The notes beneath the pieces are model-generated. The model searched no databases, was not told where the DNA came from, and saw only the letters and a program-made list of their open reading frames with translations. Shown piece by piece: positions 1-64,000 of a DNA stretch of 64,000 nucleotides (the stretch's first letter is position 1; each line of letters begins with the position of its first letter). Position numbers and translations under genes: made by a program. Origin of the DNA: a bacterium (lineage in GTDB: Bacteria > Sysuimicrobiota > Sysuimicrobiia > Sysuimicrobiales > Segetimicrobiaceae); NCBI GenBank assembly GCA_035307765.1, contig DATGHU010000023.1:1-64000 (forward strand). Reading direction: 5' to 3'.

Positions 1-1
1 G

Positions 2-613
2 ATGCAAGAGAACGCGGTGACCGTGGCCGGCAACACGATGCCCCTCGAACCGCCGTTCTTTGTGGTCGCGACCCAAAATCCGATCGAGCAGGAAGGCACG
101 TATCCGCTTCCTGAGGCCCAGCTCGATCGGTTCATGTTCAAGCTGCGCGTACCGTTCCCCGCGCTCGCCGATCTGCAGACGATCGTCGATCGGACGACCG
201 GGCCGGAGGTGCCGGCGGCGCGCTCGGCCGCGGACGGGGAGGCGGTGCGGCGCATGCAGGCGCTGGCCCGGCAGGTTCCCATCGCCGGCCACGTGCGGGA
301 GTACGCCGCGCGGCTGGTGCTCGCCACCCACCCGGACGCCGAGGGCGCGGCCGCCACGGCGCGCCGGGTCGTGCGTTACGGGGCGAGTCCGCGGGGGCTG
401 CAGGCGCTGGTTCTGGCCGGGAAGGTGCGGGCGCTCAGCCTGGGGCGGTTCAATGTCGCGATCGAAGATATTCGCGCGCTGGCGCTCCCGGCGCTCCGGC
501 ACCGCCTCATCCTGAACTTCGAGGGTGAGGCGGAGGGGGCGGATCCCGATGAGGTCCTCCGTGCCGCGATGCAGGAGATCGAATCCCGAGCGCTCACCAC
601 GCCTCAGGCGTAG
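2..613 (+). CDS. MoxR-family AAA+ ATPase, C-terminal part (5' truncated by window)
   Basis: This is the C-terminal ~200 residues of a MoxR-type AAA+ ATPase; the reading frame is open to the window edge, so the real start lies upstream. Visible family features are the sensor-1 segment FVVATQNPIEQEGTYPLPEAQLDRF near the beginning (Asn of ATQNP and the following arginine-containing DRFMFK stretch) and the sensor-2/lid region GASPRGLQAL near residue 120. MoxR ATPases act as chaperones for VWA-domain proteins and insertion of cofactors. The gene is followed 6 bp later by a DUF58 protein and then two VWA membrane proteins, the standard MoxR/DUF58/Bat arrangement, so the ATPase probably remodels those partners. 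The Walker A motif is outside the window. Confidence 0.93.
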   Translation: MQENAVTVAGNTMPLEPPFFVVATQNPIEQEGTYPLPEAQLDRFMFKLRVPFPALADLQTIVDRTTGPEVPAARSAADGEAVRRMQALARQVPIAGHVREYAARLVLATHPDAEGAAATARRVVRYGASPRGLQALVLAGKVRALSLGRFNVAIEDIRALALPALRHRLILNFEGEAEGADPDEVLRAAMQEIESRALTTPQA

Positions 614-619
614 CCGGCG

Positions 620-1534
620 ATGACGGAGCGGGCGACCGCGGGGATTCGAGTCGAGCGGCCGCTCCTGCTGGACCCGGCGTTTCTCCAAAAGCTCGACACG
701 TTGAGTCTCCTGACGCGCAGGCGCGTGCGCGGCGCGCAGCGCGGCGAGCGCCGCAGCACGGCACGGGGTCGCGGGCTGGAGTTCGACGATTACCGCGCCT
801 ACCAGCCCGGGGACGACTACCGGTACATCGACTGGCACGTCGTGTCGCGCCTCGACCGTCTCTTCGTCAAGATGTTTTCCGAAGAGGAAGACCTCGACGT
901 CTTCCTGATGATCGACACCAGCCGGTCGATGGCGGCGGGGGGCCCGAGCAAGCTCCTCCTCGCCAAGCAGCTGGCCGCCGCGATCGGCTACATCGGCCTC
1001 GTCAATCTTGACCGGGTGGGAGTCAGCGCGTTCGCGTCCACGATCGGGCCGCGGCTCGACCGCCTGAGGGGACGCGCCCGGGCCTTTGATCTGTTGGGCT
1101 TCCTGAGCGGTCTCGAGCCGTCGGGGGAGACGGACCTCACGCTGGCGATGCGCCGGCAGCTGGCGGCGACGCGCCGGCGGGGCCTTCTCGTGGTGCTGAC
1201 GGACCTGCTCGATCCCCACGGCTACGAGCGGGCGCTGCTCTTGGCGCGGCACCGTCGGTTCGAAACGTATCTGATCCACATCCTCGCCGACGAGGAACTG
1301 GTGCCCGCCTTCGCGGGCGATCTCCGATTGGTGGACGCGGAAACGGGGCGGGCGGTCGAGGTGACGGTGGATGCGGAAGCGCTTCGCGCCTACGCGGAGG
1401 CCCGGGACGCGTTTCTGCACGGCGTGGAGCGGTTCTGCTTCCGGCACGGCGTCGAATACCTGCGCACGACGACGACCGTGCCGGTGGAGACGCTGGTCTT
1501 GCGCTGGTTGCGGCAGGGAGGGCTCCTCCAGTGA
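620..1534 (+). CDS. DUF58 / VWA-like domain protein
   Basis: A 304-residue DUF58 protein. The family core GRGLEFDDYRAYQPGDD...IDWHV is seen at residues ~50-75. A MIDAS-like DTSRS motif at ~residue 98 begins a von Willebrand A fold (FLMIDTSRSM...LLVVLTDLLDP). No signal peptide or membrane segment is evident, so it is likely cytoplasmic or peripheral. DUF58 proteins are genetically tied to MoxR ATPases, and this gene sits directly behind one. Its last four bases overlap the GTGATC start of the next gene, so translation is probably coupled. The molecular role of the family is not established; stress resistance or cofactor insertion are the usual proposals. Confidence 0.9.
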   Translation: MTERATAGIRVERPLLLDPAFLQKLDTLSLLTRRRVRGAQRGERRSTARGRGLEFDDYRAYQPGDDYRYIDWHVVSRLDRLFVKMFSEEEDLDVFLMIDTSRSMAAGGPSKLLLAKQLAAAIGYIGLVNLDRVGVSAFASTIGPRLDRLRGRARAFDLLGFLSGLEPSGETDLTLAMRRQLAATRRRGLLVVLTDLLDPHGYERALLLARHRRFETYLIHILADEELVPAFAGDLRLVDAETGRAVEVTVDAEALRAYAEARDAFLHGVERFCFRHGVEYLRTTTTVPVETLVLRWLRQGGLLQ

Positions 1535-3324
1535 TCCTGGGCGTGCCCGCGGCGCTGTGGGGGCTCGCCACCCTCCCGTTCCTCATCCTGCTTTACCTGC
1601 TGCGGGTGCGCCGGCGGGACCATCCGGTGAGCAGCGTGCTGCTGTGGCAGCGGTCCGCCCCGACCCTCGCCGCCTACCGACCGTCGAGGCGGATCGAGCG
1701 CAGTGTGCTGCTGCTGCTGCAGCTTCTGGCGGCGGCGGCGCTCGTGATCGGGCTCGCCCGGCCGGCGTTGGTCGCCCACGTCCCCGCGCAGGGCGACCTC
1801 ATCCTGGTCCTCGATCTTTCGCTCTCCATGCGGGCCCGGGACGTTTCCCCCACCCGGTTCGAGCGGGCGCGGGCCGAGGCGCTGGACGCCGTTGCCCACC
1901 TGCGCGGGGGGGGGAGGGTCGCGCTCATCGACGCCGGTCCTCGCCCTCAACTCCTGGTTCCGCTGACGGATGACCGCGAACGGGTTGCCGCCGCGCTGCG
2001 GGCGCTCGAGCCGTGGGATGCGGCGGGCGACGTCGCCGCGGCGGTGGTGCTGGCCGCCGAACAGCCGGTGGGCCCCGGCGGGCGAATTCTGGTCTGGACG
2101 GACGCGGCCCGCGGTTCGTTGCCGGCCCTTCCCGAGGCGGCGTACCGGATCCTCGGCACCTCCGACGACAACGTGGGGATTACCGCGTTTCGGGCGATGC
2201 GCGCCCCGGCGGGTGCGGAAGGGCTGGTCCGGATCGACAACTTCAGCGCGCGGGCGCGGCGCGTTCCGCTGGAGGTGACGCACGACCGGAGTTCGGTCTA
2301 CCGCAGCGACCTGGACGTCCCGGCGGGCGGGGCGCGGACCGCGGTGTTCCCGATCACGGGAAGCGGGGTCTTCAGCGCCCGAATCACGACCCACGACATG
2401 CTGCCCGACGACGACGTCGCCTCCACGGTACTCGATCCCGCGCCGCTGCCGTCCGTGCTGTTGGTGAGCCGGGGGAATCCGTACCTCGAGCGGCTGCTGG
2501 GACTGCTTCCGGTCGGCCGCGCCGCCGAAACCGCCTCCGCGGCGCCGGCAGCGTGGGGCGGGTACGGGGTGGTGATCCTGGACCGGGTCGACGCCGGACC
2601 GGTGCCACCCGGCGACTACCTGCTGATTGACACCGTGCCGCCGAACCTTCCCGCGACCAGCACCGGGGAGGTGCGTACCCCCCTCTTCGCCGCCTGGGAT
2701 GAGACCGATCCGATTCTACGGTTTGTGAACCTGACCGGGGTCCGGGTCGCCAAGGCCCTCGCACTCACCCCCCAGGGCGGCCGGGTTCTCGCCGGCGGCG
2801 ATGTCCCACTCCTGTGGGCATACGAAGGCGGCGGGATCCGCGCGGTTCTCCTCGGCTTTGCGCTCCAAGACTCCGATCTTCCCCAGCACGTGGCCTTTCC
2901 GATTTTGGTCGCCAACGCCCTGGCCTGGCTCGGCGGTGGGGCGCTCGACCTCGCGGCGGGGGAGACGCTGCAGGTGCCGGCCGCCGGCGGTTCCGCCGCG
3001 GAGTTGACCGGACCCGACGGAAGCCGGCGGACCGTCCGCGCCACCGAGGGCATGTACCTCCTGCCCCCGTTCGTGCGGGCCGGTGCCTACCTCCTCACCA
3101 CTCCGGCGGGCGTCCGGGCGATCGCGGTCCGCAACCCTGATCCTCGGGCCGGGATGATCCGGCCCGGCCTCGTTCCGGTCCTCCCGGGCGCCGCGGCACC
3201 CCATCCGGAGCGCGCCGCGCTGCTCACCCAGGTGGCGGTGTGGCCCTGGGTTGTGTCGGCGGCACTGGCCGCCCTGATCGGCGAGTGGGTCCTGGCCACG
3301 CGGCGGCGCGGAGGGGACGCATGA
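1531..3324 (+). CDS. BatA-like membrane protein with VWA domain
   Basis: A 597-residue protein starting at GTG inside the stop of the DUF58 gene. The N-terminus is a typical aerotolerance (BatA) leader: a hydrophobic segment (residues ~5-25) followed by LRVRRRDHPVSS, then a second membrane span at ~65-80. A VWA domain follows with a MIDAS motif DLSLS at ~residue 92. The central part resembles extracytoplasmic beta-rich domains, and a last membrane segment lies near residue 575 before a short basic tail. This topology (two N-terminal spans, soluble VWA, C-terminal span) matches BatA/BatB-type proteins that work with MoxR. It overlaps the next gene by four bases (ATGA). Confidence 0.85.
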   Translation: MILGVPAALWGLATLPFLILLYLLRVRRRDHPVSSVLLWQRSAPTLAAYRPSRRIERSVLLLLQLLAAAALVIGLARPALVAHVPAQGDLILVLDLSLSMRARDVSPTRFERARAEALDAVAHLRGGGRVALIDAGPRPQLLVPLTDDRERVAAALRALEPWDAAGDVAAAVVLAAEQPVGPGGRILVWTDAARGSLPALPEAAYRILGTSDDNVGITAFRAMRAPAGAEGLVRIDNFSARARRVPLEVTHDRSSVYRSDLDVPAGGARTAVFPITGSGVFSARITTHDMLPDDDVASTVLDPAPLPSVLLVSRGNPYLERLLGLLPVGRAAETASAAPAAWGGYGVVILDRVDAGPVPPGDYLLIDTVPPNLPATSTGEVRTPLFAAWDETDPILRFVNLTGVRVAKALALTPQGGRVLAGGDVPLLWAYEGGGIRAVLLGFALQDSDLPQHVAFPILVANALAWLGGGALDLAAGETLQVPAAGGSAAELTGPDGSRRTVRATEGMYLLPPFVRAGAYLLTTPAGVRAIAVRNPDPRAGMIRPGLVPVLPGAAAPHPERAALLTQVAVWPWVVSAALAALIGEWVLATRRRGGDA

Positions 3325-6065
3325 GGGTGGTGTTCGCACACCCCGCGGCGCTCTTGCTGCTGCCGCTCGTCGCCCTGGCGGTGGTCCTGGGCCGGCGCCG
3401 CCTGGGGGTGCGGTGGCGGGTGGCGACCGCGCTCCGGGCGGCGACGCTCGCCCTCCTCGTGCTGGCACTGAGCGGCCCCGCGCTCCGTGTCCCGGTGTCC
3501 GGATCCAGCGTGGTATTCGCGGTCGATCGCTCGCTCAGTATCTCCGCGGACGGGCGGCGCGCCGAGACCGCCTTCGTCCGCGAGGCGCTGGCGCGGATGC
3601 ACCCCAGCGACCGGGCGGGGGTCGTGACCTTCGCCGGACGGCCGCTGCTGCGGGCCCCGGTGGAGGCCCACCCCGCCCTCGACGAGGTGGGGGCGGCGGT
3701 GGCCCCCGACGCGACGAACATCGGGGCGGCGATCGACCTCAGCATGCGGGTGCTGCCCGGGGAGGGCGCCCGGCGCATTGTGGTGCTGAGCGACGGCGGC
3801 GAGAATCTGGGAGACGCCGTCGCCGCGGCGAGGGTCGCGCGCGCCGCGGGGATCACGGTGGACGCCGTCCCCCTCTCCGGCGCGACCGCCGACGAGGTCC
3901 TGGTGGACTCGGTCCGGGCGCCGCAAGAGGTGCACGTGGGCGAAGCGTACGACGTCCGGGCAGTGATCCGGTCGACGGGGACCGCGGCGGCTACGGTCAC
4001 GCTGTCGCGCAACGGCATCGCGGTGGCGACGCGGCGGCTCTCCCTCTCCGCGGGGGAGGTCGTGGTCCCCTTTCCGGAAGTCGCGAAGCAAGACGGCGCG
4101 GTGCGGTACCGCGTCGATCTGAGCGCCTCTCCCGACACGCTCCCCCAAAACAACCACGGGGAGGCACTCGTCGAGGTGCGCGATCAGCCCCGGGTGTTGT
4201 TCGTGACCTCCCATCCGACGGTGCTCCCCCGATGGCTGAGCGGTCAGGGTCTCCGCGTCGACGTCCGGGCGCCCGAGGACCTGCCCGCGCTGGCGACGGG
4301 GTTCGCCGCCTACGGCAGCCTCGTGCTGGACGACGTGTCGGCGCTCGATCTCAGCCAGGCGCAGCAGGAGGCGATTCGATCCTTCGTCGGCACGGCGGGC
4401 GGCGGCCTGGTCGCCGTCGGCGGCGGGCACAGCTACGGGGTGGGCGGATACACGGGCACCCCGCTCGAGGAAGTGCTGCCGGTCTCGATGGATGTCCGGC
4501 AGACGATGGCGGTGCCGACCGTGGCGATCGTGTTGGTGATTGACTCATCGGGAAGCATGGACGCGTTCGGCAGCGAGCTGGCCAAGGAAGAATTGGCCAA
4601 AGAGATCGCCTCCTCGGTGATCGATCTGCTCGGCGAGCACGATCAGATCGGGGTGATCAGCTTCGATCAGGAGTACCGGTGGCTGGTGCCCCCCACCGAG
4701 GCCCGAAATCGGACGCAGGTGCTCGACCAGGTCTCCCGGCTTCACGCCGGTGGGGGGACGGTGATGGCGCCGCCGCTGCGGGGCGCCTGGCAGTTTCTGC
4801 GTACCTCCCCGGCCAAAATCCGCCACGCCATCGTCCTCAGCGACGGCCTGACCGACCCCGGGGAATTTCGCGCCATCACCGCGGCGATGCGTCGCGATCG
4901 GATCACGCTCAGCACCGTGGCGATCGGGAAGGACGCGGACCTGGACTTCATGCGGAACCTGGCGCGGTGGGGCGGGGGCCGCAGCTACGCCGCCAAGGAT
5001 TTGTATGGCATTCCCAAGATCTTCACCACCGAGGCTCTGATGGCGGTGCGATCGTTTATCGTCGAGGAGCCGCTTCGCCCCCTGCGGTCGGGCGCGGGGC
5101 CGACGCTCGTTGGCCTCTCCGATCCGCCCGCGCTTCGCGGCTACGTCGCGACGGTGCCGAAGCCCACCGCGGATGTCGCGCTCCAGAGCCCGCGGCGAGA
5201 TCCGCTCCTCGCCACATGGCGGTACGGCCTCGGACGGACCGTCGCCTTCACCTCGGACGACGGCGCGCGGTGGTCGACCTCCTGGGGGACGTGGCCCGAT
5301 GTGGCGCGGTTCTGGTCGCAGGCGGTCCGCTGGACCCTACGCGATGACGCGGCGGAACTGCACCTCGCCGCCACCCTCGATGGGTCCGACCGCGCGGCCC
5401 GCGCGGTCCTCGAGGCCCGGCACCCGGACGGCACCCCGTGGGACGGGCTGACGGTGCGGGGAGAGGTGGCCGCCCCCGACGGCGAGCGCGCGTCGGTGCT
5501 CCTGGAGCAGACCGCTCCGGGCCGGTACGAAACAACGTGGCCGGCCCCACGCGTCGGGGTGTACACGCTGACGGTGGCGTCCCGCGACGCCCGGGGCGGC
5601 GGCGGGAGCCGCACCGTTGGGTTGGTGGTGCCCTATTCACCCGAATATCGGCTCCCCGCCGGTAACCCCGGGCTCCTTTCGCGGCTGGTAGAGATGACGG
5701 GGGGAGCCTTCCTGGCCCGACCCGAGGATGCGTTCAGGCCGGGCCGGGGCACCGGAGGGCGTGAGGCCTGGCCGGGGCTCGCCGGCGCCGCGTTGGGGTT
5801 GCTGCTTGCTGAGGTCACCGTCCGGCGACTGCCGGCGCTCGGGCAGCGACTCGCGCAGGCGGCCACCGCGGTGGCGAGCTGGGTCCGCCGGACTCCTCCC
5901 GCCCCCGGGGGCGCGCGGGCGCAGGCTGACGCATCGTACGCCGCCGCCGATCGCTGGGCGGTGGAGGACGCCAAGTACGCGCAGGAAGACGCGCTGCGCG
6001 CCGCTTCCATGGAACACGCCGCGCGCCTTTTTATCGCCCGGCTCCGGGGGCCGAAGCGTCCCTAA
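3321..6065 (+). CDS. Large membrane protein with two VWA domains and a glutamine-amidotransferase-like domain
   Basis: A 914-residue protein. I place the start at ATG 3321 because it overlaps the previous stop (ATGA); an open frame further upstream is unsupported. Two N-terminal membrane spans (residues ~5-50) are followed by a first VWA domain with MIDAS DRSLS at ~69. Next comes a class-I GATase-like segment (~280-390, VLFVTSHPTVLPR to GGGHSYGVGGY) and a second VWA with DSSGS at ~408. A beta-rich C-terminal half ends in a membrane span (~820) and an acidic/tyrosine-rich cytoplasmic tail. The GATase-like part shows no Cys-His-Glu triad that I can see. It is the last gene of the MoxR operon and ends 32 bp before a convergent HAD gene. 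Confidence 0.85.
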   Translation: MRVVFAHPAALLLLPLVALAVVLGRRRLGVRWRVATALRAATLALLVLALSGPALRVPVSGSSVVFAVDRSLSISADGRRAETAFVREALARMHPSDRAGVVTFAGRPLLRAPVEAHPALDEVGAAVAPDATNIGAAIDLSMRVLPGEGARRIVVLSDGGENLGDAVAAARVARAAGITVDAVPLSGATADEVLVDSVRAPQEVHVGEAYDVRAVIRSTGTAAATVTLSRNGIAVATRRLSLSAGEVVVPFPEVAKQDGAVRYRVDLSASPDTLPQNNHGEALVEVRDQPRVLFVTSHPTVLPRWLSGQGLRVDVRAPEDLPALATGFAAYGSLVLDDVSALDLSQAQQEAIRSFVGTAGGGLVAVGGGHSYGVGGYTGTPLEEVLPVSMDVRQTMAVPTVAIVLVIDSSGSMDAFGSELAKEELAKEIASSVIDLLGEHDQIGVISFDQEYRWLVPPTEARNRTQVLDQVSRLHAGGGTVMAPPLRGAWQFLRTSPAKIRHAIVLSDGLTDPGEFRAITAAMRRDRITLSTVAIGKDADLDFMRNLARWGGGRSYAAKDLYGIPKIFTTEALMAVRSFIVEEPLRPLRSGAGPTLVGLSDPPALRGYVATVPKPTADVALQSPRRDPLLATWRYGLGRTVAFTSDDGARWSTSWGTWPDVARFWSQAVRWTLRDDAAELHLAATLDGSDRAARAVLEARHPDGTPWDGLTVRGEVAAPDGERASVLLEQTAPGRYETTWPAPRVGVYTLTVASRDARGGGGSRTVGLVVPYSPEYRLPAGNPGLLSRLVEMTGGAFLARPEDAFRPGRGTGGREAWPGLAGAALGLLLAEVTVRRLPALGQRLAQAATAVASWVRRTPPAPGGARAQADASYAAADRWAVEDAKYAQEDALRAASMEHAARLFIARLRGPKRP

Positions 6066-6097
6066 CGCTTCCCGAAGGCCGGTGCCCGGTGGCGCGG

Positions 6098-6823
6098 CTA
6101 GCGGGGTCGGCAAAACGACAGCAGATCTTCCGGCCGGGCGAGGCGAAGATCAGGCGCGGCGGCGAGCAGTTGTCGGGCGTCAACCGTGCCCCAGAGCGCG
6201 GCCGCGGTCCCGGCCCCGGCCGCCTGGCCGGCGGCGATGTCCAACGGGCTGTCGCCGACCATGAGCGATGCAGCGGGGGGAACGTCCAGGCGCGCCGCGG
6301 CGAGGCGGACCGACTCCGGATCCGGCTTGTGCCGGCGGACGTCCTCGTCCACGATCACGATCGGACACCACCGATCGAGGCGAAAGCGCACCACCGCCGC
6401 CATCGCCGTCGAGCGCCGCTTAGAGGTCACGATTCCCATGGCGTACCCTGACCGTTTGAGCGTCTCGAGAAGGTCCGGGATCCCGGGGAACAGGCGGGCG
6501 TACCGATCGTGGAGCGCCAAGTAGCGGTGGAGATAGTCCTGGGTGAGCAGTTCGTCGCGGTCGGTGGCGAGCACATGGAACCGCTCGCGGATCGGCCGGC
6601 TCCACATGTCGAAGACCTCCTCGCGGGGGATCTCCCGATGCAGGTGCGCGCGGACCGTCGCTTGGAACGCCGTGAGGATGAGTTCGCCGCTGTCGAGGAG
6701 GGTGCCGTCGAGGTCGAAGAGGACGGCGCGGTAGGGCCGTGCCGGTCCGGCTGGAGCGCGGTCCTCCGCCGAATTCCGCAGGTGCGGCCCCCGCGCAGCG
6801 GCCGCGTCCTCGTCCACCCTCAC
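6098..6823 (-). CDS. HAD-superfamily phosphatase (phosphoglycolate/pyrophosphatase-like)
   Basis: A 241-residue HAD hydrolase of the PpaX/Gph type. Motif I is FDLDGTLLDS, motif II is the TSK of GIVTSKR, motif III is the lysine of HKPDPES, and motif IV is GDSPLD. A helical cap sits between motif I and motif II (family C1 cap). No ATG lies close upstream of motif I; I chose GTG 6823, about 30 residues before DLDGT, with a second GTG at 6817. The open frame continues much further upstream but that part overlaps the divergent gene and has no family similarity. The gene is divergent from the LarA-like gene and convergent with the VWA operon. Substrate cannot be deduced. Confidence 0.85.
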   Translation of the reverse strand: MRVDEDAAAARGPHLRNSAEDRAPAGPARPYRAVLFDLDGTLLDSGELILTAFQATVRAHLHREIPREEVFDMWSRPIRERFHVLATDRDELLTQDYLHRYLALHDRYARLFPGIPDLLETLKRSGYAMGIVTSKRRSTAMAAVVRFRLDRWCPIVIVDEDVRRHKPDPESVRLAAARLDVPPAASLMVGDSPLDIAAGQAAGAGTAAALWGTVDARQLLAAAPDLRLARPEDLLSFCRPR

Positions 6824-6948
6824 CGGTCCACGGTCCCGCCGATCACCGGGAGACGCCGGCCCGGACCTGGACACCCACGCGGCTGCGCGAAGCGCGTGTA
6901 CGGATTGGACATCCCGACCCCCGGTGACCAGCGAGGAACGCCGATGAG

Positions 6949-6978
6949 TTGACCCTGCGTTTACCGAGATGATACCAT
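6949..6978 (+). promoter_or_regulatory. Promoter of the LarA-like gene
   Basis: TTGACC (6949-6954), an 18-bp spacer, and TACCAT (6973-6978) preceded by TGA, which gives an extended -10. The leader to ATG 7025 would be about 40 nt. The architecture matches other promoters in this window. Confidence 0.6.
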
Positions 6979-7024
6979 CGGGACGATTTCGCGCGCAATT
7001 TGCATCCTCCTCTGGAGCGTCGCA

Positions 7025-8317
7025 ATGGCCGTCGGCGTCGAGCGGATTCCCGTAGGCATCAGCGTGCCCAAGGTGTTCCCTCCGATGGCCCGCGTGCGTC
7101 AGCGGTTTGACCGCTCCCGGCTCGACGATATCCCCGCCGCCGTCCGGTCCGAACTCCGCCGCATCGACCTCAGCGCTCGGATCCGTCCCGGCGGCCGGAT
7201 CGCGGTGACCGTCGGGAGCCGCGGGATTCGCGACATCGTGCCGATCCTGCGTGCCTGTGTCGAAGAGGTGCGGGCGGCGGGTGGAGACGCGCTGCTCGTG
7301 GGGGCGATGGGCAGCCACGGCGGGGGCACCCAGGAGGGGCAGCGCCGGCTGCTCGCGCACCTGGGGATCACCGCGGAGGCGATCGGGGCGCCGCTCTCCA
7401 CGTCGATGGAGACCGTCGAATTGGGCCGCACCCCCCGCGGATTCGTCGCCTACTGCGACCGGGTGGCGGCGGCGTGCGACGGGATCCTTGCGGTGAACCG
7501 GATCAAGCCGCACACCGGATTCAGCCAGCCGTTCGGGAGCGGCCTGATGAAGATGCTCGGCGTCGGGCTGGGCAAGGCCCCGGGGGCCACACAGATTCAC
7601 CAGCAGGGTCCCGGGCAGAAGATGGCCGATGCCATCCGGGAGATCGCCCGATGCGTGTTGGACACCGGGCGCGTGGTGGGCGGGCTGGCGATCATCGAAA
7701 ACGCGTACGATGAAACCGCTCGGGTCGTGGGGGTGTCCCCCCAGGCGATCCCGAAGGTTGAGGAGGAGTTGTTCCCCGAGGCGCGCGCGTCGATGCCGCA
7801 CCTGCCGGTCGAGCGGATGGATCTCCTGATCGTCGAGGAAGTCGGCAAGAACTTCAGCGGGACGGGCATGGACGTCAACGTGATCGGCCGCTGGCGGATC
7901 GCCGGCCTCGAAGAACCGGAGATTCCCCACGCGGAGCGGATCGTCGCGTTGCGGCTGTCGGAGGCGTCGGAGGGCAACGCGCAGGGTATCGGGCTCGCCG
8001 ACTTCACCACGCGGGCGGTCGTGGATCGGATCGACTTTACCGCGACTTACCTCAACTGTATCGTCAGCACATACGTGCAGCGCGCGATGCTGCCCATGGT
8101 CATGGCCACCGAACGGGATGCCATCGGCGCGGCGCTGGGGAGTCTCGGTCTCCCCGATCCGCTGCGCGCCAGGATCGTGCGGATTCCAAATACGCTTCAC
8201 CTCGAGGACGTCTGGGTCTCGGAACCGCTGGCGCGGGACCTTGACGGGCAGGCGCACGTCGCGGCCGTGGGGGCCCCGGAGCCCGTGCGCTTCGACGGCC
8301 GTGGGTGTCTGTGCTGA
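7025..8317 (+). CDS. LarA-like nickel-pincer-dependent isomerase (DUF2088 N-terminal domain)
   Basis: A 430-residue protein of the lactate racemase (LarA) superfamily, group with DUF2088. Visible signatures are VTVGSRGIRD near residue 60, the AMGSHGG(G)T-EGQ motif near residue 97 (equivalent to the histidine-containing loop of LarA), NRIKPHTGF near residue 160 containing conserved Lys and His, and GKNFSGTGMDVNVIGR in the C-terminal half. LarA enzymes use a covalently bound nickel pincer nucleotide to racemise or epimerise 2-hydroxyacids; members of this subgroup have unknown substrates. No larB/larC/larE cofactor genes are in the window. It has its own promoter and is followed by an MTA phosphorylase gene, whose likely start lies 26 bp after its stop. 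Confidence 0.8.
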   Translation: MAVGVERIPVGISVPKVFPPMARVRQRFDRSRLDDIPAAVRSELRRIDLSARIRPGGRIAVTVGSRGIRDIVPILRACVEEVRAAGGDALLVGAMGSHGGGTQEGQRRLLAHLGITAEAIGAPLSTSMETVELGRTPRGFVAYCDRVAAACDGILAVNRIKPHTGFSQPFGSGLMKMLGVGLGKAPGATQIHQQGPGQKMADAIREIARCVLDTGRVVGGLAIIENAYDETARVVGVSPQAIPKVEEELFPEARASMPHLPVERMDLLIVEEVGKNFSGTGMDVNVIGRWRIAGLEEPEIPHAERIVALRLSEASEGNAQGIGLADFTTRAVVDRIDFTATYLNCIVSTYVQRAMLPMVMATERDAIGAALGSLGLPDPLRARIVRIPNTLHLEDVWVSEPLARDLDGQAHVAAVGAPEPVRFDGRGCLC

Positions 8318-8343
8318 TCGGGCGAAGGGGAGGGGGCGGTGGG

Positions 8344-9144
8344 GTGAGGAGGGCCGAGGTTGGGGTGTTTGGCGGATCCGGGTTTTCCTCGCTGCTCGAG
8401 GGGGCCCGTGAGATCAAAGTGGACACGCCGTACGGAGAGCCGAGCGACGTGGTCACGCTGAGCGAGATCGGGGGGCGGACGGTGGCCTTCCTCCCCCGGC
8501 ACGGGCGGACCCACCGGCTCCCGCCGCACCGGATCAACTACCGGGCGAACGTCTGGGCGATGAAGTCCCTGGGCGTGGAATGGCTCTTTGGCCCCTGCGC
8601 CGCCGGCAGCCTGCAGCCCCATGTCCGCCCGGGGACGTTTGTGATCTGCGACCAATTCGTCGACCGGACCTGGGGGAGGGCGGACACCTTCGCCGACGGC
8701 CCCGTGGTCACGCACCTCTCGGCGGCCGACCCGTACTGCCCGACCCTGCGGCCGCTGGCCGTGGAGACCGCCCGCCATCTCGGGATCCCGGTGCACGATC
8801 GCGGCACCGTGGTGGTGATTCAAGGGCCCCGGTTCAGCACCCGCTCCGAGAGCCGGTGGTTCGGCAATCAGGGATGGGAAGTGATCAACATGACGAATTA
8901 TCCAGAGTGCATCCTCGCGCGGGAACTTGAGATGTGCTACGTGAACATCTCGTTGATCACGGACTTCGATGTTGGGGTGGAGGGGGACGCCGCCATCGCC
9001 CCGGTGACCCACGAGGCCGTGCTCCGCGTGTTTCAGGAAAACAACGAGCGGCTTCGGCGCTTGTTGTTCGCGGTGATCGAGCGGCTGCCGCGGGGGCGAA
9101 CCTGTGCCTGTGCGACCGCGCTGGCGCACGCGCGCGTAGAGTAG
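8344..9144 (+). CDS. mtnP: S-methyl-5'-thioadenosine phosphorylase (or 5'-methylthioinosine phosphorylase)
   Basis: A 266-residue member of the PNP/MTAP family. It cleaves methylthioadenosine (or MTI) with phosphate in the methionine salvage pathway. Motifs are GVFGGSGF at the N-terminus (phosphate loop), FLPRHGRTHRLPPHRINYRAN around residues 40-60, and GPRFSTRSE with INMTNYPE near residues 165-190, where the Asn-Met-Thr takes the purine-site position. GTG 8344 is chosen because of the purine-rich GGGGAGGGGGC just upstream; GTG 8305 would overlap the LarA-like gene and add a glycine-rich tail. The choice between MTA and MTI as substrate cannot be made from sequence alone. Confidence 0.85.
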   Translation: MRRAEVGVFGGSGFSSLLEGAREIKVDTPYGEPSDVVTLSEIGGRTVAFLPRHGRTHRLPPHRINYRANVWAMKSLGVEWLFGPCAAGSLQPHVRPGTFVICDQFVDRTWGRADTFADGPVVTHLSAADPYCPTLRPLAVETARHLGIPVHDRGTVVVIQGPRFSTRSESRWFGNQGWEVINMTNYPECILARELEMCYVNISLITDFDVGVEGDAAIAPVTHEAVLRVFQENNERLRRLLFAVIERLPRGRTCACATALAHARVE

Positions 9145-9151
9145 GCGGGGG

Positions 9152-9436
9152 GTGTCGGGGATGCGGACCGGGGTGGATCGGGCCGGGCGCGGGGCGGGGA
9201 TCGCGGTCTTCTTGGTGGGCGCGCTGCTCCTCCTCGCGGTCTTCTATCTCGCCTACGTCGACTTGATCGCCACCGGGGCGCTCGCGAACGCACAGGCGGC
9301 CGCCCCGCCGACGGCGAACCTCGCATTGCTCGTGGCGACGAAGGGGTTGTTCCTCTTCATCATGGGGTTCGCCGCCTCCGCCATCGCCAATAAGGGGATT
9401 GGGCTCTTTCAGGCGGCGACGCGCGGGGAGCCCTGA
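9152..9436 (+). CDS. Small membrane protein, unknown function
   Basis: A 94-residue protein with two predicted membrane segments (about residues 15-38 and 58-80) separated by an Ala/Pro-rich loop. Start GTG 9152 follows the mtnP stop by 7 bp; ATG 9161 is an alternative. The spacing suggests co-transcription with mtnP. No family is recognised; TM-loop-TM proteins of this size are common accessory membrane proteins. The second segment contains MGFAASAIANKGIGLF, which is unusually small-residue rich. Confidence 0.6.
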   Translation: MSGMRTGVDRAGRGAGIAVFLVGALLLLAVFYLAYVDLIATGALANAQAAAPPTANLALLVATKGLFLFIMGFAASAIANKGIGLFQAATRGEP

Positions 9437-9546
9437 TCGGTGACGCCGGGCCGTCGCCTGGCGGAGCGCGGGGCAGGGAAGGGCACGGCACGGTGAGTTC
9501 AGGCCATCGAGCGTGGCGTCGCGGGTGACGCCGGGGAAGGTGCGAT

Positions 9547-9909
9547 GTGGAGCTTGAGATCGGCGTCCGGACCGTTGGCGAAATCACGATTATCGACGTC
9601 GCGGGGGAGCTGGATCTGTACACCGTTCCCCGTTTGGACGAGGGGTTGCGCACCGCCGCGGGTTCGCCCCGGCCGTTGTTCGTGGTGAACCTGGCGCGCG
9701 TCGCCTACATCGACAGCACCGCCCTGAAGGTTCTCACCGACCATCATCGGCGGGCGCGGGAGGCCGGTGGGGAGCTGGCCATCATCGCGCCGCAGCCGAC
9801 GATCGCGAAGATCTTCCGCATCACCGGGTTGGACAAGGTCCTCTCCGTGGTGGCCTCGGAGCCGGAGGCCCTGGAGATCGTGAGGGCGAGCCGCCCGGCG
9901 GAGTCCTGA
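9547..9909 (+). CDS. STAS-domain anti-sigma factor antagonist (SpoIIAA/RsbV type)
   Basis: A 120-residue single STAS domain. The phosphorylation site is the serine of YIDSTALKVL at ~residue 60, in the classical D-S-[TS]-[AG] context. Such proteins bind anti-sigma kinases when unphosphorylated and release a sigma factor. It begins at GTG 9547 (ATG 9545 is out of frame) and precedes a SpoIIE-type phosphatase gene by about 180 bp. That phosphatase is the natural enzyme for dephosphorylating it. No RsbW-like kinase or sigma factor is present nearby, so the partners must be elsewhere. Confidence 0.88.
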   Translation: MELEIGVRTVGEITIIDVAGELDLYTVPRLDEGLRTAAGSPRPLFVVNLARVAYIDSTALKVLTDHHRRAREAGGELAIIAPQPTIAKIFRITGLDKVLSVVASEPEALEIVRASRPAES

Positions 9910-10087
9910 CCCCTCGGCCGGCCCGATCATCGAGGATGGCCCACGGCGGTCCCTCCCCGTCGAGCGGACTCGTCGCCGTCGTCGTGCACCCGCACGGCAC
10001 CGGCGGGACGGCTGCGGCCATCGTGCGAAGACCGCCGGACGACCTCACCGAGGGGTGTTTGGGCATCACCGGGGCGACCGAGAGGGG

Positions 10088-12325
10088 GTGAGGGTGAAGA
10101 GGTTCCGGCTGGGGGTCCGGGGCAAGATCGCGGCGGTCATCCTGATCTGCATGATCCCGGTCCTGATCCTCGGGATCTTGCTGTTTCAGTACCGGAACCA
10201 GGGCCGCCTCGAGCTCGTGAAGCGGGGGCATCGGGAGGCGGCGCAGGCGATGGCCTCGGATGTTCAACTGTTCCTCGCCGGCGCGATCGAGACCGAGCGC
10301 ACCGCGGGGGCGGCGGTCACGAGCCAGCCTTACCCGGTCCCGGGCATCATCCAATTGTTCTCCGCGATCCGGGCGAACAATCGCGCACTCCTCTCGCTGA
10401 CCCTCGTTGATCCTCACGGTCAGGTGATCGCCGAGAGCCCACCCAAAGCTTCGCCCCCGGCGCTGCTCGAGCTCCCGGCGTTTGCGGCGTTGGGGGGGGA
10501 AAAGGATTGGGTGGCCGGGCCGCCGACCCGCACCGCCGGCCGGCCCACCCTCGAAGTCGGGACCACGATCCAGGATCGAGGTCATCTCACCGCGATCGTG
10601 ATCGGGCGGCTCGACCTCGAGCGACTGCGCACAGTCTTGCCGCGCCCACCCGGGCCGTTTGCCGATGGGATCATCGTCGACCAGGACGGGCGGACGATCA
10701 TCGATCTTCGCCAGCCCGCCCGGGCCCAAGACGCGTTTCGCGGCGTCGGGGCGGTGCGGGAAGCCCTGGTCGGCCGCGAGGCGACGATCGACGCCTACGA
10801 GCTGGCGCGCACACGGTACCTGGGGGCGGCCGCGCCCATCCCCGGGCTGGGGTGGGCGGCGATCGTGATCGAGCCGGAGGCGTCCGCGCTCGAGTCCATA
10901 CGGCAGGCCGGGGCGCAGGAACTGACCGCGGTGCTCACCGCCGTCGGGGTGGGCTTGTTCCTGGCTTGGGTGCTCGGCGCCGAGTTGAGCGCACCGATCA
11001 TCACGCTCGTGCGGGGGGCGCGCGCGATCGGGCGAGGGGATCTGGGGACGCGCGTAGCGGTGCGCCGCAGCGACGAACTTGGTGAGCTGGGGAGCGCGTT
11101 CAACGAGATGAGCGAGCGCCTGTCGCGCAACGTGACCGAGATGAACGCGCTGCAGGCGGTGAGCGATGCGGCGCTGTCGACGGTGCGCCTGGACGATCTG
11201 CTTCCGCCGCTCGTTCGGCAGGTCGTGGCCGCCCTTCATGCCGACGATGGGATGATCTGGTTCGTGGAGGAGGGGACCGGCGACCTCGTCCTGCCGGCGG
11301 GGTTCAAAGGAGAAGTGGCCGAGGCGGCCCGCCGGCTCGAGCGCGGCCGGGGGGTTGCGGGACGCGTGGCTGCCGATGCCCGCCCGCACGTCATCTCCGA
11401 TCCCGCCCGCCTCACCGCGGTCGATCCAGACCTGCGGCGGGAGGGCGCCTACTCCACGGTGGCGGTCCCGCTCCGGGCCGGCGGCCGGGTGATCGGGGTG
11501 GTGCAGGTGTTCTCGAAACGCCCCCGCGAGTTCACCCCGCACGAGGTCCGCCTGCTGGAGGCGTTTGCCGATCGCGTGGCGCTGGCGGTCGACAACGCCA
11601 AGGCCTATGCGCGGGAGCACGAGATCGCGGAGATCATCCAGCAGACACTCCTCCCACCGCGACGGGTGGAGTTGCCGGGCCTCGTGGTGGCGGGACGATA
11701 CCTGTCCAGCCGGGAGGTCGGCGGCGACTTCTACGCCGTGCTGCCCGTGGGGGGTGACCGGGTGGGGCTGGCGATCGCTGATGTGTCCGGGAAGGGCATT
11801 CCCGCCGCCACCCTGTCCGCCCGCGCCCGCTACCTCCTCGAGGCGTTCGCATCTGACGGGGGCCCCCCGCAGCGCGTTCTCACCCGGCTGAACCAGGCGC
11901 TCGCGGCCGACGCCGAGCCCCGGTTCGTCAGTCTGTTCTACGGGGTGATCGATCCCCGGGAGGGGACGTTGGTGTTTGCCAGTGCCGGACACCTCCCGCC
12001 GCTGCTGTTGCGGGCCCGAGACCCCAGGCCGGTCCCTCTGGAAGCGCCCGGGCTGCTGTTGGGGGTCCGCGCGGGCACGACCTACACGGCCGCGGAGGCG
12101 CGGGTCGATCGGGGCGATCTGCTCCTCTTGTTCACCGATGGGATTACGGAGTCGCGCGGCGGTAGCGGGGAACTGTTCGGCGAGGAGCAGGTGTCGTCGC
12201 TGCTGCTGACCCTGCGCGATGCCCCCCCCGATGAGGTGGCTGATCGCGTGATGGAGAAAGTGGCGGGGTGGGGCGGTGACAATCCCGCCGACGACCAGAC
12301 GGTCGTGGCTGTCCGCATTGCCTGA
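10088..12325 (+). CDS. Membrane receptor phosphatase: Cache-like sensor, HAMP, GAF, PP2C/SpoIIE
   Basis: A ~745-residue receptor. In order: a membrane span at ~12-32, an extracytoplasmic sensing region to ~residue 280 resembling a Cache fold, a second span (~290-310), a HAMP domain (~312-365), a GAF domain (~375-525), and a PP2C-type SpoIIE/RsbU phosphatase (~540-745). Phosphatase metal motifs are GGDFYAV, IADVSGKG, FTDGITE and the terminal DDQTVV. It probably links an external or cytoplasmic signal to dephosphorylation of a STAS protein, most simply the one encoded just upstream. GTG 10088 and GTG 10094 both lie behind the purine-rich GAGAGGGGG; 10094 has better spacing. Confidence 0.88.
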   Translation: MRVKRFRLGVRGKIAAVILICMIPVLILGILLFQYRNQGRLELVKRGHREAAQAMASDVQLFLAGAIETERTAGAAVTSQPYPVPGIIQLFSAIRANNRALLSLTLVDPHGQVIAESPPKASPPALLELPAFAALGGEKDWVAGPPTRTAGRPTLEVGTTIQDRGHLTAIVIGRLDLERLRTVLPRPPGPFADGIIVDQDGRTIIDLRQPARAQDAFRGVGAVREALVGREATIDAYELARTRYLGAAAPIPGLGWAAIVIEPEASALESIRQAGAQELTAVLTAVGVGLFLAWVLGAELSAPIITLVRGARAIGRGDLGTRVAVRRSDELGELGSAFNEMSERLSRNVTEMNALQAVSDAALSTVRLDDLLPPLVRQVVAALHADDGMIWFVEEGTGDLVLPAGFKGEVAEAARRLERGRGVAGRVAADARPHVISDPARLTAVDPDLRREGAYSTVAVPLRAGGRVIGVVQVFSKRPREFTPHEVRLLEAFADRVALAVDNAKAYAREHEIAEIIQQTLLPPRRVELPGLVVAGRYLSSREVGGDFYAVLPVGGDRVGLAIADVSGKGIPAATLSARARYLLEAFASDGGPPQRVLTRLNQALAADAEPRFVSLFYGVIDPREGTLVFASAGHLPPLLLRARDPRPVPLEAPGLLLGVRAGTTYTAAEARVDRGDLLLLFTDGITESRGGSGELFGEEQVSSLLLTLRDAPPDEVADRVMEKVAGWGGDNPADDQTVVAVRIA

Positions 12326-12384
12326 GCCCGGCGGCCGTAAATCGGCGCGGAGGCCGGTGCGCCTTCGATGCCCTCAGCGGTGAC

Positions 12385-14004
12385 CTACGACCCGCTCCCT
12401 TCGTGCCCGGCCGGCTGAGGAGTCTGCGCGGGCACCGTCACGACGACCCGGTCGCGCCCTTCCGCCTTGGCCCGATAGAGAGCTCGATCAGCCGCGTCAA
12501 TCAAGGTCTCCAGGGTTGCGCCGTGGTCCGGGAAGACGGAAACCCCGATGGAGAGGGTGACGTTCCCGAGCGCTTGGCCGGCGTGCTGGACGGTGATGTG
12601 TTTGAATTCTCTTCGCCAATCCTCCGCGCGCCGACGGGCCTCTTCACCGGACGCACCCGGCAGCACGAGCAGCAACTCCTCACCCCCGTAGCGGCACGCA
12701 ATATCGACCCCCCGGGTGCGCTCGCGCAAGAAGGCGCCCACGGCGCGAAGGAACGTATCGCCCGCCTGGTGACCGAATGTATCGTTGAAGCGCTTGAAGG
12801 CGTCGATGTCGAGCATGAGGAACGCGACGGGCTCACGATTGCGGGTGGCCCGGTGCAACTCTCGGTCCGCGGACTCTTCCATGTAGCGGCGATTGAAGAG
12901 ATTGGTCAATGGATCGCGGATGGACTGACTGCGAAGTATTTCCCGAAGACGCAAATTCGCCAGTGCCAAGGAAAGGCGTTCCCCGGCCGCAGACGCCTGG
13001 CGGATCAGGGTATCCATTCCGCCCGGTGAGCCCTTCGCCGAAGCGGCGAGGAGTTCCGGGGGTTCGGCAACGCACAGGACCCCGAGGGTCTCGCCTTGCG
13101 CCGCCAACGGCACACAAACGTGCTCCGCGAGCTTGGCGCTGCGGACATGGGTGCAGGTGATGGATGCCCCCAGCGCCTGCGCGACGTGCATCTTGCCGCG
13201 GCGGAGGGCCCAACAATCATCCGGCGCAAATACCTGATCGGTGACCGGGTGGGCGCCCCACGCCGCGACGACTCTCACGGTGTCCCGCGAGGGGCTCGTC
13301 ACGGCCAACGCGCCTGATCGGGATCCAAAGAAACGGCCCAGCATGGTCCCTGACACCGCGTAGGCCTCTTCCAGACTCGGACACGATTCCAACATGTCGA
13401 CGAGTTCCGTGAGCATGGCGCGCTCTCGGGTCCGCTCCTCCACTTCCTTCAGGGCGACCGCGAGCTGCTCATGCGCCTTGCGCGCATGTTCCAGGCTCTC
13501 CATCAGGGTCTGCTCGATGCGTTTGAACTCGGTGATGTCCTCGGCGATGCCGACCAGCCGATAAAACTTGCCTTTCGCGTTCTGCACCGGGAACGTCCGC
13601 CCTCGGATCCAGCGAATCGCACCATCCGGTCGGACGATCCGATACTCCTCATCCCCCGGCGTGCCGCGCATCGAGCGCTCATAGAAAGTGAGGACGCGGG
13701 CGCGATCGTCCGGCAGGATTGTCTCCATCCAGGCCTCGGGTCGATCGTAGGCTTCCTGGCGGGGCCTGTTCCAGATTTCCTCGTAGGCCGGACTGAGGTA
13801 GGCGACGCGAACGGGGTCGACTTCGTAGATGAAAAAGACTTCGCGAATGTGATCCACCAATTGCCCGAATTGTTCTTGGGTGCGCCTTAGGGCTTCCCGT
13901 GTTTGTGCTTGACCCTGCCGGGCTTCAACCTTCTGCCGGGCGCGGGATGATCGGACTCGCCGCGCCGGTTGTGTTGGCATCGCTGCGCTCCGACTTGTGC
14001 TCAT
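12385..14004 (-). CDS. Diguanylate cyclase with PAS and GAF domains
   Basis: A 539-residue cytoplasmic c-di-GMP synthase. A PAS/PAC domain (~45-165, ending in IAEDITEFKRIE) is followed by a coiled coil (~165-200), a GAF domain (~205-345) and a GGDEF domain (~365-525). The active site is RYGGEELLLV. An RxxD inhibitory site (RGVD) lies five residues before GGEEL, so product inhibition is expected. The DPLTNLFNRRY start of the catalytic domain is complete. The gene runs opposite to the phosphatase receptor and co-directionally with the downstream-encoded histidine kinase. There is no clear ribosome binding site before ATG 14004. Confidence 0.92.
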   Translation of the reverse strand: MSTSRSAAMPTQPARRVRSSRARQKVEARQGQAQTREALRRTQEQFGQLVDHIREVFFIYEVDPVRVAYLSPAYEEIWNRPRQEAYDRPEAWMETILPDDRARVLTFYERSMRGTPGDEEYRIVRPDGAIRWIRGRTFPVQNAKGKFYRLVGIAEDITEFKRIEQTLMESLEHARKAHEQLAVALKEVEERTRERAMLTELVDMLESCPSLEEAYAVSGTMLGRFFGSRSGALAVTSPSRDTVRVVAAWGAHPVTDQVFAPDDCWALRRGKMHVAQALGASITCTHVRSAKLAEHVCVPLAAQGETLGVLCVAEPPELLAASAKGSPGGMDTLIRQASAAGERLSLALANLRLREILRSQSIRDPLTNLFNRRYMEESADRELHRATRNREPVAFLMLDIDAFKRFNDTFGHQAGDTFLRAVGAFLRERTRGVDIACRYGGEELLLVLPGASGEEARRRAEDWRREFKHITVQHAGQALGNVTLSIGVSVFPDHGATLETLIDAADRALYRAKAEGRDRVVVTVPAQTPQPAGHEGSGS

Positions 14005-14211
14005 GCTGGCGGCGCACTTGGCGCGGACCGGTCGCTCATGCTGGTCACACCATAGAAGTGCGGCGGCGGCCCGAGCGTAGCGCCTTCCCGCAGCATTTCG
14101 CCGCCGCGGTGCCGCCGCGGGTCACTCGAACGCGGGTGGGCATCGTGTGCGTGCCGGGGAAAAGAAGGTGTGTCCACGTGACGGTGATCGTCCTCGACCG
14201 GTCGGCTCCGG

Positions 14212-16068
14212 TCATGCGCCATTGCTCCTCGGCAGGGTGAAGTAGAACGTCGCGCCCTTCCCAATCTCGCCTTCGGCCCAGACTCTACCCCCGTGTCGAC
14301 GGACGATGCGTTGGACGGTGGCGAGGCCCACGCCCGTGCCCTCGCGCTTCTCAGCGGGGTGCGGCCGCTGAAAGATGTGGAACAGCTTCTCAACGTACTG
14401 CATGTCAAACCCCGTTCCGTTGTCCTTGACGAAACAGGAATGGTGCGTGGGAGTATCCAGATCGCGACGCCAGCCGACCTCGATCACCGCGTTCTCGCGG
14501 GCGCGGCTGAACCTTAGCGCGTTGGCGAGCAGATTCACGAAGATCCGCTTGACGAACCCGGGGTCTGCCACGCAGGTTGGGAGGTCACCGATGCGAACGG
14601 TCGCCCCCCCACCCATTCCGGCGTTGTTGAGCTCCGCCAGGGCAAGGCGCGCCGCATCGGCGAGGGCGACCGGTTGTGGCGAGAGAGGCTGGCGGCCCAG
14701 CCGAGAAAAGGCCAACAAGTTGTCGATCAGACTGCTCATGTCCCGAGCGCTGTCGGCGATTTGGTGGAGAAGGCGTTGCCCATCCTCCGACAGAGCCGCG
14801 GCGTGATCGTCAATCAGCATCTGCGAAAATCCGCCGATCGTGATGAGCGGTGACCGCAGATCATGGGCGACGGAATACGCAAAAGCCTCGAGGTCCTTGT
14901 TGGCCGTTTCGAGCTCCACGTTCCGTTGGGCGACCCGATCCTCCAGATGTTTCCGTTCGGTGAGGTCGCGGACGGCGGCCATCGCCATCGTCCCTTCCTC
15001 TGTCTCGAGGGGGCTGAGGCTGATCTCCACCGGGAATTCGCTCCCGTCGCGCCGTCGGCCGGACAGGTCCAGTCCCGACCCCATCGCACGGGTGTGGGGG
15101 GACGCGAAGTACCCGGTGCGGTGGCCGCTGTGCGCGTGCCGGTAGCGGTCCGGCACGAGGATCTCGATCGGCTTCGTCAGGAGTTCATCGCGGGGGTACC
15201 CGAACAGCTTTTCCGTTTGGGCGTTCACGAGAACGATGCGGCCGTCGCGGTCGACGATGAGCATGGCGTCCGGCGCCGACTCGAGGAGGGCGCGGAACTT
15301 CGCTTCCGTGCGCTTCCGTTCGGTGAGGTCGCGGACCGCGGCCATCGCCATCGTGCCCTCCTCCGTTTCGAGGGGGCTGAGGCTGATCCCCACCGGGAAT
15401 TCGCTCCCGTCGCGGCGTCGGCCAAACAGGTCCAGCCCCGCCCCCATCGCCCGGGTGCGGGGGGAGGCGAAGTACCCGGTACGGTGGCCGCTGTGCGCGT
15501 GCCGGTAGCGGTCCGGCACGAGGATCTCGATCGGCTTTGTCAGGAGTTCTTCGTGGGGGTACCCGAACAGCTTTTCCGTTTGCGCGTTCGCGAGAACGAT
15601 CCGGCCGACCCGGTTGGCGACGATCGTCGCGTCCGGCATGGACTCCAGGAGCCCTCCGAATTTCGCCGCCAGCGCTTCGGTCTGCCGGAGGCTCCTGAGC
15701 TCGGTGATGTCTCGGTCGCTGACGACGATGCACTCGAGTTTTCCCTGTGCGTTCCTCACCACTCGGTCGGTGACGACCACGTAGATGTCCGACGCGTCCC
15801 TTGGACGACGCACGGACTCGTAGGTCGACATGCCGCGCTGGGTCGCCTGCTGGATCTCCCGGCGTGACCGCTCCAGCAGATCGGGGGGGACGATGAGGTC
15901 GAACACCGACCGGCCTACGGCGTCCTCACGTGCATATCCGAGGACGGCCCGAGCGCTGTCGCTCCAGGCCAGAATCCTTCCGTCGGGCGCGATGGCGAAA
16001 ACGGCGTCGAGCGGCGCCTCCGCGAGGGCTTCCGCGAGCCGCTTCTCAGGGTCGATCATCCCGCCCAC
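14212..16068 (-). CDS. PAS-PAS-PAS sensor histidine kinase
   Basis: A 618-residue soluble kinase with three PAS domains (~15-125, ~140-255, ~262-378), a HisKA dimerisation domain with phospho-acceptor His in VAHDLRSPL (~405), and a HATPase domain (N box NLLANALRF, G boxes DNGTGFD and GTGVGLA). PAS2 and PAS3 are near-identical copies with a 121-residue period, so this is a recent internal duplication. No response regulator is encoded next to it. GTG 16068 is the longest start; ATG 16059, just behind GGTGGGCGGG, is equally likely. The lack of membrane segments implies a cytoplasmic signal such as redox state or a ligand. Confidence 0.9.
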   Translation of the reverse strand: MGGMIDPEKRLAEALAEAPLDAVFAIAPDGRILAWSDSARAVLGYAREDAVGRSVFDLIVPPDLLERSRREIQQATQRGMSTYESVRRPRDASDIYVVVTDRVVRNAQGKLECIVVSDRDITELRSLRQTEALAAKFGGLLESMPDATIVANRVGRIVLANAQTEKLFGYPHEELLTKPIEILVPDRYRHAHSGHRTGYFASPRTRAMGAGLDLFGRRRDGSEFPVGISLSPLETEEGTMAMAAVRDLTERKRTEAKFRALLESAPDAMLIVDRDGRIVLVNAQTEKLFGYPRDELLTKPIEILVPDRYRHAHSGHRTGYFASPHTRAMGSGLDLSGRRRDGSEFPVEISLSPLETEEGTMAMAAVRDLTERKHLEDRVAQRNVELETANKDLEAFAYSVAHDLRSPLITIGGFSQMLIDDHAAALSEDGQRLLHQIADSARDMSSLIDNLLAFSRLGRQPLSPQPVALADAARLALAELNNAGMGGGATVRIGDLPTCVADPGFVKRIFVNLLANALRFSRARENAVIEVGWRRDLDTPTHHSCFVKDNGTGFDMQYVEKLFHIFQRPHPAEKREGTGVGLATVQRIVRRHGGRVWAEGEIGKGATFYFTLPRSNGA

Positions 16069-16756
16069 CTGGAAACGCCGTGATCATGAGCCCCACGGCA
16101 GATTGGGCGAGCGAGACCCCCATGTCGCCGACGCGAATTGGCGCAGCTCCCCCTACCTAGCCGGGAAGGGAACGTCCGTCCGCCGGCGGGGGTGAACGAA
16201 AGAGGTGGTTCGGAAGTCTGCGGCAAACCAGGTTTCCTCCTCCAGGAATGACCGCCAGCGCGAACCCTCGGCCGGCTTTCCTGTGGGCCGCTACGCTGCC
16301 GCGGTTGCCGGCCTCACCGCGTCCTCCAGCCGAATTGCGCAGATAGATCCCCGCCGGGGCAGGGGTATCCGGGATCCTCGGTCTTACCCGTGTTCTCTGA
16401 CACCCCCGCATCTATACAGGTGCCCCTCACCGGGATCGCTTAGACTTCCGGGAAGATGCCGGGAGATTTCCTCCTCGTTGCGGGTCCCATGCGTGCTCGG
16501 AGAGGATGATCGATACCGCAGAGGACCCTCGGCAACAGCGAAGGCCAATTGGGTGGTTCCGTGCGGATGAGCGGTGTGTTCGTCGTCTCCTGGGCGTCGG
16601 CGTGCCGACTCACGATGATCTCTCCGGCACCGGCACATTTTCTGCCCCGTGAGCATACTCGGAACGGGCGGCGGGCATCGGGTTTGAATCCGCACGGGGG
16701 AACAGCCTGCAGAATGCAGGCGGCGAAGGTGTGCGACGACTCCTCCCATCTTAAAA
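16069..16756. other. Intergenic region without a recognisable gene
   Basis: About 690 bp between the start of the histidine kinase and the infC promoter. The short open frames on either strand have no recognisable family and no ribosome binding site. One perfect 7-bp hairpin is present (GCCTGCA 16705-16711, loop GAA, TGCAGGC 16715-16721), without a T tract. It may be a regulator site or a weak terminator. Confidence 0.5.
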
Positions 16757-16786
16757 TTGACGCTCCCGGGACGCCTATGATATACT
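16757..16786 (+). promoter_or_regulatory. infC operon promoter
   Basis: TTGACG (16757-16762), an 18-bp spacer, and extended -10 TGA-TATACT (hexamer 16781-16786). The transcript would start near 16793 and carry a leader of about 140 nt before infC. Confidence 0.75.
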
Positions 16787-16797
16787 TTCCCTTGCTC

Positions 16798-16905
16798 AAG
16801 CAGAAGCCATCTGCTTCTCACCTCGGGGCGTCCGCGTGTGGGATTGCCACCGAGGTTTTGGTCCGGGGTTCGATCCCGAGGGGATGGCGCATGTGGCCAT
16901 CCCCT
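16798..16905 (+). promoter_or_regulatory. Structured infC leader, probable autoregulatory region
   Basis: Three helices can be read. AAGCAGA/TCTGCTT forms a hairpin at 16798-16816. CCTCGGG (16821-16827) can pair with CCCGAGG (16875-16881). GGGGATGG (16880-16887) pairs perfectly with CCATCCCC (16897-16904). The last two helices share bases 16880-16881 and cannot be full length together, so they look like alternative folds just upstream of the infC ribosome binding site. There is no T tract, so this is not a terminator. Firmicutes infC-rpmI-rplT operons are controlled by L20 or by attenuation in this position; the assignment here is inference. Confidence 0.45.
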
Positions 16906-16934
16906 TCCGTGTATACAAGGAGGCGGGGAACTCT

Positions 16935-17447
16935 ATCGAGCGCGGAGCGCGAATCAACGACCGAATCCGGGCCCGTGAGGTCCGGTTGATCGGGGCCAAC
17001 GGCGAGCAGCTCGGTGTGATGCCGATTGCGGAAGCCATGGCGAAGGCTGAGGAGGCCAACCTGGATCTCGTCGAGGTGGCCCCAACGGCTGCGCCTCCGG
17101 TGTGCCGCATCATCGACTACGGCAAGTACAAGTACGAGCAGGCGAAGCGGGAACGGGAGGCCCACAAGAAGTCCAAAACCTCCGAGCTGAAGGGGATGCG
17201 CCTGGGTCCCAAAATCGGCGAGCATGATCTCCAAGTGAAGACCCGCACGGTCAGCGGGTTTTTGAAGGACGGCGACAAAGTGAGGGTGTCGATGTGGTTT
17301 CGGGGTCGCGAGATGGCGCATCCTCACGTCGGAGAGCAGATCCTCCGTCGCATGGCGCTTCAACTGGCGGATGTGGCGGTGGTGGAGCGTCACCCCTTGA
17401 TGGAAGGGCGTAATATGATCATGATTCTCGCTCCAAAGAAGAACTGA
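16935..17447 (+). CDS. infC: Translation initiation factor IF-3
   Basis: IF-3 binds the 30S subunit and proofreads initiator tRNA and start codon. The N-domain begins at ARINDRIRAREVRLIG, followed by VDL-type LVEVAPTAAPPVCRIIDYGKYKYEQ and a C-domain from about residue 85 (KGMRLGPKIGEHDLQVK). Translation from ATC 16935 gives 170 residues, the usual family length. I choose this non-canonical codon because AAGGAGG (16917-16923) lies 11 nt upstream and no ATG, GTG or TTG lies in frame between that site and the conserved domain. ATG 16884 is inside a leader hairpin arm with no usable ribosome binding site. Rare AUU/AUC starts are a known autoregulatory feature of infC genes. Confidence 0.93.
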   Translation: MERGARINDRIRAREVRLIGANGEQLGVMPIAEAMAKAEEANLDLVEVAPTAAPPVCRIIDYGKYKYEQAKREREAHKKSKTSELKGMRLGPKIGEHDLQVKTRTVSGFLKDGDKVRVSMWFRGREMAHPHVGEQILRRMALQLADVAVVERHPLMEGRNMIMILAPKKN

Positions 17448-17464
17448 GAAGTTAGGGGAGCGGC

Positions 17465-17662
17465 GTGGGGAAGCTGAAGACTCATCAGGGAACGGCAAAG
17501 CGAATCCGGATCACCGGACGCAAGCGCCTCCTTCGGGGCCGACAGTTGGGCGGGCATCTCATGGTGCATAAGAGCGCCAAGCGGAAGCGGTCCCTTCGGC
17601 AAGATCCCGCGGTGGAGCACGTGGACGTCGCCCGGCTCGGACGCCTGCTTCCGTACCGCTGA
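17465..17662 (+). CDS. rpmI: Ribosomal protein bL35
   Basis: A 65-residue, strongly basic protein with the bL35 signature KTHQGTAKRIRITGRKRLLRGRQ followed by HKSAKRKRSLR. It is part of the 50S subunit. It starts at GTG 17465 after the purine-rich GTTAGGGGAGCG and lies 17 bp behind infC in the conserved infC-rpmI-rplT order, so it is co-transcribed. Confidence 0.95.
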   Translation: MGKLKTHQGTAKRIRITGRKRLLRGRQLGGHLMVHKSAKRKRSLRQDPAVEHVDVARLGRLLPYR

Positions 17663-17721
17663 CGCGGCGGCGAGATACCGGCTCGCGCTGGATTCGTACC
17701 TCGTGTTGGGAGTGATCGTTG

Positions 17722-18075
17722 ATGGCACGGGTCAAACGAGGGGTCACCGTTCGGCGTCGGCACCACAAGGTGCTGAAGCTGGCCAAGGGGTACTGGGGCA
17801 AAAAGAGCCGTTGGTTCAAGCTCGCCAACCAGACCGTCGTGCGTGCCCTCGCGCAGGCCTACGCGCATCGGCGGGCCCGGAAGCGCGACTTCCGGCGGTT
17901 GTGGATCGCGCGGATCAACGCCGCCGCGAGACTGCACGGGTTGTCGTACAGCCGCCTCATCTTCGGCCTGCGCCGCGCGGGGATCGAAGTCAACCGTAAG
18001 GTGCTGGCCGATCTCGCGGTGCGGGACGCTCACGCGTTTTCGGCGCTGGTCAAACAAGCCCAGCGGACCGAGTAG
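17722..18075 (+). CDS. rplT: Ribosomal protein bL20
   Basis: A 117-residue bL20, an early 50S assembly protein that in many bacteria also represses its own operon by binding the infC/rpmI leader. Signatures are ARVKRGV at the N-terminus, [11 protein letters not shown], and the C-terminal [25 protein letters not shown] 17722 is preferred over TTG 17719 directly before it; TTGGGAG provides the ribosome binding site. The 59-bp gap to rpmI carries no terminator. The gene is followed 13 bp later by a TrmH-type methyltransferase gene, an order common in Firmicutes-like genomes. Confidence 0.96.
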
Positions 18076-18088
18076 TTTCGACGTCGCG

Positions 18089-18967
18089 ATGGGGCTTCCC
18101 CGCGAGCCCTCCCCGAAGGGGGAGGGCTCGCATCGTTCGGGGCGCGGGGCGGATCCCGAAATCATCACCAGTCGCAAGAACCCGCTGATCCAGGAGCTCC
18201 GCGATCTGATTCGCTCGTCGAACCGGCGGATCGCGCGGTGCGTGGTGGAGGGGCGGCGGGCCCTCGAAGCCGCCGCCGCAAACGGCGCTGAGATCCAGCG
18301 GGTGGTGCACACTCCGGACGCGACCGCCGATCCTTCGACCGCCGCCGTCCTCGAGCGGCTGCGGGCCACCGGGATCCGTATCATCACGGTCTCCGCGTAC
18401 GTCTTTGCGCCCCTCAGCCAGGTGGAATCTCCCCAGGGCGTGCTCGCGGTCGCGCGCCGGCCGCGCGAGGCGACCCCGAGCCTCCTTGCCGATCCTCGGG
18501 TGCTGCTGGTGGTGCTCGACGGCCTCCAGGATCCCGGCAACGTCGGGACGATTCTGCGCACCGCGGCCGCCGCGGGGGCGGCTGGCGCCCTGATCGTCGG
18601 CCCGACGGCGGACCCGTTCGGGCCCAAAGCGATCCGAGCGTCCGCCGGAGCCGTGTTTGGCGTGCCGGTGCGCTGGGTCGCGAGTGCCGAGGACTGCGGG
18701 GAGGCCCTCGCGGCGCACCGGGTCCGGGTGCTGATCGCGGATCCGCGCGGGGATCATCTCGACTCCGACACGTCGTTCGCCCGACCTCTCGCCCTGGTGT
18801 TTGGGGGAGAGGGGAGGGGGGCGGGGGCGGCTTGGAAGCGGTACGGGACGACCGTCCGCCTCTCGATGGCCGGGACGGTGGAGTCGCTCAATGTCGCGGC
18901 GGCCGCGGCGGTTCTGCTCTATCGGGTTCCTCCGACCCTCGGCCCCGAGGATCGCGCGGAGCGGTGA
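18089..18967 (+). CDS. TrmH/SpoU-family RNA 2'-O-methyltransferase
   Basis: A 292-residue SPOUT methyltransferase that likely modifies a ribose in rRNA or tRNA using SAM. Substrate-binding N-domain: IITSRKNPLIQELRDL...RCVVEGRRALE (~30-65). SPOUT motifs: LDGLQDPGNVGTILRTA (motif 1, ~145), ALVFGGEGRGAG (motif 2, ~235) and MAGTVESLNVAAAAAVLLY (motif 3, ~260), which contains the knot. The first ~28 residues are low-complexity and encoded by a perfect 12-bp inverted repeat (18103-18130). No other normal start lies between ATG 18089 and the conserved domain, so the repeat appears to be translated. The relatives are YsgA/RlmB-like enzymes. Confidence 0.88.
   Translation: MGLPREPSPKGEGSHRSGRGADPEIITSRKNPLIQELRDLIRSSNRRIARCVVEGRRALEAAAANGAEIQRVVHTPDATADPSTAAVLERLRATGIRIITVSAYVFAPLSQVESPQGVLAVARRPREATPSLLADPRVLLVVLDGLQDPGNVGTILRTAAAAGAAGALIVGPTADPFGPKAIRASAGAVFGVPVRWVASAEDCGEALAAHRVRVLIADPRGDHLDSDTSFARPLALVFGGEGRGAGAAWKRYGTTVRLSMAGTVESLNVAAAAAVLLYRVPPTLGPEDRAER
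18103..18130. repeat. Perfect 12-bp inverted repeat between rplT and the methyltransferase domain
   Basis: CGAGCCCTCCCC (18103-18114) and GGGGAGGGCTCG (18119-18130) are perfectly complementary with a 4-nt loop, giving a very stable GC hairpin. It lacks a T tract and lies inside the open frame of the methyltransferase, where it encodes a PSPKGEG-like peptide. It resembles dispersed REP-like palindromes that end up in protein N-termini. It could also act as a partial attenuator or RNA-processing site downstream of rplT. Confidence 0.7.
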
Positions 18968-18971
18968 TTCG

Positions 18972-19001
18972 TTGTCATGGTTTTCGGCCCTGTGCTATAC
19001 T
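18972..19001 (+). promoter_or_regulatory. Promoter for the YqzL-like gene and possibly the pheST leader
   Basis: TTGTCA (18972-18977), an 18-bp spacer, and extended -10 TGC-TATACT (hexamer 18996-19001). The transcript would begin near 19008. Confidence 0.7.
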
Positions 19002-19092
19002 TGGGCCGACCTGCGGGGGCCACACGCGACGCTGTTCGTCCTGGACCTTCAGCCGGCTCAGCGGTGTCACACTGGCGGGGAGGAGGGGTGGC

Positions 19093-19224
19093 GTGGTGGA
19101 GATTGGGTATACGCCCGAGACCTTTTGGCGGGTGTTTGAGACCACCGGTTCCATCTGGGCGTACCTCGTCTACCGGCAATTCGTCAGGCGGCAACAGCAC
19201 TGGGTGGTGCCGATTTTGAACTAA
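19093..19224 (+). CDS. YqzL-like 43-residue protein
   Basis: A micro-gene with its own promoter and a strong ribosome binding site AGGAGGGG (19081-19088). It starts at GTG 19093 or GTG 19096 and encodes ~43 residues. The core TFWRVFETTGSIWAYLVYRQF matches what I recall of the YqzL family of very short Firmicutes proteins, which have the pattern W-x-[LV]-F-x-x-T-G-x-[IV]-x-x-YL. Its function is unknown in the family. It sits between the infC operon and the pheST T-box. The C-terminus is basic then hydrophobic (RRQQHWVVPILN). Confidence 0.65.
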   Translation: MVEIGYTPETFWRVFETTGSIWAYLVYRQFVRRQQHWVVPILN

Positions 19225-19242
19225 CGCCCGGCGTGCCGGGCG
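19225..19242 (+). terminator. GC hairpin directly after the YqzL-like stop codon
   Basis: CGCCCGG and CCGGGCG form a perfect stem with loop CGTG immediately behind the TAA. No T tract follows, so it is a weak terminator at best and transcripts could read into the T-box leader. Confidence 0.4.
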
Positions 19243-19254
19243 GAACCGCATAGG

Positions 19255-19520
19255 ACGTGGTGATGACGGAGAGGGTCCGGGGATCGCGGCGATCAGACAG
19301 GGCCGGTCATTGACAGTGAGCCCGCCCGCGAGGCGCCCCGCCGACGTTCACTCCCGAGCGGTCCGCTGACTCTCTCTCGATGGGGGAGAGGTAGGCGGGC
19401 GAGGGAGATCCGGCCCGGACCCCGGAGCAGCAGAGCCGCCGGCGTCGCGACGACGGCGGGCGGAAAAAGGGTGGGACCGCGGAAGACGCACTTTCGCCCC
19501 TTGGGCGGGGGTGCGTTTTC
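19255..19520 (+). promoter_or_regulatory. T-box leader sensing uncharged tRNA-Phe, upstream of pheS
   Basis: The 14-nt T-box AGGGTGGGACCGCG is at 19468-19481, matching the antiterminator consensus. Further upstream, TGATGACGGAGAG (from 19261) and GACAGTGAGCC (from 19312) resemble the base and AG-bulge/distal parts of Stem I. A likely specifier codon TTC (Phe) is at 19347-19349, followed by ACTCCCGAG, the usual context on the 3' side of Stem I. A terminator follows at 19487-19519. Uncharged tRNA-Phe is expected to pair with the specifier and, through its acceptor end, the T-box bulge, stabilising the antiterminator and turning on pheS-pheT. The 5' boundary is approximate. Confidence 0.85.
19487..19519 (+). 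terminator. T-box intrinsic terminator
   Basis: CGCAC (19487-19491) pairs with GTGCG (19511-19515) and CGCCC (19495-19499) pairs with GGGCG (19503-19507), followed by TTTT (19516-19519). The stem lies just after the T-box sequence, as required for the switch. Confidence 0.8.
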
Positions 19521-19571
19521 ATTGCCGGCCCCGGGACCCGCGGGGTGACGGCGAGTGGGGAGGGGGCGACA

Positions 19572-20594
19572 GTGGACCTCAACGAGGTGCGCGCGATCCG
19601 CGGTCAGGCCGAACGGGAGGTCGCGCAGGCGGTAACGGCGGAGGCCCTCGAGGGGGTCCGCGTCCGGTACCTTGGCCGGCAGGGTACCATCACCGCGGCC
19701 TTCCGGCGCCTCGGCACCGTTCCCCCGGTCGACCGCCCCGCGGTGGGGGCCGCGCTCAACGATCTCAAGACCGTCGTCGAGGGACTGCTGTCTTCCCGCA
19801 CCGAGTCGATGCGCCGCGAATCCCAGGGGAGCCGCCTGGCCGCGGAGGCGATCGACGTCACCCTCCCCGGGCGCCGGCCGCATCTCGGCCGGACGCACGT
19901 TCTCACCCGCACGATGGAGGAGATCGCCCAGATCTTCCTCGGGCTGGGGTTCGAGATCGTCGAGGGGCCCGACGTTGAACACGACGAGGACAACTTTGAG
20001 CGCTTGAACATGCCGGCGTACCATCCGGCGCGGGACGCGCAGGATTCGTTTTATCTGGGCGGCGGGTGGCTGTTGCGGACGCACACCACGGTGGTGGACG
20101 TTCATGTCCTCGATACCCATCGTCCACCGATGCGCGCCCTGGCGTACGGGCATTGCTACCGGCGGGATCCGGCCGACGCGAGCCATTCCCCGATGTTCCA
20201 CCAGGCCGATGGATTCCTGGTGGACCACGGCGTGCGCTTCTCCGACCTGAAGGGTGTCCTCCTCAGCTTCGCCCGGGAGTTCTTCGGGCCGCAGACCCGA
20301 GTGCGGTTCACGCCCTCGTACTTTCCCTTCACCGAGCCCAGCGCTGAGATGTCCATCGGCTGCCTCCTCTGCGCGGGGCGGGGGTGCGCGGTCTGCAAGC
20401 GGTCCGGATGGCTGGAAATCTTAGGATGCGGGATGTTCCATCCCCGCGTGTTGACCATGGCGCACCTCGATCCTGAGCGGTACACGGCGTTTGCTTTTGG
20501 CATGGGCGTCGAGCGCCCGGCGATGCTCAAGCATCGGATCGATGACATCCGGCTGTTCTACGAAAACGACCTGCGGTTTCTAGAGCAGGTGTAG
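19572..20594 (+). CDS. pheS: Phenylalanine-tRNA ligase alpha subunit
   Basis: The catalytic subunit of the (alpha-beta)2 phenylalanyl-tRNA synthetase, 340 residues from GTG 19572 (GGGGAGGGGG lies just upstream; an upstream frame from 19545 lacks support). An N-terminal coiled coil (~1-90) is followed by the class II core. Motif 2 is RALAYGHCYRRDPADASHSPMFHQ; then FTPSYFPFTEPSAEMSI, GCGMFHPRVL, and motif 3 AFGMGVERPAML near the C-terminus. GCLLCAGRGCAVCKRSGW is a cysteine-rich insert, seen in some PheS proteins. It is controlled by the upstream Phe T-box and forms an operon with pheT (8 bp apart). Confidence 0.97.
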   Translation: MDLNEVRAIRGQAEREVAQAVTAEALEGVRVRYLGRQGTITAAFRRLGTVPPVDRPAVGAALNDLKTVVEGLLSSRTESMRRESQGSRLAAEAIDVTLPGRRPHLGRTHVLTRTMEEIAQIFLGLGFEIVEGPDVEHDEDNFERLNMPAYHPARDAQDSFYLGGGWLLRTHTTVVDVHVLDTHRPPMRALAYGHCYRRDPADASHSPMFHQADGFLVDHGVRFSDLKGVLLSFAREFFGPQTRVRFTPSYFPFTEPSAEMSIGCLLCAGRGCAVCKRSGWLEILGCGMFHPRVLTMAHLDPERYTAFAFGMGVERPAMLKHRIDDIRLFYENDLRFLEQV

Positions 20595-20602
20595 GAGAGG
20601 CG

Positions 20603-22663
20603 ATGCGCGTTTCCCTGGAGTGGCTGCGCGAATACGTGCGGGTCGACGCCTCCCTGGAGGCCCTCGTCGATCGCCTGACCGGCCTCGGCCTGCCCGTCGA
20701 GCAGGTTGAGCGGGTGGGGGATGACACCGTCCTGGAGATCGAACTGACGTCCAACCGACCGGATTGCATGAGTGTGCTAGGGATCGCCCGAGAGGTCGGT
20801 CTTCTGGGGCGTCGCCCGGTTCGGCCGCCGGCTCGAAAACTCGTCGAGGCGCGCGATCGGTCGTCGGCTCGAATCGCCGTCCGGGTCGCCGATCCCGAGG
20901 GGTGCCCGCGGTTTACGGCGAGGATGATCGAGGGCGTGCGGGTCGGCCCATCCCCGGCGTGGGCTCAGCGGCGGCTGGAGGCTTCGGGGATCCGAGCCAT
21001 CAACAACGTCGTCGACGTGACCAACTACGTCATGCTCGAACTCGGGCAGCCGATGCACGCGTTCGACTATGACCGAATCGCCGGCGGGCGGTTGGTGGTG
21101 CGTCGGGGCGAGCCGGGGGAGCGCCTGACGACGCTCGACGGGGTGACGCGCATACTCGATTCCGACATGCTGGTCGTCGCCGATGCCGAGCGGGTGGTGT
21201 CGCTCGCCGGCATCATCGGGGGTGGGGAGACGGAAATCGGCGTTCGGACCGAGACGGTGCTCCTGGAAGCCGCCTACTGGCACCCGCCCGCGATCGGGCG
21301 GACCGCGCGGCGCTTGGGGATCCGGACCGAGGCGTCGGCTCGATTCGAGCGAGGGATGGACCCCGCCGCTCCTCCCCAGGCGCAGGATCGCGCGGCGGCG
21401 CTGCTCGTCGAATGGTGCGGCGGGCGCATCCTCCGCGGGATGATCGATGTGTACCCCAAGCGGCTCCAGCCGCGCCGGATCCGCCTTCGTCCCACCCGGG
21501 CGGTGGCGGTGCTCGGCGTGGAGATCCCCCGAGCGAAGATGACCCGTGTCCTCCGCTCGCTGGGGTGCACGGTCACCGAGGCCACCACGCTTGTGGTTCG
21601 CCCGCCGTCGTTCCGGCCCGATCTGGTCCGCGAGGAAGATCTGATCGAAGAGGTGGCGCGGATCCACGGCTACGACCATATCCCGCCGACGATGCCTCGC
21701 GGCGCCTCGACCGCAGGGACCGTCGTGCCGGCGCTGCGTGCCGATGCCCGGGTGCGGGAGACGTTGGCCAGGCTGGGGCTGACCGAGGTGATGACGCTGA
21801 CGCTCGTGCCCCCCCAGGAGGCGTCGCCGGCCGGCGACGCCCCCGTGGTGCTTCAGAACCCGCTCCTCACCGACCAGGCCGCGTTGCGCACCTCGCTGCT
21901 CCCGGGCCTGGCCGATGTGCTCTCGGGCAACGCGGCCCGCCGCGTGGAGGACGTCCAGGTCTTCGAGCTCGGCCGGGTGTTTCGCGGTGGGGGCCGCGAC
22001 GCCCGCCCCATCGAGCGCCGGACCCTCGGGATCGCCATGATGGGGCGGTGGCGAACCGGCTGGAACATTCCCCCCGACCAGGCCACGGTCGACTTCTTCC
22101 ATCTGAAGGGAGTGCTCGAAGCCCTCCTGCGGGAAGTTGGGGTGCGCGGGTGGGCGGTGGAGGCCCTCCCCCAGCCGGATCGGGGTTCCCCACCGTGGTG
22201 GCATCCCGCCCGCGCCGCCGCCCTCATGCTCGGGGGGAACGCGATCGGTCGGTTCGGCGAGCTCCACGCGGACCTCAGCGCCGGCCGGCGGCTGCCGCAT
22301 CGGGCGTTCCTCGCCGAGGTGGATCTCGAAGCGCTCTTGGCCTCGTCCGCGCCGCCCGTCGCCTCCCCAAACCCGCCCCGCTACCCGGCGGTGGAACGGG
22401 ACATCGCGCTGGTGTCCCCGGTGGGGACGCCCGCGGCCCAGATCGAGGGCGCCATCCAGGCCGCCGCCGGGCCGCTGCTCGAGGCGGTGGTGCTGTTCGA
22501 CGTGTACACCGGCCCGCCGGTGCCCCCCGGGCACCGCAACCTCGCCTATCGGCTGCGGTGGCGGGCGCGTGACCGCACCCTAACCGCCGCGGAGGCGGAG
22601 GAATCCGTTCAGCGGGTCCGAATAGCCCTCCAGGAGCGGGTCGGCGTACAGCTCCGCGAGTAG
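20603..22663 (+). CDS. pheT: Phenylalanine-tRNA ligase beta subunit, short form without the EMAP-like domain
   Basis: A 686-residue beta subunit that completes the PheRS tetramer. Visible domains are an N-terminal B1 half (1-45), then directly LEIELTSNRPDCMSVLGIAREV, B3/B4 editing domain (~90-290; RFTARMIEG, NNVVDVTNYVMLELGQPMHAFD), B5 (~295-370), catalytic-like B6/B7 (~380-580) and a C-terminal FDX-ACB anticodon-binding domain (~590-686, YPAVERDIALV). The usual ~110-residue EMAP/OB tRNA-binding insertion between VEGI/VEQV and the B1 end is missing, explaining the length shortfall against ~800 residues in E. coli or B. subtilis. ATG 20603 follows GTAGGAGAGGCG. Confidence 0.96.
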   Translation: MRVSLEWLREYVRVDASLEALVDRLTGLGLPVEQVERVGDDTVLEIELTSNRPDCMSVLGIAREVGLLGRRPVRPPARKLVEARDRSSARIAVRVADPEGCPRFTARMIEGVRVGPSPAWAQRRLEASGIRAINNVVDVTNYVMLELGQPMHAFDYDRIAGGRLVVRRGEPGERLTTLDGVTRILDSDMLVVADAERVVSLAGIIGGGETEIGVRTETVLLEAAYWHPPAIGRTARRLGIRTEASARFERGMDPAAPPQAQDRAAALLVEWCGGRILRGMIDVYPKRLQPRRIRLRPTRAVAVLGVEIPRAKMTRVLRSLGCTVTEATTLVVRPPSFRPDLVREEDLIEEVARIHGYDHIPPTMPRGASTAGTVVPALRADARVRETLARLGLTEVMTLTLVPPQEASPAGDAPVVLQNPLLTDQAALRTSLLPGLADVLSGNAARRVEDVQVFELGRVFRGGGRDARPIERRTLGIAMMGRWRTGWNIPPDQATVDFFHLKGVLEALLREVGVRGWAVEALPQPDRGSPPWWHPARAAALMLGGNAIGRFGELHADLSAGRRLPHRAFLAEVDLEALLASSAPPVASPNPPRYPAVERDIALVSPVGTPAAQIEGAIQAAAGPLLEAVVLFDVYTGPPVPPGHRNLAYRLRWRARDRTLTAAEAEESVQRVRIALQERVGVQLRE

Positions 22664-22692
22664 GTGCCTCGCGGGAGGATGCCGCAGGAGGG

Positions 22693-23220
22693 ATGGCCCG
22701 GACCATTAGCGTGAACTGGATCGACTGGGTCACCCTGGCGATCGTCCTCGTGTCGATTCTCCGCGGTACCCGCTACGGGATTTTGGCGGGGCTGTTTGAC
22801 CTGCTCGCCCTGGCCGGGGCCTTTTTCACCGCCGCCGTCCTGTACCCGCAAGCCATCCCCGTGCTGAACAAAGCGCTGTACCTCCCCAGTGAGTGGGGGG
22901 GGTTCCTCGCGTTCGTCGTGATCTGGCTCGTGATCTACATCGGAGTCGGGATCATCATCCGGCTGGTGCACGGGGTCAAGACCCTCCCGCTGTCCGAGAT
23001 GCTGGGAGGGGCGTTCGGGCTGCTGCGCGGGCTCACCCTGGCGACGGCGTGCCTGGTCATCATGCTGGCCGCCCCATTTCATGGAGCGATCGATCCCGAC
23101 GCGAAGCAGTCTCCGGTCGCCGGCTTCCTCCTGAAAGGTTACAACGCGGTGATGGTCACCGTCGTCCCAACCCTGCCCGTGCGCATCCCGCGGATCGGCC
23201 CCGGCGGACACGCGTTTTAG
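22693..23220 (+). CDS. CvpA-family membrane protein
   Basis: A 175-residue protein with four hydrophobic segments (~10-28, 32-52, 68-92, 105-125) and the CvpA-family opening NWIDWVTLAIVLVSILRGTRYGILAGLFDLL. CvpA proteins are needed for colicin V production in E. coli and appear to influence envelope homeostasis; the molecular role is unclear. The start ATG 22693 follows GCAGGAGGG. It abuts polX with no gap (TAG then GTG), the same cvpA-polX-mutS2 order seen in many Firmicutes. Confidence 0.85.
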   Translation: MARTISVNWIDWVTLAIVLVSILRGTRYGILAGLFDLLALAGAFFTAAVLYPQAIPVLNKALYLPSEWGGFLAFVVIWLVIYIGVGIIIRLVHGVKTLPLSEMLGGAFGLLRGLTLATACLVIMLAAPFHGAIDPDAKQSPVAGFLLKGYNAVMVTVVPTLPVRIPRIGPGGHAF

Positions 23221-24942
23221 GTGAGCGCCAGAAACCTCGAGATCGCCCGCATCTTCTCGCAGATCGCCGACCTCCTGGAGATCAAGCAGGAGTCGGCGTT
23301 TCGCGTCAATGCCTACCGCAAGGGCAGCCGCGCGCTGGAGGGGCTGGCGGAGGACGTCGAGGCCATCGCCGCCCGTGGGGAGCTTCGGAAAATCGGCGGG
23401 ATCGGCGAGAGCCTCGCCGAGAAGATCCGCGAGTACCTCCAGTCCGGCACCATCGCCTACTTCGATGAACTCCAACAGGCCCTGCCGCCGGGGTTGTCCG
23501 AGCTGATGACGATTCAGGAAATCGGGCCGAAGACCGCCCTGCTCCTCTTTCAACGCCTCGGGGTCGCGGACATCGACGCGCTGGAGCGGGCGGCCCGGGA
23601 CGGCAAAGTGCGCGAGCTGCCGCGGTTGGGGGCGAAGATCGAGCAGAACATCCTCGCCGGGATCGCGCGCCGGCGCCAGCAGACGTCCAGGCGGCCGATC
23701 GGCGCCGTCCTTCCGCAGGCGCAGGCGGTGGTCGCGTCGCTGGCGGGAGTCGCGGGCGTGGAGGCGGTGAGCCCGGCGGGGAGCCTCCGCCGGATGCGGG
23801 ACACGATCGCCGACATCGACATCGTCGTGGCGACCCGGTCTCCCGAGGCCGTGATGGATGTGTTCGTCGGACTGCCGCAGGTCAGCCGCGTGTTGTCGCG
23901 GGGGGCGACCCTCAGCAGCGCGATCCTGGGGGCGGCCGAGGTGCAGTGCGACGTGCGGGCGGTCGAGCCGGAGTCGTACGGCGCCGCGCTTCAATATTTC
24001 ACGGGCAGCAAGGACCACAACGTCCGACTCCGCGAGATGGCGGTCCGGCGGGGCCTCAAAATCAACGAGTACGGCGTCTTCCGCGTCAAGGACGAGCGGA
24101 GGGTGGGGGGGAAGACCGAAGAGGAAGTCTATGCGTCGCTCAAACTGGCGTGGGTGCCTCCGGAGATTCGCGAAGCCCAGGGGGAGATCGAATTGGCCCA
24201 GCGCGGAGCGCTTCCGCGCCTCGTCGCCCTCGCCGATGTTCGGGGGGATCTCCACATGCACACCACGTGGAGCGACGGGGATGACACCGCGGAGGCGATG
24301 GCCCGCGCCGCCAAGGCGCGCGGGTATGAGTACATCGCCATCACCGACCATTCGCGGTCGCTGAAGTTTGCCGGCGGGGTCACCGTCGATGATCTCCGCG
24401 CGCACGCCGGCGCGATCAGGAAGCTGCGGGATGAGGTGGGGATGGCCATCTTCATCGGGTCGGAAGTGGATATCCTCCCCGATGGGTCGCTCGACTATCC
24501 CGATGAGATCCTGGACACCCTCGACCTCGTGATCGGATCGGTCCACAGCCGGTTCCGGATGTCCGCGGCGGAGATGACGCGCCGGGTGATCGCCGCGATG
24601 CAGAATCCCCACCTGGACATCCTCGGCCACCCCACCGGGCGGCTGTTGGGCCAGCGGCCGCCCTTCGAACTGGACCTCGATGCGGTAATCGAGGCCGCGC
24701 GCCAGACGGAGACCGTGCTCGAGATCAACGCCTCGCCCGATCGGTTGGATCTCAGGGACTCGCATGTGCGGCTGGCCCGTGATCACGGCGCGCTATTCGA
24801 GATCGGAACGGACGCGCATCGCCAGGATCATCTGCGGACGATGGAGTACGGGATCGGGACCGCGCGGCGGGGTTGGGTCGAGGCCCCGAGCGTGATCAAC
24901 ACGTGGCCGCTGGCTCAGCTCGTCGACTTCCTCGCCGGTTAG
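23221..24942 (+). CDS. polX: Family X DNA polymerase with PHP domain
   Basis: A 573-residue bacterial PolX: gap-filling polymerase plus PHP phosphoesterase, used in base-excision repair. N-terminal 8-kDa-like helix-hairpin-helix region (~1-130, IGGIGESLAEKI and IQEIGPKTA), palm domain with the nucleotidyl-transfer pocket GSLRRMRDTIADIDIVV (~185-205; the DxD aspartates) and GSKDHNVRLREMA. The C-terminal PHP domain starts at DLHMHTTWSDG (~342), with further metal ligands in ITDHSRS, GSEVDIL, GHPTGR and GTDAHRQD. GTG 23221 directly follows the cvpA stop, so translation is coupled. The adjacent alkyl-adenine glycosylase and mutS2 genes make a DNA-maintenance group. Confidence 0.95.
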   Translation: MSARNLEIARIFSQIADLLEIKQESAFRVNAYRKGSRALEGLAEDVEAIAARGELRKIGGIGESLAEKIREYLQSGTIAYFDELQQALPPGLSELMTIQEIGPKTALLLFQRLGVADIDALERAARDGKVRELPRLGAKIEQNILAGIARRRQQTSRRPIGAVLPQAQAVVASLAGVAGVEAVSPAGSLRRMRDTIADIDIVVATRSPEAVMDVFVGLPQVSRVLSRGATLSSAILGAAEVQCDVRAVEPESYGAALQYFTGSKDHNVRLREMAVRRGLKINEYGVFRVKDERRVGGKTEEEVYASLKLAWVPPEIREAQGEIELAQRGALPRLVALADVRGDLHMHTTWSDGDDTAEAMARAAKARGYEYIAITDHSRSLKFAGGVTVDDLRAHAGAIRKLRDEVGMAIFIGSEVDILPDGSLDYPDEILDTLDLVIGSVHSRFRMSAAEMTRRVIAAMQNPHLDILGHPTGRLLGQRPPFELDLDAVIEAARQTETVLEINASPDRLDLRDSHVRLARDHGALFEIGTDAHRQDHLRTMEYGIGTARRGWVEAPSVINTWPLAQLVDFLAG

Positions 24943-25505
24943 TGCCGCTGCCGCGCGCGTTCTTCGCGCGCCCGACGCTCGCCGTGGCCCGCGCCCTGCT
25001 CGGCTGTTACCTGGTCCACGACACGCCGGCGGGGCGGGTCGTGGGGCGGCTGGTCGAGGTCGAAGCCTACTGCGGGGCCCGCGATCCGGCGAGCCATGCC
25101 TACCGCCGGACGCCCCGCAGCGCCGTGATGTGGGGGGTGCCGGGGACGGCCTACGTGTATCGCAGCTACGGGATCCACGCCTGCATGAACGTCGTGACCG
25201 AGCGGCTGGGGCGTCCCGGCGCGGTGCTCCTGCGCGCCCTCGAACCGGTGGAGGGGATCGGATTGATGCGGCGTCGACGCGGGGGCAGGATCGCCCGGCT
25301 GCTGGGGAGCGGACCCGGCCGGTTGACCCAGGCGATGGGGATCACGATCGCCCACAACCGCGCCGATCTGATCACCGGGCCGCTGTTCCTGGCGCGCGGC
25401 CGCCACGCCGAGCCGATCGTTGCCACCCCCAGGATCGGCATTTCGGTCGCCACCGACCGGCGGTGGCGGTACGCGCTTAAGGGATCCCCGTGTCTCTCCC
25501 GCTGA
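24942..25505 (+). CDS. DNA-3-methyladenine glycosylase, AAG/MPG family
   Basis: A 187-residue base-excision glycosylase of the eukaryotic-type AAG fold. Signatures are LARALLGCYLVHD, the catalytic segment EVEAYCGARDPASHA (Glu equivalent to human E125) and MWGVPGTAYVYRSYGIHACMNVVT, with the intercalating tyrosine region. It removes alkylated purines, leaving an abasic site; PolX encoded just before could fill the resulting gap. GTG 24942 shares a base with the polX stop (TAGTG), so the two are translationally coupled. The C-terminus (RIGISVATDRRWRYALKGSPCLSR) is the usual end of the family. Confidence 0.93.
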   Translation: MPLPRAFFARPTLAVARALLGCYLVHDTPAGRVVGRLVEVEAYCGARDPASHAYRRTPRSAVMWGVPGTAYVYRSYGIHACMNVVTERLGRPGAVLLRALEPVEGIGLMRRRRGGRIARLLGSGPGRLTQAMGITIAHNRADLITGPLFLARGRHAEPIVATPRIGISVATDRRWRYALKGSPCLSR

Positions 25506-25555
25506 GCGCGGAGGGGCGCCCTCGGGCCGGCGGTCCCCCCGGCCCACGTTTGTGG

Positions 25556-25561
25556 TATCAT
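25556..25561 (+). promoter_or_regulatory. Extended -10 for a probable leaderless transcript
   Basis: TATCAT (25556-25561) preceded by TGG, ending exactly 7 nt before GTG 25569. No convincing -35 is visible and no ribosome binding site precedes the gene. Confidence 0.45.
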
Positions 25562-25568
25562 GCGGGCG

Positions 25569-26477
25569 GTGCGGATCCTCATGGTGTTTGTTGACGGGGT
25601 GGGGCTGGGTGATCCCGACCCGGCCGCGAACCCACTGGTCCGGGCCGAGACGCCCACGATTCGTCGGCTCCTAGGGGGCCCGCTGGCCGGGCGCGGCCCG
25701 GTTAGGACCGAGCAGGCCGTGATGGTGCCCCTCGACGCCCGGTTGGGGGTTCCCGGCTTGCCCCAGAGCGCGACGGGGCAGGTCACGCTCCTCACGGGGG
25801 AGAACGCGCCCGCGCTGGCGGGCCGGCACGTCACGGCGTATCCGACGCAGGTCCTGCGGCACCTCCTTTTGGAGCGGGGACTCTTCCCGCGTCTGCGCGC
25901 GGCCGGCGTCGAGGCGACCCTGGCGAACGCCTATACCCAGGACTACTTTGCCGCCGTCGAGGGGCGGCGCCTCCGCCACGCCGCGATCACCCTCAACGCC
26001 ATTCAGGCGGGGATCCCGCTCAGGGGCGTCGACGACCTGAGCGAGGGCCGGGCGGTGTACCACGACCTGACGAATGCGCGTCCGCGCGAGTGGGGCCATC
26101 CCGTCCCCCTGATCTCGCCCGAAGACGCCGGCCGCCACCTCGCCGAAATCTCCGCCGCGCATGCCTTTACGCTGTTCGAGTTCTTCCAGACCGATCTGGC
26201 GGGCCACGGCCGCGTCCCCGACCGCCTCGGCGTGGTGGAGCGGCTCGACCGGTTCCTCGGCGCCACCCTCGCCGCGGTCGATTTGGCGGACACCCTGATG
26301 CTGGTCACCAGCGACCACGGGAACCTGGAGGATGAACGGACGCGGGGGCACACCCTGAACCCCGTGCCGGCGCTTCTCGTCGGGGCGGGGCGGGAACGGA
26401 TGGGGGGGCGGCTGCGCGATCTCACCGACGTCGCTCCCGCCTGTCTCGCCGCGCTTGGGAATGGGGTGCCTCCGTGA
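25569..26477 (+). CDS. Alkaline-phosphatase-superfamily metalloenzyme (phosphopentomutase / phosphoglycerate mutase-like)
   Basis: A 302-residue two-metal enzyme. Metal-binding motifs are FVDGVGLGDPD at the N-terminus and TSDHGNLEDERTRGHT near residue 250 (Asp-His plus His), with an intermediate Asp in FFQTDLAGH. The nucleophile is most likely the Thr in QSATGQVTLLTG. This pattern fits the 'metalloenzyme domain' group that contains phosphopentomutase and cofactor-independent phosphoglycerate mutase, but it is shorter than either and the substrate is unknown. GTG 25569 is preferred over ATG 25560 since the ATG overlaps a -10 element and neither has a ribosome binding site. It overlaps mutS2 by four bases. 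Confidence 0.75.
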   Translation: MRILMVFVDGVGLGDPDPAANPLVRAETPTIRRLLGGPLAGRGPVRTEQAVMVPLDARLGVPGLPQSATGQVTLLTGENAPALAGRHVTAYPTQVLRHLLLERGLFPRLRAAGVEATLANAYTQDYFAAVEGRRLRHAAITLNAIQAGIPLRGVDDLSEGRAVYHDLTNARPREWGHPVPLISPEDAGRHLAEISAAHAFTLFEFFQTDLAGHGRVPDRLGVVERLDRFLGATLAAVDLADTLMLVTSDHGNLEDERTRGHTLNPVPALLVGAGRERMGGRLRDLTDVAPACLAALGNGVPP

Positions 26478-28843
26478 CCCCCCGCTCGCTTCGGGTCCTG
26501 GAGTTCTCGGCGATCTCCGACCGACTGGCCGCCCGCTGCGCCTCGACGCTGGGCCGCGAAGCGGCGCTGGCCCTGCGCCCCTCTCCGGTGCTCGCGGAGG
26601 TGGCCCGCGCACAGCAGGAGACCTCCGAGGCGCGGGGGCTGGCCGAGACGGGGAGCGGCCTCCCGGTCCAAGGGATCCGCGAGATCCGCGATGCGGTTCA
26701 CCGGGCGGCGATCGGCGGCGGCCTCGACATCCGGGAACTGCTCGATATCCGCGACACCGTCGCCGTCGCCCGGAGCGTGAAGGGGTTTGTGCTGGCGCGG
26801 CGGGCGGAGGTCCCGATGCTCGCGGAGGTGGCCGAGTCCGTCGTCGTTTTTCCGGATCTGGAAGAGGCGATCGGTCGGGCGATCGGCCCGGACGGCGAGA
26901 TCCTCGACGGGGCGAGCCCCGAGCTGGGGAAGATTCGACGCGAGCGGCGGACGGCGGAATCGCGGCTGCGCGACCGGCTGGAGGGCGTGCTGCGGACCCC
27001 GGCGATCGTCCGAATGCTGCGCGAGTCGTTGATCACGATCCGCGGCGACCGGTACACGGTGCCGGTACGGGCGGAGTTCCGAAACCAGTTTCCGGGGGTG
27101 GCACACGATCAGTCGTCGAGCGGCGTGACGGTCTTCATGGAGCCGCTGGTGGTGGTCCCGCTCGGCAACGCCGTCCGCGAGCTCGCCATCAAGGAGCGCG
27201 AGGAGGTGGCCCGCATCCTCGCCGCGTTGAGCGGCGCGGTGGGGGGAGCGGCCGAAGATCTCGCCGTCACCCTCGAGGGACTGGCAGCGCTCGACCTGGC
27301 GGCGGCCAAGGCGTGCCTCAGCCTGGAGATGGCGGGATCCGCGCCCCGGCTCAACGCTGAGGGGCGACTGGACCTGCACACCGCCCGGCACCCCCTGCTC
27401 GCGGGGCAGGTCGTCCCCGTGGACGTGCAGTTGGGCGGGCGGTTTCGCACGCTGATCATCACCGGGCCGAACACGGGGGGGAAGACCGTGACCCTGAAGA
27501 CCGTGGGGCTCCTGACGCTCATGGCCCAGGCCGGCCTCCACATTCCCACCTCTCCCGACAGCGAGGTGGCGGTGTTTCCCCACGTCTACGCCGACATCGG
27601 CGACGAGCAGAGCATCGAGCAGAATCTCTCCACATTTTCCTCGCACCTCACCGCCATCGTCGAGATCCTCCGCGACCTGGACCGCGATCCTCCCGGGACC
27701 GCGCGCGCCCTGATCCTCCTCGACGAGGTGGGGGCCGGTACCGATCCCACCGAGGGCGTCGCGCTCGCCCGCGCTCTGATCGAGGCGCTGCACGCGGTGG
27801 GCGTTTGCACCGCCGTCACCACCCATTACAACGAATTGAAGGCGATGCCGTATACGCACCCCGGCATGGAAAACGCCTCGGTCGAGTTTGACGAGATCAC
27901 CCTGCGGCCGACGTACCGGCTGCTGATCGGCACCCCCGGCCACAGCAACGCGCTCGCGATCGCGGAGCGGCTGGGGCTCGACCCGGGGATCGTGGCGAGG
28001 GCGCGGAGCACGCTGTCGCAGCAGGACGCCGACCTCACCCAGGTGCTGCGGTCGGTCGAGGCCGAGCGCGAGGCTCTGGCCCGCGAACGCGACGCCGCCG
28101 CCCGCGCCCGCCGGGAGCTCGAGCTCAGGCAAGCGCAGGTGGAGGAGGATGCGCGCCGCCTCGACGCGCAGCGGCGCGTGCTGTTTGAGCAGGCACAGGC
28201 CGAGGTGCGGTCGGCGGTGCGGCGCGGCCGCGAGGAACTCCAGGGCCTGTTGGCGTCGATCAAGGCGAGTCCGTCTCCCCAGGCCGCCGCCCAGGCGCGC
28301 GCGCACCTCCAGGAGTTGAGCCGCACCGCCGACCGCTACGGAGCGCACGCGCAGTCGCCCGCGGCGGGAGCGCCTCCCGAAGACCTCCGCGTCGGGGAGA
28401 CCGTGCTGGTCGTGTCGCTCGGCCAGCCGGCGGTGGTGGAGGTCGCTCCCGATCACCGGGGCGAGGTCGAGGTGCGAGCCGGCAGCCTGAAGGTTCGCGT
28501 GCCGATCGCCGATCTCAGGCGGCTCTCCGCGCCCGAGGCACCCGATCCGGTGCGTACCCCGCTCGCGTCCCCGGGGCTCGAGAAGGCGCTCCAGGTGCCG
28601 TCTTCGGTGGATCTCCGCGGGATGGCCGCCGATGACGCCATCTTGGAGCTCGACAAGTACCTCGACGACGCGGGCCTGGCCGGGCTGGAGCGGGTGACCG
28701 TGATTCACGGCAAGGGCACCGGCGCCCTCCGCCACGCCGTCCGCGAGCATCTTTCCCACCACCCCGAGGTCGCCGCGTTCCGGCTGGGCGGGGACGGCGA
28801 GGGGGGGACCGGGGCGACGATCGTGGAGCTCGCACGCCGGTGA
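26474..28843 (+). CDS. mutS2: Endonuclease MutS2
   Basis: A 789-residue MutS2, a MutS homologue without the mismatch-recognition domain; it suppresses recombination and in Firmicutes acts on collided ribosomes or branched DNA. Core/lever domains ~1-310, ATPase with Walker A GPNTGGKT (~330), Walker B LILLDEVGAGTDP (~415) and signature STFSSHL (~380). A long charged coiled coil (~505-600) is followed by a C-terminal Smr nuclease domain with SSVDLRGM (~710) and VIHGKGTGALR. All motifs are intact. It starts at GTG inside the previous stop and overlaps the next gene by four bases, consistent with one operon. Confidence 0.96.
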   Translation: MTPRSLRVLEFSAISDRLAARCASTLGREAALALRPSPVLAEVARAQQETSEARGLAETGSGLPVQGIREIRDAVHRAAIGGGLDIRELLDIRDTVAVARSVKGFVLARRAEVPMLAEVAESVVVFPDLEEAIGRAIGPDGEILDGASPELGKIRRERRTAESRLRDRLEGVLRTPAIVRMLRESLITIRGDRYTVPVRAEFRNQFPGVAHDQSSSGVTVFMEPLVVVPLGNAVRELAIKEREEVARILAALSGAVGGAAEDLAVTLEGLAALDLAAAKACLSLEMAGSAPRLNAEGRLDLHTARHPLLAGQVVPVDVQLGGRFRTLIITGPNTGGKTVTLKTVGLLTLMAQAGLHIPTSPDSEVAVFPHVYADIGDEQSIEQNLSTFSSHLTAIVEILRDLDRDPPGTARALILLDEVGAGTDPTEGVALARALIEALHAVGVCTAVTTHYNELKAMPYTHPGMENASVEFDEITLRPTYRLLIGTPGHSNALAIAERLGLDPGIVARARSTLSQQDADLTQVLRSVEAEREALARERDAAARARRELELRQAQVEEDARRLDAQRRVLFEQAQAEVRSAVRRGREELQGLLASIKASPSPQAAAQARAHLQELSRTADRYGAHAQSPAAGAPPEDLRVGETVLVVSLGQPAVVEVAPDHRGEVEVRAGSLKVRVPIADLRRLSAPEAPDPVRTPLASPGLEKALQVPSSVDLRGMAADDAILELDKYLDDAGLAGLERVTVIHGKGTGALRHAVREHLSHHPEVAAFRLGGDGEGGTGATIVELARR

Positions 28844-29781
28844 GCGCGGGGCTGCACGCGCACGGTCCGCACGGCCGCCCGGCCGGGGCGGCGGACCCTC
28901 GTCAGCCCTTCGTCGCGGCGCTCCTCGTGACCATCGGCCTGATGGCCGTCGAGGCGGTCGGCGGGTGGCTCACCGGCAGCCTGGCGCTGGTCGCCGATGC
29001 CGGGCACCTGTTGGTGGACGTAGGGACGCTGGGGCTCGGCTGTGCCGCGAGTTGGCTGGCCGCCCGGCCGGCGACCCCCCGGATGTCCTACGGCTACCGG
29101 CGGGCGGAGATCCTCGCCGCCGCCACGAACGGCCTGGCGCTCTGGGCCGTGGCGGCCGCGATCATCTACGAGGCCGTGGCTCGGTTTCGGACGCCGCACG
29201 CCGTCTCGGCCCCGGGGATGCTTGTGGTGGCGCTGCTCGGGCTGTGCGGCAACCTGGCGGCGAGCGCGGTGCTGGCCCAGGGACGGGAGGAGAACCTCAA
29301 CCTCCGCGTGGCGTTCGCTCATGTCCTCGCCGATGCCGCCGCCGCGGTCGGGACGATCGCCGCGAGCCTCGTCATCCTCACCACGGGATGGACGCGGGCC
29401 GACGCCGTGGCGGGGGTTGCGATCGCGGCGCTGATCTTCGCTGGATCGTGGCCGTTGCTCCGGGAGGCGGTGCAGATCTTGATGGAGGGGACCCCCCACC
29501 GGCTCTCGCTGTTCGAGGTGGAGGAGGCGATGCGGGGGGTGCCGGGGGTGGTGAACATCCACGATCTGCACATCTGGTCGCTGACCTCCGGCGTGGAGGC
29601 GGTGAGCGGTCACGTCTTGATCGCCGACGGGCGGGAGAGCCAGCGGGTGCTCGCGGACCTCTGCCGGTTGCTGAACACCCGCTACGGCCTCGGGCACGTC
29701 ACGCTGCAGGTGGAGGACGAGGAGTTCGCCGATTCGGGCCACCCCAACTGCACGCCGCGCGCGGGGACAACGTCCGGGTGA
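28840..29781 (+). CDS. Cation diffusion facilitator (Zn/Co/Cd-type metal exporter)
   Basis: A 313-residue CDF transporter of the CzcD/ZitB group, exchanging a divalent metal for protons. Six membrane spans are visible between residues ~25 and 210. The metal site is formed by the DAGHLLVD motif in TM2 and AHVLAD in TM5, i.e. the HD-HD type typical of zinc transporters. A short His-containing N-terminus (HAHGPHG) precedes TM1. The C-terminal cytoplasmic ferredoxin-like domain follows from ~210 (VEEAMRGVPGVVNIHDLHIWSL). Start GTG 28840 overlaps mutS2. The last 20 bp carry the tyrS promoter. Confidence 0.9.
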   Translation: MSAGLHAHGPHGRPAGAADPRQPFVAALLVTIGLMAVEAVGGWLTGSLALVADAGHLLVDVGTLGLGCAASWLAARPATPRMSYGYRRAEILAAATNGLALWAVAAAIIYEAVARFRTPHAVSAPGMLVVALLGLCGNLAASAVLAQGREENLNLRVAFAHVLADAAAAVGTIAASLVILTTGWTRADAVAGVAIAALIFAGSWPLLREAVQILMEGTPHRLSLFEVEEAMRGVPGVVNIHDLHIWSLTSGVEAVSGHVLIADGRESQRVLADLCRLLNTRYGLGHVTLQVEDEEFADSGHPNCTPRAGTTSG

Positions 29782-29793
29782 GGATGTTATAAT
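29764..29793 (+). promoter_or_regulatory. tyrS promoter, leaderless geometry
   Basis: -35 GGGACA (29764-29769), 18-bp spacer, and extended -10 TGT-TATAAT (hexamer 29788-29793). The GTG start of tyrS is 7 nt after the hexamer, so transcription should begin at or next to the start codon. The promoter lies inside the end of the CDF gene. Confidence 0.75.
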
Positions 29794-29800
29794 CACACGC

Positions 29801-31018
29801 GTGAGCCCCCTCAGCCCCGCCGCCCAACTCGAGCAGCTCAGGCGGGGGACCGTCGAGATCATTACCGAGGACGCGCTGCTCCAAAAGCTGGCCCAGGGGC
29901 GACCGCTGCGGATCAAGCTCGGGTTGGACCCCACCGCTCCCGACATCCATATCGGCAACGCCATCGTGCTGCAGAAGCTGCGGCAATTTCAGGATTTGGG
30001 CCACGAGGCGATCCTGGTGATCGGCGATTTTACGGGGCTGATCGGTGATCCATCGGGGAAATCCGAGACCCGTCCGGCGCTCACCCCCGCCCAGATCGAG
30101 GACAACGCCCGGACCTACCGTGATCAGTACGGCCTGATTCTCGACCCGGCCCGGACACGCGTCGTCTTCAACAGCCACTGGTTGGGGGCGATGAAATTCT
30201 ACGACGTGATCAAGCTGGCCAGCCGCACCACGGTGCACCGGATCTTGGAGCGCGACGACTTTGCGAAGCGGTACGCGGAGCACCTGCCGATTCATCTGCA
30301 CGAGCTGCTCTACCCGCTGTGTCAGGCCTACGATTCGGTGGCGATCGAGGCCGACGTCGAGCTCGGCGGCACCGACCAGAAGTTCAACAACTTAATGGGG
30401 CGCGAGCTCCAGCGCGAGCTGGGGCAGGAGCCGCAGGTGGTCGTGCTCACCCCGCTGCTGCCCGGGCTCGACGGCGTGCAGAAGATGAGCAAGAGCCTGG
30501 GCAACGCGATCGGGATCACCGATCCGCCGAGCGAAATGTACGGTAAGGGGATGTCGCTCGCGGATGCCCTGATGATTCCGTATTTCGAGTACTGCACCCT
30601 GATGCCGCTCCCCCAGGTCCGCGAGCTGGAGGGCGACCTGGCGGCCGGGCGGGCCCACCCCCGCGATGTGAAGGCGCGGCTGGCCCGGGAGATCACCGCC
30701 CGCTACCACGGCGAGACGGCGGCGCGGGCGGCGGCGGTCGAGTTTGAACGCGTGTTTGCGTCCCACCAGCTGCCCGAGGAGATCCCCGACGTGGACCTCC
30801 CGTCCGACCGGCTCCGCGGCGGCGCCATCCGATTGGTCCGCCTCTTGGTGGAGACCGGGTTGGCCGATTCGAACGGCGAGGCCCGCCGTCTGATCAGCCA
30901 GGGGGGCGTCAGCCTGAACGGCGAGCGCATCAACCAGGATGTCGACGTCGCGGTCCGGGACGGAATGCTCATCCGCGTCGGCCGGCGCCGGTTCGCCCGC
31001 GTTCGCCTCGGCGAGTAA
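29801..31018 (+). CDS. tyrS: Tyrosine-tRNA ligase
   Basis: A 405-residue class I synthetase that charges tRNA-Tyr. The HIGH-type motif is DIHIGN (~50), the tyrosine pocket includes the YPLCQAYDSVAIEADVELGGTDQKFN segment (~170-195), and KMSKS is intact (~229). A C-terminal S4 RNA-binding domain is present (RLISQGGVSLNGERI, ~365-380). It is of the TyrRS type with HIGN rather than HLGH. No ribosome binding site precedes GTG 29801, and the -10 box ends 7 nt before it, so a leaderless mRNA is likely. There is no T-box here, in contrast to pheS. Confidence 0.95.
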   Translation: MSPLSPAAQLEQLRRGTVEIITEDALLQKLAQGRPLRIKLGLDPTAPDIHIGNAIVLQKLRQFQDLGHEAILVIGDFTGLIGDPSGKSETRPALTPAQIEDNARTYRDQYGLILDPARTRVVFNSHWLGAMKFYDVIKLASRTTVHRILERDDFAKRYAEHLPIHLHELLYPLCQAYDSVAIEADVELGGTDQKFNNLMGRELQRELGQEPQVVVLTPLLPGLDGVQKMSKSLGNAIGITDPPSEMYGKGMSLADALMIPYFEYCTLMPLPQVRELEGDLAAGRAHPRDVKARLAREITARYHGETAARAAAVEFERVFASHQLPEEIPDVDLPSDRLRGGAIRLVRLLVETGLADSNGEARRLISQGGVSLNGERINQDVDVAVRDGMLIRVGRRRFARVRLGE

Positions 31019-31027
31019 CTCCGACAC

Positions 31028-32637
31028 GTGGCCAGGCGCGAGCGGGGCGGCGGTCGGTCCGCCCCCGGCGAACCCGGTTCTCTGCCTCGACCGAACGGCC
31101 CCGCGCCGTGGGAGGGACGTCACCTCTCCCCCGGCCTCTATCGCTGGGGGCTCGTCCTGGCCGCCGCGTTGGGGGCCGCGCTCCGCGTCGCCGATCTCGG
31201 CCGTCCGTTCAACGGCTTCGGCGCCACCGGGTGGAACGAGGGGCACTACGCGCTGATCGCGCTGAACTTTGATCGGTACGGGCTCTGGTCCCAGCACGAC
31301 GACCTCGGGGCGGATTACACGTTCTCCCCCGGGGTGCCCTGGTTGATCTGGCTGGCGTTCCGGGCGTTCGGCCCGCACGAGTGGGCGGCGCGGCTCCCGG
31401 GGGTCCTCTGCGGCGTCGCGGCGATTGTGCTCGTGGCCGCACTCGTCCGCCGGTTGCTCGGGAGCGAGCAGGTTGCCCTCGCCGCCGCGGGGTTCGTGGC
31501 GACCGCTCCGGGGATCGTCTACTACTCGCAAAACACCCAGCTGGACACTCCCAGCATCGCCTGCGCGCTGGCCGCCGCGGTGTCCGTGCTGCGGCACCGC
31601 GACTCCGGGGGTGGGAGGGAGCTGATCGCGGCCGGGGTGTGGGCCGCCCTCGCCGTGTGGTTCAAGTTCACCGCGGTACTCGTCTACCCGGCGCTCCTCG
31701 CCTGGTGGTGGGCCCTCCGTCCCCGTCGACCTCTCTCGGCCGCGTTCGCGGCCGCGGCGTGTGTCGCCCTAACCGTCCTGCCGAGCGCGGCGTGGGTGCT
31801 GTACGGCGAATGGACGGGGCGGACCGTGGGGAGCTTCTACCATCGCCCCTGGACGCTGCGGGGGGTCGAGCAGGCGCTGATCGAGATACCGCTGATCGTG
31901 ATGTCGCACCTGTTCGTTCCGATCGGGGCGCTTCTCCTGGCCGGGATCCCGATCGCCTGGCGCTGGCGCCCGCGCTTTCGCTGGCTCGGCATCTGGTGCT
32001 GGCCGTGGGTATCGCTGTTCCTAGTGTTTCCGTATTCCAGCGTCGTCAACCGGTACTACGATCTCCCGGCGACGTACCTCCTCGTGACGCTGGCGGCGTT
32101 GGGGCTGTGGGCGGCGCTGGCCGCGCGGCGTTCGGCCGACGCGCTCGGCCGCGCGGTGCTGATCGGGCTCGGGATCGTCGTCGCACTGAACGCCGCGTAC
32201 GTGCTGTGGGATCCGACGACCGATCGTTTGAGCCGGACGATGACCGCGCATCCCGCACCGCTCGATCCGGCGCCGTTCTACTCGGCAAAAGTTGTGGCGC
32301 GCCTCCCGCGGGGGCACACGGTGGTAGACGCGCCCCAGACGATGTTCTATGCGGGGGGGGATCCGGCGTGGGTGATCCTCATCGGCGGCGACGGCGACGT
32401 CCGGAGGGCGATCGACCGGGAAACCTTCGACTACATCCTGCTCAACGATTACTGGCACTCCCAGCCGCCGTACTACCCTGTCGACGACGCGCTGCGCTCC
32501 AGGCTGGCGCGTCATCGTTACGTCCAGATCGCCCCCGCCGCGTGGGCGCACACGTCCGCAGGGCAGAAGGGATGGATCCCACCCTCCCGCCCCTACATTG
32601 ACGCGCGGAAGGGCTTCCGAGTAGTATGGGATCCGGC

Positions 32638-32647
<10 letters not shown>
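31028..32647 (+). CDS. Polytopic glycosyltransferase, GT39/PMT-like (ArnT family)
   Basis: A 539-residue membrane protein with a charged N-terminal tail (~1-38) and about ten hydrophobic segments up to ~residue 400, then a soluble extracytoplasmic C-terminus. The first periplasmic loop contains GFGATGWNEGHYAL, where the acidic residue is expected to be catalytic in GT-C enzymes, and YYSQNTQLDTPS later matches the family. It likely transfers a sugar from a lipid-linked donor onto a protein or lipid. The TAG stop (32645-32647) is provided by the tRNA-Ile gene, and the last codons carry the tRNA promoter. Start GTG 31028 is 9 bp after tyrS. Confidence 0.8.
32598..32627 (+). promoter_or_regulatory. 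tRNA-Ile promoter inside the glycosyltransferase gene
   Basis: TTGACG (32598-32603), 18-bp spacer, TAGTAT (32622-32627). The transcript would start about 4 nt before the mature tRNA. The sequence lies within the last 17 codons of the upstream CDS. Confidence 0.65.
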
Positions 32648-32714
<67 letters not shown>

Positions 32715-32815
32715 TAATTTATCAATGCAGGATCGATCTTGTGTTGGTCTGGAGAATCGATAGGGCTGTCCGATCAGTGCTGGACGCCGCATCTACCCTG
32801 GAAATCTAGCGTCAG

Positions 32816-33703
32816 CTATTGTGGAACGCACACGCGGTCGATGAAGGCGCGTAACACTAGATTGGTCTTCACCGGATCGCGGCCGAAATTGTGATGCCCC
32901 CCACCAATCACCGTGACCACGGGAGCGCCGGTCGCTTCAGCAATCGCGACACCATGGGTGTATGAGACGATCTTGTCCTGATCTCCGTGAATGACGAGTA
33001 CGGAGCATCGGATCGACCGGTAAAGGGCCACGGCCTCCTCCGGGTGCTCGGTGAGGTGCGTCAAGACGCCGCGCCCTTCGATCGTCGCAATGAGCACCTC
33101 CGGCGTCGTCTCCAACCCCCAGGCCACCCCATCCTCGATGTGTTTACTGGAATGTGGCTCCGAGAAGACCTTGGAGAAGAAAAATTCCAGGAACCCCCGA
33201 TAGTCTTTGCGCCAGTAGTGACGATTGTGCTTGGCCCAGCCGTCCTCGGTTTCAAGGCGATCCTCAAAACTGTACACCGCTCGCTCTGGCAGCGGCCGCC
33301 CCAGCGGCGACCTGGAACCGATCATGACCGCGGCCAGCACCCGGTCCGGATGGTGCGCGGCCAGCAGCGCCGCAAGCCACCCGCCAGTGGAAAGACCCAC
33401 CATGACGGCGCGCTCGGTCCGAGTCGCGTCCATGACAGCCAGCGCATCCTGGACATACTCGGTGTCCGCATACGCCTGCGAGGTCAGCGGACGATCGGAC
33501 CTGCCGTTTCCCCGTGGATCGAAAGTGACGACGCGGTAGTGGCGCGCGAAATAGGGAACCTGCGCCTTCCAGATGCGAGAGTGGCAGATCGCCCAAGCGG
33601 GCAGGAAGAGCACGGTCGGCGTCCCGTTCCCATAGATCTCGTAGAACGTGCGAACGCCGCCGCGCTCGACGTATCCTTCCTGGTCAGGGTACCGGGCCCG
33701 CAT
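32816..33703 (-). CDS. Alpha/beta-fold hydrolase
   Basis: A 295-residue alpha/beta hydrolase of the haloperoxidase/epoxide-hydrolase-like group. Visible features are the strand-turn VVTFDPRGNGRSDRP (oxyanion loop region), nucleophile elbow VGLSTGG (Ser, ~residue 107), acid in VIHGDQDKIV (~243), and catalytic His in GGGHHNFG (~272). No signal peptide. ATG 33703 is chosen for GGGGAG upstream; a longer frame is unsupported. Its start overlaps the end of the MurG-like glycosyltransferase by 20 bp, so the two are coupled. Substrate unknown; a role in modification of the same glycolipid or secondary metabolite is possible. Confidence 0.85.
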   Translation of the reverse strand: MRARYPDQEGYVERGGVRTFYEIYGNGTPTVLFLPAWAICHSRIWKAQVPYFARHYRVVTFDPRGNGRSDRPLTSQAYADTEYVQDALAVMDATRTERAVMVGLSTGGWLAALLAAHHPDRVLAAVMIGSRSPLGRPLPERAVYSFEDRLETEDGWAKHNRHYWRKDYRGFLEFFFSKVFSEPHSSKHIEDGVAWGLETTPEVLIATIEGRGVLTHLTEHPEEAVALYRSIRCSVLVIHGDQDKIVSYTHGVAIAEATGAPVVTVIGGGHHNFGRDPVKTNLVLRAFIDRVCVPQ

Positions 33704-35051
33704 CAGCGCTCCCCGGCGTTGCGTCCACAGGCAGCTGGCCCACGCCACTTGACCGGGTGCCTGACGAGCTGCCCGACAATAATGCCGCGATCTGCGCCGC
33801 GGTGCGTCTCGCGCCGTCGCGCGGAACCTCACGATAGGTCACCGGCGCCCCGACGAGTTGCTGTAGAGTCTCCGCCACGCGGCGGGGGGTCAAATCCCCA
33901 TACTCCAGCCGGGTGAGGGCCCCATAATGACGCAGCCGGCATGAGACGTGGTGCTGCTGTTCCCAGTGCTTGCGAAGAGGAACGTAGGCGAACGGGCGGC
34001 GCGTGGCTACCAGTTCCATCGTGGTGCTGAGGCCGCCTTGGACGATCGCGGCGTCTGCACACGCCAGGTGTTCGAAGAGGTTGTGCACGTAGGCGCGTTT
34101 TTCCAGGCCGGGTACATCGGCCACGTCCGCCGGCGCGAGGCGCGGACCGGTGACGACGACCATCCGGGCATTGGGCCTCGACTCCGTGAGCAGCGCAAAA
34201 CCGTCCACCACGCGCTCCACTAAGTCGCGCCCAACGCCCGTCCCCCCGACGGCGGCGAATAACAGCGGATACCCGGTGCCATACCTTAGCCGCGCGCGCA
34301 GGGCGGGCGGATCCCGGTACTCCAACGGGTCGAACGGCAAGATGTACCCTACTGGAGCGAACCACTCACGTGCCCAGTCGCGAATGGTTGGCAGTCCGGG
34401 GCCAAATGCCGCGTCCGGAAGGTCATCGTATTCCCCAACATACAATGACAAATCGCGCAGCGCGGGGTACCGAGCGCGCTGTTCGATCATCTCGGCGTTG
34501 TAATCGGCACACAGCGCGGCCTCGCGCGGATCGCCCAGAGGGTCCACGGGCAGAAAGCCGATCACGTCGGTCAGGAAGACGTAGGGGGCCGACTTTAGCT
34601 CCGGATTCTCGTGCAAAAAGTAGTCCACTTCCCACGACTCGTCGCCGATCCACAGATCGTAGGGCGTTTCCTGGACAGCCTCATGAAACAGCATGAAGTT
34701 GGCCACGAGGATCTCGTCCATTCGGCGAAACGCATAAAAGGCGTGGAGCTCGTGCTGCGAGGATTCTTCCTCCCAGTGCGCCGATTCCAGCGCCTGGAGG
34801 TGACTTTTTGGATGGATGCGCTCCCCCGCTGCCTCCAGAGCCACCGTGGCCGGGTGCTGCGCCCACCAATGAATCTCGAGGTCCGGAACGAGCGCGCGCA
34901 GTTCCCGGGCCACCGCCAGGTCGCGCTGGATGTGGCCGAGGCCGATCGATGAGGAGACGAAGATGGCCCGCCTGGGGCGCGTCAACGCGTGGTGCCAGGT
35001 CGATGAGCGGGAGTGTCGCGCGCCACCCGAGGTCCCGATATTCTTCGTCAT
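33684..35051 (-). CDS. MurG/UGT-like glycosyltransferase (GT-B fold)
   Basis: A 455-residue GT-B enzyme. The N-terminal domain opens with RAIFVSSSIGLGHIQRDLAVARELRAL, the GLGH sugar-acceptor loop typical of MurG/UGT proteins. The C-terminal donor domain has LLFAAVGGTGVGRDLV (~270), VHNLFEHLACADAAIVQGGLSTTMELVA (~345, the nucleotide-sugar binding segment with the GG-S/T-E pattern) and YVPLRKHWEQQHH. A Ser/Gly-rich C-terminal tail (~430-455) is probably disordered. No membrane anchor. It lies between a GT39-type gene and a hydrolase, all on the minus strand, suggesting synthesis of a surface glycan or glycolipid. Confidence 0.8.
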   Translation of the reverse strand: MTKNIGTSGGARHSRSSTWHHALTRPRRAIFVSSSIGLGHIQRDLAVARELRALVPDLEIHWWAQHPATVALEAAGERIHPKSHLQALESAHWEEESSQHELHAFYAFRRMDEILVANFMLFHEAVQETPYDLWIGDESWEVDYFLHENPELKSAPYVFLTDVIGFLPVDPLGDPREAALCADYNAEMIEQRARYPALRDLSLYVGEYDDLPDAAFGPGLPTIRDWAREWFAPVGYILPFDPLEYRDPPALRARLRYGTGYPLLFAAVGGTGVGRDLVERVVDGFALLTESRPNARMVVVTGPRLAPADVADVPGLEKRAYVHNLFEHLACADAAIVQGGLSTTMELVATRRPFAYVPLRKHWEQQHHVSCRLRHYGALTRLEYGDLTPRRVAETLQQLVGAPVTYREVPRDGARRTAAQIAALLSGSSSGTRSSGVGQLPVDATPGSADAGPVP

Positions 35052-35172
35052 CGTCGCTCCACCACGATGGCCGACCCGCCACTTGCATTATCAGACTTAC
35101 TCGGCCGTTCTTGCGTCCTCCTGTCGAGCGCAAGAGTTTACACCTGTGCCTTGGTGATTCCTGAATGTGCCG

Positions 35173-36690
35173 TTATGGTCCCTTGCGGCCGAGATAATCG
35201 GGTTTCGCGCACAAAAGGACGAGGATCCCGAAAAATCTGCGGGTTCTCACGATTGGATACGGTTGAGTGAGCCGGGCGAGGAGCGCCCGACCCCCGGCGA
35301 GATCATCCGGAGTTCCCATCTCGTTGCGCCCCACGACGAGCCAAACCCTATCGTAACGTGCCGGGAGTTCATCAACCACCGCGTCGACCGATTGTTGCGG
35401 CGTGGTGACGGGGTTGGCGAGTGCGCGCACGAACGGGCGCTCCGGAAACACCACGGTGGGGTCGGTGTGCCCCGTGTCGTCGCGGTAGTAATCAAATGGT
35501 TCCCGAACGTAGGGCGGATAGAAAAGCACGGCGTCGGTAGGGCGGGATTGCGCGATGATGAATTGGGTGGCCGTGCGCCAGTTTTCCTTCGGAAAGTAAA
35601 CAAAGTAGCTCTGGATGCCGTGGGCGGACAGGGCGACGATGGCCACCGCCGCGCCGACAGACGCCCATCGGGGGCGGATCCTGGTGACCCCGATGGCGGC
35701 AAGGATGCTGAGGGGCGGCAGGCAGACCACTAAGTAGCGTGCGCTGAACACGGGTTTGATCAGCGATATGCCGAGCGCCGCCAGAATCGGCACCAGAAGC
35801 CACGCGACAACGACGCCATACCGCCAGGCCTCGACTGAAGTTGACGCGGACGTCCACGCCCGCCAAATTGGGCCGCAGGCGAGGAGGCAGGCGAGGGCGT
35901 AGGCGAGGAGAAGGAGCCACCCGCCGGCCCCGGTGATCGCCATGAGCGTGTAGTAGATCCCGGGCAGGCTCGGCTTGGGAATCCCCCCGATCGCGCCGGT
36001 GACGTGACTCGCGGCGATCCCCAGGGGGACCGTCAGGAGGGCGACGAGCCCCAGACAGATGAGCGCCTGGGTGGTGAGGATGCGACGCCGGAGGAAGGCC
36101 AGCGAGACCACGTGGGCGAGGAGGACGAGGGCCGCGAAGAAATGGCTATACACGGACGCCACCGAGATGAGCACATAACCGCTCCAAGCGGACCGAGACG
36201 GCCGCTCGACGCTCCGCGCCAACGCCAACGTGGCAAGGCTCGTCAGGAAGACCAGCAGCGCGTAACTGCGAGCCTCCTGAGCATAGCGGATATCGAACGC
36301 GTTGACCGCCAGGAATAGGGCCGCCAGCAACCCCACCCTCGCGTCGAACGCGCGGCGTCCGATGGCGTAGACGGTCGGGATTGTGGCCACGGCGGCGATG
36401 GCGGAAAGGCTCCTGAGCGTCGCCTCGCGCTCGCCCAGGTGGCGCCAGAGGTGGAGGAGGCCATAATACAAGCTCATATTTGGTTCCTGGTGCATGACGG
36501 CCGAGACCAGCGAAGGCCAATCCAATCGGGCGATCGTGATGCTTGTCGCCTCGTCCAGCCAGAAGCTCTTTTCTCCGAGGGCAAAGAACCTGAGGAGCGC
36601 GGCCAGATACACGATTCCCACGACGAGCAGCAACTCAGGGGTAATGTGCGTGCGCAGCCACTCCCGCTGCGGCGAGGTTACCCGCAACAT
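35173..36690 (-). CDS. Polytopic glycosyltransferase, GT39/PMT-like
   Basis: A 505-residue integral membrane protein. About ten hydrophobic segments are seen from residue 20 to ~375, and the first extracytoplasmic loop carries SFWLDEATSI, the acidic DE pair typical of catalytic loops in GT39/ArnT-like enzymes. The RYAQEARSYALL motif (~135) is conserved in the same family. The soluble C-terminal part (~375-505) is extracytoplasmic. ATG 36690 follows GGAG. It is a second member of the family in the window, but not a close copy of the one at 31028. It runs in the same direction as the MurG-like glycosyltransferase and hydrolase. Confidence 0.8.
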   Translation of the reverse strand: MLRVTSPQREWLRTHITPELLLVVGIVYLAALLRFFALGEKSFWLDEATSITIARLDWPSLVSAVMHQEPNMSLYYGLLHLWRHLGEREATLRSLSAIAAVATIPTVYAIGRRAFDARVGLLAALFLAVNAFDIRYAQEARSYALLVFLTSLATLALARSVERPSRSAWSGYVLISVASVYSHFFAALVLLAHVVSLAFLRRRILTTQALICLGLVALLTVPLGIAASHVTGAIGGIPKPSLPGIYYTLMAITGAGGWLLLLAYALACLLACGPIWRAWTSASTSVEAWRYGVVVAWLLVPILAALGISLIKPVFSARYLVVCLPPLSILAAIGVTRIRPRWASVGAAVAIVALSAHGIQSYFVYFPKENWRTATQFIIAQSRPTDAVLFYPPYVREPFDYYRDDTGHTDPTVVFPERPFVRALANPVTTPQQSVDAVVDELPARYDRVWLVVGRNEMGTPDDLAGGRALLARLTQPYPIVRTRRFFGILVLLCAKPDYLGRKGP

Positions 36691-37116
36691 GACGGGAGCT
36701 CCGAAGCGAAGATCCGTTGCATGAACACGTGAGGTTGATCCACCACGGTTCCTTTATGCCCGCGCCTCTTGCGGGCCAGACCTTCGCCCGATTCGCTCAT
36801 TCTGTGCAACACTCGGAGGTAAGGTCCGAGCGGCTCAATTCCTGCCAATCCCGCAACCGGGCCCGGAGGGGGGGACGAAGGCCCAATGGGTGGTGTGGGG
36901 CGAGGCGCGCTCTGTCGCGCCCGGCGGTCGGGGGAGGGACTTCTCCCGCGCCGGCGTTGGTCGATGTCCCCGCTCCCGATCGTGCGCAGATGGGCTGGCC
37001 TCGGACGCGTTGCCAGGGCGGATCACTCATCACTTGGGATGATGAGATTCGTTCGGACGACTCCGGCAAGATTCTCTGGAAACGTGGTATGCTCTAGGCA
37101 CAAGAGAGGTGGACCC
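36691..37116. other. Intergenic region between divergent genes
   Basis: About 425 bp without a convincing gene. The only element I can name is an extended -10 TGG-TATGCT (hexamer 37088-37093) 24 bp before the secreted-protein start, with no clear -35, and a ribosome binding site AGAGAGGTGG (37104-37113). Confidence 0.5.
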
Positions 37117-37710
37117 ATGATGCGATTCCTCGTGATTGCGCTCGTGTGTTCGGCGGTGTTGAGCGTTCTGACCCCGGCATCGTTCGGCCAAACGCCCCCC
37201 CCGGTGGCGCAGCAGCCCACCTGGGCGGTGGGGGACACGTGGACCTACGCGGGAGCTGACGGGGTCCCGTTTACATTGACGGTGCGCGGGGTGACCCCCC
37301 GCCAGTATTCTGTGGAGAGTAAGACCGGAGCGAATGTGCGCGTGGTCCAGGTCGATCTCAATCTCTCCCTCAACGCGTTCTCCACTTTCGAATGGCCGCT
37401 GCAACTGCAGAAGCGGTGGAGTTCGAACAGCAGGGCCCCGCGGGGCATCACCGGGACGGAGACCGATGACTATACGACCACGTCAACCGTCGACGCGTTC
37501 GGTCCGGTGACGGTTCCGGCCGGCACCTTTCCCGCCTTTCAGATCAAAGGCAGGCAGTGCAACATCACCAAGAAGAGTTGCGGCGACTTCGTGATCTGGT
37601 ATGCGGCGCAGGCGAAAACCTACGTGAAGATTTCGTGGGCGTCGGCCGGGTACTGGGGGGGATTGCTCTCGGGCAAGTCGACGGAGCTGGTCTCGTATAA
37701 AGTCCGCTGA
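37117..37710 (+). CDS. Secreted protein of unknown function
   Basis: A 197-residue exported protein. The first ~25 residues form a clear signal peptide (MMRFLVIALVCSAVLSVL...ASFGQ) with a probable type I cleavage after A-S-F-G-Q or before TPPP. The mature part is beta-rich (WAVGDTWTYAGADG, TFEWPLQLQKRW, GTFPAFQIKG) and has two cysteines in RQCNITKKSCGDF, likely a disulphide. The W-x-V-G-D-x-W opening and the FPAFQIK segment resemble outer-surface beta proteins similar to DUF3108-type folds, but I do not assign a family. Start ATG 37117 behind a good ribosome binding site; ATG 37120 is an alternative. Confidence 0.7.
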   Translation: MMRFLVIALVCSAVLSVLTPASFGQTPPPVAQQPTWAVGDTWTYAGADGVPFTLTVRGVTPRQYSVESKTGANVRVVQVDLNLSLNAFSTFEWPLQLQKRWSSNSRAPRGITGTETDDYTTTSTVDAFGPVTVPAGTFPAFQIKGRQCNITKKSCGDFVIWYAAQAKTYVKISWASAGYWGGLLSGKSTELVSYKVR

Positions 37711-37723
37711 GCGGCCGCGGCAT

Positions 37724-38227
37724 TCAGGCCGGCCGCCCGGGAGCCGCGACCAACATCCGCTCCAACTCGATCTCGTCGCGGATGGGAATGCCGTAAGTCC
37801 CGATCATCGCGATGGCCGGTTTCAGCTTTCGGGCGTCGGTCATCGCGTTGACGTGAATCGCCGCTAAGGTAAAGCCCCGCCGCTGGTAGAACCGCAGCGC
37901 GTCGAGATTGTCGTTCGTGGTGATCAGCCAGAGGCGCCTTCCCCCGGCGCGCCGCGCCTCGTCGGCGACCGCGTCGATGAGCGCGCTCCCCGTTCCCTGA
38001 CGGCCGGGAACGGCATTTAGCGTCACGATCTCGCACTCGGCATCAACCAGCCGATAGGTCAGGATCCCGCAGCGGGTTCCATCGCGTTCGGCCACCAGCG
38101 CGGGAAGGCTGAGCCCGTCGTGCGCGGTGCCGCGACTGACGATTGTGGTTCCGCCCCAATGCTCACGGAGAACCGCTTCGACCCACGGGCGGTCGTGCGC
38201 GCTTCCCCTGCGGACGAGACACCTCAT
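37724..38227 (-). CDS. GNAT-family N-acetyltransferase
   Basis: A 167-residue acetyltransferase. Acetyl-CoA binding motif A is LNAVPGRQGTGSALIDAVADEARRAG (~75-100; Q/R-x-x-G-x-G/A pattern satisfied as RQGTGS), followed by LWLITTNDNLDALRFYQRRGF, the typical motif B. The C-terminal strand (ILTYRLVDAECEIV precedes motif A) is normal. The acceptor cannot be predicted. ATG 38227 is the first ATG before the GNAT core; GGGAGG is somewhat far upstream. The gene converges with the secreted-protein gene, 13 bp from its stop. Confidence 0.85.
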   Translation of the reverse strand: MRCLVRRGSAHDRPWVEAVLREHWGGTTIVSRGTAHDGLSLPALVAERDGTRCGILTYRLVDAECEIVTLNAVPGRQGTGSALIDAVADEARRAGGRRLWLITTNDNLDALRFYQRRGFTLAAIHVNAMTDARKLKPAIAMIGTYGIPIRDEIELERMLVAAPGRPA

Positions 38228-38409
38228 GACGGCGGTCCCTCCCGTCACGCTCGGCGGGTCGGTGTCCGCGTTGCCGACCTCACGCCACCGGCCTCGGCGC
38301 GCGCGGATCATTAGAGTTCGCCCCTGGCGCGGGGCGCTTCCTCCCGGTGTCGTGTCCCAGTCCCAGTTGGGTTTGCCGGCACGTCGATCGGGGTCGGCAC
38401 GGCGCGGAT

Positions 38410-38435
38410 GAGCGGGGTGAGCGGGGTGAGCGGGT
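38410..38435. repeat. Tandem repeat of a 9-bp unit
   Basis: GAGCGGGGT occurs at 38410-38418 and 38419-38427, with a third, one-base-shorter copy GAGCGGGT at 38428-38435. Confidence 0.8.
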
Positions 38436-38449
38436 GCGAAAATGAGGCC

Positions 38450-38518
38450 GGGGCATCTCCCTGAGCTATCCTAGTCGGGGAAGGGGGGAATTCCGGCAGG
38501 CGCCCCTGGAGATGCCCC
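38450..38518. repeat. 11-bp inverted repeat with 47-nt loop
   Basis: GGGGCATCTCC (38450-38460) and GGAGATGCCCC (38508-38518) are perfectly complementary. The 47-nt interior is purine-rich. No T tract follows on either strand. Confidence 0.7.
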
Positions 38519-38523
38519 ATGTT

Positions 38524-38555
38524 ATGTTTCCCCGCGGCGTTCGCGGGCTAAACAT
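38524..38555. repeat. Bipartite hairpin
   Basis: ATGTTT (38524-38529) pairs with AAACAT (38550-38555), and CCCGCG (38531-38536) pairs with CGCGGG (38542-38547), making a 12-bp two-part stem with a 5-nt loop. It lies 5 nt beyond the 11-bp inverted repeat, so the two could stack as one structured RNA. Confidence 0.65.
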
Positions 38556-38716
38556 CATCGAGTGTTCCGATCCGATCGCGATGCGCTCGTTTCAAACGAT
38601 GCCCCCGGGGTATACCTGAGGAGGGATCGGCCCCGGCGGTAGACGCGGGGCACTCCTGAGGAGCGGTGATGCGCGGCGCGACAAATGGACCCCGATCGTC
38701 CCGTGACGCCAGTCGG

Positions 38717-39763
38717 TTACCGGATGGGATCCAGCGAAAATTCCTCGGCAAGGGCCTCCAGGCCCTTCACCACATGGGCGTCCAGCGGGACGCCGTCCCG
38801 GCGTCGCGCGTCCGCCATCTCGAATTCGATTTCTCCCGGGACGTACAGGCGCTCCACTCCGGGCGCCCGCGGCGTCGCGTGCACCATATCGATGTAGCGA
38901 TCGACCTCTGCCAGGAACTCGGGGAGAGGGCGGAACCGTGCCACGTCGACCGCGGCGAACAGGTGCCCCACTTCTTGCGGACGGTTGTGTTCGGGCAGTG
39001 CGAGCCCCGCGACTCCCGCCGACCACCCGCCGCCCGCGAGGGGTCCGCACAACAGATCGAAGATCATCGCCAGGCCAAATCCCTTGTGCGCGCCGAAGGG
39101 GAGCAGCATTCCCCCCTCCATGATCTCCTCGGGGCGGTCGGTGGGCTGCCCCTGACGGTTGACGCCCCAATCCAGCGGAACTCGGTCGCCCCGGCCCTGC
39201 GCCCGCTGGACCTTACCGCGCGCCACGACACTGGTGGCGATGTCCAAGACGACCGGGCGGTGCCGGCCGGCCGGAATCGCGTAGGCGATCGGGTTGTTGC
39301 CCACGATCGGCGCCGCGCCACCCACCGGGGGCATCAGCGGGAGGGTGTTGGTGATCGCGATCCCGACCATCCGCTCGGCGGCGGCGCGCATGGCATAGTA
39401 CGCAGCCGCGCCGAAGTGTGTGGAATGCGCCACCCCCACCACCCCGACCCCCGCCTCGCGGGCCTTGCGGATGGCCAGATCGATCCCCCGAGCCCCCACC
39501 ACCTGGCCGAGACTGCCGTGGGCATCGAGTTGAGCGAACGCCGGTCCGTCCGCGGTGGTGGTGACGGTGGCCTGTGGGCGGACCAGCCCCGCCTGGATGC
39601 GCTTGATATAAATGGGAAGCCGCATCACGCCGTGCGAATGAACACCCCGCAGATCGGCCTCCACGAGCGTGTCCGCGACGAGGAGCGCGTCTGGGTCAGG
39701 GACCCCCACCTTGCGGAACACGGCCTCGACAAACATGGCCAACTGGGATGCAGCGAGGGGCAT
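38717..39763 (-). CDS. Malate/L-lactate (ureidoglycolate/sulfolactate-type) dehydrogenase
   Basis: A 348-residue NAD(P)-dependent dehydrogenase of the Ldh_2 (YlbC/ComC/AllD) family, which has a fold distinct from classical Rossmann MDH/LDH. Signatures are ADLRGVHSHGVMRLPIY (~45-60, catalytic His of HSHG), AHSTHFGAAAYYAMRAA (~125-140), ATSVVARGKV (~190), and PFGAHKGFGLAMIFDLLCGPLAGG (~235-255). It oxidises or reduces a 2-hydroxy/2-oxo acid; exact substrate is unclear. ATG 39763 follows TCGGAGG; the open frame extends upstream without homology. A link to the LarA-like 2-hydroxyacid isomerase elsewhere in the window is possible but speculative. Confidence 0.9.
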   Translation of the reverse strand: MPLAASQLAMFVEAVFRKVGVPDPDALLVADTLVEADLRGVHSHGVMRLPIYIKRIQAGLVRPQATVTTTADGPAFAQLDAHGSLGQVVGARGIDLAIRKAREAGVGVVGVAHSTHFGAAAYYAMRAAAERMVGIAITNTLPLMPPVGGAAPIVGNNPIAYAIPAGRHRPVVLDIATSVVARGKVQRAQGRGDRVPLDWGVNRQGQPTDRPEEIMEGGMLLPFGAHKGFGLAMIFDLLCGPLAGGGWSAGVAGLALPEHNRPQEVGHLFAAVDVARFRPLPEFLAEVDRYIDMVHATPRAPGVERLYVPGEIEFEMADARRRDGVPLDAHVVKGLEALAEEFSLDPIR

Positions 39764-39824
39764 ACTCGGGCCTCCGAGGTGTGGGTACGGACAGATTCTC
39801 TCGCATCCGCGGTCGTTCCTGTCC

Positions 39825-39854
39825 TTGCTGCCCTCGGCCGGGGTAGGGTATACT
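39825..39854 (+). promoter_or_regulatory. Promoter of the class A PBP gene
   Basis: TTGCTG (39825-39830), 18-bp spacer, TATACT (39849-39854), no TGN extension. The leader to the start is about 95 nt. The -35 lies about 60 bp upstream of the divergent dehydrogenase start. Confidence 0.6.
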
Positions 39855-39956
39855 GGGGCCGGTGACCGGGAGCGCCAGCGGCGGCCGCAATCGATCCGCC
39901 GGGATTGTGCACCCTGAGCGCATCGTCGCCGCCCTCTTGATGGAAAGGTGCCCGCT

Positions 39957-42410
39957 GTGAACAGACCCCCGGAACGACCCACCCGCGGTTCCCCCGGTGC
40001 CCGGGGTCGCACCGCCGTCCGTCAGTCCCGCGGGACCCCCGCCTGGCTCGTCCCTTCGCTGCTCACGGCGTTGCTGGTCGGCGTGGCGGTGCTCCTCACG
40101 GGAGCGGGGGTGCTGGTCGGGACCGCCCTCGCGATCGGCGGCCACCTGCCTTCGGTTGAGGCCCTCTACACCCCTCCGAGCGAGGCGACACGCATCTATG
40201 CCGCCGACGGGCAACTGATCGCCAGCTTGTATCAGGAGAACCGAGCAAACGTCCCACTGTCGAAGATTCCCCGGGTCCTGCAGCGTGCCGTGATCGATAC
40301 AGAGGATGCGGGCTTCTACCGGCACCATGGGATCTCGCTGCGGGGGGTCCTGCGCGCCTCCTTCCGAAACGTCCGCGAGAAGGGGTTTGCCGAGGGCGGG
40401 AGCACGATCACTCAACAACTCGCCCGGAATCTCTTCCTGACCAACGAGAAAGCCCTCAGCCGAAAGATCGCCGAGATGCTGCTGGCGATCCAGATCGAGC
40501 GGCGGCTGACCAAGGATGAGATCCTGGAGCGCTACCTCAACCAGGTGTATTTTGGGCAAGGCGCCTACGGCGTGGAAGCGGCCTCGGAGGTCTACTTCGG
40601 AAAGCCGGCGCGGGATCTGACGCTCCCGGAGAGCGCCCTGCTGGCGGGGCTGATTCGCGCGCCGTCCTATTACTCGCCCTACGAGCACCTGGACCAGGCC
40701 AAGACGCGCCGGGGCGAGGTCCTGCAGCGGATGGTCGACCTCGGGGACATCACGCCCGCGCAGATGCGGGTCGCCGACGTTGCGCCGATCCACTTGATCG
40801 AGAAGGGGAACGCCGGGTTCATCGGGATCCGCGCACCGTACTTCGTCAGCTACATCCTTCCCGGGCTCCTGGCGAAGTACGGGGAGGATGTGCTGTACAA
40901 GGGCGGACTCCGGATCTTCACGACCCTCGACCTCTCCCTGCAGGCTCAGGCCGAGGCGGCGGTGCGCGCGGGGATCGACCGTGCGACCCATGATCACCTG
41001 AACGCGCATCAGGCGGCGATGGTCGTCTTGGATCCGCAGAACGGGTACATTCGGGGGATGATCGGCGGGTACGACTTCCACGCCAGCCAGTTCAACCGAG
41101 CGTGGCAGGCGCACCGCCAGCCGGGCTCGGCGTTCAAGCCATTCACGTACACGACCGCGCTGCTGCACGGCATCCCGCTCACCACCCTCCTGGACGACGA
41201 TCCGATCTCGTTCCCCCTGCCCAACGGGAAGACGTGGGAGCCCAAGGACTTCGACCACACGTGGCACGGGTGGATCACGATGCGGTACGCCCTGGAGAAC
41301 TCCATCAACGTGGCCGCGATTCGGCTGGAGGCGAGGATCGGCCCCCAGGCGATCGTGGACCTGGCCCACCGCATGGGGATCCAGAGCACGCTGCAGCCCA
41401 ATCTTTCGCTCACGCTGGGATCCTCGGACGTCACCTTGCTGGAGATGGCGTCGGCCTATGGGGTGTTTGCCAGCGGAGGGATCCGGTCGACTCCCCTGGC
41501 CGTTCTCCGGGTGACCGACTCGAAGGGGAAGGTCCTTGAGGACAACGTCCCGCAGCGCACGGTGGTCCTGAGCCCCGAGGTTGCCTACATCATGACCGAC
41601 CTCCTGAAGGGCGTGGTGGCGCGGGGGACGGGCACCGCGGCCAATATCGGGATTCCCCAGGCCGGGAAGACCGGAACCGCCGACGACTACCGCAACGCCT
41701 GGTTTATCGGGTTCACCCCGTCGATGGTCACGGCGGTCTGGGTGGGGAACGACGACGACTCCGCGATGAACCGCGTCGTGGGAGGGGGGCTGCCCGCTCA
41801 GATCTGGGCGTCGTTTATGAAGCCCGTCACCGCCCAATTGCCGAAGACCGACTGGGTGCGCCCGGAGGGGGTGGTCGCGGCGACGATCTGCGGGTCGACC
41901 GGCGGACCGGCCACCCCCGAGTGCACGGACTCACGGCCCGAGCTGTTCATGAAGGGCACCGAGCCCGAGGCGCCCGCCCCGGCTCCACCGGGGACGCCGG
42001 CCGCCTCCCCGACTCCGCCGGGAGCACCCGCCGCCTCCGTGGCCCCATCGGGGGGCACGGCCGCACCCGCCGTCCCCGCCAACGCGCAGGGGCCGGTGGG
42101 ACCGGCGTCGGGCGGGGCGTCGCTGCCCCTCTCCGTGACCTCCCCCGCGAATGGAGCCCAGGTCACGGCGCCGTTTGAGATCACGGGCACCACCCGTCCC
42201 GGCGCGAACGTGCACATCATCGTCCACGTGAAGGGCGGGTTCCTGGACGTGCAGGCGGCAGACGTCTACATCCCCGCGGATACTGCCGGCAATTTCTCGT
42301 ACCTCGTGAGCCCGACGATCAAGCCGTATGGCTCCACGTTCACGATCACGGTGTCCGCGGTTGACGGCCGGGACACCGCCACGGTGAGCCTCGCCGTCCA
42401 GGAGCACTAA
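39957..42410 (+). CDS. Class A penicillin-binding protein (PBP1a type) with Ig-like C-terminal extension
   Basis: An 817-residue bifunctional peptidoglycan synthase. A cytoplasmic basic tail and one membrane span (~30-55) are followed by a GT51 glycosyltransferase (EDAGFYRHHGIS with catalytic Glu, ~118; GGSTITQQLARNLFL; EILERYLNQVYFGQGAYGVE) and a transpeptidase domain with SxxK in PGSAFKPF (~392), SxN SIN (~450) and KTGT (~570). A Pro/Ala-rich linker (~665-715) leads to a C-terminal beta domain (~720-817, SPANGAQVTAPFEITGT) resembling Gmad2/Ig-like modules that bind cell wall or carbohydrates. GTG 39957 is preferred for the GGAAAGG 8 nt upstream; GTG 39948 is possible. All catalytic residues are intact. 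Confidence 0.92.
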   Translation: MNRPPERPTRGSPGARGRTAVRQSRGTPAWLVPSLLTALLVGVAVLLTGAGVLVGTALAIGGHLPSVEALYTPPSEATRIYAADGQLIASLYQENRANVPLSKIPRVLQRAVIDTEDAGFYRHHGISLRGVLRASFRNVREKGFAEGGSTITQQLARNLFLTNEKALSRKIAEMLLAIQIERRLTKDEILERYLNQVYFGQGAYGVEAASEVYFGKPARDLTLPESALLAGLIRAPSYYSPYEHLDQAKTRRGEVLQRMVDLGDITPAQMRVADVAPIHLIEKGNAGFIGIRAPYFVSYILPGLLAKYGEDVLYKGGLRIFTTLDLSLQAQAEAAVRAGIDRATHDHLNAHQAAMVVLDPQNGYIRGMIGGYDFHASQFNRAWQAHRQPGSAFKPFTYTTALLHGIPLTTLLDDDPISFPLPNGKTWEPKDFDHTWHGWITMRYALENSINVAAIRLEARIGPQAIVDLAHRMGIQSTLQPNLSLTLGSSDVTLLEMASAYGVFASGGIRSTPLAVLRVTDSKGKVLEDNVPQRTVVLSPEVAYIMTDLLKGVVARGTGTAANIGIPQAGKTGTADDYRNAWFIGFTPSMVTAVWVGNDDDSAMNRVVGGGLPAQIWASFMKPVTAQLPKTDWVRPEGVVAATICGSTGGPATPECTDSRPELFMKGTEPEAPAPAPPGTPAASPTPPGAPAASVAPSGGTAAPAVPANAQGPVGPASGGASLPLSVTSPANGAQVTAPFEITGTTRPGANVHIIVHVKGGFLDVQAADVYIPADTAGNFSYLVSPTIKPYGSTFTITVSAVDGRDTATVSLAVQEH

Positions 42411-42430
42411 CCCTTTCCTTCGCGGGTGGT

Positions 42431-42449
42431 CTCCTCGCGCCGTGAGGAG
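42431..42449 (+). terminator. Hairpin downstream of the PBP gene
   Basis: CTCCTC (42431-42436) pairs with GAGGAG (42444-42449), loop 7 nt, located 21 bp after the stop. No T tract, so termination strength is uncertain. Confidence 0.35.
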
Positions 42450-42485
42450 GGGGCCGGCCGCGCCGACCCTCGGCCCCCGAACTCC

Positions 42486-42514
42486 TTGCACCGCGATGGG
42501 CGCCGGACTATAGT
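42486..42514 (+). promoter_or_regulatory. yebC promoter
   Basis: TTGCAC (42486-42491), 17-bp spacer, TATAGT (42509-42514). The start point would fall near 42521, right at the palindrome 42522-42536. Confidence 0.6.
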
Positions 42515-42521
42515 TAGGGTT

Positions 42522-42536
42522 GCAGGTGTGACCTGC
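42522..42536. promoter_or_regulatory. Palindrome at the yebC transcription start, possible operator
   Basis: GCAGGT-GTG-ACCTGC is a perfect 6-bp dyad with 3-bp centre, placed just downstream of the predicted -10. It could bind a dimeric repressor or form a short 5'-UTR hairpin. Confidence 0.45.
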
Positions 42537-42571
42537 GGTTCGTATGCGTTAGCGGAAGCGGGGGAGCGGCC

Positions 42572-43312
42572 GTGTCCGGACACTCCAAGTGGCACAACAT
42601 CAAGATCAAGAAATCGAAGGTCGACCAACAGCGCGGCAAGCTGTTCAGCAAGCTGGCCCGCGAAATCATCATCGCCGCCAAGGAAGGCGGGGGCGATCCG
42701 AGCGGCAACATGCGCCTTCGGGCCGCGGTCGAGCGGGCGCGCGAGGCCAGCATGCCCAACGACAACATCCAGCGGGCCATCCAGCGTGGGACCGGAGGGG
42801 GCGAGGGGGTGACCTTCGAGGAGGTCACCTACGAGGGGATGGCTCCGGGTGGGGTCGCGGTCCTCGTCGTCGCCCAGACCGACAACAAGAACCGCACCGC
42901 GTCGGAGATCCGGAACATCTTCGCTAAGGCGGAGGGCGGGATGGGCGCGTCGGTGGGGTGGTTGTTTGAGAAAAAGGGCCTGATCACCCTCGGCAAGGAG
43001 GCGGCGTCGGAAGAAGAGGTCCTCACCAAGGCGGTGGACGCCGGCGCCGAGGATATGAAGACGACCTCCGACGAGTACGAGATCACGACGACCCCGGAAA
43101 CCTTTGCCGCCGTCCGCCAGGCGCTCGAGGGGGCCGGGTACAAGCTGATCTCCGCGGAGGTCACCCTCGTGCCGAAGTCGACGGTGCCGCTCGAGGGCAA
43201 GGAGGCGCAGCGGGTGCTGCGGCTTATGGAAGCCCTGGAGGACCACGACGACGTGCAGACCGTCTACGCGAACTTCGACATCCCAGACGAAGTGCTCCAG
43301 CAGGTGGGGTGA
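42572..43312 (+). CDS. yebC: YebC/TACO1-family translation/transcription factor
   Basis: A 246-residue YebC protein. The opening SGHSKWHNIKIKKSKVDQQRGKLFSKLAREI is the family hallmark, with domains 2 and 3 following (NMRLRAAVERAREASMPNDNIQRAI; GMAPGGVAVLV; GASVGWLFEKKGLI). YebC/TACO1 proteins were long annotated as transcriptional regulators; recent work shows a role in translating proline-rich stretches. GTG 42572 is the start, preceded by the purine-rich AGCGGGGGAGCGG. It is often near ruvCAB in bacteria, as here, separated by a DinB-like gene. Confidence 0.95.
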   Translation: MSGHSKWHNIKIKKSKVDQQRGKLFSKLAREIIIAAKEGGGDPSGNMRLRAAVERAREASMPNDNIQRAIQRGTGGGEGVTFEEVTYEGMAPGGVAVLVVAQTDNKNRTASEIRNIFAKAEGGMGASVGWLFEKKGLITLGKEAASEEEVLTKAVDAGAEDMKTTSDEYEITTTPETFAAVRQALEGAGYKLISAEVTLVPKSTVPLEGKEAQRVLRLMEALEDHDDVQTVYANFDIPDEVLQQVG

Positions 43313-43324
43313 GCGAGCGGGCCG

Positions 43325-43786
43325 ATGGGAATCCGCGAGGCGGTGCAGCCGGGCTTTCACCTGGTGTGGAGGACCGTGCGGAAGAACGTGGAGGCGATGC
43401 CCGCCGATGGGCTGGAGTTCAAGCCGGAGGGGTTGGACACCCGATCGTTCCGGGAAATTGCGCTGCATATGGCAAACGCCACCGTGACATTCGGCGAGAA
43501 CATCGGGAAGACGGCATGGGAACGGCTGATGCCGTTTCCTCCTGAGCGGCACACGGCCAAGGCGCAGGTCCTGTCGGCGCTGTCGCAGGCGGGGGATCGG
43601 TTTCTCGCGAGCCTCGGCGGGCTGACCGACGAGGAGGCCGCCCGAATCGTTCGGGTCCCCTGGGGCGCGGAGATGGCCCAGGGGGTGGTCGTCGCGGCGG
43701 AAGTGCCGCACATGTTCTATCACAACGGCCAACTGGCTATTTATATGAGGATGCGTGGGGTGAAGCCGCTCTTTTTGGAGCGGTAG
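43325..43786 (+). CDS. DinB/YfiT-like metal-binding protein
   Basis: A 153-residue four-helix-bundle protein of the DinB_2 superfamily. The metal-binding His triad is suggested by ALHMANA (~42), and HMFYHNGQL (~135, two His). Some members of the superfamily are thiol S-transferases acting with bacillithiol or mycothiol, others are uncharacterised. ATG 43325 lies 12 bp after the yebC stop, so the two are probably co-transcribed; a strong hairpin terminator follows at 43808-43838. The N-terminal PGFHLVWRTVRKNVEAMPADGL fits the first helix of the family. Confidence 0.75.
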   Translation: MGIREAVQPGFHLVWRTVRKNVEAMPADGLEFKPEGLDTRSFREIALHMANATVTFGENIGKTAWERLMPFPPERHTAKAQVLSALSQAGDRFLASLGGLTDEEAARIVRVPWGAEMAQGVVVAAEVPHMFYHNGQLAIYMRMRGVKPLFLER

Positions 43787-43807
43787 CCTCTGTGCCCTCG
43801 CCTCCCG

Positions 43808-43838
43808 AACGCCGCGCCGGGCACGCCCGGGCGGCGTT
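43808..43838 (+). terminator. Hairpin terminator downstream of the DinB-like gene
   Basis: AACGCCG (43808-43814) pairs with CGGCGTT (43832-43838), and CCGGGC with GCCCGG inside it, making a nearly continuous 13-bp stem. Only a short T run (TTCT) follows, at 43844. Confidence 0.6.
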
Positions 43839-43964
43839 GCCAGTTCTCCCCGGCGCAACGTGTGAGGGGCTGAGAGGAGCGGGGCAGGGAAGCGGCGAAC
43901 ACTGGTTCGGATCTCCCATGATCGTTGGCTCAACTATTCCACCGACACTTTGACGGAGCAGGGT

Positions 43965-44474
43965 ATGCGCATCCTTGGGATTGATCCTGGCCTGCGGCTC
44001 ACCGGATACGGTTTGGTCGAGGGGGCCCCCGATGGGCCCACGGTCATCGATGCCGGGCTCATCCGCACCGATGGGACCCAGTCGTTGCCCACCCGCCTTC
44101 ACGAACTTCACGCCGGGCTCACCGACATCGTGGGGGACGGACACCCGCATCTCCTGGCGATCGAGGACATCTTCGCCCACCCGGGGTTTCCCCGCACGGC
44201 CATCGTGATGGGGCACGTCTGCGGGGTGATCTGTCTGGCGGCCGCGCAGGCGGGGGTGCCGATCGATACCATTCCGCCCGCGTCGGTGAAGCGCGCCATG
44301 ATCACATCCGGCCGGGCCGGGAAACGGCAGATGCAGCGGATGGTTCGGATCCTCCTGGAGATGGCCGAGGACCCGGGCACCCACGTCGCGGACGCGCTGG
44401 CGGTGGCGCTCGTCGCCCTTTCCCGCCGCGGCCAATCGCTCGGGCGGCCGCTGGCCGTACGCGGGTCGGCGTGA
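43965..44474 (+). CDS. ruvC: Crossover junction endodeoxyribonuclease RuvC
   Basis: A 169-residue Holliday junction resolvase. Catalytic acidic residues are in ILGIDPGLRLTGYG (Asp7), LAIEDIFAHPGF (Glu ~66) and THVADALAVAL (Asp ~140). The K-rich DNA-binding segment PASVKRAMITSGRAGKRQM is intact. Resolves junctions moved by RuvAB, encoded immediately downstream. ATG 43965 follows GGAGCAGGGT; TTG 43950 would overlap that site. Its last four bases overlap ruvA (GTGA). Confidence 0.96.
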   Translation: MRILGIDPGLRLTGYGLVEGAPDGPTVIDAGLIRTDGTQSLPTRLHELHAGLTDIVGDGHPHLLAIEDIFAHPGFPRTAIVMGHVCGVICLAAAQAGVPIDTIPPASVKRAMITSGRAGKRQMQRMVRILLEMAEDPGTHVADALAVALVALSRRGQSLGRPLAVRGSA

Positions 44475-45103
44475 TCGCGTTTCTTCGCGGTCGGGTGCTG
44501 CGCCGCCTCGAGCAGATGCTGGTCATCGAGTGCGGTGGGGTGGGGTACGAGGTGCACCTTCCCGGGTTCATGCGGGACGCGGTCCGCGGCCAGTCCGACG
44601 GATCGGGCGACATCGTTGAGCTGCACATCTCCTATCACGTCTCCGCGAACCAGCCGCGTCCGCTGCTCGTGGGGTTCCTGCGCGAGGTGGAGCAGGAGTT
44701 CTTCGAGCGGTTCATCACGGTGGACGGGTTGGGCCCGACGAAGGCGATGAAAGCGATCGTCCATCCCATCGAGACGATCGCCGATGCGATCGAGCGGAAG
44801 GATACTCAGTTCCTGCGGCGGTTGCCCGGGATCGGCGAGAGGACGGCGGAGAAGATCGTCGCGGCGCTTCGCGGCAAGATGGGGAAGTACGCACTGCTCC
44901 GCTCCGAGGCGCCGGCGGTCCCCGACGACGCCGGCGTGGACTTCCGGGAGGAGGTCCTGGAGGTGTTGACCCGCCAGCTCGGGCACCGATCCGCGGAGGC
45001 ACGCCAGATGGTCGAGCAGGCGCTGAAGCGGAATGCCGGGATCACCTCCGCGGAGGAATTGTTCCAGGAAGTCTATCGCGCCGAGCGGGGGGCGCTGGCG
45101 TGA
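44471..45103 (+). CDS. ruvA: Holliday junction branch migration protein RuvA
   Basis: A 210-residue RuvA that forms the tetramer holding the junction for RuvB. Domain I (OB fold) starts at [31 protein letters not shown]; domain II contains two helix-hairpin-helix motifs ([13 protein letters not shown] and [13 protein letters not shown], ~80-125); domain III (~150-210) binds RuvB. GTG start overlaps ruvC and its stop overlaps ruvB, so the three are translationally coupled. Confidence 0.96.
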
Positions 45104-46176
45104 CGCGGGAACGCGTGGTCGGACCGCGGAGCGAGCCGGCCCCTGACCCCGAGGCGGTGGGACGGGAGCGGAGTCGTGCGGAAGACGAGCAGTTCATCCG
45201 CAGCTTGCGCCCCCGAACCCTCGGCGAGTGCATCGGGCAGTCGCGGGTGGTGAGCGGCCTCCGTATCAGCCTCCAGGCGGCCCGCGAGCGGGGGGAAGCC
45301 CTGGACCACGTGCTGCTCCACGGGCCGCCCGGGCTCGGCAAGACCACGTTCGCCAACGTGATCGCGGAGGAGATGGGGACGAGCATCGTCACCACCTCCG
45401 GGCCCGCGGTGGAGCGCGGCGGCGACCTGATGGGGATCCTGACGAATCTGGCCCGTGGCGATGTGCTGTTTATCGACGAGATCCACCGGCTGCCACGGGC
45501 GGTGGAGGAATTTCTTTACCCGGCGATGGAGGATTTCTGCGTCAACTTCACCATCGAGAAAGGCGCCCACGCACGCACGCTTCGCTATACGCTGAAGCCC
45601 TTCACGCTGGTGGGGGCGACGACCCGTGCGGGGTTGCTCTCATCGCCGTTGCGCGAGCGATTCGGCATCGCCCACCATCTCGATTTCTACCCGGTGGACG
45701 AGCTCACCCGGGTGGTCACGCGCTCAGCCTCTATCCTGGGCGTCGAGGTGCTTGAGGACGGGGCCGCGGAGATCGCCCGGCGCGCAAGAGGGACGCCGCG
45801 GATCGCGAACCGGCTGCTGCGGCGGTCGCGGGATTATGCGCAGGTCAGGGCCGAGGGGCGCATCACGCTCGCCGTGGCGCAGGAGGCCCTGGAGTTCGAA
45901 GGGATCGACGCGCTCGGGCTGACGGCCCAGGACCGCGAGTTGTTGCGGACGATCATCCAGGTGTACAATGGCGGCCCGGTGGGGATCGAGGCGCTGGCCG
46001 CGACCCTCAACGAGGAGGTCGACAGTCTGGTGGAGATGGCCGAGCCGTTCTTGCTGAAGATCGGATTCCTGACCCGCACCCAGGCCGGCCGGCGCGTCAC
46101 GCCGCAGGCCTGCGACCATCTGGGCATCCCGGCACCGGAGCGGGGCCCGCGCAGCCAGGGCTCGCTGTTTGCATGA
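45100..46176 (+). CDS. ruvB: Holliday junction branch migration ATPase RuvB
   Basis: A 358-residue AAA+ motor. Walker [10 protein letters not shown] (~70), Walker B FIDEIHRL (~125), sensor 1 LVGATTRAG (~170), arginine finger in SSPLRERFG (~178), sensor 2 [12 protein letters not shown] (~232) and a C-terminal winged-helix domain (~275-335, PQ-like QACDHLGI). The N-terminus has a ~20-residue acidic/proline extension. It starts at GTG in the ruvA stop. The 3' end overlaps the DUF2905 gene by four bases. Confidence 0.97.
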
Positions 46177-46388
46177 CGGTCCCCCACCTCGGGCGCCTGC
46201 TGGTGGGGCTTGGGCTGCTCATCGCCGCGGCCGGAGCGGTGGTGTGGTTGGTGGGGGGGATCCCGCGCCTGCCGGGCGACATCATCGTGCAGCGGAGGGG
46301 ATGGACCCTCTACATCCCCATCGTCACGAGCATCGTGCTCAGCCTCTTCCTGACGCTCCTGCTGAACCTCTTCTTCGCCCGCCGATGA
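46173..46388 (+). CDS. DUF2905 small membrane protein
   Basis: A 71-residue protein of the DUF2905 family. TM1 (~8-27) and TM2 (~47-67) flank the conserved loop [21 protein letters not shown]. Such genes often follow ruvB in Firmicutes-like genomes. ATG 46173 overlaps the ruvB stop and the C-terminal codons overlap spoIID (ATGA). Function unknown. Confidence 0.9.
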
Positions 46389-47536
46389 GGAGCCGGTTGA
46401 TCGCTGCGGGTGTGGCGCTGGCGCTCCTCGGCCTGGGGGGCGGTGCGCGGCTTCCGGCATCGGCAGGCGAGCCGCCGCTTGTCCGGGTCGGGGTCGCGGT
46501 CGAGCAGCCGGCGGTTCGCATCGAGGGCGACGGCCCCATCTCCGCGGTCGACCTCCTCGCGGGGAGCTCCGCCCTGCTGATCGGCGGTCCCTGGGTGTTT
46601 CAACCGACGGCCACGGGGATGAGCATCCTCGGGACGACGTTTGGGCCCGCCGTGCGACTCACGGTTCAGACGGGATTTCTCCGGGTGAACGGCGTGCCGT
46701 ACCGGGGGGTGATCGAGCTCCGCCGCACCGCGGCGGCCCGGGTGACCGCGATCAATGAGGTGGACATCGAATGGTATCTCTACGGCGTCATCAAGGGCGA
46801 AATCGACCCGCACTGGCCGCCGGAAGCGGTGAAGGCCCAGGCGGTGGCGGCACGGACGCTGGCGTTGGAGAACCTCGCGTCGTCGCACGTGAAGTACCCG
46901 GCCGAAGGCTATCAGCTCCGCGCGACGACCGACTCCCAGGTCTACCTGGGCGTGGCCGGAGAGGACCCCGCGGCCATCGCCGCGGTCGAGGCGACGCGAG
47001 GGCTGGTGGCGACGTTCCATGGGGATCCCATCTTCGCCGCCTACCATTCCAATTCGGGCGGGCACACCGAGGACAGCGAGAACGTTTGGGGGACCTCTCA
47101 CCCCTACCTGCGCGGGGTGCCGGACCCCTTCGCCCTCCAGGCGCCGGGGAGCCAGTGGGCGGCACGGCTGCCGCTCTCGACGATCGAAGAGGACCTGCGT
47201 CGTCGAGGGGTGGACGTCGCCGGGTTGGTGAGCGTTGAACCGGGCCGGGTCACCCCTTGGGGCCGGGCGATCACCGTGCGCCTGGTCGAGGAGGGCGGGA
47301 AGAGCGAGGATCTGAGCGCCAATCAGTTCCGCCTCGTGCTGGGCGCTGGCTTGATTCGCAGCACGATGTTCACGATGACGCGCGAGGGTGCGGACATGAG
47401 TTTCACCGGGCGGGGCTCCGGGCACGGCGTCGGGCTGGATCAGTGGGGGGCGCGGGCGATGGCCCTCCAAGGATATACCTTTGAGCAGATCCTCAGTTAC
47501 TACTACACCGGGATCTCGGTGGAACGGCGGTACTAG
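46385..47536 (+). CDS. SpoIID/LytB-domain peptidoglycan hydrolase, exported
   Basis: A 383-residue exported protein. The signal peptide covers ~1-25 (LIAAGVALALLGLGGGARLPASA). The SpoIID domain spans ~105-375. The catalytic Glu is expected in GVIKGEIDPHWPPEAVKAQAVAARTLAL (~135), with conserved YHSNSGGHTEDSENVWG (~220) and SGHGVGLDQWGARAMA (~345). SpoIID cleaves denuded glycan strands in sporulating Firmicutes; relatives such as LytB occur in non-sporulators, so this is not proof of sporulation. ATG 46385 sits in the stop of the DUF2905 gene; the order ruvCAB-DUF2905-spoIID-queA-tgt-yajC is familiar from Clostridia. Confidence 0.92.
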   Translation: MRSRLIAAGVALALLGLGGGARLPASAGEPPLVRVGVAVEQPAVRIEGDGPISAVDLLAGSSALLIGGPWVFQPTATGMSILGTTFGPAVRLTVQTGFLRVNGVPYRGVIELRRTAAARVTAINEVDIEWYLYGVIKGEIDPHWPPEAVKAQAVAARTLALENLASSHVKYPAEGYQLRATTDSQVYLGVAGEDPAAIAAVEATRGLVATFHGDPIFAAYHSNSGGHTEDSENVWGTSHPYLRGVPDPFALQAPGSQWAARLPLSTIEEDLRRRGVDVAGLVSVEPGRVTPWGRAITVRLVEEGGKSEDLSANQFRLVLGAGLIRSTMFTMTREGADMSFTGRGSGHGVGLDQWGARAMALQGYTFEQILSYYYTGISVERRY

Positions 47537-47568
47537 GCCGCGCCCACCGCTCGTCCGGTTCGGTTTCG

Positions 47569-48588
47569 ATGAGGCTCTCCGACTTCGACTTTGCGCTTCC
47601 CCGCGAGTTGATCGCACAGGTCCCGGCACGCCCACGGGACAGCTCGCGCCTTCTGGTGCTGGATCGGCAGACCTCGACGCTCGCGCACCGGGTGTTCCAC
47701 GACCTTCCCGAGTACCTTCGACCCGCCGACGTCCTGGTGCTGAACGAGACAAAGGTCCTGCCCGCGCGGCTGCGGGCCCGGCGGCCCACCGGAGGCGCCG
47801 TGGAGGTGTTGCTGCTGCGCCCGAGGTCCGACGGCGAGTGGGAGGCGCTGATCAAGCCGGCCCGCCGGGTCCGTTCGGGCGCCCGCCTCATCTTCGCCCG
47901 CGGGGTGTTGGAAGGCGTGGCCGGAGAGCGGACGGCCACCGGGACCCGCCTCATCGCGCTTGAACATCACGGGGACCTGCACGCGATCCTCGAGCGGATC
48001 GGGGAGATGCCCACCCCCCCCTACATCCGGCGCATCCCGGAAGGAGGGGACTACCAGACGGTGTACGCGCGAAGGGTCGGCGCCGTGGCGGCGCCGACCG
48101 CCGGGCTGCACTTTACGGACGCGCTGCTGGCCCGAGTCCGCGGGCTCGGGGTGCGGACCGCGTTCCTGACGCTGCATGTCGGCCTCGGGACGTTCCGGCC
48201 GGTCAAGGTGGACGACGTGACCCGCCACCGCATGGATGAGGAGGCCTTCGAGGTGAGCGGCGAGACGGCGGAGGCGATCAACACGGCGCGGGCGCGTGGG
48301 GGGCGGATCGTCGTCGTCGGCACGACCTGCGTGCGCGCCCTGGAGTCGGCCGCCGACGAGGACGGGCGCGTGCGGCCGGGGGGCGGGGGCGCCACACTGT
48401 TCATCACCCCGGGATACCGCTTCCGCGCCACCGATGCACTGATCACGAACTTCCACCTGCCGCGCTCGACCCTGCTGATGTTGGTCAGCGCCTTCGCGGG
48501 GCGCGAACGCATCCTTGCGGCGTACGTGGAAGCGATCCGCGCGCGCTACCGATTTTACAGCTTCGGGGACGCGATGCTGTTGCTGTGA
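47569..48588 (+). CDS. queA: S-adenosylmethionine:tRNA ribosyltransferase-isomerase
   Basis: A 339-residue QueA that adds the epoxycyclopentanediol moiety from SAM to preQ1 in tRNA (queuosine pathway). Signatures are FALPRELIAQVPA(R)PR at the start, LVLNETKVLPARLRARRPTGG (~48-68), GAVAAPTAGLHFT (~168), LHVGLGTFRPVKVDD (~200) and ITNFHLPRSTLLMLVSAFAG (~285). All are in the family order and full length. Situated upstream of tgt; a reverse-strand gene lies between them. No recognisable ribosome binding site precedes ATG 47569. Confidence 0.96.
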   Translation: MRLSDFDFALPRELIAQVPARPRDSSRLLVLDRQTSTLAHRVFHDLPEYLRPADVLVLNETKVLPARLRARRPTGGAVEVLLLRPRSDGEWEALIKPARRVRSGARLIFARGVLEGVAGERTATGTRLIALEHHGDLHAILERIGEMPTPPYIRRIPEGGDYQTVYARRVGAVAAPTAGLHFTDALLARVRGLGVRTAFLTLHVGLGTFRPVKVDDVTRHRMDEEAFEVSGETAEAINTARARGGRIVVVGTTCVRALESAADEDGRVRPGGGGATLFITPGYRFRATDALITNFHLPRSTLLMLVSAFAGRERILAAYVEAIRARYRFYSFGDAMLLL

Positions 48589-48600
48589 GCGATCCCGGGT

Positions 48601-49101
48601 CTACGGGGCGAGCCGCGTCCACCCGCGCGCGTGCGGATTCCACTGTTCGAGCGGGCGGCCGAGATAATCCCGGCCTTCCACCTGGTAGCCGGCGGCCCGG
48701 AGGCGTGTGCGGGCCTCGGCGTAGTAGCGATAGTCGAGCTGCCAGACGCCGCGGAGCGGATTCCGGTAGAGACCCAACCCGCCCAGGAGCCGTTCGATAT
48801 TTTGCATCTCCGTGGCGTCGCAGCGAAGCTCGACGCCCTGGGTGAGGGTGCCGAACGCCTCGATCTTGGGATTCTGAGGGGCGACCGGAGGCGCGCCCCC
48901 GGGATTGACCGATGTCGCGCGCCCGGGGACTCCGGCCGCGGCGGCGGGCCGGGCCACCGGAGGGGTTGGGGTCGCGGCACCCGACGCTCCGGCGGCGCGC
49001 TGCGCCTTGATCGCGTCGGCCTTCGCCTTTGCCGCGGCGATCTTCTCCTCCCGGCTCACCTCGGGCCCCGGCGCTGCGGCCCCCGGCGTGTCTTCGCTCA
49101 T
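48601..49101 (-). CDS. Uncharacterised protein with Ala/Pro-rich N-terminus
   Basis: A 166-residue protein, strand opposite to its neighbours. N-terminal half (~1-75) is low-complexity (SREEKIAAAKAKADAIKAQRAAG, then Ala/Pro/Gly-rich), probably a coiled segment plus disordered linker. The C-terminal ~85 residues look folded (LRCDATEMQNIERLLGGLGLYRNPLRGVWQLDYRYYAEARTRLRAAGYQVEGRDYLGRPLEQWNPHARGWTRLAP), with many Tyr/Trp/Arg. I recognise no family. ATG 49101 has a perfect GGAGGCG upstream. It is divergent from tgt and convergent with queA; the tgt promoter lies in the 88-bp gap between starts. Confidence 0.7.
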   Translation of the reverse strand: MSEDTPGAAAPGPEVSREEKIAAAKAKADAIKAQRAAGASGAATPTPPVARPAAAAGVPGRATSVNPGGAPPVAPQNPKIEAFGTLTQGVELRCDATEMQNIERLLGGLGLYRNPLRGVWQLDYRYYAEARTRLRAAGYQVEGRDYLGRPLEQWNPHARGWTRLAP

Positions 49102-49151
49102 CGGCGCCTCCTTCGTGGGTCGTCCCGAAGGCATTGTACCCGACCGGTGGG

Positions 49152-49182
49152 AGGACCTCAAGCGATGGGGCTGTGTTATACT
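49152..49182 (+). promoter_or_regulatory. tgt promoter, leaderless geometry
   Basis: Extended -10 TGT-TATACT (hexamer 49177-49182), 7 nt before GTG 49190. The -35 is weak (AGGACC 49152-49157, or GGACCT one base later with an 18-bp spacer). No ribosome binding site precedes the gene. Confidence 0.65.
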
Positions 49183-49189
49183 CCGAGCC

Positions 49190-50365
49190 GTGGCTGTGCG
49201 TTTCGAACTTCTCCACGTCGACCGCGACACGGGTGCGCGGGCGGGGCGGCTCCACACCCCGCACGGGATCGTGCACACCCCGGTGTTCATGCCGGTGGGG
49301 ACGCACGGGACGGTCCGCGCGCTCACGCCGGAAGAGGTGGAGTCGACCGGCGCCGAGATCATCCTGGCCAATACCTTCCACCTATCGCTCCGGCCGGGGG
49401 GAGCACTGATCCGCCGGGCGGGGGGATTGCACGCGTTCATGCACTGGGCGCGGCCGATCCTCACCGACAGCGGAGGGTACCAGGTGTTCAGCCTTCCCCA
49501 CCTGCGGAGGGTGACCGATGAGGGGGTAGTCTTTCGCTCGCCGATCGACGGGGACGAGGTGTCGTTCACCCCCGAACGGGTCATGGAGATCGAAGAAGAG
49601 TTGGGGGCGGACATCGTCATGCCGCTCGACGTCTGTCTGGGGTATCCCGCGCCGGACGCCGAGGCCGCGCTGGCCCTGCGGCGGACGCTCCTCTGGGCGC
49701 GGCGCGCCAAGGCCGCCCACCGGCGTCAGGATCAGGCGCTGTTTGGGATCGTGCAAGGGGGGTTTGCCCCCGAGCGGAGACGGCAGGCCGCCGACGATCT
49801 GGTCGCCCTCGACTTTCCCGGCTACGCCGTGGGCGGGCTCTCCGTGGGGGAGCCCAAGCCGATGACGTATGATCTGCTCTCCGCCGTCACGGAGCGGCTC
49901 CCGGAAGCCCGGCCGCGATACCTGATGGGGGTAGGGGCGCCGCCGAGCCTGGTGGAGGGGGTGGGTCGGGGGGTCGACATGTTCGATTGCGTGATGCCGA
50001 CCCGCATCGGCCGGACGGGCATGGCGCTCACCGCGGCGGGCCCGCTGAGCCTCCGCCGATCGTCGCACGCCGAGGACCTCCGGCCGATCGAAGCCGGGTG
50101 TCCGTGTCCGGCCTGCGGCGACTACACACGGGCGTATCTGCGGCACCTGTTTAAGGCCGGAGAGATGCTGGGCCCGCGGCTGGTGAGCCTGCACAACCTG
50201 GCCTTCATGGGACGGTTGGCGGCGGAGATGCGCGGCGCCATCTGTGAGGACCGATTCGGCCCCTGGAGCCGGGCCACGCTCGCCCGCTACGGGGACGGCG
50301 TCGGGAGAGGGAATCGTCCGGATGCCGCAGAACCCTCCGGCACTCTGAATGGATCGGAGGCGTAA
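49190..50365 (+). CDS. tgt: tRNA-guanine transglycosylase
   Basis: A 391-residue bacterial TGT that swaps guanine-34 of GUN-anticodon tRNAs for preQ1. Active-site features: PVFMPVGTHGTV (~25), catalytic Asp in ILTDSGGYQVFSL (~92), MPLDVCLGYP (nucleophile Asp region, ~145), GGLSVGEPKPMTYDLL (~220), and zinc site CPCPACGDYTRAYLRHL...HNL (Cys3-His, ~305-340). GTG 49190 gives the usual N-terminus (AVRFELLHVDRDTGARAG). The longer open frame upstream crosses the promoter. The C-terminal ~20 residues are an extension. It is 2 bp from yajC. Confidence 0.96.
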   Translation: MAVRFELLHVDRDTGARAGRLHTPHGIVHTPVFMPVGTHGTVRALTPEEVESTGAEIILANTFHLSLRPGGALIRRAGGLHAFMHWARPILTDSGGYQVFSLPHLRRVTDEGVVFRSPIDGDEVSFTPERVMEIEEELGADIVMPLDVCLGYPAPDAEAALALRRTLLWARRAKAAHRRQDQALFGIVQGGFAPERRRQAADDLVALDFPGYAVGGLSVGEPKPMTYDLLSAVTERLPEARPRYLMGVGAPPSLVEGVGRGVDMFDCVMPTRIGRTGMALTAAGPLSLRRSSHAEDLRPIEAGCPCPACGDYTRAYLRHLFKAGEMLGPRLVSLHNLAFMGRLAAEMRGAICEDRFGPWSRATLARYGDGVGRGNRPDAAEPSGTLNGSEA

Positions 50366-50367
50366 GC

Positions 50368-50652
50368 GTGCCGGCGCAGCAGGCGATCTCCGCGTTGGTT
50401 TACCTGCTCGCGGTCTTCGGTGTCCTCTACCTGCTGATGATCAGGCCGCAGCAGGTCCAGCAGAAGCGGTACCGGGAGATGGTGGGGCGGTTGAAGAAGG
50501 GGGACCGGGTGCTGACCCGTGGCGGTCTGTACGGGGTGATCCTCGATGTCAAGGATAACGATCTGACCCTGGAACTGGCCCAGAACGTGCGGGTCCGCGC
50601 CGACCGCACCGCGGTGCAGTCGCTCGTCAAGCGCGGGAGCCAAGGGAGTTAG
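50368..50652 (+). CDS. yajC: Preprotein translocase subunit YajC
   Basis: A 94-residue YajC: one N-terminal membrane segment (LVYLLAVFGVLYLLMIRPQQVQQKRYREM, where the RPQQ-x-K pattern is diagnostic) and a small cytoplasmic beta domain (GDRVLTRGGLYGVILDVKDNDLTLELAQNVRVRADRTAV). It is an accessory of SecDF. GTG 50368 directly follows tgt in the conserved queA-tgt-yajC order. No secD/secF genes follow. Confidence 0.94.
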   Translation: MPAQQAISALVYLLAVFGVLYLLMIRPQQVQQKRYREMVGRLKKGDRVLTRGGLYGVILDVKDNDLTLELAQNVRVRADRTAVQSLVKRGSQGS

Positions 50653-50670
50653 CCCGCGGGCTCCGTCTTC

Positions 50671-51384
50671 ATGGCCGACCACCGCCCCGTCCCCAGTCCG
50701 GTCACCCCGAGCGTCCCGGGGTTTTTGCTCACCCTCGAAGAGATCAAGCGCGACCGCGAGGTCGAGGCCTACGTCGCCAAGGCCGACGAGTACACCAGGG
50801 CGATCGGCTACACCGAGCACGGCACGCGCCACGCCAACCTCGTCGCCAGCATCGCGGGAAATGTCCTGCGGCGGTTGGAGAGACCGGAGCGGGAGATCAC
50901 CCTGGGGACGATCGCCGGGTACCTGCACGATATCGGCAACCTCGTCGGCCGGGTCAACCACGAGCATACCGGGGCGCTGCTTGCGGGGGGGATCCTCACC
51001 CGCCTCGGGATGGAGCCGATCGATATGGCGACTGTGATGGGTGCGATCGGGAATCACGAAGAGGAGACCGGGGAGCCCGTGAGCGCCGAGGGGGCGGCGG
51101 TGATCATCTCGGACAAATCGGACGTGCACCGAACCCGGGTCCGAAACCCCGATCCCACCACGTATGACATGCACGACCGGGTGAACCACGCCGTGGAGCA
51201 CTCGTTCCTCCGCGTCGACGCGCCCGCCCGGACCATCACGCTCGAGCTGACGATCGATACCCGGCTCTCCCAGGTCATGGAGTACTTCGAGATCTTCCTG
51301 CCGCGCATGGTCATGTGCCGCCGGGCGGCGAAGTTTTTGGGGTGTGAATTCAAGCTGATGATCAACGGCACGAAACTCTTGTAG
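50671..51384 (+). CDS. HD-domain phosphohydrolase
   Basis: A 237-residue protein with one HD domain (~50-160). The metal motif is EHGTRHANLVA (~49, His), then GYLHDIGNLVGR (~87, the HD pair) and NHEEETG (~128, His). It has an N-terminal Pro-rich stretch (~1-18). The C-terminal ~75 residues (VDAPARTITLELTIDTRLSQVMEYFEIFLPRMVMC) form an extra domain typical of this uncharacterised HD group. The substrate may be a nucleotide or phosphorylated signal. It lies 18 bp after yajC. Confidence 0.85.
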   Translation: MADHRPVPSPVTPSVPGFLLTLEEIKRDREVEAYVAKADEYTRAIGYTEHGTRHANLVASIAGNVLRRLERPEREITLGTIAGYLHDIGNLVGRVNHEHTGALLAGGILTRLGMEPIDMATVMGAIGNHEEETGEPVSAEGAAVIISDKSDVHRTRVRNPDPTTYDMHDRVNHAVEHSFLRVDAPARTITLELTIDTRLSQVMEYFEIFLPRMVMCRRAAKFLGCEFKLMINGTKLL

Positions 51385-51395
51385 GGGGGACGCGT

Positions 51396-51704
51396 ATGCC
51401 TGCTTGGCAGTATCGGTGTAAGTCTTGTGGCGACGTGCACGAGGCGCCTCTGCGCCCTGGAGGGACCGTGTACCTGCGGTGCCTCACCACCCGCGAATGG
51501 GCCTGGTACGAGGCGTCGAGCTTCCGGACCCCCTCCGAATCGCGAGGGGCCGTGGTCGCGGCGCCGGCGCGAGGGGGAAAGACTGCGGCGCGGTCGATCG
51601 GCCGCGGGTCCGCGGGGAGCGGGCGTCGCCCCGGCACCGCTCGCTCCGCTCGGAAGTCCGTCGCCCGCCGCGCCACGAAGGGGGCCCGCAAGAAGGGCCG
51701 GTGA
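51396..51704 (+). CDS. Small zinc-knuckle protein with histone-like basic tail
   Basis: A 102-residue protein. Residues 1-45 hold YRCKSCGDVHEAP (CxxC plus His) and LRCLTTREW (third Cys), a possible half zinc ribbon. Residues ~50-102 are almost only Arg, Lys, Ala, Gly, Ser (GKTAARSIGRGSAGSGRRPG..., ending KGARKKGR), similar in composition to H1-like or AlgP tails. Likely binds nucleic acid non-specifically. It follows the HD gene by 11 bp with GTAGGGGGG as the binding site. No family recognised. Confidence 0.6.
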   Translation: MPAWQYRCKSCGDVHEAPLRPGGTVYLRCLTTREWAWYEASSFRTPSESRGAVVAAPARGGKTAARSIGRGSAGSGRRPGTARSARKSVARRATKGARKKGR

Positions 51705-51766
51705 CCCCCGTGTGCGCGGAATTGAAGGAGAGGATTCTATAGATTTTCCAAGAATTGCATAGATTC

Positions 51767-52381
51767 GTGGATGGCCTTGGCGTGGCTGAGGGGGCCCGGG
51801 GTCGTTGGCTGACCTTGGGAGAGGCCGCCCAGCGGCTCGGCGTCGACGTGACGACGTTGCGCGGTTGGGCAGATAAGGGGAAGGTTCGGGTTTTTAGAAC
51901 GCCCGGGGGCCACCGCCGGTTCGATCCCGCCGATCTGGAATCGCTCCTCAAGACGGGCCTTTCCCCCCGCCGCGCGGCGGGTACCACGTTTTCGTCGAGC
52001 GCGGCGTCGGCCCGGGAGTGGCTGGCCTCGCATCCGTGGTACGCCCGAATCCCCGAGGGATCCTTGGTCAGCGTGCGGGCGCTGTGCGGCGACCTGATGC
52101 GCATTCTGGCCGCGTATACGGACGGCGAACCGGCCCGCCCGCCCCATCTCGCGGAAGGCAGACGAGTCGGCGCCGCCCTGGGGAGGGAGGTGGCCGGATG
52201 GGGTCTCTCCCCCGCCCAGTCGACCGAGGTGTTTCTCCACTTCAAGATGCACGTCACCGAAATGCTGTCTGCGCCCGCCCAGAGCGGTGAGGATCAGGTT
52301 CGATCGCTGCGGGACGCGGATGCGTTCCTCGGGCAAGTCCTTCAGGCGATGATGGAAGCCTACGAGGCGGCCAAGGCCTGA
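51767..52381 (+). CDS. MerR-type (excisionase-like) HTH regulator with helical C-terminal domain
   Basis: A ~204-residue regulator. Its N-terminal HTH WLTLGEAAQRLGVDVTTLRGWADKGKVRVFRTPGGHRRF (~12-50) is of the MerR/SoxR/BldC type, where the wing ends in GGHRRF. The C-terminal part (~75-200, helical, TEVFLHFKMHVTEML) resembles RsbR N-terminal/globin-like or B12-binding accessory helices, but is not assignable. The start is ambiguous: TTG 51755, GTG 51767 or GTG 51782; none has a good ribosome binding site. The upstream region has two ATAGATT copies (51739-51745 and 51759-51765), 20 bp apart, possibly its own operator. It precedes hemC by 32 bp. Confidence 0.75.
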   Translation: MDGLGVAEGARGRWLTLGEAAQRLGVDVTTLRGWADKGKVRVFRTPGGHRRFDPADLESLLKTGLSPRRAAGTTFSSSAASAREWLASHPWYARIPEGSLVSVRALCGDLMRILAAYTDGEPARPPHLAEGRRVGAALGREVAGWGLSPAQSTEVFLHFKMHVTEMLSAPAQSGEDQVRSLRDADAFLGQVLQAMMEAYEAAKA

Positions 52382-52413
52382 GGGCCGCGATCCCCACCGG
52401 TCGGCGACGGAGG

Positions 52414-53403
52414 ATGGTGGAGGCAAGGGTGAGACGGGACCGTGTGCGGCTGGGGACGCGTGGGAGCCGGCTGAGCCTGCGGCAGGCCGAGTTGGTGGTC
52501 GAGGCCCTTCGGGCGAGCCATCCGGCGGTGTCGGTTGAAATCGTGGTGATCAAGACCGCCGGTGATCGCGCTCCGGACGTGCCGTTGGAGCGGCTGGAGG
52601 GAATCGGGTTCTTTGCCAAGGAGTTGGAGGCCGCCCTCCTCGACGGTCGCTGCGACCTGGCGATGCACAGCGCCAAGGACCTCCCCACGGCGATCCACCG
52701 CGATCTCGCGCTGGGGGCGTACCTGCCTCGTACCGACCCCAGGGATGTCGTGGTGGACAGGGAGGGCCGGATCCTCGCCTCCCTGCCCGCGGGCGCGCGG
52801 GTCGGGACGAGCAGCGTGCGGCGGGCCGCGCAGATCCTCCACCGCCGACCCGATCTCCAGCCCACCTCGATCCGCGGCAACATCGATACCCGACTTGCCA
52901 AACTGGACCGCGGCGTCTGCGACGCGATCTGCCTTGCCGGTGCCGGGCTGCTGCGGATGGGGTGGCAGGCACGGATCACGGAGTGGTTGGATCCTGAGGT
53001 CATGCTCCCCGCCCCCGGCCAGGGGGCGATCGCGGTCGAACTGCGAGGGGGGGATGCCGATCTGCTCGAGCTGCTCCGCTCCATGGATCACCCGCCCACC
53101 CGGGTGGCGGTTGCGGCGGAGCGTGCCTTCGTGGCCCGCCTGGGGAGCGGGTGCCGCGCGCCGGCGGCCGCGCTGGCGGCGGTGGCAGGGGAGGCCGTGA
53201 CCCTCGAAGGGCTCGTCGCGCTCCCGGACGGTAGCTGCGTACGTCGCCACCGCGCGACCGCGGCGCTCGCCGCCGCGGTAGAGGTCGGCGAGGAGGTGGC
53301 GGATTATCTCCTGGCGCACGCGGGGTTTGCGCTGGAGGTCGGACCCGCGGGGTCGGGTGCCGCCCTCACCTCCGGGGAACTGCGGCGGGGGGCGGTGTCG
53401 TGA
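52414..53403 (+). CDS. hemC: Porphobilinogen deaminase (hydroxymethylbilane synthase)
   Basis: A 329-residue HemC that polymerises four porphobilinogens. N-terminal LGTRGSRLSLRQAELV; catalytic Asp in MHSAKDLPTA (~88 region); GTSSVRRAAQI; LRGNIDTRL-type SIRGNIDTRLAKL; dipyrromethane-attachment Cys in LGSGCRAPAAA (~248). Full length. ATG 52414 follows GACGGAGG. Overlaps hemD by four bases (GTGA). Forms hemC-hemD-hemB, central tetrapyrrole genes; hemA and hemL are not in the window. Confidence 0.96.
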   Translation: MVEARVRRDRVRLGTRGSRLSLRQAELVVEALRASHPAVSVEIVVIKTAGDRAPDVPLERLEGIGFFAKELEAALLDGRCDLAMHSAKDLPTAIHRDLALGAYLPRTDPRDVVVDREGRILASLPAGARVGTSSVRRAAQILHRRPDLQPTSIRGNIDTRLAKLDRGVCDAICLAGAGLLRMGWQARITEWLDPEVMLPAPGQGAIAVELRGGDADLLELLRSMDHPPTRVAVAAERAFVARLGSGCRAPAAALAAVAGEAVTLEGLVALPDGSCVRRHRATAALAAAVEVGEEVADYLLAHAGFALEVGPAGSGAALTSGELRRGAVS

Positions 53404-54221
53404 CCGCGCCCGGCGCGCTCGACGGCCGGTGGATCGTGGTGACCCGGGCCCGGGCGCAGGCGGGCGCCCTGGCGGCGCGGCTCGAGGCGGAGGGCGCCCG
53501 GATCGCCGAGTTTCCGACGATTCGGGTGGGTCCCCTCGACGACTACGGCGAGGCAGACCGCGCCATCGATCGGCTCGGCGACTATCGGTGGATCGTCTTC
53601 ACGAGCCAAAACGGGGTCACCGCGTTTCTGGATCGTCTCCAGGCGCGCGCCGGGACCGTGCGTGGGCTCGACCACCACGACCTCGCAGCGATCGGCCCCG
53701 CCACGGCGGGGGCGCTCCGCGCCCGCGGGCTGCGCGTCGATCTGGCCCCCGCCGAGTTCGTCGCGGAGGCGCTGGTCGAGGCGTTCGCCACCGCCTCCTC
53801 CGCCGGGCCCAGTCGGCTGCGCGGCGCTCGGGTCCTCCTGCCGCGTGCGCTCGAGGCGCGCGGCGTGCTGCCCGAGGGGTTGCGGGGGCTGGGGGCGATC
53901 GTGGACGTGGTTCCCGTGTACCGCACGGTCACGGAGCGCGACCAGGCCCCCGCGGTCCGCCGGCGGCTCCTCGACGGCGAGGTCGATGCGGTCACCTTTA
54001 CGAGTTCGTCGACGGTTCGAGGCTTCGTCGAGGTGCTGGGGCCCGAGGCGCCCCGGGTCGGCGGGCGCGCGTTGATCGCGTGCATCGGCCCGGTGACCGC
54101 GGCGACCGCGCGCGAACGCGGCCTGCCCGTCGGGCTGGTCGCCCGGGAATACACGGTCCCGGGGTTGGTGGCGGCGCTCCGCGAGCGCTTGGGGCGCGCC
54201 GTGCCAACCGCCGACCGATAG
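53400..54221 (+). CDS. hemD: Uroporphyrinogen-III synthase
   Basis: A 273-residue HemD, which cyclises hydroxymethylbilane with inversion of ring D. The family has low conservation; visible are WIVVTRARAQAGALAARLEAEGA (N-terminus), WIVFTSQNGVTAFL (~65), AAIGPATAGALRARGL, VDVVPVYRT (~175), FTSSSTVRGFVE (~200) and ACIGPVTAATARERGL (~225). GTG start overlaps hemC, and it is 12 bp from hemB. Length is normal. Confidence 0.92.
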   Translation: MTAPGALDGRWIVVTRARAQAGALAARLEAEGARIAEFPTIRVGPLDDYGEADRAIDRLGDYRWIVFTSQNGVTAFLDRLQARAGTVRGLDHHDLAAIGPATAGALRARGLRVDLAPAEFVAEALVEAFATASSAGPSRLRGARVLLPRALEARGVLPEGLRGLGAIVDVVPVYRTVTERDQAPAVRRRLLDGEVDAVTFTSSSTVRGFVEVLGPEAPRVGGRALIACIGPVTAATARERGLPVGLVAREYTVPGLVAALRERLGRAVPTADR

Positions 54222-54233
54222 GGGAGGAAGAGG

Positions 54234-55214
54234 ATGGCGTTTCCACAGCACCGCCTGCGGCGGCTGCGCCGCACCGATCGGCTGCGAGAGATGGTGGCGG
54301 AAACCTCGCTCGCGGCCCACCACTTCATCGCGCCGCTCTTCGTCAAAGAAGGCCTGGCCCGCCCGGTCGAGATCGAGGCGATGCCGGGACAGCTGCAGCA
54401 TACCGTGTCGAGCCTCGTCGAGGTCTGCGGGGGTCTGGCGGAACTCGGCGTCCCCGCGGTGCTGCTCTTCGGGATTCCGTCGCGGAAGGACGCCGAGGGA
54501 ACGGGGGCCTGGGATCCCGACGGCATCGTCCAACAGGCGTTCCGGGCGGTGCGCGCCGAACTCGGCGACCGATTGGTCCTCATCGGCGATTTGTGCCTGT
54601 GCGAGTACACGGACCACGGACACTGCGGGATACTCCGCGGGTCCGCGGTCGACAACGATGCGACCCTGGACGTCTACGCCCGGATCGCCGCCTCGTACGC
54701 GGAGGCCGGGGCGGATTGGGTGGCGCCGTCGGGGATGATGGACGGGCAGGTGGGGGCGATCCGGCGCAGCCTCGATACCCTCGGGCACCAGGACGTTGCG
54801 GTTCTGGCATACGCGGCGAAGTACGCCTCGGCTTTCTACGGACCGTTCCGCCAGGCGGCGGAGTCGACCCCCCGATTCGGCGATCGCCGCGGGTACCAGA
54901 TGGATCCGTCGAATGTGGAGGAGGCCCTTCGCGAGGTCCGCGCCGATGTCGAAGAAGGCGCGGACGTCGTGATGGTCAAGCCGGCGCTTCCGTACCTCGA
55001 CGTCCTCAGCCGGGTCAAGGCGGAATTCGGACTGCCCACGGCCGCGTATCACGTCAGCGGTGAGTACGCGATGCTCAAGGCGGCCGCCGCCCGAGGGTGG
55101 ATCGATGAAGACCTCGCCATGTTCGAGGTCCTGTACGCGATTCGGCGGGCCGGCGCGGACCTCATCCTCACCTATTTCGCCCGGGCAGCGGCGGAGCGGC
55201 TGCGGCGCGGGTAG
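54234..55214 (+). CDS. hemB: Delta-aminolevulinic acid dehydratase (porphobilinogen synthase)
   Basis: A 326-residue HemB that condenses two 5-aminolevulinates. The zinc-type metal site is DLCLCEYTDHGHCG (three Cys, ~120-130), so it is a Zn-dependent enzyme. Schiff-base lysines are in AYAAKYASAFYGPFR (~200) and MVKPALPYLD (~252). RRGYQMDPSN is the typical allosteric/oligomer region. ATG 54234 follows AGGGGAGGAAGAGG. It ends the hem set and is followed by 126 bp with a hairpin. Confidence 0.97.
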   Translation: MAFPQHRLRRLRRTDRLREMVAETSLAAHHFIAPLFVKEGLARPVEIEAMPGQLQHTVSSLVEVCGGLAELGVPAVLLFGIPSRKDAEGTGAWDPDGIVQQAFRAVRAELGDRLVLIGDLCLCEYTDHGHCGILRGSAVDNDATLDVYARIAASYAEAGADWVAPSGMMDGQVGAIRRSLDTLGHQDVAVLAYAAKYASAFYGPFRQAAESTPRFGDRRGYQMDPSNVEEALREVRADVEEGADVVMVKPALPYLDVLSRVKAEFGLPTAAYHVSGEYAMLKAAAARGWIDEDLAMFEVLYAIRRAGADLILTYFARAAAERLRRG

Positions 55215-55265
55215 ACTCGGCCTCGCCGGGGTCAAAGCCGGCGCGCCGCGCTGACGGCACAGGGT

Positions 55266-55282
55266 GCCCGCCCGCGGCGGGC
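55266..55282 (+). terminator. GC hairpin between hemB and the GT2 gene
   Basis: GCCCGCC (55266-55272) and GGCGGGC (55276-55282) with a CGC loop, 51 bp after the hemB stop. No T tract; weak terminator or processing site. Confidence 0.4.
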
Positions 55283-55340
55283 GGGGCATACCGCGCCGAG
55301 GGGGGGCGTTTCTCATGGTACTGCTGAGCCCGGGGGAGCT

Positions 55341-56051
55341 ATGCGTCCGATCGTCATTATGCCCCTCTACAATGAAGAGGAGACCGTTGCGCAGGTCCTG
55401 GAGGAAGTTCGGCGTCACACGGTCGCAAAGATCTTGGTGGTCAACGACGGCTCCACGGATCGGTCGGCGGAAATCCTCAAACGGAGCCGCCTCGACCTTC
55501 AGGTGGTGACCCACGCCCAAAACGAAGGGTACGGGCAGTCGCTGATCGATGGATTTCGCGGGGCGATCCGCGACGGGTACGACGTTGCCGTGACGATCGA
55601 CTGCGACCTTCAGCACGAGCCGCACATGATCCCGCAGTTTCTTGAGCTGGCGTCGGAGTTCGACATCGTTTCCGGGAGCCGCTACCATCCGGAGGCACCG
55701 GGCGTCCAGGATCCCGCCCCGCCGGATCGGCAGCGGATCAACGAAGAGATCACCCGGATCATCAATGACCTGACCGGGTATCACCTCACCGATGCGTGGT
55801 GCGGTTTCAAAGCGTACCGCGCCGCGGGTCTCGCCCGGATGACGCTCGACGAGCGAAGTTACGGCTTTCCCCTGCAGGTGTGGCTGCAGGCCGCACGGGT
55901 GGGGCTCACGGTCACGGAGGTTCCCGTGCCGCGGATCTACAAGAACCCCGGGCGGCGGTTTTGGGGGGGCCTCGATGATCCGGCCGCGCGACGCACCTAC
56001 TACCTGACGATCATCGACCGCGAGGTGAGCCGATGGCGGAACTCCTCGTAA
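55341..56051 (+). CDS. GT2-family glycosyltransferase
   Basis: A 236-residue GT-A enzyme. The nucleotide-sugar site starts at PIVIMPLYNEEETVAQVL and continues with ILVVNDGSTDRS; the metal-binding DxD equivalent is TIDCDLQH (~85). C-terminal acceptor features are DAWCGFKAYRAAGL (~155) and VTEVPVPRIYKNPGRRFWGG. There is no C-terminal membrane pair, so it may be soluble. It resembles dolichol-phosphate mannosyltransferase-like catalytic domains. ATG 55341 follows GGGGGAGCT. Its 3' end overlaps the LmbE gene by 19 bp. Confidence 0.85.
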   Translation: MRPIVIMPLYNEEETVAQVLEEVRRHTVAKILVVNDGSTDRSAEILKRSRLDLQVVTHAQNEGYGQSLIDGFRGAIRDGYDVAVTIDCDLQHEPHMIPQFLELASEFDIVSGSRYHPEAPGVQDPAPPDRQRINEEITRIINDLTGYHLTDAWCGFKAYRAAGLARMTLDERSYGFPLQVWLQAARVGLTVTEVPVPRIYKNPGRRFWGGLDDPAARRTYYLTIIDREVSRWRNSS

Positions 56052-56713
56052 TCGGCGCCCACCCCGATGATGTGGAGATCGGGATGGGCGGCGCGGTGGC
56101 GACCTTCGTCCGGCAGGGCCACGACGTGACGATCCTCGATCTCACCGACGGCGAGCCCACCCCGATGGGGACCCCGGAGCGGCGCCGGGCCGAGAGCGAA
56201 GCGGCCGCCGGGGTGTTGGGGGTGCGGCGCCGCACGCTGCCGCTGCCCAACCGATACCTCCAGGATACCGTGGAGAACCGGATGGCCGTCGCGGAGGTGA
56301 TCCGCGAGGTCCGTCCAGACATCCTGTTCATCCCGTACGGGGTGGATGCGCACCCCGATCACGTCGCCGCGGAGCGCCTGGCGGAGGCGGCCCGATTCTA
56401 CGCCAAACTCACCAAGACCGAGATGCGGGGAGACCCCCACTATCCGGGCCGGATCCTGCACTTCTTCTGCACGCACTACCGGCTGCACGTGGCCCCGGCG
56501 TTCGTCCTGGACATCACCGAGCAGATCGAGCGCAAGATGGAGGCGATCGCCTGCTATCGATCCCAGTTCAACGAGGAGCGGGGCAACGCCGGGGTGCTCG
56601 AGGCGATCCGGACTATCGCCGCGTACTGGGGCACCCGGATCCGGCGGCCATACGGCGAACCGTTCGCCAGCAAGGAAGCGCTGGGGCTGCGCGGGCTCGG
56701 GGAACTGCTGTGA
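56033..56713 (+). CDS. LmbE/PIG-L-type deacetylase (BshB1-like)
   Basis: A 226-residue zinc N-deacetylase. The metal motif is IGAHPDDVEIGMGG (~7-18; AHPDD-x-E) with a third ligand in YGVDAHPDHVAAERLAEAA (~105). LTDGEPTPMGT matches the BshB1-type bacillithiol enzyme closely, and this gene would act on N-acetylglucosaminyl-malate or a related GlcNAc conjugate. Position between a glycosyltransferase and a GHQP protein mirrors bshA-bshB-bshC. The canonical BshA would be a GT4 enzyme, so the pathway product is uncertain. Confidence 0.85.
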   Translation: MAELLVIGAHPDDVEIGMGGAVATFVRQGHDVTILDLTDGEPTPMGTPERRRAESEAAAGVLGVRRRTLPLPNRYLQDTVENRMAVAEVIREVRPDILFIPYGVDAHPDHVAAERLAEAARFYAKLTKTEMRGDPHYPGRILHFFCTHYRLHVAPAFVLDITEQIERKMEAIACYRSQFNEERGNAGVLEAIRTIAAYWGTRIRRPYGEPFASKEALGLRGLGELL

Positions 56714-58257
56714 AGGTCGGCCAGCCTGAGATGCCCACCGCGTACAAGGTCCCCGCGCGCTCCGGGGAGGCCCTGATCGTCCCCCCCAGGGCGAAGATCC
56801 CGGCGATCCTCGCCGCCAGGGGCGAAGCCAGCTGGGGGCGGGCGGAGATCATGGGCGTACCGCTCGGCGAGTTTCGCGCCCGCGTGCGGCGGCGCGCGAT
56901 GGCGCTGGTGGAACCGCAGCCGGGCACACAGTCGGGTCCGGTCGTGGTGATGGGGCACCAGCCGCTCTTCTTTCACCCGGGGGTGTGGATGAAGTTTTTT
57001 CTTCTCTCCCGCCTCGGCGCGGATCTAGGGGGGGTCGGGCTGCACCTGATCGTCGACAGCGATGCCTCCGGCGCGGTGACGGCACAGATCCCCGCCCGGA
57101 CCGACCGGCTGATCCGTCGTACGGAGACGCTCCTGGAGGTCCCCGACGAGGTCCCGCTGGAAGCCCACCGGCCCCCGTTCCCTGAGGAGTGGGAGGGGTT
57201 CTGCGCCCGCGTCCGCGGGCACCTCGCGACCCTGGCCCTGGGGGAGGTGTCGGATAGATTTGAAGCGTTCGCGGAGGGGGGGACGGCGGGGCGGCGGCGC
57301 GGCCGCTCGCTGGGCGAGTTTTTGGCGCACGCCCGCCGCGAATACGAGGCGCGGATGGCCCCGCCGACCTACGGCGAGTTGACCGTTTCCGGCTTTTCGG
57401 ATACCCCGGAGTTCAGGACGTTTGTCCTCCACCTCCTGCAGGATCCCCCGGCGTTCCGCCGGTGCTACAATGCGAACCTGGACGCGCACCGCCGGATCCA
57501 CCGGTTGCGCTCGGCGGCCAATCCGTTTCCCAACCTGGGGGAGGTCGATGGCGCCCAGGAGATGCCGGTGTGGGCGCTCCACGGCGGGCGGCGGACAGAT
57601 CTCTACGTCGAGCGGGCGGGGGATCGGGTTCGGCTGCGCACCGCCACGGAACCGATCGCCGAGGTGCCGGCCGGGCCGGAGGGGATCGATGCGCTGAAAG
57701 CCTCAGGCGTCCGGCTCCGGCCGAAGGCCATCACGCTGACGATGTTTGCCCGCCTCTGTCTGGGGGACCTGTTCATCCACGGGGTCGGCGGGGGCCGGTA
57801 CGACCGCGTGACCGATGCGATGATCGGCGAGCTGTTCGGCTGCGCCGCGCCCCCCTATATCGTCGCCACCGGAACGCTCTTTCTCCCGCTTCTGGGAGAG
57901 GAGGAGGCGGCCGACGACCCCCGCGCGCTCGAGCGACGGCTGATGGACCTGCAGCACAATCCTGAGCGGTACCTCGGGACCGCGTCCGCGGCGCAGCAGC
58001 GGCTGATCGACGAGAAGTGGGCGCTGATCCGCTCGGTCGAAGCGATGCGCCCGGGCCCCGAGCGCCGAGCCGCCACCCACCGGATCCGAGAGGTCAACAC
58101 GCTGTTGTCGGCGGGACTGGTCGACCAGATGGCCCGGATCCGGGAGCAGCTGACGGGGCTGAGTCAGAGCTCGTCGGCCCGGGAGGCGGCGGAGGATCGC
58201 GGGTACCCGTTCTTCCTCTTCGACCCCGCCGCGGTCGACGCCCTGGCCGGCGCCTAG
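56710..58257 (+). CDS. Uncharacterised protein with GHQP motif, distantly BshC-like
   Basis: A 515-residue protein encoded in tight coupling with the LmbE gene (GTGA overlap). Around residue 78 it has VVVMGHQPLFFHPGVWMKFFLLSRLGADLGG followed by LIVDSDASGA. This has the same spacing as the BshC nucleotide-loop segment (TGQQ...GPLYTIHK) but with GHQP and a His-Pro-Gly sequence instead. The central ~150-330 is helical; the C-terminal ~400-490 contains long amphipathic helices. I would not call it BshC outright. Alternatives include a distinct ligase or sugar-modifying enzyme. No signal peptide or membrane segments. Confidence 0.55.
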   Translation: MKVGQPEMPTAYKVPARSGEALIVPPRAKIPAILAARGEASWGRAEIMGVPLGEFRARVRRRAMALVEPQPGTQSGPVVVMGHQPLFFHPGVWMKFFLLSRLGADLGGVGLHLIVDSDASGAVTAQIPARTDRLIRRTETLLEVPDEVPLEAHRPPFPEEWEGFCARVRGHLATLALGEVSDRFEAFAEGGTAGRRRGRSLGEFLAHARREYEARMAPPTYGELTVSGFSDTPEFRTFVLHLLQDPPAFRRCYNANLDAHRRIHRLRSAANPFPNLGEVDGAQEMPVWALHGGRRTDLYVERAGDRVRLRTATEPIAEVPAGPEGIDALKASGVRLRPKAITLTMFARLCLGDLFIHGVGGGRYDRVTDAMIGELFGCAAPPYIVATGTLFLPLLGEEEAADDPRALERRLMDLQHNPERYLGTASAAQQRLIDEKWALIRSVEAMRPGPERRAATHRIREVNTLLSAGLVDQMARIREQLTGLSQSSSAREAAEDRGYPFFLFDPAAVDALAGA

Positions 58258-58311
58258 GGGTTCGTCGCGACGCCCGATGGCTCCGCGCCGGGTCCGTCAC
58301 CCCGATCCCGC

Positions 58312-59031
58312 GTGACCCCTCCCGTCCCCGCCGTTCTGGCCGAAGACCTCTGGAGAGGGTACGGCCGCACCCGGGTGCTGCGCGGCGTGAACGTCGCGGT
58401 CCCGCCGCATGCCGCCCTCGCCGTGCTCGGGCCCAACGGTTCGGGGAAATCGACGCTGCTGCGCGTGCTGGCGGCGGCGCTGCGCCCGGCGAGGGGGCGG
58501 GTGCTCATCGCCGGCAGCGACCTCTTCGCCATCCCGGAGGAGCGTCGGCGGGTCGGGCTCGTTACCCACGAGCCGATGCTGTACGGGGGCCTCAGCGTGC
58601 TCGAGAACCTGCATCTCCTCGCGACCCTCTACGGGCTTCCGGACGGCCGCGACCGCGCGCGGGAGGTCTGCGATCTCCTCGGGATCGCGCGCCGCGCCGA
58701 CCCCGTGCGCGGGCTGTCGCGCGGGGTGCAGCAGCGGGCCGCACTCGCCCGGGCCGTCCTGCACCGCCCCGCGGTGCTGCTGCTCGACGAACCCTTCAGC
58801 GGGCTCGACCCCGAGGGGATCGCCGGCGTCACCGGCATCCTCGGGGACTTCTGCCGCGGCGGAGGGGCGTTGATCCTGACCACGCACAGTCCGGCGGAAG
58901 CTCTGAGCGTCGCCGCCTCCGCCGCCGTGCTCATCGGAGGACGGCTGACCCCCCTGCGATCGATCGGCGGGATGCCCGTCGAAGCGGTGCGCGCCTGGTA
59001 CCTCGATGCGGTGGCGGGGGGAGGCGGATGA
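58312..59031 (+). CDS. ccmA: ABC transporter ATPase, CcmA-like (heme/cytochrome c maturation)
   Basis: A 239-residue ATPase. Walker A GPNGSGKST (~45), a Q-loop replaced by VTHEPMLYGGLSVLENL (~88, His-Glu rather than Gln, as typical for CcmA), signature LSRGVQQR (~140), Walker B LLLDEPFSGLD (~160), switch His TTHS (~190). It would power CcmB, encoded next, in the system I apparatus that releases heme-bound CcmE. No ccmC, ccmE or ccmF gene is present in the window. GTG 58312 has no strong ribosome binding site. Confidence 0.85.
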   Translation: MTPPVPAVLAEDLWRGYGRTRVLRGVNVAVPPHAALAVLGPNGSGKSTLLRVLAAALRPARGRVLIAGSDLFAIPEERRRVGLVTHEPMLYGGLSVLENLHLLATLYGLPDGRDRAREVCDLLGIARRADPVRGLSRGVQQRAALARAVLHRPAVLLLDEPFSGLDPEGIAGVTGILGDFCRGGGALILTTHSPAEALSVAASAAVLIGGRLTPLRSIGGMPVEAVRAWYLDAVAGGGG

Positions 59032-59696
59032 GGGTGCTGGCGGCATTGGTCTGGAAGGATTTGGTGATCGAAGCGCGGACGCGGGAGCTTGTGACCTCGA
59101 TGAGCCTCGTCGCGTTTCTCGCGCTGGTGATCATGAGCCTGGCGTTTGCGCCGTCCCCCGCATTCGCGGCGACCGCGGCGCCGGGGGTGCTGTGGGTGAC
59201 GGTGGCCTTCGCCGCGACGCTCGGGCTCGCCCGCTCGCACGCCCTCGAACAGGACCGGGGCGCCCTGCAGGGTCTGCTGCTCACCCCCGTCAGCCGGGGC
59301 ATGCTCTACCTCGGAAAGTTCGCCGCGAACCTGTTGCTGGTGGGGATGTTGGAGGTGGTCGTGGTTGCCGCGTTCGCGGTGCTGTTTTCGGTGCCGCTCG
59401 GCCGTCACGTCGGGTGGATCGTCCTCCCCCTCGGTCTCGGGGCGATTGGGTTCACGGCGGTCGGCACCCTGTTGGGGGCGATGACCGCGGCGACGCGTCT
59501 GCGCGAGGTGCTGCTCCCGGTCCTCCTGTTGCCGGTGGTGCTGCCGGTGATCGTCTTCTCGCTGGCCGGGATCGGCGCGGTCCTGGAAGGGCGGCCCCTG
59601 GCCGACCTCTTCCGCTCCGCGAAGCTGCTGGGCGCGGTGGACGCCGTGTTCGTCGTGCTCGGGATCTGGCTGTTCGAATACGTCGTGGAAGAGTAG
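59028..59696 (+). CDS. ccmB: Heme exporter membrane protein CcmB
   Basis: A 222-residue membrane permease with six hydrophobic segments, family-typical length. The amphipathic start RVLAALVWKDLVIEARTRELV is a CcmB hallmark, as is the LEQDRGALQGLLLTPVSRGMLYLGKFAANLL loop (~70-100). ATG 59028 overlaps ccmA. The two form the ABC exporter. The gene converges with the Rieske gene, 37 bp from its stop. Confidence 0.88.
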   Translation: MRVLAALVWKDLVIEARTRELVTSMSLVAFLALVIMSLAFAPSPAFAATAAPGVLWVTVAFAATLGLARSHALEQDRGALQGLLLTPVSRGMLYLGKFAANLLLVGMLEVVVVAAFAVLFSVPLGRHVGWIVLPLGLGAIGFTAVGTLLGAMTAATRLREVLLPVLLLPVVLPVIVFSLAGIGAVLEGRPLADLFRSAKLLGAVDAVFVVLGIWLFEYVVEE

Positions 59697-59733
59697 GGGC
59701 GCGTCCGAGTCCTACCGCGCCAGGCCTTGCCGC

Positions 59734-60042
59734 TTACGGCAGGTCCGCGTACACCGCGCCGTCACGCACCTGCACGGGATAGGTGACGACGGGGCGCCGC
59801 GCGGGCGGTTCCACCACCTGACCCGTCCGGACGTCAAACCGGCTGCCGTGCCAGGGACACGTCACCGTGGTTCCGTTCACCGCGCCCTTCCCCAGGGGTC
59901 CGCCCATGTGCGTGCATTCGTTTGCGAGCGCGTAGAACACCCCGTCCAGGTTGAAGAGGGCAAGCACCTTCCCGGCCACCCGAACTTCCCTGCCGGTTCC
60001 GGCCGGAACCTCTGCGACGTCGGCGAGCTTGATCAACGGCAT
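59734..60042 (-). CDS. Rieske [2Fe-2S] ferredoxin
   Basis: A 102-residue Rieske protein. Cluster ligands are C-x-H in NECTHMGGPLG (~42) and C-x-x-H in TCPWHGSRFD (~63). No membrane anchor, so a soluble electron carrier of the NirD/dioxygenase-ferredoxin type. Its start overlaps the end of the SufR-like regulator gene by 10 bp, so they are co-transcribed. The FAD oxidoreductase of the divergent operon is a plausible reductase partner. Confidence 0.92.
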   Translation of the reverse strand: MPLIKLADVAEVPAGTGREVRVAGKVLALFNLDGVFYALANECTHMGGPLGKGAVNGTTVTCPWHGSRFDVRTGQVVEPPARRPVVTYPVQVRDGAVYADLP

Positions 60043-60707
60043 GCCCGATCCCTCCCCTCGCGGACGTGGCGGGTGCGCGCCCGTCGATCACGGGCTCGGG
60101 GGGGTCCGCCCCCGATCGTGTAGGCGGAGAAAGGGTCGCCGCGGCGGAGGCACCGCACCCGCTCCAGCCGCGCCGCGAACAGCGCCTCGAGCCATTGGTG
60201 GATCATCTCGCAGACGCGGGGATCCGCTTCCGCCAGCTTCATCAACGGACAGTTGTGCTCGCGCAGCTGGGTGCCGTGCGGGGTTCGTTCGATCGTCGGC
60301 AGGAAACCCCGCTCCGCCAGGATGTCCCTCGCCCGCTCGATGCGCTGGCGGCCGGTGGACCCTTCAACGCGCGGCAGGTCACGCGCGATCCACCGACCGG
60401 TGATCCGCCGGAGGAGTTTCGGCAGGTCCCCGGGCTGCTCCCCGATCTCTTCCAGGAGGGAGAGGGCAAAATCATCGTAGGCCTTCGGGAACAGGTGATC
60501 CGCGGTCGGCGTCAATTCGAAGACCTGGCTGGGCCTTCCGATGCCCGCCCGCAGACCTTCGCGGCGGACCAGATGTTCTCCCCGCAAGGCGGCCAAATGG
60601 ATCGTGACCGCGGTGCGGGTGAGGTGAAAGGCGGCCGCCAGTTCCTTGACGGTTTGGCTGCCCTTGAGGCGGAGCCGCTCCACGATTCGACGACGGGTTT
60701 CCTGCAT
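60033..60707 (-). CDS. HTH regulator with Cys-rich effector domain (SufR/DeoR-like)
   Basis: A ~224-residue regulator with an N-terminal winged HTH (QETRRRIVERLRLKGSQTVKELAAAFHLTRTAVTIHLAAL, then a GIGRPSQVFELT wing). The C-terminal metal or Fe-S pocket has EHNCPLMKLAEADPRVCEM and VRCLRRGD: three Cys of the four found in SufR-like proteins; the usual fourth position GD..C reads GDPFSAY, with Ser. ATG 60707 behind GGGGAGG is preferred over the longer TTG 60746. Autoregulation through the AT-rich divergent region is likely. Confidence 0.82.
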   Translation of the reverse strand: MQETRRRIVERLRLKGSQTVKELAAAFHLTRTAVTIHLAALRGEHLVRREGLRAGIGRPSQVFELTPTADHLFPKAYDDFALSLLEEIGEQPGDLPKLLRRITGRWIARDLPRVEGSTGRQRIERARDILAERGFLPTIERTPHGTQLREHNCPLMKLAEADPRVCEMIHQWLEALFAARLERVRCLRRGDPFSAYTIGGGPPRARDRRARTRHVREGRDRACR

Positions 60708-60741
60708 CGGCCTCCCCAGCATACCGCGACGCACCCAATAC

Positions 60742-60787
60742 GTCAATAATCGATATTATGACATAGATTATTGACATAATATCTATT
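60742..60787. promoter_or_regulatory. AT-rich dyad cluster between divergent regulators
   Basis: TCAATAATC (60743-60751) and GATTATTGA (60766-60774) are perfect inverted repeats. ATAGAT (60763-60768) and ATCTAT (60781-60786) form another dyad, and GTCAATAAT/ATTATGAC a near-palindrome (60742-60761). The segment is sharply AT-rich compared with its surroundings and overlaps the Crp-gene -35. Confidence 0.65.
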
Positions 60788-60800
60788 CCTATGGTACGAA
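60771..60800 (+). promoter_or_regulatory. Promoter of the Crp/Fnr-type gene
   Basis: Perfect -35 TTGACA (60771-60776), 18-bp spacer, and TGG-TACGAA (hexamer 60795-60800). The -10 is poor, consistent with need for an activator. The -35 overlaps the dyads. Confidence 0.55.
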
Positions 60801-60815
60801 TAGACCGACCTCACG

Positions 60816-61625
60816 GTGCCGCCGGTGCGATCGCGGGAGGGGACCGGAGGGTGTCCGCGGGCTCGGCTGAGGGGGGGATCCTTGCCTGGTTCCCAAGCGC
60901 CGGGGGACGGCGTAGATCGCTTTCGTCTCTTTCAGGACCTGGCCGGTCCGCACCTTCACCGGCTGTCCTCACGTCTGAAGGTTCGGCACTTCCGCGTCGG
61001 TGAGTTCGTGGTGCAGATGGGGGAGCGGGCGGAGACCCTCTACTTTCTGGACGCCGGTGCCGTAAAGGTCAGCACCATCTCGCCGACCGGTGAGGAGCGC
61101 ATCCTCGACGTCCTCAAGGCCGGCGACACGCTTGGAGAACTCTTCATCGGCCCGGCTGATCGCTGGACGGCCTTGGCGCAGGCCGTCTCGCCGTTGACCG
61201 TCCGCACCATCCAACGGGAGGCCTTCGTCGGGCTGATGCGGGCCGATCCGATCGTCTGCCTCAATTACATCCACCATCTCGTCGAACAGCAGCGGCGGAT
61301 TCATGCGCGCCTGGAGGCGCTGGTGCATTCGGATCCGGGCCTCCGCGTGCTGGCGCTGCTGGCGGGGTTGGCCGATCGGGGCGAGCGTGCGCCGGGGGAC
61401 CGATATACGCTGCCGGCGAAGCTCACCCAGGGGGATCTTGCCCGCATGATCGGGTTGAACCGAAGCACCGTGAGTATGTTGATCAATGCGTACAGGCGTC
61501 GGGGGTTGTTGGGAGGGGAGCGGGGGACGCTCGTGATCCATTGGGGCCGCGTCAGGGCCGTGTTGAGACGGGCCGGCCTCACGGTCGCCGCACCCTCCGG
61601 GCCTCCGCGGGGGGGGTGGTGGTGA
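60816..61625 (+). CDS. Crp/Fnr-family transcription regulator
   Basis: A ~269-residue regulator. A cNMP-binding-type beta-roll spans ~45-160 (FRVGEFVVQMGERAETLYFLDAGAVKVSTISPTGEERILDVLKAGDTLGE) and a C-terminal winged HTH at ~200-245 (LTQGDLARMIGLNRSTVSMLINAYRRRGLL). No N-terminal Cys cluster of FNR type is seen; the two Cys (PRARL before; IVCLNY) do not form a 4Fe-4S site. The first ~35 residues are low-complexity, so the real start may be TTG 60882 behind GAGGGGGGG. The stop overlaps the next gene (TGATG). Confidence 0.88.
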   Translation: MPPVRSREGTGGCPRARLRGGSLPGSQAPGDGVDRFRLFQDLAGPHLHRLSSRLKVRHFRVGEFVVQMGERAETLYFLDAGAVKVSTISPTGEERILDVLKAGDTLGELFIGPADRWTALAQAVSPLTVRTIQREAFVGLMRADPIVCLNYIHHLVEQQRRIHARLEALVHSDPGLRVLALLAGLADRGERAPGDRYTLPAKLTQGDLARMIGLNRSTVSMLINAYRRRGLLGGERGTLVIHWGRVRAVLRRAGLTVAAPSGPPRGGWW

Positions 61626-62809
61626 TGCCGCACTATCAGTACGTGATTGTCGGAGGAGGGATGACGGCGGACGCCGCGATCGGCGGGATTCGCCAGGCCG
61701 ATCCCTCGGGGACCATCGGGCTGATCGGCAGCGAGGCCCATCCGCCCTACAATCGGCCGCCCCTCTCCAAGGCCATGTGGAAGGGAAAATCGCTCGACAG
61801 CATTTGGCGCCGGACGGATCGTCAGGGCGTCGACCTCCACCTCGGCCGAACCGTCCGCAGCCTCGACGCGAAATCAAAGCGCGTCGGCGATGATCAGGGG
61901 ACGATCTACACCTGGGACAAGTTGCTGCTGGCGACGGGGGGGGCGCCGCGCCGCCTTCCGTCGGGGGGCGGGGGCGTCATCTATTTCCGCACACTGGACG
62001 ACTACACGCGTCTTCGGGCGTTGACCGAGCAGGCGCAGCGGTTCGCGGTCATCGGCAGCGGGTTCATCGGCTCCGAGATCGCCGCCGCCCTGGCCATGAA
62101 CAAGAAGGACGTGGTGATGTTATTCCCGGGCGAAGGGATCGGCGGCCGCATGTTCCCGCGGGACCTCTCCGCCTTCCTCAACGACTACTATCGGCAGAAG
62201 GGGGTGGAACTGGGCGCCGGCGAGCGGGTGATGTCCCTGACCCCTTCGGGCGCCGGATACCGACTCGCGGCGCAGACCGGCCACGAATGGGTCGTGGAGG
62301 GTGTCGTGGCGGGGGTCGGAATCGCGCCGAACACCGACCTGGCCCGGGACTCGGGGCTGGAGGTCGACGACGGCATCGTGGTGGACGAGTGCCTCCGCAC
62401 CACCCACCCCGACGTTTACGCCGCGGGGGACGTGGCCTCGTTTTTTAGTCCCGTGCTCGGGAAGCGTCTGCGCGTCGAGCACGAAGACAATGCCAACGTG
62501 ATGGGGAAGGCCGCGGGTCTCCTGATGGGGGGGCAGGGCGCGCCGTACCGCCACCTCCCATATTTCTACTCCGACCTCTTCGATCTGGGGTACGAAGCGG
62601 TGGGGAACCTCGATCCCCGGCTGGAGACGGTCGCGGATTGGAAGGATCCCTACCGGGAGGGTGTGGTGTACTACCTCCAACACGGGCGGGTCCGCGGGGT
62701 GCTGCTCTGGAACGTTTGGGATCAGGTCGAGGCGGCCCGAGCGCTCATCGCCGGCCCTGGCCCGATCCGCCCCGAGGACCTCAAAGGGCGACTGCCCCTC
62801 TCGCGCTGA
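61625..62809 (+). CDS. FAD-dependent NAD(P)H oxidoreductase (ferredoxin-reductase/AIF type)
   Basis: A 394-residue two-dinucleotide-domain flavoprotein. FAD GxGxxG-like YVIVGGGMTADAAIGG (~6-20), PPYNRPPLSKAMWKGKS (~40-56, the typical ferredoxin-reductase RPPLSK), NAD domain GSGFIGSEIAAAL (~138-150) and second FAD motif VYAAGDVASF (~265). The C-terminal domain (~310-394) is the BphA4/AIF-type C-terminal domain. ATG 61625 overlaps the regulator stop. It may reduce the Rieske ferredoxin encoded in the divergent operon or a respiratory partner. Confidence 0.88.
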   Translation: MPHYQYVIVGGGMTADAAIGGIRQADPSGTIGLIGSEAHPPYNRPPLSKAMWKGKSLDSIWRRTDRQGVDLHLGRTVRSLDAKSKRVGDDQGTIYTWDKLLLATGGAPRRLPSGGGGVIYFRTLDDYTRLRALTEQAQRFAVIGSGFIGSEIAAALAMNKKDVVMLFPGEGIGGRMFPRDLSAFLNDYYRQKGVELGAGERVMSLTPSGAGYRLAAQTGHEWVVEGVVAGVGIAPNTDLARDSGLEVDDGIVVDECLRTTHPDVYAAGDVASFFSPVLGKRLRVEHEDNANVMGKAAGLLMGGQGAPYRHLPYFYSDLFDLGYEAVGNLDPRLETVADWKDPYREGVVYYLQHGRVRGVLLWNVWDQVEAARALIAGPGPIRPEDLKGRLPLSR

Positions 62810-62823
62810 GGGGGATCGCGACG

Positions 62824-64000
62824 ATGGGTGCGGGGGCGATGCATTCCAAGACCGGGGCCCTGGTCGCGGCGATTCTCGGTTCCGGGATTGTGTCGCTCGA
62901 TTCGTCGGTGGTGACCGTGGCCTTGCCCCGGATCGGACAGGAACTGCCGACGAAACTCTTCGGGGTCCTGGAAGGGCAGTCGTACATTTACAATGGCTAC
63001 TCGCTGGCGCTGACGGCGCTCTTGATCCTGGCGGGGGCCCTCAACGACTTCTACGGCCGCCGCCGGGTGTTCGCCCTGGGCGTCGCGGGGTTCGGGGTGA
63101 CCTCGGTGCTCTCCGGTCTGGCGCCGAACATGGAGTCCCTCGTGGCCTTCCGCGTCCTTCAGGGTGCCGCGGGGGCGTTCTTGATTCCGGGGTCGCTCGC
63201 CCTCATCACCGCGACGTTCTCCGGGGAGGAGCAGGGCCGGGCGTTTGGGATCTGGGCGGCGGCTTCCGCCTCGATCAGCACGCTGGGTCCCTTCGTCGGC
63301 GGGCTGCTGGTCGACACGACCTCGTGGCGGATGGTGTTCCTGATCAACGTCCCGTTGGTCGTCCTGACGCTTTGGGTTCTGCGGCGGTACGTCCAGGAAA
63401 GCCGCGACAACGAGGCCGCCGGGGCGTTTGACGTGCCGGGGGCGCTCGTGGGGGCGCTGGCCACGGGGGGCCTCGCGGTCGGCGCGATCTACGGCCAGCA
63501 GCGGGAATGGCGTGATCCCCTGGCGTTTGCGATGCTGGCGGTGGGCGGCGCCGCGATGCTGCTCTTTCCGTTCATGATGCGGCGCGCTCGCCACCCGCTT
63601 GTGCCGCTTCAGCTCTTCCGATCGCGCAACTTCACCGTGACCAACCTGTCGACGTTCGTGATCTACGGAGCGCTGTCCGTGACCTTCTATTACCTGACGC
63701 TGTTCCTGCAGGGGACACTGGGGTACACCGCCTCAGCGGTCGGGCTGGCGTATATCCCGGAAGTCTGTTTCCTCGTGTTCTTCTCGTCGCGCTTCGGGGC
63801 TCTGGCGTCCCGATACGGTCCACGGTGGTTCATGGTCGTCGGGCCGGCCGTCATGGCGGGCGGCGTGCTGCTGCTCTCACGCGTCTCGGCCCAGAGTCAA
63901 CCCTGGTTGTTTCGGCCCGACACCCCGGCGACATTCCTCCCCCCCAGCGCCTACCTCACCGATTTCCTCCCCGGGCTCGTCGTCTTCGGGGTGGGCCTCA
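62824..64000 (+). CDS. MFS transporter, DHA2 (EmrB/QacA) family, 3' truncated by window
   Basis: The first ~392 residues of a 14-span drug:H+ antiporter, cut by the window end. TM1 SLDSSVVTVALPRI (motif D-like, with the characteristic Asp), TM2/3 loop GALNDFYGRRRVFALG (motif A), RVLQGAAGAFLIPGSLALI (motif B), and WAAASASISTLGPFVGGLLVDTTSWRMVFLINVP (motif C, antiporter signature). ATG 62824 follows TGAGGGGGATC. It lies 14 bp behind the oxidoreductase gene, probably the same operon. Substrate unknown. Confidence 0.9.
   Translation, partial: MGAGAMHSKTGALVAAILGSGIVSLDSSVVTVALPRIGQELPTKLFGVLEGQSYIYNGYSLALTALLILAGALNDFYGRRRVFALGVAGFGVTSVLSGLAPNMESLVAFRVLQGAAGAFLIPGSLALITATFSGEEQGRAFGIWAAASASISTLGPFVGGLLVDTTSWRMVFLINVPLVVLTLWVLRRYVQESRDNEAAGAFDVPGALVGALATGGLAVGAIYGQQREWRDPLAFAMLAVGGAAMLLFPFMMRRARHPLVPLQLFRSRNFTVTNLSTFVIYGALSVTFYYLTLFLQGTLGYTASAVGLAYIPEVCFLVFFSSRFGALASRYGPRWFMVVGPAVMAGGVLLLSRVSAQSQPWLFRPDTPATFLPPSAYLTDFLPGLVVFGVGL

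Follow-up and report, generated by a model that had tools for sequence, protein, structure and literature searches.

Two described pathways come closest to the gene cassette analyzed here. In the bacillithiol pathway, BshA, BshB1 and BshC follow a three-step logic that starts with BshA, a retaining GT4 glycosyltransferase of the GT-B fold that forms an α-linked product. In the mycothiol pathway, MshA, MshB and MshC are responsible for GlcNAc transfer, LmbE-type deacetylation and cysteine ligation, respectively, the last by an enzyme resembling class I synthetases. The bacillithiol genes of Bacillus subtilis are dispersed, with bshB2 and bshC located in operons other than bshA-bshB1 (PMC4360819). 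As of that 2015 review, cysteine ligation by BshC had never been shown in vitro, and the review describes BshC as built from a Rossmann core, CP1/CP2 and a coiled coil, with a ligation mechanism that was then unknown (PMC4360819).

Gene order and recurrence of the cassette

The window, a stretch of 64,000 nucleotides from a Sysuimicrobiota genome, contains three genes coding for a GT2 glycosyltransferase (gene 1), an LmbE-type deacetylase (gene 2) and a protein named ORF3 (gene 3) (Table 1). The overlaps between genes 1 and 2 (19 bp, 56033-56051) and between genes 2 and 3 (4 bp, 56710-56713) and the three reading frames are exactly those described in an earlier note on this DNA. In contrast to the bacillithiol genes, the cassette thus is one overlapping unit.

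Table 1. Positions of the cassette genes, their motifs and the downstream genes within the window
Feature	Position	Strand	Remarks
Gene 1, GT2	55341..56051	+	ATG start, 236 aa
GT2 metal/donor motif DCDLQH, residues 87-92	55599..55616	+	D87, D89, Q91 and H92 invariant in 24 homologues including Armatimonadota
Gene 2, LmbE	56033..56713	+	ATG start, 226 aa
LmbE HPDD, residues 10-13	56060..56071	+	Invariant in LmbE alignment; aligned with 2ixd and 6p2t
LmbE DAHPDH, residues 105-110, putative third zinc ligand H110	56345..56362	+	Invariant; aligned with RHPDH of 2ixd
Gene 3, ORF3	56710..58257	+	GTG start, 515 aa
ORF3 loop GHQPxxxHPG[VI]WxK, residues 82-95	56953..56994	+	Predicted counterpart of BshC TG[QH]QxGxxxGP (hhalign)
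ORF3 VDSD, residues 115-118	57052..57063	+	Predicted counterpart of BshC DHD; aligned to DDHD (hhalign)
ORF3 RPKAITLTMFARLCLGDLFIHGVGGGRYDR, residues 337-366	57718..57807	+	Predicted counterpart of BshC RPxxQDxxxPTxAxVxGPGExxY; region aligned by hhalign
ORF3 C-terminal helical hairpin, helices 427-445 and 450-494	57988..58191	+	Predicted counterpart of BshC coiled coil (AF2 secondary structure)
CcmA-like ATPase	58312-59031		Downstream of cassette; slightly below CcmA cut-off (118 vs 131.6 bits)
CcmB	59028-59696		Downstream of cassette; PF03379

The ORF3 protein of the window is 63-67% identical to those of 'Terrabacteria ANGP1' MAGs, which are now listed as Candidatus Segetimicrobium at NCBI. 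Among 43 Sysuimicrobiota genomes, 42 contain ORF3, including 28 of 28 with high quality, always as a single copy, and the order GT2-LmbE-ORF3 was found with overlaps or short gaps wherever the contigs allow. Elsewhere in the domain, ORF3 was present in 10 of 343 genomes. Six of these ten carriers have the full order, three have GT2-ORF3 without an adjacent LmbE gene, and one has ORF3 alone. In the Armatimonadota, the phylum of an 'Armatimonadetes' MAG, ORF3 was present in 4 of 149 genomes. The complete trio with its overlaps was found in one of these, and a second has the three genes in order but with 227 bp between GT2 and LmbE; of the other two, one has GT2-ORF3 and in the other the locus is cut by a contig end. 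Four genomes in which LmbE is not adjacent have a BshB1 protein above the cut-off encoded elsewhere, whereas in one genome with GT2-ORF3 no BshB1 match was found at 1e-20. Between the three genes, evolutionary distances (branch lengths) are correlated with r = 0.79-0.89 (0.56-0.86 for outsiders), as expected for a co-inherited unit. The recurrence of the three-gene order, on which the earlier note had made its reading depend, was thus observed both across Sysuimicrobiota and in unrelated lineages.

The earlier note had placed the cassette between hemCDB and ccmAB. This was borne out for hemC and hemB, which are located upstream, and for CcmB and the CcmA-like ATPase downstream. A nearby upstream hemB is present at about 17 of 40 Sysuimicrobiota loci and a downstream gene for a CcmA-like ATPase on the same strand at about 30 of 40; tgt-yajC-HD are found upstream at other loci of the phylum, and at one checked locus CcmB, CcmC, CcmE and a cytochrome c are encoded downstream. 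Outside Sysuimicrobiota, the genes next to the cassettes that were checked code for CheX, PilZ, a response regulator, DctP and BrkB. Because these neighbours differ, the trio itself is the unit, and the haem/cytochrome c neighbourhood is an arrangement of Sysuimicrobiota and no property of the cassette. The suggested link between a redox thiol and cytochrome c maturation is a matter of the gene neighbourhood in this phylum only, and outside it there is no support for cytochrome c maturation as the purpose of the cassette.

The glycosyltransferase and the deacetylase

Gene 1 matches PF00535 (Pfam, E = 2.8e-24), which agrees with the previous assignment of the transferase to GT2 as opposed to the GT4 family of BshA. 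Its AF2 model has a GT-A fold (pLDDT 93.5) and in Foldseek was closest to ArnC (1e-14), DPMS (dolichyl-phosphate mannose synthase, 1e-12) and GtrB, followed by the soluble GpgS (glucosyl-3-phosphoglycerate synthase, 4e-11). Gene 1 shares with the first three the GT-A core and the DxDxQH motif, with DCDLQH aligning to DADLQH of Pyrococcus furiosus DPMS, as well as an arginine residue, R114, which is invariant in the homologues and equivalent to DPMS Arg117, a residue binding sugar and acceptor phosphate. Both the DxDxQ[HDN] donor motif and the acceptor-phosphate arginine of polyprenyl-phosphate GT2 enzymes are therefore present in gene 1. The group to which the motifs of gene 1 belong consists predominantly of polyprenyl-phosphate transferases, an observation that counts against a role in thiol synthesis.

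Unlike DPMS, ArnC and GtrB, gene 1 lacks the integral membrane domain expected of polyprenyl-phosphate GT2 enzymes. The hydropathy analysis revealed no membrane helix in the gene 1 protein (maximum over 19 residues, KD19, of 0.88; at most 1.71 in the homologues) and no transmembrane segment in any of the three cassette proteins. Furthermore, gene 1 scored far below all equivalog cut-offs of the polyprenyl-phosphate GT2 models. With GpgS, a soluble GT-A enzyme using a small acidic acceptor, gene 1 shares structural similarity (TMq 0.73), but the sequence similarity is weak, and the GpgS model was matched at 1e-5 by only 4 of 24 gene 1 homologues. Taken together, the DxDxQH motif, the arginine equivalent and the lack of a membrane segment point to an acidic or phosphate-bearing acceptor. 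We propose that gene 1 codes for a soluble GT-A enzyme of the DPMS/ArnC-like GT2 group that transfers GlcNAc to an acidic acceptor and takes the place of BshA. GT2 enzymes such as DPMS are inverting (PMC5526996).

Gene 2, described earlier as an LmbE-type GlcNAc deacetylase, matches PF02585 (Pfam, E = 2.1e-26) and passes the NCBI BshB1 equivalog TIGR04001 with 197.1 bits (cut-off 182.5). The BshB1 model was matched by 23 of 23 gene 2 homologues, and the closest structures were 1uan, 2ixd and the BshB structure 6p2t. In the HPDD motif, we take H10 and D13 to be zinc ligands and D12 to be the presumed catalytic residue; H10, D13 and H110 are invariant and correspond to the HxxD and H zinc-ligand pattern of BshB1. 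With the MshB model, gene 2 reached only 40.9 bits, a long way from the cut-off of 224. By its family, gene 2 is predicted to be a BshB1-type LmbE/PIG-L N-acetylglucosaminyl deacetylase, presumably acting on a GlcNAc-containing substrate.

ORF3, BshC and the distribution of canonical bacillithiol genes

ORF3 gave no match above threshold with any Pfam or NCBIfam model, and the BshC models PF10079 and TIGR03998 had no match with ORF3 of the window, with 26 of its homologues or with any member tested from another lineage. The AF2 model of ORF3 (26 sequences, pLDDT 92) shows a Rossmann core and a C-terminal coiled coil, the two elements of the BshC fold, and its top PDB match in Foldseek was B. 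subtilis BshC (4wbd; E = 2.1e-11, prob 1.00, 507 columns, TM 0.48/0.46), with an alignment covering the full length. Class I LysRS (1.2e-5) and then other class I synthetases followed, with CysRS at only E = 0.45, and models of MshC or CysRS had no match in the cassette proteins. ORF3 thus was not predicted to fold into an unrelated family, an outcome that would have spoken against the earlier reading. CarD was rejected as a relative of ORF3, as its PDB sequence matches were at chance level only (E >= 0.026 with profile).

When 52 ORF3 sequences were compared with 37 BshC sequences by hhalign, a value of 79% was obtained (E = 1.6e-5, 376 columns), whereas the controls (reversed, ten column shuffles, and two other cassette families) gave at most 2.8%. 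A smaller profile-profile run with 5 BshC sequences had given 19%, which rose to 79% with the larger sets. The alignment paired GHQP with TGQQ, VDSD with DDHD, and RP...HGVGG with RP...GPGE. Profile-profile search and structure prediction, the two comparisons the earlier note had suggested, hence both led to BshC. Its statement that ORF3 keeps only the spacing of the BshC loop was correct in that a loop counterpart was aligned but understated the likeness, which amounts to near full-length remote homology.

Within the loop, all 51 homologues that have letters at this position keep HQP of the GHQP sequence (residues 82-85); G91 is likewise conserved in 51 of 51, K95 in 50 and H89 in 48. In VDSD, D116 is conserved in 51/51 and D118 in 49/51 homologues. 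Since HQP and D116 are kept in all 51, GHQP and VDSD are not chance occurrences. In the RPKAITLTMFARLCLGDLFIHGVGGGRYDR region, R348, G358 and Y364 are found in 52/52 sequences and H357 in 51/52. Of the residues constant in BshC, however, ORF3 has kept only G-x-Q of TGQQ, D-x-D of DHD..E, and RP, and the PR.S.T element is unrecognisable. ORF3 resembles BshC in the C-terminal helical hairpin and in the G-[QH]-Q loop (TGHQ is present in 4 of 37 true BshC proteins) but has HPG instead of GGP/TGP, DSD instead of DHD, and HGxGGxxY instead of GPGExxY. The HPG[IV]W sequence is predicted to lie at the start of the helix that comes after the first strand of the core, and we read it as a possible likeness of the HIGH signature known from class I synthetases. 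Judged by sequence profile and structural model, ORF3 is a relative of BshC, yet no member of BshC as now defined. We propose that it is a remote BshC homologue functioning as an amino-acid (cysteine) ligase, whose substrate could differ from that of BshC because residues constant in BshC are missing.

In the genome of the window, no PF10079 match was found at E <= 10 and no BshA (TIGR03999) above the cut-off (best score 120 vs 273.7 bits), so that no canonical bshA/bshC pair was detected elsewhere in this genome, as the earlier reading required. A bshC gene was present in none of the 43 Sysuimicrobiota genomes and canonical BshC in none of the 52 ORF3-positive genomes; among 386 genomes, ORF3 (52 genomes) and BshC (71 genomes) never occurred together. 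Outside Sysuimicrobiota alone, this non-overlap has a chance probability of P = 0.095, and mutual exclusion outside the phylum was rejected as proof because the comparison is underpowered. BshA above the cut-off was found in 11 of 12 BshC-positive but 0 of 29 ORF3-positive genomes tested (Fisher p = 4e-9; p = 1.6e-6 without Sysuimicrobiota), p-values that are optimistic since the genomes share ancestry and are not independent. Both arrangements occur within a single family, in which the cassette is present in one genome and BshA and BshC in a different one. The bacilliredoxins BrxA/B were found in 1 of 43 Sysuimicrobiota genomes; as they are also absent from the BshC-positive Thermus and Deinobacterium controls, they are uninformative as a marker of bacillithiol use.

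A proposed thiol route and its alternatives

We consider it rather probable that the cassette encodes an alternative pathway of the bacillithiol type, which leads to a low-molecular-weight thiol based on glucosamine. The bacillithiol-like three-step logic with non-canonical parts that was recognized in the earlier note is supported by the BshB1-type LmbE protein, the BshC fold of ORF3, the GT2 enzyme in first place and the absence of BshA and BshC. The cassette shares with the bacillithiol pathway this logic, the type of deacetylase and the fold of the last protein with alignable GQQ/DHD/RP regions. It differs in that its first enzyme is a GT2 protein of the GT-A fold and in that ORF3 has changed signature residues and is below detection by the BshC models. 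The mycothiol pathway has similar chemistry, but gene 2 and ORF3 are set apart from MshB and MshC by the model scores. In the first step, the soluble GT2 enzyme, replacing the GT4 enzyme BshA, would use UDP-GlcNAc to attach GlcNAc to X, a small acidic acceptor. The deacetylase would then free the amine, yielding GlcN-X, where X need not be malate. Finally, ORF3, which combines a core like that of class I synthetases with a helical hairpin at the C-terminus, would act as ligase and join an amino acid to the amine of GlcN-X, with cysteine as the most likely candidate. As the nearest GT2 relatives invert and BshA retains, the product may be not bacillithiol itself but a β-linked relative.

A more specific version, which we put forward tentatively and hold to be somewhat improbable as it stands, is that the product is a chemically new low-molecular-weight thiol composed of GlcN, an acid other than malate, perhaps β-linked, and cysteine, which would be the main thiol of Sysuimicrobiota, an uncultured phylum, and of scattered other lineages and be made by a pathway that family libraries do not recognise. 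A search of mainly non-subscription literature revealed no description of a BshC-like or bacillithiol-like alternative pathway, and the published description of Sysuimicrobiota makes no mention of thiols.

As a special case of the bacillithiol-type route, the product could be authentic bacillithiol, formed by non-orthologous displacement, with the GT2 enzyme making GlcNAc-malate and a fast-evolving BshC completing the synthesis. The BshB1-level deacetylase, the BshC fold of ORF3, the lack of BshA and BshC in ORF3-positive genomes and the family having either the cassette or BshA and BshC would all fit, but the GT2 relatives invert whereas the BshA product is α-linked, and the BshC signature residues are changed throughout, beyond what an unchanged substrate would need, so that we regard this case as unlikely. 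To a non-thiol metabolite, in which the same chemistry would attach an amino acid other than cysteine to glucosamine, we assign an equally low probability. It is favoured by the departure of ORF3 from BshC at conserved positions, by the fact that no tool identified the amino acid and by the lack of BrxA/B in 42 of 43 Sysuimicrobiota genomes, but the presence of the cassette in every high-quality genome of the phylum, combined with the absence of BshA and BshC from the ORF3-positive genomes tested, fits a core redox thiol better.

Slightly less probable still is a cell-surface modification, in which the GT2 enzyme would form polyprenyl-phosphate-GlcNAc, the LmbE protein would deacetylate it and ORF3 would aminoacylate the sugar. 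The proximity of gene 1 to ArnC, DPMS, GtrB and PpgS and the retained DxDxQH motif and arginine equivalent argue for such an envelope pathway; against it stand the lack of a TM helix in all three proteins and of a noted recurrent flippase or GT-C neighbour, the soluble GpgS among the structural neighbours, the BshB1 type of the deacetylase and the absence of BshA and BshC from ORF3-positive genomes. The idea that three functionally unrelated genes lie side by side by chance inside a haem/cytochrome operon, suggested by the many Sysuimicrobiota in which hemCDB and ccm genes flank them, is refuted by the recurrence of the trio: further Sysuimicrobiota families and lineages beyond the phylum keep it together without hem/ccm genes as neighbours.

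In published work, thiol pathways have been surveyed by BLAST searches for BshA and BshC (PMC6282198, PMC12719100), by which the bacillithiol-type route proposed here would be missed. If our proposal is true, thiol redox buffering would reach lineages that are now scored as thiol-less by BshA/BshC criteria, and the cassette would mark a sister family of BshC. With its own conserved residues (HPG, DSD) and fixed gene context, ORF3 would offer a fresh system for studying the BshC-type ligation reaction.

Cassette and bacillithiol genes in other genomes

Within the single bacterial family f153, the GT2-LmbE-ORF3 cassette was found in genome G337 (locus L111) and BshA together with BshC in genome G474 (L139). 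These two genomes are a natural replacement pair, cassette versus BshA and BshC. At four loci, L116 (G176), L107 (G326), L110 (G463) and L113 (G396), GT2 and ORF3 directly adjoined each other with no LmbE between or beside them. BshB1 was present at another genomic site in G326, G463 and G396; the genome search of G176 gave no BshB1 match at 1e-20. Genome G215 (L133) contained BshC above the cut-off and no BshA above it (best match, 132 bits). In this case, the first step may be performed by another enzyme, or the assembly may simply lack the BshA gene.

The GHQP loop and diverged ORF3 relatives

The true BshC in L090 has TGHQP in place of TGQQ. As histidine occupied the first Q position of TGQQ in 4 of the 37 BshC sequences, GHQP by itself is not diagnostic of the ORF3 family. 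The ORF3 relatives in L115 and L114 showed SHQP and altered conserved residues. These proteins could be degenerate, or their function could differ.

A bacilliredoxin and a possible reductase partner

The sole bacilliredoxin BrxA/B among the 43 Sysuimicrobiota genomes was possibly acquired. In the window, a Rieske-type ferredoxin-like ORF and an AIF-like reductase lie close to the cassette, for which they suggest a possible reductase partner.

Coordinates and assignment of the features
Feature	Location	Strand	Basis or remark
True BshC	L090:268-1893		TIGR03998, 422 bits
ORF3 relative, 465 aa	L115:5592-6989		shortened or strongly diverged
ORF3 relative, 337 aa	L114:5364-6377		shortened or strongly diverged
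Bacilliredoxin BrxA/B	L095 (G021:C2:10361-10768)		PF06491, 200 bits
Small Rieske-type ferredoxin-like ORF	window 59734-60042	-	by eye
AIF-like pyridine nucleotide-disulphide reductase	window 61541-62809	+	PF07992, PF14721
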